DNA from: a virus
IMG/VR virus record: IMGVR_UViG_3300030104_001744
Coordinates: 1-20,282 of that record
Reading direction: 5' to 3' (one strand)
Length of the DNA stretch: 20,282 nt
Shown: one piece after another, positions 1 to 20,282 of the stretch
How positions within the stretch are numbered: the first letter of the stretch is position 1
How the letters are laid out: every line of letters begins with the position of its first letter
Program-made: the position numbers and the translations under genes
The notes under the pieces: model-generated
Told to the model about the DNA's origin: nothing
Seen by the model: only the letters and a program-made list of their open reading frames with translations
Database searches by the model: none

Positions 1-343
1 CTAAATTCAACATAATCCAATTTAATAACTTACGTTGTTTATAAACTACACCACCTATGGTGATTTCGGACTTTCTTTCACAAATTATGTGTATGTTATA
101 AGATATACCATATATCTCTCCTGTACCACTCGCCCCGCCAAAGGTCATACTTTGACCCATCATCTGTTCTGTGAAACCAGAAGCAACTTGTTGAATTACT
201 ACAGCTGGAAACTTGACCTCCTCTGCTTCAGGGAACTCTCCGTAAAAGTGTATATCACTACCAGTTGCGGTAGCAGTGTTGATTTTATCACTTACACCCA
301 TCAGGATGGCTCTCTCTATTACATTTAGGAAGTCTTTTGCCAT
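1..343 (-). CDS. Tail terminator / tail-completion-like protein (3' end cut by window edge)
   Basis: An open frame begins at the ATG at 343-341 and runs through 114 codons to the left edge without a stop, so the C-terminus is missing. It starts MAKDFLNVIERAILMG and contains FPAVVIQQVASGF and, near the edge, GGVVYKQRKLLNWIML. An amphipathic N-terminal helix, then a beta strand around a conserved-looking 'FPAVVI', then alternating strands and a helix, resembles the small tail-terminator or tail-completion proteins that sit at the neck-tail joint of long-tailed phages. That function is inferred from fold pattern and position after the connector genes; no diagnostic motif is known to me. The start is one base after the TAA of the preceding small basic gene (TAATATG), which fits the coupling seen throughout the operon. 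The reading frame is sound; the function is moderate. Confidence 0.72.
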   Translation of the reverse strand, partial: MAKDFLNVIERAILMGVSDKINTATATGSDIHFYGEFPEAEEVKFPAVVIQQVASGFTEQMMGQSMTFGGASGTGEIYGISYNIHIICERKSEITIGGVVYKQRKLLNWIMLNL

Positions 344-344
344 A

Positions 345-641
345 TTACCACTTTACCTTGTTAGCCCAATAAGCGGCTGACATTTTACCTTTCTTTATAT
401 TTTTACCATGACGTGCTTTAAAACTCTTACGTCTTGCTTTTTGTCTTGCAGATTCTCCTTTCTTAGGCTTACCTGCTGTTTTTACTCCTTGTTGTCCAAA
501 TCTAATTAATTTAGTTTTACCACCTTCTTTAGCCACAACTACGTGTGACTTCTTAGGATGGTTAGGAGTTCTTTTTGGTTTATTATAAGCCGTTACTCCA
601 GCTCTTGTTAATTTAGCGTCTTTCTTTTTTCTCGGTGCCAT
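345..641 (-). CDS. Small basic protein of a marine-phage family (KLIRFGQ...KARRKSFKARH)
   Basis: 98 aa, with 32 Lys/Arg and only three acidic residues. The C-terminal half carries KTKLIRFGQQGVKTAG, then ARRKSFKARHGKNIKKGKMS and a final AAYWANKVKW. I recognise this pattern from small proteins encoded among the structural genes of many marine tailed phages; no function is established to my knowledge. The charge suggests nucleic-acid or capsid-interior binding, which is inference. The start codon directly follows the TAA of the 57-aa gene (TAAATG), and GAGGT lies upstream as a ribosome binding site. It is the last of five consecutive basic genes and the next gene starts one base after its stop. 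An overlapping out-of-frame ORF covering its start is rejected. Confidence 0.85.
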   Translation of the reverse strand: MAPRKKKDAKLTRAGVTAYNKPKRTPNHPKKSHVVVAKEGGKTKLIRFGQQGVKTAGKPKKGESARQKARRKSFKARHGKNIKKGKMSAAYWANKVKW

Positions 642-815
642 TTATTTACCTCGTTGGGTTCTTGCCTTAGCTTGTGCTTTTTTAGATAATTCACCATAAT
701 GAAATATTCTTTGAGAAGACTTAGTGTGGGTTTTACCAGAATGTATATGCCCATTAGGCATTTTGTGCACTCCACCTTTAAACACAGTTCCATCTTTCTT
801 ATAGTGTTTTCTCAT
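642..815 (-). CDS. 57-aa small basic protein (KDGTVFKGGVHKMPNGHIH family)
   Basis: Reading from the ATG at 815-813 gives a 57-aa protein beginning MRKHYKKDGTVFKGG, with HKMPNGHIHSGKTHT and FHYGELSKKAQAKA further on, and ending at the TAA at 644-642. I recognise the pattern 'KKDGTxxxGxxHKMPxGxxHxGxxHT...LFHxxDLSxxAxxKA' from short proteins found beside structural genes in marine phages; the role is unknown. It has 15 Lys/Arg and 6 His. Its ATG overlaps the preceding 16-codon ORF by one base (TAATG), and its stop abuts the next ATG (TAAATG), so it is tightly coupled on both sides. The family match and this junction geometry support it despite its length. Confidence 0.8.
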   Translation of the reverse strand: MRKHYKKDGTVFKGGVHKMPNGHIHSGKTHTKSSQRIFHYGELSKKAQAKARTQRGK

Positions 816-865
816 TAGTATTTCTTTTTCATGGTTTTCTTTTTCTTTTTAACTTTATATGCCAT
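815..865 (-). CDS. 16-aa lysine-rich micro-ORF
   Basis: The sequence reads MAYKVKKKKKTMKKKY followed by TAA: 9 of 16 residues are lysine. Its ATG shares a base with the stop of the 81-aa gene (TAATG at 867-863), and its own stop shares a base with the ATG of the 57-aa gene (TAATG at 817-813). The same one-base overlap occurs elsewhere between clearly real genes in this operon, so the ORF fits the coupling chain exactly. Without it, the 57-aa gene would be about 50 bases from the previous stop, the largest gap in this cluster. It may be an expressed DNA- or RNA-binding peptide, or a translational relay that brings ribosomes to the next start. No homolog is claimed. Confidence 0.5.
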   Translation of the reverse strand: MAYKVKKKKKTMKKKY

Positions 866-1110
866 TACTTCGCCCTCCTTACTGCTTTTTTTACCTTTTT
901 AGAGTATTTAGCTCGACTTCCAACTCCACCAGCTTTGCGTTTTTTACGATTTGCTGCTGCTTTTTGACTTGGTGTCATTTTTGCTCTGACACTCTTGGGT
1001 AGGTAACGACCTCTTTGTGATTTAGGTTTCTTGGCATCTTTTTTGGTAATGTAACCCCATTCTTGTTTACCCCATTTCTTTAGGGACTTTTGGGATTTCT
1101 TAAGTGCCAT
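865..1110 (-). CDS. Small basic protein, C-terminal module of a DUF5872-like protein
   Basis: 81 aa with 31 Lys/Arg and two acidic residues. It contains KSQKSLKKWGKQEWGY, then RGRYLPKSVRAKMTPSQKAAANRKK. I recognise 'KSxxSLxKWxxQxW...RYLPxxAxxxLxxxExAAxxRKK' as the second half of a protein family (DUF5872-like) in marine phages, some cellular genomes and large eukaryotic viruses. In the examples I recall, the first half is the module carried here by the upstream 61-aa gene. Its ATG overlaps the stop of that gene by one base (TAATG). Function is unknown; the composition fits nucleic-acid binding. Confidence 0.82.
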   Translation of the reverse strand: MALKKSQKSLKKWGKQEWGYITKKDAKKPKSQRGRYLPKSVRAKMTPSQKAAANRKKRKAGGVGSRAKYSKKVKKAVRRAK

Positions 1111-1295
1111 TAACGATACCCTCCACCTTTAGCTTTGTATTGTTTAGCTAGCATCTGTGCTTTACGAGCAGACCATTGTCCGGGTGCTCCACCTTTGCTA
1201 CCTGCTTTAATTCTTCTGAATAATCTCTTTCTCATTGTTGGCTTGGTGTAATTACCAGCTTCATTAACTCTTGATTTACTTTTCTTTTTAACCAT
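1110..1295 (-). CDS. Small basic protein, N-terminal module of a DUF5872-like protein
   Basis: 61 aa with 19 Lys/Arg and one Glu. The core is YTKPTMRKRLFRRIKAGSKG, then GAPGQWSARKAQMLAKQYKA and a terminal GGGYR. The 'KAGSKGGxPGQWSARKAQxLAxxYKxxGGGY' signature is one I recognise as the first module of DUF5872-like proteins, where it normally continues in the same chain into the KWxxQxW/RYLP module. Here the chain stops after GGGYR, and the second module is the next gene, in another frame and joined by TAATG. The start overlaps the end of the 327-aa gene by 8 bases (ATGGTTAA), a junction type used four times in this window. Function is unknown. Confidence 0.82.
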   Translation of the reverse strand: MVKKKSKSRVNEAGNYTKPTMRKRLFRRIKAGSKGGAPGQWSARKAQMLAKQYKAKGGGYR

Positions 1296-2271
1296 ATGCT
1301 CTTCTCCTTGAGGCTCTATCTCCTCTTACTCTAACTGCTGATATCTGCATATACTCGTCTCTATAGTCTTTAATAGACTCTATGCACCACTCAGCTTCTT
1401 TATATAGATATATATCTTTAAGCTCTACTGAGGCAGAGCTCGATAAAGTAATTATAAGGGAGCTTAATTCATTGCTACTATCTCCATAGAGCTTATCTAA
1501 GTCGAGTATTGTATTATCAGTGGCAGCTGTAAAAGCTGTCCTAGTACCATCCTTGTATATAGAGGTTGTATCTCCCACGGCTATATCTCTAAGTGGGACA
1601 TCTATCGTAATATAAGCACTGCTTGATAGAGCCAAAGAACCGCTCCATTTAAGACTTCTACTACCTCCATCATTACCATTAAGTGTTATAGCTGTAAGCG
1701 TGCCTGACGATTTTATTTTAAACTGTAATCTATCTATTTGATAACCTGCTGTTGCATCTGCAAAGGTTTTTAAAGTGTGAGAAGATGCTGCTGTTCCAGT
1801 AAAAGCGTCATCTTTGTATAATATCTTTTCTACGTCGTATAATTTATCATAACTTTCTAATTCAGCAAAAGCTGCTGTTTCTCCAAAATTATCTAGATTT
1901 TGTATATAATCTGATGAGGGTGCATAAAATGTGCATTCTCCGCTAATCCTATGGCCAGTTTTCTCTAGCCTACCCTTTCTACTAGTGATTGGACTTTGGA
2001 GCATTGAAAGGCCCGGAAGGACTATTTCTGGGCTTGCTGCGTGATATGCTACATCATCTGTTGCTGCTGCTGCGGCTGAACTACTTTTTTCGTATCCAAA
2101 ACTGACTGCTGGACCAGCTAAATCAGAACCACCAACTTTGGTCGTTTTTATGTCTTTTTGTTTAATTTCATCTCTAACAAAAGTTAAATCTCTTACCTGA
2201 CTTGAGCGGTGACGCAAATGTCTTAACATCTTAGGCATATTTATTGAGCCTGTGTTCACCGCACTAACCAT
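1288..2271 (-). CDS. Structural protein of unknown function in the neck region (327 aa)
   Basis: I do not recognise the family. The N-terminus (about residues 1-60) is basic and then polar. Residues about 65-72 are Ser/Ala-rich. A segment near 100-150 reads RLEKTGHRISGECTFYAPSS and then an aromatic, acidic stretch. Residues about 170-290 alternate short hydrophobic strands with Ser/Thr/Gly turns, as in beta-sandwich virion or carbohydrate-binding domains. The C-terminus is basic (DRASRRRAYG). It lies between the connector-like gene, with one base between stop and start (TAATATG), and the cluster of basic proteins, and is followed by the tail-completion candidate. A neck, head-closure or collar role is therefore reasonable by position. 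At 327 aa it is far longer than usual head-closure proteins. Confidence 0.85.
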   Translation of the reverse strand: MVSAVNTGSINMPKMLRHLRHRSSQVRDLTFVRDEIKQKDIKTTKVGGSDLAGPAVSFGYEKSSSAAAAATDDVAYHAASPEIVLPGLSMLQSPITSRKGRLEKTGHRISGECTFYAPSSDYIQNLDNFGETAAFAELESYDKLYDVEKILYKDDAFTGTAASSHTLKTFADATAGYQIDRLQFKIKSSGTLTAITLNGNDGGSRSLKWSGSLALSSSAYITIDVPLRDIAVGDTTSIYKDGTRTAFTAATDNTILDLDKLYGDSSNELSSLIITLSSSASVELKDIYLYKEAEWCIESIKDYRDEYMQISAVRVRGDRASRRRAYG

Positions 2272-2272
2272 A

Positions 2273-2737
2273 TTACATTCCTCGTGGTTTCTGTCTTACG
2301 TTCAGTGTTGAGTCACTACCGTCGATGTTTTTCTTCCAATCTACATCACCAGTAGCTGCATTAGCATTATAGGTACTTGTTTTTATACTTAGTGCCTGTT
2401 TTGCTATAATTGCTTCATTAGCTAATTCTAAATATTTGTTAAATGGTTCATCATCGACATACTGTACAAATATATCTCCTATCCTTAATTGTTCTATACC
2501 CATACCATTTTGAGCTATACTTCCTAGATAACAGCTATAATACATAACTGCATTATCATAAGCTGCATCTGAACTTGTAACATCATAAGTAAGGCCAGTT
2601 TGTTCTGTAAACCATTCACTGGCAATGCTTATGACTAAATCTAAGTCTGTATCATCTATCTCTTCAGCTTTTATACCACTAATAAAACGAATTCTACTAC
2701 GTAGTCCTGCTAAATCTGTTATACTTGTTATTGCCAT
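2273..2737 (-). CDS. Head-tail connector / adaptor protein (HK97 gp6-like)
   Basis: 154 aa. The first 100 residues look like a phage head-tail adaptor: LRSRIRFISGIKAEEIDDTD followed by LDLVISIASEWFTEQTGLTY and YDNAVMYYSCYLGSIAQNG. In HK97 gp6/SPP1 gp15-like adaptors, a helix of this type with an acidic turn is followed by a long helix and a hydrophobic 'A...YY..Y' helix. Such adaptors dock as a ring on the portal and form the base of the neck. The C-terminal third (about 105-154) is polar and probably extended. Its ATG follows the TAA of the 69-aa gene directly (TAAATG). The assignment rests on pattern and gene order, not on a catalytic motif. Confidence 0.72.
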   Translation of the reverse strand: MAITSITDLAGLRSRIRFISGIKAEEIDDTDLDLVISIASEWFTEQTGLTYDVTSSDAAYDNAVMYYSCYLGSIAQNGMGIEQLRIGDIFVQYVDDEPFNKYLELANEAIIAKQALSIKTSTYNANAATGDVDWKKNIDGSDSTLNVRQKPRGM

Positions 2738-2947
2738 TTACATCATCCCCATTGCACCTGCTCCACCAGCAGCTGTAACTAATACAGCTAACCATCTTTG
2801 AAGTGATGACTTTATATCGTTCTCCCACATTTCGTGGTGTGTTAAGTGATTCGTGAAAAGAGTTTCGAACTTATCCATTCTATTATAAATAGTTTTTATC
2901 CTTTCATCCATTCGAATTAATAGTTCTTCTCTTTCCCATTCGTCCAT
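2738..2947 (-). CDS. Small coiled-coil protein with C-terminal membrane segment (XhlA-like)
   Basis: 69 aa. Residues 1-40 are a charged heptad-like helix (ELLIRMDERIKTIYNRMDKF), and residues about 50-69 are hydrophobic and small (WLAVLVTAAGGAGAMGMM), a likely membrane anchor. This architecture matches the XhlA-type or holin-associated small phage proteins, which have a cytoplasmic coiled coil and one C-terminal transmembrane helix. In an archaeal virus it could be a lysis accessory or a virion-assembly membrane protein; the sequence cannot distinguish these. Its start overlaps the preceding stop by one base (TAATG), and its stop abuts the connector ATG. Confidence 0.75.
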   Translation of the reverse strand: MDEWEREELLIRMDERIKTIYNRMDKFETLFTNHLTHHEMWENDIKSSLQRWLAVLVTAAGGAGAMGMM

Positions 2948-3138
2948 TAATAATTATCCTCCACATATTTTTTAATTAGTGGTTCTGTTACAGCTAAAAA
3001 CATAAGGTGATTTCCTAAAGATGCTTCAATGTTATTAGTTATAGAATCATTGTCTGTAATTAATGTTGATAAAGCTGACTCCACAGAAGTTTTTTGTTCT
3101 GCGAGTTTATCTAACATTTGTTGTTTTGTTATTGCCAT
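2947..3138 (-). CDS. Small helical protein of unknown function (63 aa)
   Basis: The 63-aa product (MAITKQQMLDKLAEQKTSVE...) is predicted to be mostly amphipathic helix, with a hydrophobic patch around LGNHLMFLAVTEPLIKKYVE. No membrane helix, cysteines or known motif are visible. A strong Shine-Dalgarno (AAGGAG) begins right at the stop of the large fibre gene and lies about 9 bases before the ATG. The gene is translationally linked to the next by TAATG. A small virion or assembly factor is a guess from context only. Confidence 0.75.
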   Translation of the reverse strand: MAITKQQMLDKLAEQKTSVESALSTLITDNDSITNNIEASLGNHLMFLAVTEPLIKKYVEDNY

Positions 3139-3150
3139 ATTTTATTCTCC

Positions 3151-6100
3151 TTAAGCTGCGCTATCATCCGTTAAAACTCCACATATAAACGTCATAATTC
3201 TCACTGTTGTAGCTAATTCATATTGGCCAAAAAATGGCATATTCAGTTGTGCACTCTGTACATAACCTATTGTTGTTGGTGAAGAAGCTGAACCCAAACC
3301 ATTACTACCGTCTGCGTTGATACCGTCAGTATAAACTGTACCATCAAAATACGCATCTTTAAATTGTAATGAACTAGTACCTAAGTCTACATCATCGTCT
3401 GTTACAGGTTTTATCCTTCCATCATCAAAAATAACCTGTCCTACACCAGCAGCTGCGAATCCTAATTCATCATTAGTACCAGTGTCAAAAAAACCTGTAT
3501 TTGTGTCACTGTTCAATGCTAAACCGGGAGAACCAGCACTTCCATCAGCAAATCTAATAGTATCTCCAGCAGAATAACCGCCTCCGCCGCCGCCGCCAGA
3601 GTCATTATCATCTGCCCAAGATAAAGTTCCGCTACCATTAGTTTTTAATACTTGGTTTGCGCTACCATCTGCGGTTGGAAAAGTAAAAGCGTCATTAAAT
3701 TTAATTGCTCCAGAACTATTTATCTGTAATCTCTGACTTCCACCAGTAAAAATTCGAATATTATCATCTGCGTTAGCAATGAGATAAGTATCGGAATCGT
3801 CGTCTAAAATAAGTTTATCTCCAACAGTTACATTTAAATCTACCCCATTACCAAGAGTTATAACATCATTACCCTCGTCTAACTTAAGTAGATTAACTCC
3901 TCCTACATATATATCTAAAACATCAGCAGAGGTTTCTGCTATATAAGTGTGGTCATTACCATCATTGTCAAATATAATTTTCTTTGTAGCATCAAGATAA
4001 ACATGACCACTCATGAAAAGGTCATCAGATATGTCTACACCATTAGGTGCATTAACTTTGAATTTTTGATTGGTTCTATCTAACTGTAACATATCTGTAT
4101 CTGTAGCTACACCAATATAACCATTATCAGGTATAACTATGTTTCCACCAGTAGTCATTAGTCCACCACCAGAGTATGTTCCTGCAACTGTCAATGCACC
4201 ATCAGCTAAAGTAAGTAAGTCTGTATCAGAGGTGTGACCTATCGTAGTTCCATTGATATTTATATTATCTATAACGGCTTGAGTTATTGCACTATTCGTA
4301 CCTAACGTAGCTCCGTCTATAGAGCCTCCATTAATATCTGCCGTGTCTGCAACTAAACTATCTATATTAGCTGTACCATCTATGTATAAATCTTTGAATT
4401 CTAATGAACTAGTACCTAAGTCTATGTCATTGTCTGTTACAGGTTTTATAGCACCATCATCTAAAATAATTTGACCAGTTCCTCCAGCAGAAAAACCTAA
4501 TTCATCTGCTGTGCCTGTGTCATAGAAACCTGTATTTGTGTCAGAGTTTAATGATAAACCGGGAGTGCCAGCACTTCCATCGGCAAATTTAATTGTGTCA
4601 CCATCACCATAACCGCTTCCTCCAGATATAGACGCCCAAGTTAGTTTACCTGTATTTCCAGATTGATAAGTCAAAGCATATCCATTAGTACCTGAGTTAG
4701 ATATTTGTAATCTAGCTTCATCGACTGCATCATCTGCTATCATTGCTTGTTCAACAGCATCTGTAGCAATAGTTGTAGCGTTCCCACTAGATGTTACGTC
4801 ACCTGTTAAATTTGCATTAGTTGTAACTGTGGCTGCATTACCGTCGATAGAACCTGAAATTGTGTTACTAAAAGTTTTAGTCCCAGAAAAGGTTTGTGTA
4901 CCTGATAAATGTGCAGTATCTGAATCTAAATAAGCAGAAGCTATTGCAGTTCCTTGCCATACTCCAGTTCCTATTGTTCCTACAGTTGCTAATGAAGATG
5001 CTGATGTTACACTGTTTAAAGTGTCTAAATTAGATTCCATAGAAGATTCAATAGTAGCTGCTGTTGTTGCATCTAAAGCATCAACATTCGATAATGTCAT
5101 TGTTCCTGAACTATCAGAAAGAATAGCTGTACCATTAACTTTATAAGCATGACTTGCTGCTATATCCATATGTCCAGTAATAGATAAATCTCCATCACTT
5201 TCTAGAACGAAATCGCTAGTACCTACACTACTAGTACTATTTATTTCAAATTTATCACTATCAGAATCATCAATTCCTATACTCCATTTAGTAGAACCTC
5301 CTATAGCAAATTGAAATAAAGGGTCTCCACTAGATTTATTCATGTATAATGTTCCGCCACTAAATGTTAGGTTTGATTCTGCTTGAATTGCAGAGGTTCC
5401 ATTACCTGTTAATATGGCGTTAGATGTTAAAGAAGTAGCTCCTGTACCACCTTGGTCAACTGCTACGGTAGTTCCTTCCCATGTTCCCGTTGCAATGGTT
5501 CCAAGTGTAACTATATTACTACTTCCTGTAAATCCTTGGTATAATCCGTTAACATTCACACCTCTAGTAGTTGAAGTGCCAGTATCTACTTCTGATGTAG
5601 ATGCGAATTCTACTAAACCTTTTTGAGATGTGGTTGCATCTGCGGGAGGTGAATAAGTAAATACTCCTGTACTATTGTTGTATGCTAAACCACCATCACC
5701 CGAAGCGCTTCCTTCTGAACCTACACTTAGGGCACTTAAAGTAAGTGCACCTATATCAGAAGCAACATCAGAACCTTCCCTATACTTAATTACTCCACTA
5801 TCAGAAACAAGAAATTTATCAGTATCTGAACTAGCTTCCGCAATTGAAGAAAGTGTTACAGCCCCTCCAGATGATATAGCTATTGCATCTGTATCTGATG
5901 CACTGCCTATGTTACCAGCATCAGGTATGACAATACTGCCACCAGTAGTCATTAGTCCACCACCGGTGTACGTTCCTGCGGCAGTTACGTTTGCACCACT
6001 AAAAGTAAGAGCTGTTGTTGTTCCAGATTCAATAATTAAATTTCCTGAAGTATTTTTAAAACTACCAAAATCTGTTCCATTATCTTTTAAGAATATATCG

Positions 6101-6690
6101 GTACCATTACAATCTAATATAATATCCCCATCAGAATCAAGTGTTAAATCAGCACTAGTACCAGAAACAAGTTTCATTGCACCATGGGAGGTTATAGTAC
6201 TCTCAGAAAGTGAGAGACCAAATGTAAATCTATTATAATTACTTGCATTTGTACCATTACGCATATAGACTTCCGCACCATGTGCATCTAAAATTATGTC
6301 ACCTGCTTCAGCATCAATAGTCAAATCGCCACTACTCTTGGAAATTGCGCTGTCTATATCTAATGCAAATGTAAGTGTAGTTACATCACCAGAAGTGGCT
6401 TGGGTTACTCCCATGTTAGTTCCATCTTTGAAGTATAGATTACCTCCTATTGGTACTCCTGATTGTCCTGTGCCATTATCTGCTTTAGTTCCTATACCAA
6501 AGGCTCTGGCTACTGTAGTTCCATCAGGGGTAGTACCATCACCAACATCTTCTCCATAATAAAGTTTACCACTGGCTGCTGCTGTAGTTGCAGCTGCTAC
6601 TTGTTTAACACCTAATTCACCACCAGCCAGCGATGTCGCTGCTGGTTCTGAACCATCTATTCTGTTTTTTACTTTAATTACATTTGCCAT
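3151..6690 (-). CDS. Large fibre-like structural protein with internal duplications (1179 aa)
   Basis: Starts MANVIKVKNRIDGSEPA followed by LAGGELGVKQ...GKLYYGED, the 'I+..+...G.P..L..GElavn...gkLy.G' head module common at the N-terminus of phage fibre and receptor-binding proteins. The rest is Ser/Thr/Gly/Asp-rich short beta repeats such as SGDLTIDAEAGDIILDA, typical of trimeric fibre shafts. There is no membrane segment. Two duplicated blocks are visible: a block of about 80 residues around DGSAGTPGLSLNSDTNTGF, repeated near the C-terminus, and a shorter block around TGGGLMTTGG. A run of seven glycines precedes the last repeat. The final 35 residues have a different composition (PFFGQYELATTVRIMTFICG) and may form the tip or a trimerisation cap. 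It is the third and largest of three fibre-like genes between the capsid and connector genes. RBS AGGA lies about 10 bases upstream. Confidence 0.88.
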   Translation of the reverse strand: MANVIKVKNRIDGSEPAATSLAGGELGVKQVAAATTAAASGKLYYGEDVGDGTTPDGTTVARAFGIGTKADNGTGQSGVPIGGNLYFKDGTNMGVTQATSGDVTTLTFALDIDSAISKSSGDLTIDAEAGDIILDAHGAEVYMRNGTNASNYNRFTFGLSLSESTITSHGAMKLVSGTSADLTLDSDGDIILDCNGTDIFLKDNGTDFGSFKNTSGNLIIESGTTTALTFSGANVTAAGTYTGGGLMTTGGSIVIPDAGNIGSASDTDAIAISSGGAVTLSSIAEASSDTDKFLVSDSGVIKYREGSDVASDIGALTLSALSVGSEGSASGDGGLAYNNSTGVFTYSPPADATTSQKGLVEFASTSEVDTGTSTTRGVNVNGLYQGFTGSSNIVTLGTIATGTWEGTTVAVDQGGTGATSLTSNAILTGNGTSAIQAESNLTFSGGTLYMNKSSGDPLFQFAIGGSTKWSIGIDDSDSDKFEINSTSSVGTSDFVLESDGDLSITGHMDIAASHAYKVNGTAILSDSSGTMTLSNVDALDATTAATIESSMESNLDTLNSVTSASSLATVGTIGTGVWQGTAIASAYLDSDTAHLSGTQTFSGTKTFSNTISGSIDGNAATVTTNANLTGDVTSSGNATTIATDAVEQAMIADDAVDEARLQISNSGTNGYALTYQSGNTGKLTWASISGGSGYGDGDTIKFADGSAGTPGLSLNSDTNTGFYDTGTADELGFSAGGTGQIILDDGAIKPVTDNDIDLGTSSLEFKDLYIDGTANIDSLVADTADINGGSIDGATLGTNSAITQAVIDNININGTTIGHTSDTDLLTLADGALTVAGTYSGGGLMTTGGNIVIPDNGYIGVATDTDMLQLDRTNQKFKVNAPNGVDISDDLFMSGHVYLDATKKIIFDNDGNDHTYIAETSADVLDIYVGGVNLLKLDEGNDVITLGNGVDLNVTVGDKLILDDDSDTYLIANADDNIRIFTGGSQRLQINSSGAIKFNDAFTFPTADGSANQVLKTNGSGTLSWADDNDSGGGGGGGYSAGDTIRFADGSAGSPGLALNSDTNTGFFDTGTNDELGFAAAGVGQVIFDDGRIKPVTDDDVDLGTSSLQFKDAYFDGTVYTDGINADGSNGLGSASSPTTIGYVQSAQLNMPFFGQYELATTVRIMTFICGVLTDDSAA
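3336..3580 (-). repeat. Intragenic repeat, C-terminal copy (pair with 4371-4615)
   Basis: About 245 bp repeated at an exact offset of 1035 bp inside the 1179-aa fibre gene. It encodes a domain with IRFADGSAGSPGLALNSDTN, GFFDTG, then RIKPVTDDDVDLGTSSLQFK. The DNA has diverged mainly at third codon positions while the protein is kept, suggesting an old duplication held by selection. Confidence 0.9.
4130..4200 (-). repeat. Intragenic repeat, C-terminal copy (pair with 5923-5997)
   Basis: About 70 bp encoding TVAGTYSGGGLMTTGGNIVI, nearly matched by TAAGTYTGGGLMTTGGSIVI at 5923-5997 in the same fibre gene. A run around the TGGGLMTTGG codons is almost identical at DNA level. Confidence 0.85.
4371..4615 (-). 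repeat. Intragenic repeat, upstream copy (pair with 3336-3580)
   Basis: Partner of the copy at 3336-3580, encoding IKFADGSAGTPGLSLNSDTN, GFYDTG, then AIKPVTDNDIDLGTSSLEFK. It lies in the middle of the protein and is followed by more shaft sequence, whereas the other copy leads into the C-terminal tip. Confidence 0.9.
5923..5997 (-). repeat. Intragenic repeat, upstream copy (pair with 4130-4200)
   Basis: Upstream copy of the TGGGLMTTGG block in the 1179-aa fibre gene. In both copies it is followed by IVIPDxGxIGxAxDTD, so the duplicated unit reaches somewhat further in protein than in clear DNA identity. Confidence 0.85.
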
Positions 6691-6741
6691 GTTTTTTTAT
6701 CCTGCGTTTACTTTAAATAAGCAATCATAGCAATCGCTCCT

Positions 6742-6753
6742 GCTATTTAAAGG
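6742..6753 (-). promoter_or_regulatory. Possible weak TATA element before the 1179-aa fibre gene
   Basis: In the 75-base gap between two fibre genes, the minus strand reads CCTTTAAATAGC, an archaeal TATA-like element, about 50 bases before the ATG at 6690. It lacks the AAGCTTTATATA core of the four clear promoters here. A short leader with AGGA near the ATG would fit. Low certainty. Confidence 0.3.
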
Positions 6754-6765
6754 TTTTGTTCAGCT

Positions 6766-9288
6766 CTAAGCTGCTGTGTAACTTCCAGCATCAATGGTTG
6801 CACTAGAGATAGCTCCACCAACAATACTCATTGTACCATCAGTAAAAGTTCCATCAATTGTTATACCATTAGCTGTCATTGTAACATTACCTACATCAAA
6901 GCTTGAACCTACTCCTTCTACGATTGCTTTCTTTTGAGCTGTAGAAGTTGTTAATGTTCCGCCAGATACATCTAATGTTTTACTTGAGCCAACTGTTACG
7001 TTAGTACCGTCGATAGTTCCTGAATCTATATCAACATTGGTCATATTTTGACTGTCAAAATCAATAGCTCCAGTAGCTGTGAAAGCTCCAAGTTTAGTGA
7101 CGGTTAAAGTATCACCACTAAACGACATATCAGAATCATCTGTAAGTTGTCCGTTTGTTGTAGTAAATACTACTCTACCACTTGTTAAATCATCAGCTAT
7201 AAGTGTATTAGCTCTAAAATCATAAGCTCCTATATCGACGTTAGCTCCAACACCGTTTACAATTGCGGCTTTTTGTGCGGCTGAAGTAGTTAGTGTTCCA
7301 GCACTAACATCTAAGGTTTTACTAGAACCTACAGTTACATTTGTACCGTCAATTGCTCCGCTATCAATATTAACATTGGTCATTGCTTCATCAGAGAAGT
7401 CGACTGCACCAGCCTGTTCATAAGCACCAAGCTTGGTAACTGTTAAAGTATCACCAGAGAATGACATATCAGAGTCATCTGTTAATTCACCGTTAGTTGT
7501 AGTAAATACGACTCTACCACTAGTAAGTGTATCATCCATAAGTCCTGCACAACGGAATTTATAAGAACCAATATCTAAATTTGCTGTTGCTGTTAAAGCA
7601 GCAGTTGTTAAACCAGTAGTAAATGTTGAAGCGTCATCTGCTGTAAAAGCTCCAACTGTTAAATCAGCGTGGTCGAAACCAGTACCGCTTGTGTTCATTG
7701 TAGTTGTTGGTTCTGCTTGTAATAAATCGAATAAGTGATATTCACCATCGGTTGCATCTCTTATTAAACCAGTAAAGGTGTCTTGTGAACCAGATGGGTC
7801 ACATAATCCATAGAATCCAATATCTACTGCATCTGCGGAACTATTTCCGGATGCTAATTTAATCAATGGGTCTTCTACTGTTAATGTAGCAGTGTTTACA
7901 GTTGTAGTATCACCACTAACTGTTAAATCACCAGTTACAGTTAAATTTGCCACTTGTGAACTTCCTGTAGAAGTTATTGCTCCACAGCCAACAGTGCCGA
8001 TGCTTGCAATGTTCGAGGAAGCGTCGAGAACGACAGCTTTGCTTGCAGCAGCAGTACCTGCCGTAACTGAATCTAATACACCCAATTCAGCAGTTGTAAG
8101 AGTTGTTGAATCTAATGTTAATGAAGTGTCACCAGTAATTGTTCCTGTAACAGCTAAATTACCACTTGAAGTAATCGCACCACAACCAACTGTACCAAGA
8201 CCACTTACATTACCAGAAGTATCGAAAGTGTAGTTACCATCAGAAAATGTACCATCAATGGTCAAGTTTCTGAGAGTTCCCAAGTCTTTGTTACTATCAA
8301 CAACCAATGCTTTACTTGCAGCGGCTGTTCCTGCTGTAACTGAATCTAATACACCTAATTCGGCAGTTGTTAAAGTTGTTGAATCTAATGTTAAAGAAGT
8401 ATCACCTGTAATAGTACCAGTAACTGCAAGGTTACCTGAAGTTGTAATAGCTCCACAAGCTAAAGTTCCCACACCAGAAATATTATCTGAATCATCTATA
8501 GTTATTCCACTATCTTGTAAATCATCTGTGCCATGCATACGAACTAATCTATTGTCCGTACCTGATACATCTAATCCACCAGCAGCAGCTTGAAATGTTG
8601 GTGCTGCTCCAGCTCCATTAGATGTTAATACTTGACCGCTATTTCCTGTAGCGACATAAGCTGGGTCTCCTGATGCATCGTATGTAATAAGATTTCCATC
8701 TGTACCACCAGCCATATAAGCTAGTGTAATAGAATTATCTTTAATAGAAACTGCTCCTGAAGATACATCGAAATCACTTGAGGAAAAACTTGCTACACCT
8801 TTTGCTGATGTTGTAGCATCATCTCCTGCAATAGTTACTTCATTACCTGTAATACTTGTAGTTATTCCTGAACCACCAGCAATTGATAAAGCTTCACTAT
8901 CTAAATCAATAGCTATATTACTTCCACTATCTGCGGAAATATCTAAATCTTGTGCTGTTACTTGAGAATCAACATATGCCTTAATAGACGCTTGCGTTGC
9001 TAGCTTAGTTGCATCATCTGATGCCATATTATTCTCATTGAGAATAGGGGCACCTATCCATACAATACCACCAGTTTGGTCAGCAGCATATGCAGCAGCG
9101 GTGTTAGTACCGGCAGTAAGGTTTGTGGCACTTTCTGCGGTAACACCTAAAAATAGATTCCCTCTACCTGCGGCTGTTGCTGTTGTATTTGATGTGTTGA
9201 CGGCGAGTTCTGCAACTTTTAGACCTGCTCCGTGTGCAGGGGCTCCTGCACCGTCGGTCTTACTTTTAATTAAAATTGTATTTGCCAT
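6766..9288 (-). CDS. Large fibre-like structural protein with tandem repeats (840 aa)
   Basis: Starts MANTILIKSKTDGAGAPAHG then LKVAELAVNT...GNLFLGV, the same N-terminal head module as the 1179-aa protein, so the two are paralogues at least there. The shaft holds two duplications: a 91-residue unit around AVTGTITGDTSLTLDSTTLT (offset 273 bp), and two adjacent 113-residue units around SGRVVFTTTNG and GTNVTVGSSKTLDVS (offset 339 bp). Between them lies a module, LTVTGDLTVSGDTTTVNTAT...VEDPLIKLASGN, of a type I know from marine phage fibres; a variant is in the 517-aa gene. There is no membrane segment or enzyme motif. It ends in GSYTAA, like the small acidic gene just before it. RBS AAGGTGAT precedes the ATG. 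Likely a capsid- or tail-attached trimeric fibre. Confidence 0.87.
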   Translation of the reverse strand: MANTILIKSKTDGAGAPAHGAGLKVAELAVNTSNTTATAAGRGNLFLGVTAESATNLTAGTNTAAAYAADQTGGIVWIGAPILNENNMASDDATKLATQASIKAYVDSQVTAQDLDISADSGSNIAIDLDSEALSIAGGSGITTSITGNEVTIAGDDATTSAKGVASFSSSDFDVSSGAVSIKDNSITLAYMAGGTDGNLITYDASGDPAYVATGNSGQVLTSNGAGAAPTFQAAAGGLDVSGTDNRLVRMHGTDDLQDSGITIDDSDNISGVGTLACGAITTSGNLAVTGTITGDTSLTLDSTTLTTAELGVLDSVTAGTAAASKALVVDSNKDLGTLRNLTIDGTFSDGNYTFDTSGNVSGLGTVGCGAITSSGNLAVTGTITGDTSLTLDSTTLTTAELGVLDSVTAGTAAASKAVVLDASSNIASIGTVGCGAITSTGSSQVANLTVTGDLTVSGDTTTVNTATLTVEDPLIKLASGNSSADAVDIGFYGLCDPSGSQDTFTGLIRDATDGEYHLFDLLQAEPTTTMNTSGTGFDHADLTVGAFTADDASTFTTGLTTAALTATANLDIGSYKFRCAGLMDDTLTSGRVVFTTTNGELTDDSDMSFSGDTLTVTKLGAYEQAGAVDFSDEAMTNVNIDSGAIDGTNVTVGSSKTLDVSAGTLTTSAAQKAAIVNGVGANVDIGAYDFRANTLIADDLTSGRVVFTTTNGQLTDDSDMSFSGDTLTVTKLGAFTATGAIDFDSQNMTNVDIDSGTIDGTNVTVGSSKTLDVSGGTLTTSTAQKKAIVEGVGSSFDVGNVTMTANGITIDGTFTDGTMSIVGGAISSATIDAGSYTAA
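6860..7537 (-). repeat. Two tandem 339-bp intragenic repeats
   Basis: Copies at about 7199-7537 and 6860-7198 are adjacent, each coding for 113 residues that begin near LTSGRVVFTTTNG and continue through DDSDMSFSGDTLTVTKLGA and GTNVTVGSSKTLDVS. The offset is exactly 339 bp, measured at the GTTAAAGT word at 7442 and 7103. Boundaries are approximate. Confidence 0.9.
8031..8477 (-). repeat. Two 174-bp intragenic repeats at 273-bp offset
   Basis: Copies lie at about 8304-8477 and 8031-8204. Both encode AVTGTITGDTSLTLDSTTLT, AELGVLDSVTAGTAAASKA. The protein is nearly identical over about 55 residues while the DNA differs at many silent sites. The full period is 91 codons. Confidence 0.9.
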
Positions 9289-9299
9289 ATTTAATCACC

Positions 9300-9485
9300 T
9301 TATGCCGAGGTATAACTACCTCCGCTTACTTTCAATCCTTCCGCTTCCACTTCATCTGTACTAGAATCTCCACTAGTGTTTTTTGGTTCCAAAGAGCCTA
9401 TCTCTGTACCATCATCATTAACGAATTCTATTTTGCCTTCAACGCCAGAACCTCCTCCGGTTACTACAACTCTTGGGTTAGGCAT
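9300..9485 (-). CDS. Small acidic protein between fibre genes (61 aa)
   Basis: I chose the ATG at 9485-9483 because it overlaps the end of the 517-aa gene by 8 bases (ATGCCTAA), the same junction as three others here. A longer reading from 9524 would add 13 residues inside the previous gene. The product starts MPNPRVVVTGGGSGVEGKIE and has a polar, acidic middle (DDGTEIGSLEPKNTSGDSST), with no cysteine or membrane segment. It ends LKVSGGSYTSA, close to the C-terminus of the following 840-aa fibre (AGSYTAA). A fibre-associated cap, chaperone or adaptor is possible; the family is not recognised. Confidence 0.7.
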   Translation of the reverse strand: MPNPRVVVTGGGSGVEGKIEFVNDDGTEIGSLEPKNTSGDSSTDEVEAEGLKVSGGSYTSA

Positions 9486-11031
9486 CTGGCTCAACCTCCA
9501 GTTTTGCGTCTCTTCTTCCTCCAATCACATTCCAATCAAAGCTCCATTCTTTATCTGAGTTTGTTTCAACCCAGAAACCGTTTTCATCTCTATCTTTTAT
9601 CCACACGTTATAATCTCCATATGTTGTTAAATTTACAGTATAGTCAGGGAAAACCATCTTAGACCAATATAAAGGTAGGTCTACTGCTACTTTTCGCCTT
9701 TCATCTACCACATCAAAAGAGCCACGAGCATACATTCCATGCTCAGGTCCTTCTAAAGAACCATAAACTAAACGCTTATTTTCTATTAGAGGATGGGGTA
9801 TATTAAAAGATTTCGTCGTTGCCTCAAGATGCCCCGTAATCGAGACTGCTGCATTTGACGAAGCTGATGTTCCTCCTGTAACTACTAAAGCGGTGGTTCC
9901 ACTATCTCCACTAACACCAGTTATAGTTAAATTTTCACTGTTATCAGATTCGTTTACTGTAATAGTTCCTCCACCATCTTTTTTAAGCATAACATCATTT
10001 ACTGTTATTGCTTGTGTACTTAAACTTAATAAACCTAAACCTTGGTTATCAATCGTAACAGCATCATGTGTTACTGCTGATGTTGCTATATCATTATAAC
10101 TAGAACCATCATTTGTTATTTGCCATTTATCTGTACTTTCATTCCATCTTATTGCTACGTTTGTAGAAGTACCACGTTCTACTTCGATACCTGCGTTTTC
10201 ACTTGGGGTACCTGTTACATCGTTATTTAATATTAATATATTATCATTGATTGTGGTGTTTGTAGTGTGTATGGCTGTAGCAGTACCATTAACTGTAAGG
10301 TTCCCTGTAATTGTAGTATTACCTCCAACTGTTAGGTTACCTGATAAATCAGTAGAAGCAGCATTAACATCTAAAAGAGGATTTGTTATTGTAAAACGAT
10401 TTTCTTTTAATTCTAGTTGACTAGAAGAATTTTTAACTTGCATAATTAGTTCTTCTGAATCTGGAGCATGGATAAATGCTCCTGCATTACTCCCAACCTC
10501 TCCAAAATATAATTTTCTAGAACTATTTAATATTAAACCAGTGTCGGCTACGTGTGTTAGGGTTACATCAGTATCAGTACCAAACCCTAAAACTGCTGAA
10601 TCAGATTTTAAATTAATATTATCTCCTGATATTAAATGTCCAACTGATTTTATATTTCCATCTACTACTAACTTCTCATCAATAGCAGAGTAAGCTAAGG
10701 TTGAACCTATACCTACATTTCCACTATCAAATGTTCTTGTTTTAGAAGTTGCTGCACTAGCACTTTCCTGAGTCCAAGCTGAAGTAGTCACTTCTAAAGC
10801 ATTGAATTTATCATTGAGCGCATTTTTTGATGGTGCTATGTCTGTTACATCAGCCCATGAACCACCAAATGCATCATTGCTGACTTTTGAATCAGCTTTA
10901 TTAGAAATGTATTGTTTAGAAATTAGCCTGTCGTCTAATACTAACGCATGTGTGCGTCTGGTTGATTTTTGAGCTCCTATACCGCCCAACGGTTTTCCAG
11001 TTTTCTTGATATTTCTAGGTATTTTGACCAT
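9478..11031 (-). CDS. Fibre-like structural protein with marine-phage C-terminal domain (517 aa)
   Basis: The N-terminus is basic (MVKIPRNIKKTGKPLGG) and probably the virion attachment part. Residues about 100-230 are beta-repeat shaft. Residues about 235-310 hold ITGNLTVNGTATAIHTTNTT, NDNILILNNDVTG and GIEVERGTSTNVAIRWNEST, a module I recognise from fibre proteins of marine phages. Residues 408-517 form a distinct C-terminal domain beginning SFNIPHPLIENKRLVYGSLE, GPEHGMYARG and ending with aromatic strands (DYNVWIKDRDENGFWVET). The 'IxHP...LxxGSLEGPExxVYxRG' signature is common in structural proteins of cyanophages and other marine phages; its exact role is unknown to me. It directly follows the major capsid gene across a structured intergenic segment. 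RBS AAGGAG is at 11043-11038. Confidence 0.88.
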   Translation of the reverse strand: MVKIPRNIKKTGKPLGGIGAQKSTRRTHALVLDDRLISKQYISNKADSKVSNDAFGGSWADVTDIAPSKNALNDKFNALEVTTSAWTQESASAATSKTRTFDSGNVGIGSTLAYSAIDEKLVVDGNIKSVGHLISGDNINLKSDSAVLGFGTDTDVTLTHVADTGLILNSSRKLYFGEVGSNAGAFIHAPDSEELIMQVKNSSSQLELKENRFTITNPLLDVNAASTDLSGNLTVGGNTTITGNLTVNGTATAIHTTNTTINDNILILNNDVTGTPSENAGIEVERGTSTNVAIRWNESTDKWQITNDGSSYNDIATSAVTHDAVTIDNQGLGLLSLSTQAITVNDVMLKKDGGGTITVNESDNSENLTITGVSGDSGTTALVVTGGTSASSNAAVSITGHLEATTKSFNIPHPLIENKRLVYGSLEGPEHGMYARGSFDVVDERRKVAVDLPLYWSKMVFPDYTVNLTTYGDYNVWIKDRDENGFWVETNSDKEWSFDWNVIGGRRDAKLEVEPDA

Positions 11032-11053
11032 ACATTTCTCCTTGTGGGGTTAG

Positions 11054-11087
11054 TGGCTAGTTTTGTTTGTCGCACTAGCCAAGCGAC
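11054..11087 (-). promoter_or_regulatory. Predicted H-type RNA pseudoknot between capsid and fibre genes
   Basis: On the minus strand GTCGC (11087-11083) pairs with GCGAC (11073-11069), closing a 9-base loop. Eight bases of that loop, TGGCTAGT (11081-11074), pair perfectly with ACTAGCCA (11061-11054). The linkers are one base (11082), none, and seven bases AAACAAA (11068-11062). This is the classic H-type geometry, with an A-rich third loop beside the 5-bp stem. It lies about 30 bases after the capsid stop and 10 bases before the Shine-Dalgarno of the 517-aa gene. Role unknown. Confidence 0.55.
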
Positions 11088-11103
11088 TATATCTTTAGAT
11101 TAG

Positions 11104-11121
11104 TAAAGTCGGTTAACTTTA
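11104..11121 (-). promoter_or_regulatory. Small hairpin over the capsid gene stop codon
   Basis: TAAAGT (11121-11116) and ACTTTA (11109-11104) form a perfect 6-bp stem with a 6-base loop, and the TAA stop of the capsid gene is its 5' arm. It is AU-rich, so weak. With the pseudoknot downstream it makes this 87-base gap the most structured between the capsid-operon genes. No U-tract terminator follows. Confidence 0.35.
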
Positions 11122-12228
11122 ATCGCCAATAACGATTACACCAGCTTCAGGTCTGATAACTTTCAATCCATATCTCATGGACATGTAAGAACCAGTAATT
11201 CCGAATCCGGGGTTAGCTTCTTCTACAGTCAATCCACGTCTTTCGACGTAAGCCATAGGCTTGATAGACATATCGAAAACACCAAATCTGTTCTTTGGTA
11301 TGTAAGAGTTCATTACGACATTTAATCCGTAAAGTTGTCCTACAACACCAGAGGCAGATACGTCGTTAACATAATCTACTCCACCTTTTTGGACTATACC
11401 TGCTGTTCCAGCTGCGCCTGAGAAAGGTACAGTGAAGTCAGCCAAGTTCAATAGAGTCTTATAGTGCATAGGGGATATCATGATTGTGTCTGCATTCAAT
11501 CCTTTTGCTCCGATAAGTTCCATAGCTTGGGTGATGTCACCAAGTGCCAAATCTCCGACTGCGTCTGTGTCGCCGTCAGTACAAACCATGTAGTGGGAAC
11601 CTGTGCTTCCTACACCGAGGTTTGCCAAATCGTCTTTGCTGTATATTCCATACTCTGATATTCGGACATCTGCATCTGCATCTAATCCACCAGAGCCGTT
11701 TGTATCCAATTCACCGAAGAAACCACCGTGCGGGTTGTTAGCGAAAGTTGTAACTTCAGCTTCTGTGTTAGTTGCTGAAATACTTGTGTCGCTAATTCCT
11801 GTACCGTAGGTTGCATCTCCAAGACCGAATAATGCTTTGATTGCGTGTTCCGTAACATGTCTTTCGACTGCTCTTCTAGCTTCGTTCAAAGCTAGTTCCA
11901 TTTCAGAGAAACGGGAGTCTTCTAACATTCTGCGGGTTACACCGACTGCAATTCCCCATTCCTTAACGCTGATACGCTCGTTGCGTAGGTCAGTGTGTTG
12001 GTATGCTGGAGTTGCTCCTTCTTCTAAGGCTTCTAGCTTCATGCTAGGCTTAGAGAAACTTATGTCTACATCCCCACCAGTTTCGGTAGTGAAGCGCTCT
12101 GCGAACATTTCAAGAACAGGCATGCTTGTGACTTTGTAGTCTTGTAAAGCATCTTTGTAATCGACAAGTACACGGTTAGCTACACTAGATAGTGTTGAGG
12201 TTGCGAGACCTTTTTGTGCTGTTACCAT
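11119..12228 (-). CDS. Major capsid protein, HK97 fold
   Basis: 369 aa. The order of elements matches HK97-type capsid proteins. A short N-terminal helix is followed by an extended region. An E-loop-like segment lies around residues 60-97 (EEGATPAYQHTDLRNERISV). A long spine helix at about 98-135 contains RRMLEDSRFSEMELALNEAR. A central insertion at 140-220 is acidic and Gly-rich (ELDTNGSGGLDADADVRISE). The A-domain spans about 230-365 with DTIMISPMHYKTLLNLADF, LYGLNVVMNSYIPKNRFGVF and a final strand GLKVIRPEAGVIVIGD. There is no long N-terminal delta domain, which fits the scaffold being carried by the protease gene. The start is set by AAGGAG about 10 bases before the ATG, at the stop of the decoration gene. 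It assembles the icosahedral head. Confidence 0.93.
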   Translation of the reverse strand: MVTAQKGLATSTLSSVANRVLVDYKDALQDYKVTSMPVLEMFAERFTTETGGDVDISFSKPSMKLEALEEGATPAYQHTDLRNERISVKEWGIAVGVTRRMLEDSRFSEMELALNEARRAVERHVTEHAIKALFGLGDATYGTGISDTSISATNTEAEVTTFANNPHGGFFGELDTNGSGGLDADADVRISEYGIYSKDDLANLGVGSTGSHYMVCTDGDTDAVGDLALGDITQAMELIGAKGLNADTIMISPMHYKTLLNLADFTVPFSGAAGTAGIVQKGGVDYVNDVSASGVVGQLYGLNVVMNSYIPKNRFGVFDMSIKPMAYVERRGLTVEEANPGFGITGSYMSMRYGLKVIRPEAGVIVIGD

Positions 12229-12241
12229 ATTTTATATCTCC

Positions 12242-12643
12242 TTAAATCACCATGACCCTAGTCATCGTGTCTGTGGTTGCGTTGGTTTCTAGAGCGATTG
12301 CTACTATTTTATCCTCGGCTGTTCCATCTGCGTATGCAGTTTTGGTTTCTAGGAAACCGGGTTTTGCACTGTCTACTGACAATTCGTCACCACATGTTAC
12401 TGCATCGGTTATTACATTAAGGATGATTCCGCTTCCGGTTACAACTGAACATTGTGCACCAGATGCTGCATCGGTTAATGCAAACCCTACTATTTCTAAT
12501 AAATTGGATGTTTGAAGTTTGACTGTTCCGTCAGTGTGCATTTTTAATGCTTCACCGGCTTCAATAGCTTCACCAGCTTTGAAATTCATAATTCTTGCTG
12601 GAGCTCCACCATCATTTACTAATACTGTTTTGGTTTCTGCCAT
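12242..12643 (-). CDS. Capsid decoration protein (DUF2190-like)
   Basis: 133 aa with the pattern of DUF2190/decoration proteins: FKAGEAIEAGEALKMHTDGT, then IVGFALTDAASGAQCSVVTG, then ITDAVTCGDELSVDSAKPGF and DKIVAIALETNAT. These form beta-barrel or tulip-like trimers that bind outside the HK97 shell and stabilise it. The place directly before the capsid gene is usual. Two cysteines (about positions 64 and 83) could pair or be buried. It begins two bases after the protease stop, with RBS AAGGAAG overlapping that stop. No signal or membrane segment is present. Confidence 0.83.
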   Translation of the reverse strand: MAETKTVLVNDGGAPARIMNFKAGEAIEAGEALKMHTDGTVKLQTSNLLEIVGFALTDAASGAQCSVVTGSGIILNVITDAVTCGDELSVDSAKPGFLETKTAYADGTAEDKIVAIALETNATTDTMTRVMVI

Positions 12644-12645
12644 AT

Positions 12646-13146
12646 TTATTCTTCCTTATTTTCTTCTTCTACACCATTGAAAACAATTCTTCCATCTTTC
12701 ATCGCGAACATTCGTGATGTTTCTGGAGCTTCTACTTCCTCTGGTTTTGCTTCAGCTTCTACGGATTTACCTTTTCCGAAGGTCCTCTCGGTCTCTTCAG
12801 GGACTGGTATTTGTTCCATAGCGATGCTGAATCCTTCTAGCTTAATCTCATCCCATGCGTTAAGTTCTTTCATACGCTCTTCTTTAGTCTCGTCATCTAC
12901 CTTGCCGAGTAATGCTTCCTTATTGATAATTGCATCAACAAATCCAGAAACGCGTGCTTTTGCAGCATCTGCTTTTCTTAATTCTTCTGCTTCCTCGAAC
13001 TTGGAGATAGTGGCGAGAGCTTCTTCATGAGCTGAAGTTAACTCTGCGTGGACAGATTCCATCTCTGCAATTTTATCTTTCATAGCTGCGAATTCACGCT
13101 CTACGATAGGATTGCTTTCTTTTGTTTCTACTACTTCTTCTGTCAT
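12646..13146 (-). CDS. Possible internal-start scaffold protein nested in the protease gene (166 aa)
   Basis: Within the protease-scaffold frame, Met252 (ATG at 13146-13144, MTEEVVETKESNPIVERE) is preceded by GCGAGGTAACT, a good Shine-Dalgarno resembling the GAGGT before the 98-aa gene. Starting here gives only the acidic coiled-coil scaffold, without protease and cysteine cluster. The arrangement would parallel lambda C/Nu3, where scaffold is made in excess from an internal start. The site is seen; its use is inferred. Confidence 0.5.
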   Translation of the reverse strand: MTEEVVETKESNPIVEREFAAMKDKIAEMESVHAELTSAHEEALATISKFEEAEELRKADAAKARVSGFVDAIINKEALLGKVDDETKEERMKELNAWDEIKLEGFSIAMEQIPVPEETERTFGKGKSVEAEAKPEEVEAPETSRMFAMKDGRIVFNGVEEENKEE

Positions 13147-13899
13147 AGTTACCTCGCTAGTTGACCCGTGTTCTACAGGTACTTGCTTTTCCTCGTGACC
13201 ATCACAGTCACAAGATTCTTCCTTTTCTTCACATTTCGTTTCAATTGTACATGCGTCACACACAGGAGTACGAGTCTCATTATCAATGAAACTCACCTCG
13301 ACAGGACGAATGTCTGTCGCAAATGGCTCACCTAAGACGTCAACATCCTTGGAAAGCCAATCAATACTGACATGAGTCATATCGCCATTTTCTATTTTTT
13401 CTAACACTTCATTTGCTTTCATAGCATCCTTGTGGATGCGTGCCATAAGCTTAACAGCTTGTAAACCATCTTCTAATTCTACGTATTCCGGGTTGATAGC
13501 CATGCCCAACAAATCGTCGGGGGTACGTTGATGGTTAAAGTAAACTGGGAGCTCATTGAAAGAGTCAATATTATCTTTTAGTATACTTGGTTCTATATAA
13601 ACCTTTTGGTCACCTTCTTCATCGTGGGGGCCTGATGTTATAGCAATGACCGGAAATTCATGATAATCGTCAACGAGAGCTACATCTCCAAACACTTCCA
13701 TTGCAAATGTACGTTTAGTTCCGTCTACGTTACCATTTACGTTACTTGCAAATTGTCGGCCAGCTTCTTCATCTGGCATGGTGTCAACTCTCATCCTACA
13801 TAAATTAGATGCGAGTTCTTGGTAGTTCTCATGGCCACGCTTTTTTAATCGTGGCGCTGTTTCTAGTAAGCAATGCTCATACGCATATTCTTTACTCAT
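12646..13899 (-). CDS. Prohead maturation protease fused to scaffold (417 aa)
   Basis: The chosen start (13899-13897, MSKEYAYEHCLLE) overlaps the portal stop by 8 bases (ATGAGTAA) and has GGGGGA upstream. A longer 453-aa reading only adds translated portal sequence. Residues about 65-212 are an HK97-type (U35-like) serine protease: probable catalytic His123 in VYFNHQRTPDDLLGMA, Ser178 in GDMTHVSIDW, and the conserved 'EVSxID' strand at 201-206. Residues 214-235 form a cysteine cluster (Cys214, 217, 223, 230, 232 and His235) that could bind zinc. From about 250 to the end it is acidic, with a coiled coil near 265-345, typical of scaffolds that fill the prohead and are then digested. A ribosome site before Met252 suggests a separate scaffold product. 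Confidence 0.9.
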   Translation of the reverse strand: MSKEYAYEHCLLETAPRLKKRGHENYQELASNLCRMRVDTMPDEEAGRQFASNVNGNVDGTKRTFAMEVFGDVALVDDYHEFPVIAITSGPHDEEGDQKVYIEPSILKDNIDSFNELPVYFNHQRTPDDLLGMAINPEYVELEDGLQAVKLMARIHKDAMKANEVLEKIENGDMTHVSIDWLSKDVDVLGEPFATDIRPVEVSFIDNETRTPVCDACTIETKCEEKEESCDCDGHEEKQVPVEHGSTSEVTMTEEVVETKESNPIVEREFAAMKDKIAEMESVHAELTSAHEEALATISKFEEAEELRKADAAKARVSGFVDAIINKEALLGKVDDETKEERMKELNAWDEIKLEGFSIAMEQIPVPEETERTFGKGKSVEAEAKPEEVEAPETSRMFAMKDGRIVFNGVEEENKEE

Positions 13900-15166
13900 T
13901 TTCTCTATCCCCCGTTGGATTTGCTGCTGGTTGATTACCAGCTCTATTTTCTGTCCTTGCGGACTCTTCTTGTTTATCTTGGTCTTTTCCTCCAGATAGG
14001 TTAACATTTTGTGCTGTTTCTTGCATTTCTGCTATTCCGTCCGGATTCAATCCTCTCTCTGACCTTACTTCATTAGGTGAAAGAACACCCTCTGATAAGT
14101 ATATCATATCAGTTTTTGCTTTAACAAAAGCATCGTCTACATTTATTTGTCTAAATTTAAATCTAGCTCCACCACTTTCTAATTGTGGCATTAATTGTGA
14201 ATTTAATGCTGATTCTACTGCTGATTGTAAATGTCTAACGTATGGTTCAAAGACAGCTCGTGCTTGCTCTGGTTTGTCAAACATTGAAACTGGTACCTTT
14301 AAAGCTATATGTATCTTTTTTAATATATCGTCTGTGTACTTACCATACTCAAACGCTCGTTGTGTACCTTGTAACTCTTTAACTGTTATATCATTACCAT
14401 GTATAATATCTTCGCCGGGTTCTAATCCATTAAATGCATCTACAACTTCGTTAATTTTGTCAGCGTTGTAAGGCATATCAGGAAGCCCACAACTAATATC
14501 AAACCTACTATTAGCGTATTTATTAAGAGCAGCACCAATATCTCTTTCAGCATAGTCTTTGAGGTCAACCAAGTAAAGGATTGGGTGAATATCACTAAGA
14601 CCATAAGCAAAATCATCAAAAGTGTTATTTTTAAATTCAATAATCTCATTCTCTTCAAACCTCACAGATGTTTTGTCATCTCCTAAATCTTGATAATAAT
14701 ACATAATCTGACCATTTGGAGTTCTTTGTACCTTCATATTAAGAGAAGACCTTAAAACTAGGTTATCTCCTGTATATTCTAGATATGAAGTACCAAAAAT
14801 ACGACCATTTCTCAACCAACCATATAATAATTGGTCAATATTAATTTCATCAAAAAGTTTAGTGATAGCTTGGCGTTCTTCGTCATTATCTGTTACTATA
14901 TCGTAACCATCCTTGGCCGCGTATAAACACGGTAAATCAATAAGCGTTCTAACAATAGGGTCAGCTAGGTACACATTCATGTACGTTCTTGCATCTCCTA
15001 TTTGCTTTTCGTATTGCCCACCGAACATATTCGATTGATTTTGGAGCTGAAGGCGTTTAATAACACCTGCACCATAATCTCGAGGTTCGTTTGCGGCAAA
15101 TGGCGGGTTCGACCCCACCGACGCAAATTTACGCCTATTCCAAGGCAAATAATCACGTAGAGCCAT
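13892..15166 (-). CDS. Portal protein
   Basis: 424 aa from the ATG at 15166; a TTG nine bases earlier is possible but sits too close to the AGGA at its 5' side. The core has portal-family features: DARTYMNVYLADPIVRTLID in the N-terminal region, a wing domain with LLYGWLRNGRIFGTSYLEYT and NEIIEFKNNTFDDFAYGLSD, then a long helical stretch ERDIGAALNKYANSRFDISC and the late segment TDDILKKIHIALKVPVSMFD. A C-terminal 'LSEGVLSPNEVRSERGL' helix precedes a polar tail of about 40 residues. It forms the dodecameric DNA gate and docking site for terminase. It is the first gene after promoter P4, which would give it a very short leader. Its stop overlaps the protease start. Confidence 0.9.
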   Translation of the reverse strand: MALRDYLPWNRRKFASVGSNPPFAANEPRDYGAGVIKRLQLQNQSNMFGGQYEKQIGDARTYMNVYLADPIVRTLIDLPCLYAAKDGYDIVTDNDEERQAITKLFDEINIDQLLYGWLRNGRIFGTSYLEYTGDNLVLRSSLNMKVQRTPNGQIMYYYQDLGDDKTSVRFEENEIIEFKNNTFDDFAYGLSDIHPILYLVDLKDYAERDIGAALNKYANSRFDISCGLPDMPYNADKINEVVDAFNGLEPGEDIIHGNDITVKELQGTQRAFEYGKYTDDILKKIHIALKVPVSMFDKPEQARAVFEPYVRHLQSAVESALNSQLMPQLESGGARFKFRQINVDDAFVKAKTDMIYLSEGVLSPNEVRSERGLNPDGIAEMQETAQNVNLSGGKDQDKQEESARTENRAGNQPAANPTGDRENE

Positions 15167-15195
15167 AGCTATCAATTCCTATTATATAAACAGAG

Positions 15196-15210
15196 TATAT
15201 AAAGCTTTCG
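15196..15210 (-). promoter_or_regulatory. Promoter P4 (archaeal BRE/TATA) before portal
   Basis: The minus strand reads CGAAAGCTTTATATA. The 12-base core AAGCTTTATATA is identical in all four promoters here. The terminase stop TGA lies one base upstream. The core ends 30 bases before the portal ATG, so with normal archaeal spacing the mRNA leader would be about 6 bases. It likely drives the head and tail operon. Confidence 0.8.
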
Positions 15211-15211
15211 C

Positions 15212-16870
15212 TCATAATCCCCCCGGTATATGCTTATTCAGGGTATTTTTACCTCTTCCGGTCCTAAAAATAGAAGGAACGTCTGTATTTTGACTAGGTC
15301 TTCTAACATTTTTACTTATGTTAGTACTAGCAAAGGTAGCACTAGCTGGTGACATGGACAAACACGCATGTATACCCATTACCGAACTATCACAATAATC
15401 ATCATGTTTACCATCTGGAGCAGCAATTCTCTCTGTTTTTTGGGCTGCATCCATCACATATTCTAATTCACAGTGCTCTCTTATCCATTTATTGACTAAT
15501 TTAGCGTCATCTTTCTCTAAATCCGCAGGATGTGGTATTTTTACTATACCTTGTTGCACATATGATACATAATCTCTGTAAGCTTGGGTTTTAGTACCCT
15601 TTGGGCCTCCAGTAAAAACGAAAGGTATAAAATGTCTTCCATCTTCGTAACAGGCTTTCCTTATGTCTTGCTCAATCGCACCGCCAATACCAGTAGCGTC
15701 AATGATAATACGCTCAGCCCCAAAGTCTGTAGCAGTGTTAATGATACGTTGTCGTTGAAATGGAATGTCATGTCCACCGCTTCTAGGATTGATTTCTTCC
15801 AAAGAGATAAGACGTGCAATATTTCCATCTGCTGCTTTCTCGACGGCCCAAACGCTAATAACAGTACTATTAACGGATTTGCCAATATCCACGGCCACAG
15901 TACAATTCGGATAAACTTTTCCTCGCTCTGCGAAAGAGGTTCCCCGTTGTCTACAGGCTTTGATAGCTTCTGGATTGAAGATGTTTGAGACCGACTCGAC
16001 GAACTCGCACTCATATTCTGTTCTCCAATATATTGAATCTTCACCCCATTCCAACATCTTATCAAGCATTTCTGATTCTGTGTATGGAGGCGTATAGGCT
16101 CTACCAGCCTTTACCGCATCTCTCCATGTATACACTAATCTTGTAAACGTATCTGCATAAGCATCGTCATATAAATAACGCCACATGTGATTTTCTTTAC
16201 TTTTCGGGGTACCCAAGTTAATAAAGGGTGCTTTGTTCGCTACAATACAGGGCTCTACATTGTCAATGAATAATTTATCATCTATAAGTGGACTCTCATC
16301 CACAATTAAGAAGGTAGGGTGCTGGCCACGTATAGCTTGCCCTTGGTTAGATGCAGCTACCGGAGCTCTACGCAAAACAGTGCCCCCCTTAAGTGTTATG
16401 TTAGGCTTGTTATGGAATCTGTAATTCTTAACTAAGCCTGATAAAAAGGCATTATCAGCGAAATGCCTATAAACGTAATTAAATATAAGTGAAGCTTGGT
16501 CCTCAGATGGAGCCAAGATAAATATTAAATCTCTAAATCTTTTAAAGAACATATATACAGTAGCAGCAACAGAGAGGGCGTAGGATTTACCAGAGCCTCG
16601 TGGAGCCAAGATAGCCATTTTGCGCTGTTTTTCATTTGCGGGGTGAGTGAGGGCTGTGACAACTATACTTTCTTGTAAAGGTCTTAACCTCAAAGGTCTG
16701 TTTTGGTTATCTACAAGATAAGCTTCACAAAATGCACGAACTAATGTCGTCATTTTTTTCTTATCGTGTCTACATTTTTCGAATATATTCTCTAAAGCTC
16801 TTGAATCATGTGCTCCTGCACCTGATATTGCGGCATTAAACTTTTTCGTCTCGTTCACTATCGCCTTCAT
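15212..16870 (-). CDS. terL: Large terminase subunit (packaging ATPase-nuclease)
   Basis: 552 aa, full length for the family. ATPase domain: Walker A at 89-96 (APRGSGKS), Walker B at 187-192 (FLIVDE, with the catalytic Glu) and a coupling motif near 217-224 (INLGTPKS). RNase-H-like nuclease domain: first Asp at 328 (VAVDIGKS), second at 391 (RIIIDATGIGG) and the last acidic cluster at 486-491 (DGKHDD). The enzyme docks on the portal, translocates DNA with ATP and cuts the concatemer. AGGAGA nine bases before the ATG supports this start, which overlaps the preceding gene by 35 bases. The TGA stop lies one base before the P4 promoter core. All key residues are present. Confidence 0.95.
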   Translation of the reverse strand: MKAIVNETKKFNAAISGAGAHDSRALENIFEKCRHDKKKMTTLVRAFCEAYLVDNQNRPLRLRPLQESIVVTALTHPANEKQRKMAILAPRGSGKSYALSVAATVYMFFKRFRDLIFILAPSEDQASLIFNYVYRHFADNAFLSGLVKNYRFHNKPNITLKGGTVLRRAPVAASNQGQAIRGQHPTFLIVDESPLIDDKLFIDNVEPCIVANKAPFINLGTPKSKENHMWRYLYDDAYADTFTRLVYTWRDAVKAGRAYTPPYTESEMLDKMLEWGEDSIYWRTEYECEFVESVSNIFNPEAIKACRQRGTSFAERGKVYPNCTVAVDIGKSVNSTVISVWAVEKAADGNIARLISLEEINPRSGGHDIPFQRQRIINTATDFGAERIIIDATGIGGAIEQDIRKACYEDGRHFIPFVFTGGPKGTKTQAYRDYVSYVQQGIVKIPHPADLEKDDAKLVNKWIREHCELEYVMDAAQKTERIAAPDGKHDDYCDSSVMGIHACLSMSPASATFASTNISKNVRRPSQNTDVPSIFRTGRGKNTLNKHIPGGL

Positions 16871-17162
16871 TGGCTAATTCTCCTAAAAGTGAAGCAAAAT
16901 CTTCTGATTTAGTTTCTGTTACAGTAGGTACTTCAATATTAAGAGCGCGAAACTCAGTATGAATATCGCGTACAATACTGTTCCTCTGTCGCAATAACTC
17001 TGTTCGAGCGTGTACATCCCGAATAGATAATAAAATTTCTTCCCAAAGCACGTCTTCAAGAGCAAGATTTCGCGCCAGAAGGCGGACAAGTTCTTTATGA
17101 CGTTCATATTCAGCTTCTCCGACCCTCTTACGTAAACGCGCTTCGTATTCCTCGACGTCCAT
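16836..17162 (-). CDS. Candidate small terminase subunit (108 aa)
   Basis: A highly charged, helical protein immediately before the large terminase, with its 3' end overlapping that gene by 35 bases. The N-terminal 75 residues suggest two or three helices (EEYEARLRKRVGEAEYERHK, LVRLLARNLALEDVLWEEIL, ELLRQRNSIVRDIHTEF). The last 30 are acidic and probably flexible, ending NEGDSERDEKV. Small terminases are usually 100-180 aa, form rings, recognise viral DNA and sit directly upstream of terL. Length, charge and position fit, but a clear helix-turn-helix is not obvious, so this is by context. The start shares a base with the previous stop (TAATG). Confidence 0.65.
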   Translation of the reverse strand: MDVEEYEARLRKRVGEAEYERHKELVRLLARNLALEDVLWEEILLSIRDVHARTELLRQRNSIVRDIHTEFRALNIEVPTVTETKSEDFASLLGELANEGDSERDEKV

Positions 17163-17611
17163 TACTTGGCTTCGTCGATAGCGGCCTTAACTTTAGATTT
17201 GACTAATGCTGCAAGCTCATCATCTTTTTCATCCCAAGCTGTAATTAATACATTTTTAACTAAAGAGTCTTTGACATGCTTTTGTGCAGTTTCGTCCATT
17301 TTTTCAAAAACCTTTTGTTGGGCTTTTGTCATGTTCTTATCAAGCAAGTCCATTAATTCTGCTTCGTTATTCTTTATATATTTAAAGACTAACTCTTTTA
17401 CTGCTGGTACAGTATAAGCGATGTATCCGCCCATACCTAATACTACAGCACATAAAGCCATCAGTAATGGTTCGTCCATGATAGTATCTAATAGACCTGA
17501 TTCTGTTACAGTGTCAATAATAGCTGTTACGTTTCCTTCTTCAGCAGTGTTATTGTCTCCTGCTGTCATATTGCCATTATCGGCTGTGTTGTTACTTGTT
17601 TCGTTTGCCAT
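17162..17611 (-). CDS. Membrane-anchored protein with sequon-rich N-terminus (149 aa)
   Basis: Residues 1-30 contain five N-x-S/T sequons (MANETSNNTADNGNMTAGDN, then NTAEEGNVT). Residues about 48-70 are one hydrophobic helix (PLLMALCAVVLGMGGYIAYT). The remaining 80 residues are charged amphipathic helices (ELMDLLDKNMTKAQQKVFEK...). There is no cleavable signal, so the likely topology is N-terminus outside and glycosylated, C-terminus in the cytoplasm. It is the first gene after promoter P3, with RBS AAAGGTGA before the ATG, and is coupled to the small terminase candidate by TAATG. A membrane protein heading the packaging operon is unusual; it could be a lysis, superinfection or envelope-associated factor. 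Family not recognised. Confidence 0.78.
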   Translation of the reverse strand: MANETSNNTADNGNMTAGDNNTAEEGNVTAIIDTVTESGLLDTIMDEPLLMALCAVVLGMGGYIAYTVPAVKELVFKYIKNNEAELMDLLDKNMTKAQQKVFEKMDETAQKHVKDSLVKNVLITAWDEKDDELAALVKSKVKAAIDEAK

Positions 17612-17647
17612 AGGTTATTCACCTTTAAAACATTAAGAACAAAGCTC

Positions 17648-17662
17648 TATATAAAGCTTTCG
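17648..17662 (-). promoter_or_regulatory. Promoter P3 (archaeal BRE/TATA) before 149-aa/terminase operon
   Basis: CGAAAGCTTTATATA on the minus strand, identical over 15 bases to P4. The TAA stop of the 15-aa cysteine peptide (17665-17663) abuts its 5' end. The core ends 37 bases before the next ATG, giving a leader of about 13 bases that just includes the AAAGGTGA ribosome site. Confidence 0.8.
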
Positions 17663-17710
17663 TTACTCAGAACAGTCACACTTACAATCGCAGTTATCAC
17701 AACAGCACAT
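17663..17710 (-). CDS. 15-aa cysteine-rich micropeptide (metallothionein-like)
   Basis: Reads MCCCDNCDCKCDCSE and then TAA: 7 of 15 residues are Cys, mostly as CxC. The ATG (17710-17708) has AAAGGAGA about 9 bases upstream, one of the strongest Shine-Dalgarno sites in the window. It is the only open frame between promoters P2 and P3, so it seems to be a one-gene transcription unit with its own promoter. CxC clusters with Asp/Lys spacers resemble metallothioneins and could bind Zn, Cu or an Fe-S cluster. It could instead be a cysteine-sensing leader peptide, but the only genes after it begin at a separate promoter. No homolog is claimed. Its ribosome site and promoter argue against chance. Confidence 0.6.
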   Translation of the reverse strand: MCCCDNCDCKCDCSE

Positions 17711-17797
17711 ATTATCTTTCTCCTTTTATTTTGTGTGGCCCTCAGAAGACGCGTTTTGCGTTAAATTCTGTGGTTCCGTGGTCTGTTAGAGAGCCAC
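17711..17797 (-). promoter_or_regulatory. Structured 5' leader of the cysteine micropeptide
   Basis: On the minus strand GTGGCTCTC (17797-17789) pairs with GAGGGCCAC (17743-17735): 9 bp including one G-U. Inside, AGAC and GTCT can add a second short helix beyond an internal loop. The structure ends about 12 bases before the AAAGGAG ribosome site. P2 would start transcription just upstream of it, giving a leader of about 86 bases in a genome whose other leaders are almost absent. Confidence 0.45.
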
Positions 17798-17819
17798 TAT
17801 AATACGTATGTAGTGCTAG

Positions 17820-17834
17820 TATATAAAGCTTACC
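17820..17834 (-). promoter_or_regulatory. Promoter P2 (archaeal BRE/TATA) before the cysteine micropeptide
   Basis: GGTAAGCTTTATATA on the minus strand, sharing the 12-base AAGCTTTATATA core with P1, P3 and P4. The stop of the zinc-ribbon gene is about 10 bases upstream. The core ends 110 bases before the micropeptide ATG, far more than at the other three promoters. Confidence 0.75.
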
Positions 17835-17844
17835 ACTTACTTAT

Positions 17845-17961
17845 TTATAGTCGCTTTTCAGATAAAACTCTTCCACCATCTTCAAGAAAACATTTCATAC
17901 ATCTATCAGTGTCACTAGGCTTAAGCTTGCGTCCACAGTGTTTGCAATATCTTGCGTCCAT
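17845..17961 (-). CDS. 38-aa zinc-ribbon protein
   Basis: Reads MDARYCKHCGRKLKPSDTD followed by RCMKCFLEDGGRV and a basic end, closing with TAA. Cys6-x2-Cys9 (CKHCGR) and Cys21-x2-Cys24 (CMKC) make a complete four-cysteine zinc ribbon with the usual GR/K after the first knuckle. Such tiny ribbons often bind nucleic acid or partner proteins; the target cannot be told. The ATG lies 8 bases after the TAG of the 190-aa membrane protein, with AGGT as ribosome site, so it is the third gene of the P1 operon. The paired CxxC motifs make chance unlikely. Confidence 0.82.
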   Translation of the reverse strand: MDARYCKHCGRKLKPSDTDRCMKCFLEDGGRVLSEKRL

Positions 17962-17969
17962 AGTTATAC

Positions 17970-18542
17970 CTATTTCTTTTTAGCTGGTAGTGTAATACCT
18001 GATTCTATTTTATGTTCTTGTTCTTGTGATTTAGCTTCAATCATTTGAGATTGTTTCTGAGCTGCATCATTATAATCAATAACTGCTTGTGCTTTTACCT
18101 TGTAAAATGCTGTTTTCTCTGCTTGTTCTTGTTTCCATACATCTAAAGCATCTTTGATGATTAGAAGGGCTGGCCCACCTAATATAGCTATCAAAGTTGT
18201 ATATGCTTCAATGTTTTCAAGAACAGCTGAGTTATTAAGTCCGGTGTGTATAACGAACCCTGCAAACCCAACCCAGAGTAAAACTAACGGTACAGCAATC
18301 ATAAACATAAAAATGTCATTAAATGTAATTCCTTCACTTGCTTGTTTACTCATATCTTCAGTCCTCCTTTCCTTTTGTGGTTTCTTTACCTCTATTTTCT
18401 GTCGTTTCGGTATTTTTAAAGAGGGTAGTTTTGGGATGAATCTGTAAGCTATCCTCAACATTACTATAATTACAAAGGTAACTGCTAATGATGCCATAGT
18501 TATCGCCAACAGTAGTAGTATATTTGTAAGTAATTCCTGCAT
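17970..18542 (-). CDS. Three-helix membrane protein, possibly with two starts (190 aa)
   Basis: Hydrophobic segments lie at about 5-29 (LLTNILLLLAITMASLAVTF), 76-98 (DIFMFMIAVPLVLLWVGFAG) and 113-130 (YTTLIAILGGPALLIIKD). A very basic loop at 43-62 (KIPKRQKIEVKKPQKERR) separates the first from the rest. The C-terminal 60 residues are a charged helix rich in Gln, Lys and Glu. The last two segments plus coil resemble small holin-like proteins of marine viruses. Before Met64 (ATG at 18353) there is a near-perfect AAGGAGG ribosome site, so a 127-aa two-helix form may also be made. The gene starts three bases after the stop of the repeat protein. A lysis role is a hypothesis; the membrane topology is clear. 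Confidence 0.78.
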   Translation of the reverse strand: MQELLTNILLLLAITMASLAVTFVIIVMLRIAYRFIPKLPSLKIPKRQKIEVKKPQKERRTEDMSKQASEGITFNDIFMFMIAVPLVLLWVGFAGFVIHTGLNNSAVLENIEAYTTLIAILGGPALLIIKDALDVWKQEQAEKTAFYKVKAQAVIDYNDAAQKQSQMIEAKSQEQEHKIESGITLPAKKK

Positions 18543-18545
18543 TGT

Positions 18546-19622
18546 TCATACTTCCTCCTCGAGTTTTATTCCATCCTCTTCACTATATTCATACCCTTCC
18601 TCCCATGACTGTGGGAAGTTAGTTATATAACCATAATATTCATACTCTCCTGTTCCATTCCAATCTACATCAATAGATGCATAGAAAAAATAAACCCCTT
18701 CGTAAGGGTCATTAAATGTTTCTTCGTAAGGTTCTGCATTAGAATCTAATGAATGGGTATCTTCCCACCAACCAGATACATTAAACCAAAACTCATCATA
18801 TGTATAATTGTCATATCGATAATATGAGAATGTACCATTATCATCAAATATTGGAATAACATGTACTATGTCATACCATATCATAACAGCTAGCTCATCT
18901 TCGAAATCGTTACAATTAGTATCCATATCAATATATAATTCTAAATTATCATGACCTTCTCTACCAAAGCTAACATTAGTCTGGTTACCACTTGTTGTGT
19001 AAAGTATTGCTTGTTCTTCTAACCCATTCCAGACAGTTAATTGAGTGTGGTTACAGTGGTTTTCTTCATTTTCATAGTCACAAGAGCCATCATCTTCAGT
19101 AGCTCTATCATTAAAGTTGTTAGCATCTATATCCATACATCCATATACTGTTTCATTTGTAGTAGTTTCGTTACCTGTACCATTTTGGTTAGGTGGGTAG
19201 CTACATTGATTGTTAGAATGTGTGGCTTGTGAGTTATAATTCAAAGCATTTGGGTCCATACAACCGTAGATAACAGGAGGAGGAAAAGCGCAACTGCCAT
19301 TATCAAAATCTGCATCCGGTTTGTAGTTTATAGCAGTTGGGTCCGTGCATCCACCCTTTAACATCGGTTCTTCTTCTCCTCCAAAAATATCTTCAAGCGC
19401 ACTTAGGTCTCCACCGCCTCCAAAAAAAGCTAATATCAAGACAGTCAGTATAGAACCAAGTTTTTGACCTAGTTTAGTCTCACCTAGTTTATCACCAGCT
19501 TTACCTATAGTTTCGAAGAGTCCTTCCTCTTCCTCTGGTTTTCTAGAACCTCCTCCTAAGCCTAAAGCTTCTCGTTCCTCGTCAGAAATCACGGAGATGG
19601 CCCCATAATCGTCGCGCGCCAT
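18546..19622 (-). CDS. Surface membrane protein with GCxDPxAxNY repeats and many sequons (358 aa)
   Basis: Residues 1-54 are polar, acidic and Gly-rich; one membrane segment lies at about 56-70 (GSILTVLILAFFGGG). Three cysteine repeats follow: 91-111 (GCTDPTAINYKPDADFDNGS+C), 120-140 (GCMDPNALNYNSQATHSNNQ+C) and 161-181 (GCMDIDANNFNDRATEDDGS+C). This repeat is known from secreted and surface proteins of marine archaea and some marine bacteria. The rest to 358 is acidic and aromatic (Tyr, Trp, Asp), likely a beta domain. About eleven N-x-S/T sequons occur, all after the membrane segment, which argues that this side is extracellular. Leaderless expression from P1 is likely: the promoter core ends 24 bases before the ATG and no ribosome site is close. 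It may be a virion spike, an adhesion or exclusion protein, or a host-derived gene. Confidence 0.82.
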   Translation of the reverse strand: MARDDYGAISVISDEEREALGLGGGSRKPEEEEGLFETIGKAGDKLGETKLGQKLGSILTVLILAFFGGGGDLSALEDIFGGEEEPMLKGGCTDPTAINYKPDADFDNGSCAFPPPVIYGCMDPNALNYNSQATHSNNQCSYPPNQNGTGNETTTNETVYGCMDIDANNFNDRATEDDGSCDYENEENHCNHTQLTVWNGLEEQAILYTTSGNQTNVSFGREGHDNLELYIDMDTNCNDFEDELAVMIWYDIVHVIPIFDDNGTFSYYRYDNYTYDEFWFNVSGWWEDTHSLDSNAEPYEETFNDPYEGVYFFYASIDVDWNGTGEYEYYGYITNFPQSWEEGYEYSEEDGIKLEEEV

Positions 19623-19645
19623 TGCATATTATTAGAACGTCCTAC

Positions 19646-19660
19646 TATATAAAGCTTACG
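19646..19660 (-). promoter_or_regulatory. Promoter P1 (archaeal BRE/TATA) before the repeat surface protein
   Basis: CGTAAGCTTTATATA on the minus strand, one base different from P3 and P4. The TGA stop of the 31-aa gene lies one base upstream. The core ends 24 bases before the ATG at 19622, so with normal archaeal spacing the transcript begins at or next to the start codon. Confidence 0.8.
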
Positions 19661-19661
19661 T

Positions 19662-19757
19662 TCATTCAGCCCATCTTAATGCATACCAGAACACTGCTGA
19701 GAACAAAGTTAAACCTAACATTGTCGCAGCAGCATAAATCTCTGGAGTATCAATCAT
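19662..19757 (-). CDS. 31-aa single-pass membrane peptide
   Basis: Reads MIDTPEIYAAATMLGLTLF followed by SAVFWYALRWAE and TGA. Residues about 8-27 are a continuous hydrophobic helix with aromatic residues at its end. The ATG overlaps the nuclease stop by 8 bases (ATGATTGA), the same junction geometry as three larger gene pairs here, and its stop lies one base before promoter P1. These constraints at both ends and the clear membrane segment support a real gene. Function is unknown; a small lysis or membrane-complex subunit is possible. Confidence 0.65.
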   Translation of the reverse strand: MIDTPEIYAAATMLGLTLFSAVFWYALRWAE

Positions 19758-20282
19758 CCCAAACCACCTTTCCTTTGACCATACCTTCTTCTTCTGGTAT
19801 TTCTGTGTGTGCTAAGAATTCTTCCTCTGATAATACCGAGTTCTCACTTTTGACTGTAGATTTCTTGTAAGACCTACCTTTTGGTTTCCATTTAGGTATC
19901 TGCACATCACATGTACCACCATTACCTTTGTAGAAAGAACACCATTTACATAGATTTTGTGGTTTCTGTTCATAATTCTCTTCAACTTCCATTCTTTCTT
20001 TCAGACAATCATGTACCATTTTGATTAATTCTTTGGCCTCGTCTAATACCGGTTGGTTAACTTTGACATAAAACGTGTCATCAAAGCGTAAGTAACTAAC
20101 TCCTACGAACTTTGGCATCTCTCCCATCTCTAAAGTATATAAAAATGCGTAAATAATAAGCTGTCTGTAGTAATCCTCTGGTAAATATGGTCCATATCGC
20201 TTGGATGTTTTGTAATCTAATAGTGTGGTACCTCCATCAAAGTCGTTACAGACAGCATCCACGATACCTATAACAGCATAAT
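19750..20282 (-). CDS. Cas4/RecB-like PD-(D/E)XK nuclease with cysteine cluster (5' end cut by window edge)
   Basis: The frame is open at the right edge and continues in phase for six codons upstream of a GTG at 20262, so the gene starts outside the window. The remaining 176 residues begin YAVIGIVDAVCND and contain the nuclease core: GIVD (Asp8), LLDYKTSKRYG (Asp22 and Lys24) and the helix YYRQLIIYAFLY with the conserved Gln and Tyr. Near residue 105, NLCKWCSFYKGNGGTCD supplies three cysteines like the C-terminal iron-sulfur cluster of Cas4 and AddB-type nucleases; the fourth would be in the missing N-terminal part. Such single-domain exonucleases occur in many archaeal viruses and act in DNA end processing or recombination. 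The acidic C-terminal 50 residues look like a flexible tail. Confidence 0.85.
   Translation of the reverse strand, partial: YAVIGIVDAVCNDFDGGTTLLDYKTSKRYGPYLPEDYYRQLIIYAFLYTLEMGEMPKFVGVSYLRFDDTFYVKVNQPVLDEAKELIKMVHDCLKERMEVEENYEQKPQNLCKWCSFYKGNGGTCDVQIPKWKPKGRSYKKSTVKSENSVLSEEEFLAHTEIPEEEGMVKGKVVWDD

What the first reader, a model, noticed from the sequence alone, without database searches (positions are those of the whole stretch)
17663..17834. One-gene unit: promoter P2, structured leader and a 15-aa peptide with 7 cysteines
Between two strong archaeal-type promoters the only ORF is MCCCDNCDCKCDCSE, preceded by AAAGGAGA at good spacing. Its leader of about 86 bases can fold into a 9-bp stem plus an inner helix, while other leaders here are near zero. 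A virus spending a whole promoter on this suggests a real product or sensor: a minimal metal or Fe-S binding peptide, or a riboregulator in which metal or cysteine controls translation. The neighbouring zinc ribbon and cysteine-bearing nuclease make a metal link conceivable but do not prove it.
Basis: partly seen in the sequence, partly recalled or inferred. Interest (0 to 1): 0.8.

Follow-up and report, generated by a model that had tools for sequence, protein, structure and literature searches.

The report
Conserved viral leader RNA, cysteine-peptide gene
A group of uncultivated marine, probably archaeal, viruses carries a previously uncatalogued folded RNA of about 63 bases at the exact start of one transcript in nearly every genome, and about a fifth of one branch has slipped a tiny, strongly selected cysteine-rich peptide gene in right behind it.

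Summary
The interpretation needs splitting, because leader and peptide are separate things.

(1) The leader is the main finding. A 59-66-nt structured RNA sits 29-30 nt behind a TATA box, so its first base is the likely +1. I collected 102 distinct sequences; it is found once per genome in nearly all relatives whose upstream region is held, always upstream of a membrane-protein gene, a 108-aa ORF and terminase. Clade 2 has a diverged form whose terminal stem is rebuilt by compensating changes. Rfam has no match.

(2) The peptide is one of about 17 distinct 13-24-aa Cys-rich peptides (16 by automated census; none in shuffled DNA). Cysteines are kept, and one member differs between genomes by 8 synonymous and 0 other changes. 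It follows the RNA in only 18 of 94 clade-1 contexts and 0 of 43 in clade 2. A metal or cysteine riboregulator dedicated to the peptide is therefore contradicted; a real metal-binding-type microprotein is supported but untested.

Most likely the RNA is an autonomous 5'-leader element acting on P1 transcripts whatever gene follows. Expression, ligand, host and function are unproven.

The parts
17820..17827 (-). P1 TATA box (TTTATATA), archaeal type
   Evidence: Spacing to RNA start 29-30 nt in all 140 distinct contexts.
17734..17797 (-). Conserved structured RNA element (64 nt here), +1 predicted at 17797
   Evidence: Homologues in 102 distinct sequences; CM R1 score 72.5 bits, E 8e-15; fold z -3.65.
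17789..17797 (-). P1 stem, 5' strand GUGGCUCUC
   Evidence: Pairs with 17735-17743, 9 bp; compensatory across clades.
17735..17743 (-). P1 stem, 3' strand GAGGGCCAC
   Evidence: As above.
17781..17784 (-). P2 helix, 5' strand AGAC
   Evidence: Pairs with GUCU 17747-17750; AU/GC/GU interchange at the first pair.
17747..17750 (-). P2 helix, 3' strand GUCU
   Evidence: As above.
17768..17774 (-). Conserved, apparently unpaired core ACCACAG (family CC-CACAGG)
   Evidence: Near-invariant in A1/A2 and recognisable in clade 2.
17719..17726 (-). Shine-Dalgarno-like AAAGGAGA for the peptide
   Evidence: kept in all relatives with a peptide.
17663..17710 (-). ORF for 15-aa Cys-rich peptide MCCCDNCDCKCDCSE
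   Evidence: recurrent family, Cys conserved.
17648..17655 (-). P2 TATA box (TTTATATA) driving mp
   Evidence: present within 15 nt of the RNA in 69 of 94 clade-1 contexts.
17162..17611 (-). mp, 149-aa membrane-type protein; the gene directly behind the RNA in clade 2
16836..17162 (-). 108-aa ORF between mp and terminase
15212..16870 (-). terminase large subunit, used to collect relatives
   Evidence: PHROG/Pfam terminase; relatives.

Best explanation
Two separable features share one short unit. (a) A virus-lineage-specific structured RNA of about 63 nt forms the exact 5' end of the transcript from promoter P1. Its terminal stem (8-10 bp) closes on the +1 nucleotide, a 3-4-bp helix and a small hairpin sit inside, and a conserved single-stranded C/A-rich core (RGRCCA...CC-CACAGG) lies between them. 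Most likely it works autonomously, in cis, as a 5' leader domain of P1 transcripts, acting on the elongating RNA polymerase, on mRNA stability or on ribosome loading, irrespective of the gene behind it (P2 plus mp, a Cys peptide, a 366-aa ORF, or mp itself). (b) In a minority of clade-1 genomes a Cys-rich peptide gene of 13-24 codons with its own SD is inserted behind the RNA; it is translated from P1 transcripts and probably binds a thiophilic metal or Fe-S cluster. Shown: conserved sequence, pairing and TATA spacing, distribution, selection on the peptide. Inferred: transcription start, cis action, metal binding.
For: RNA recovered at the same place in relatives by motif and by CM; one copy per record in the 7 of 9 longer records that had a sense hit. 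TATA-to-RNA spacing 29 or 30 nt in all 140 distinct contexts while the spacer sequence varies. Clade-2 forms replace the terminal stem by complementary sequence: GGGCACCCGC/GUGGGAGCCC, GGGCUCUCGC/GUGAGAGUCCC, GACCUC/GAGGUC, against GUGGCUCC/GGGGCCAC in clade 1. Tree-based event counting: 26 changes keep a true pair (5 double) and 7 break one; for wrong partners 79 keep (5 double in 132 column pairs) and 120 break. A G-U wobble dominates one stem pair (UG 71 of 102), which fits RNA rather than a DNA palindrome. Autonomy: cargo behind the RNA varies; in L021 a 366-aa ORF separates RNA and mp. Peptide: 16 distinct members by census against 0 in shuffles; MCCIDCECCEKCDCSCCKEEE in two DNA versions with 8 synonymous and 0 nonsynonymous differences.
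Against: No expression data. In clade 2 the RNA is simply the leader of mp, so control of mp there is equally possible. My R-scape-like test over all column pairs was not significant (best pair E 0.25); only if restricted to the 14 proposed pairs do two pass (E about 0.002 and 0.01), and the stem columns had been anchored by hand to the pairing. Single-sequence fold z-scores in clade 2 are modest (-1.6, -1.2). P2 in clade 1 would make transcripts without the RNA, which weakens any role in mp expression. A few relatives collected by terminase gave no RNA hit; most of these are contig ends.
Confidence: 0.5

Rival explanations
1. The element is a trans-acting viral small RNA: P1 drives a discrete ncRNA of about 65 nt (closed by its terminal stem) that binds a viral or host target, for example the packaging motor, RNA polymerase or the ribosome.
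For: In 69 of 94 clade-1 contexts P1 drives nothing but the RNA before the next promoter; 5' and 3' ends pair; nearly invariant unpaired core; single copy next to packaging genes.
Against: No U-rich terminator behind it in either clade; in clade 2 the mp SD follows within a few nt with no second promoter.
Confidence: 0.28
2. It is a riboswitch or protein-binding leader that controls translation of mp (clade 2) or of the downstream ORF.
For: 5' location, compact fold; in clade 2 it lies directly before the mp SD.
Against: In clade 1 a promoter, a peptide ORF or a 366-aa ORF separates it from mp, yet it is equally conserved; by inspection its core does not track the downstream SD sequence; no match to any Rfam riboswitch.
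Confidence: 0.12
3. One reading: a metal- or cysteine-sensing riboregulator dedicated to the Cys peptide.
For: Peptide and RNA adjacent in the window and in 18 of 94 clade-1 contexts.
Against: The RNA is kept in nearly all genomes, the peptide in a minority, and similar peptides occur without the RNA in front.
Confidence: 0.03
4. The conserved stretch acts as DNA: a packaging (pac/cos) or replication site near terminase.
For: Lies about 0.9 kb upstream of terminase in the window.
Against: Fixed 29-30-nt distance to TATA with free spacer sequence; conserved G-U wobble pair; compensatory changes.
Confidence: 0.06

Closest known systems
HK022 putL/putR antitermination RNAs (PMC9378689)
   Same: About 70 nt; virus-encoded, single-lineage, folds at the start of a nascent transcript and acts in cis.
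   Different: put is two consecutive stem-loops and acts on bacterial RNAP; here one closed domain with nested helices in viruses with archaeal-type promoters; RNAP action untested; strong promoters recur downstream, so long-range antitermination is not obviously needed.
phi29 pRNA (from general knowledge)
   Same: Virus RNA near packaging genes, 5' and 3' ends paired.
   Different: About 120-174 nt, oligomerises by loop-loop kissing, works with a different packaging ATPase; no self-complementary loops noticed here.
Archaeal H/ACA or C/D guide RNAs (from general knowledge)
   Same: Small, stem-closed; clade 1 ends in ...CCACA.
   Different: No kink-turn, no RUGAUGA; the ACA is absent in clade 2.
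Metallothioneins and CxC-type metal-binding peptides (from general knowledge)
   Same: Very high Cys content with CxC and CC spacing, acidic/basic spacers.
   Different: Only 13-24 residues; no sequence match in PHROGs or PDB; metal binding untested.

Membership tests
put-type antitermination RNA | about 70 nt near the start of the transcript | tested here: met
   59-66 nt, +1 predicted 29-30 nt after TATA in all contexts.
put-type antitermination RNA | two consecutive stem-loops | tested here: not met
   Single domain closed by a terminal stem.
put-type antitermination RNA | binds RNAP and suppresses termination | not testable with these tools
   Needs in vitro transcription.
Any Rfam 15 family (riboswitches, ribozymes, sRNAs) | covariance-model match | tested here: not met
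   No match at gathering, nor at E<=10 for the window stretch.
H/ACA guide RNA | kink-turn and 3' ACA box kept | tested here: not met
   ACA lost in clade 2; internal loop lacks tandem GA (inspection of alignments).
C/D guide RNA | box C RUGAUGA and box D CUGA | tested here: not met
   No RUGAUGA; CUGA present only in the window's subgroup (inspection).
tRNA or tmRNA-like | ARAGORN hit | tested here: not met
   0 genes in loci that include the RNA, e.g. L206.
phi29-type pRNA | intermolecular kissing loops and motor binding | not tested
   No obvious self-complementary loops by inspection; function not testable here.
Metallothionein-like peptide | Cys density and CxC/CC motifs conserved | tested here: met
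   16 distinct peptides of 28% Cys or more by the census.
Metallothionein-like peptide | binds d10 or thiophilic metals | not testable with these tools
   Needs ICP-MS or native MS.
Metallothionein-like peptide | sequence homology to a known family | tested here: not met
   No PHROGs or PDB match; the Pfam attempt failed; too short for strong conclusions.

The most novel reading that the evidence does not exclude
The RNA is a discrete trans-acting viral noncoding RNA, or a put-like RNA that remodels an archaeal-type RNA polymerase: the first widely conserved structured RNA described for archaeal tailed viruses, with its promoter re-used as a landing site for tiny metal-binding peptides.
Probability: 0.3. 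Interest if true: 0.85.

Novelty: new variant of a known kind. Interest (0 to 1): 0.66.

Why it matters
Conserved structured RNAs are almost undescribed in archaeal viruses. This one is compact, single-copy, nearly universal in a group of marine virus contigs (more than 130 distinct contexts), sits at a defined +1, and has built-in natural variants that make its structure and role directly testable by transplanting it into a tractable archaeal reporter. The peptides are among the shortest recurrent, selected protein-coding genes one could hope to demonstrate by comparative data, and standard gene callers miss genes of this size.

Tried and rejected
Host assignment failed: terminase alignment against 84,980 genomes gave no relative; a class II RNR from a relative hit only two Nomurabacteria MAGs at 47-49%; phage records gave only remote terminase and polymerase hits, closest Halogranum tailed virus 1 at 24%; papers on marine archaeal viruses did not resolve it; two key papers were not held. 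No archaeal genome handle could be obtained, so host genomes were not searched with the RNA model. SD sequestration by the RNA: considered by eye, not supported. DNA-site reading: disfavoured. Processive antitermination of one long late operon: weakened because strong TATA boxes recur downstream (17655, 15203). Rfam, PHROGs and PDB: nothing. First DNA-pattern scan of viral contigs gave many chance hits besides the true ones. Unrestricted covariation test not significant.

Full report
What is in the window. On the minus strand, a TATA box at 17827-17820 is followed 30 nt later by the start of a 64-nt foldable stretch (17797-17734), an SD (AAAGGAGA, 17726-17719), the 15-codon ORF MCCCDNCDCKCDCSE (17710-17663) and a second TATA box (17655-17648) before the 149-aa membrane-type protein gene mp, a 108-aa ORF and terminase. 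The leader folds at -19.9 kcal/mol, z -3.7; the short mp leader does not.

Relatives. The terminase (Pfam Terminase_6N/TerL) brought in relatives from IMG/VR. Scripts over these loci showed that the leader, not the peptide, is the conserved part: GTGGCYC...RGACCAC..AACC-CACAGG...ACGCA..TGCGTCT...GGGGCCACA stands at the same place in nearly all of them, usually with P2 directly behind it and no ORF between. A covariance model from 35 sequences (A2, R1) found it in essentially every clade-1 locus that holds that stretch, including L023-L032, which the motif search had missed, and once in each of the longer records that had a sense hit. Rfam has no match and a phage-record blastn gave only a chance hit.

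A second clade. Relatives of the L197 terminase carry, at the same distance from a TATA box, a diverged element such as GGGCACCCGCCACAGGGCCATTGCTCCACAGGTTACTTATCGCAAGTGCCACCGTGGGAGCCC, followed within a few bases by the SD and ATG of mp and without a second promoter. The terminal stem is rebuilt by complementary changes: GGGCACCCGC/GUGGGAGCCC, GGGCUCUCGC/GUGAGAGUCCC (with a U-G intermediate in L283), GACCUC/GAGGUC in L310/L311/L313, GGGU-AA-CUC/GAG-AA-ACCC and GGGC-GA-CUC/GAG-UA-GCCC. The inner hairpin likewise reads GCUU-ACGC-AAGU, ACUU-AUCGC-AAGU or GGC-AUAC-GCC. That these clade-2 elements are homologous to clade 1 rests on identical position, spacing and the shared RGRCCA / CC-CACAGG core, since R1 scores them only at E about 0.3-10.

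How good is the structural evidence? In clade 1 alone the two helices are 99.7% paired against at most 57% in slid controls, with 15 two-sided changes. On 102 distinct sequences, parsimony events at the 12 core pairs are 26 kept (5 double) to 7 lost; wrong partner columns give 79 kept (5 double in 132 column pairs) to 120 lost. A G-U pair dominates one stem position, which fits RNA better than a DNA palindrome. Caveats: I anchored stem columns by hand; an R-scape-like test over all 2,278 column pairs gave a best E of 0.25, so only the restricted test of 14 proposed pairs is significant, for two pairs (my rescaling: about 0.002 and 0.01). P3 is variable in clade 1 and is the weakest helix.

Promoter logic. 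The distance from the first T of the TATA box to the RNA is 29 or 30 nt in all 140 distinct contexts while the spacer sequence is free. From established knowledge of archaeal TATA-to-start distances this puts +1 on the first base of the terminal stem. What follows the RNA varies (137 contexts): clade 1, P2 TATA within 15 nt 69 times, a Cys peptide 18 times, P2 further away 5 times, another ORF twice (L209, L028); clade 2, mp 41 times, unclear twice. In L021 a 366-aa ORF lies between RNA and P2/mp. The RNA is thus indifferent to its cargo, which speaks for an autonomous element and against a dedicated regulator of the peptide or, in clade 1, of mp.

The peptide. A census of ATG ORFs of 10-45 aa with at least 28% Cys and an SD gave 16 distinct peptides in 49 locus hits (loci overlap), and none in three mononucleotide shuffles of all loci; MACKCCCNCSCDCCEKEEE in L014 is one more by eye. 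Those behind the RNA include MCKICEHCDCENCDCSCECCKADI, MCCKEGCNCECCD, MCCKENCECECCE, MDCDCKECNCECCD and MNCDCDKCSCECCS. Members located elsewhere include MCCIDCECCEKCDCSCCKEEE, whose two DNA versions differ by 8 synonymous and 0 nonsynonymous changes: strong evidence of selection on the peptide itself. Function is inferred only: Cys spacing of the CxC/CC kind suggests a thiophilic metal or Fe-S ligand. PHROGs and PDB have nothing.

Mechanism. Shown: a conserved folded element at the predicted 5' end of P1 transcripts, and a selected Cys-rich microprotein gene placed behind it in some genomes. Inferred: that the element acts in cis as a 5' leader domain (my preferred reading), by engaging RNA polymerase as HK022 putRNA does (about 70 nt, acts in cis from the nascent transcript; PMC9378689), by protecting the 5' end, or by aiding ribosome loading. 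A discrete trans-acting RNA is the main rival: it fits the clade-1 layout, but there is no terminator and clade 2 places mp immediately behind. The virus group is called archaeal from its TATA boxes; long relatives carry PolB, CobS/CobT-like proteins, class II RNR and RecU, and no host was found.

Verdict. Observation confirmed; interpretation partly supported. The peptide is real, but the leader is an independent and more widespread feature that deserves to be the headline.

Noticed in passing
L322, ORF upstream of the RNA (printed): A longer ORF, MNDFEQEKLSQEVAGLHEVIEALLLKLDCCCECDCIDAEEELPDEEE, carries the same kind of CCCECDC motif at its C-terminus, as if the Cys motif were fused to a helical protein.
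   Followed up: no
window 17846-17962 (-): 38-aa zinc-ribbon-like protein MDARYCKHCGRKLKPSDTDRCMKCF...; conserved in many relatives but at varying distance from the RNA.
   Followed up: partly
window 345-641 (-) versus L001/L004/L005 upstream of P1: The 98-aa Lys-rich gene ending ...KKGKMSAAYWANKVKW lies near the other end of the window but directly upstream of P1 in relatives, so the module order has been rearranged.
   Followed up: no
L240 7760-12974 (G001): A cluster of glycosyltransferase and several 2OG-Fe(II) oxygenase genes next to DNA polymerase B in a 67-kb relative.
   Followed up: no
L240 15835-17700 (G001): Class II-type ribonucleotide reductase whose only database relatives found were Patescibacteria (Nomurabacteria) MAGs at 47-49% identity.
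   Followed up: partly
clade-2 loci, e.g. L274 after 2258: The mp leader AATATGGAGATATCAACATATG is almost invariant across clade 2 even where the RNA stem differs; reason unknown.
   Followed up: no
L021 576-1676: A 366-aa ORF of unknown function (a virion-type protein would be a guess) sits between the RNA and P2/mp.
   Followed up: partly
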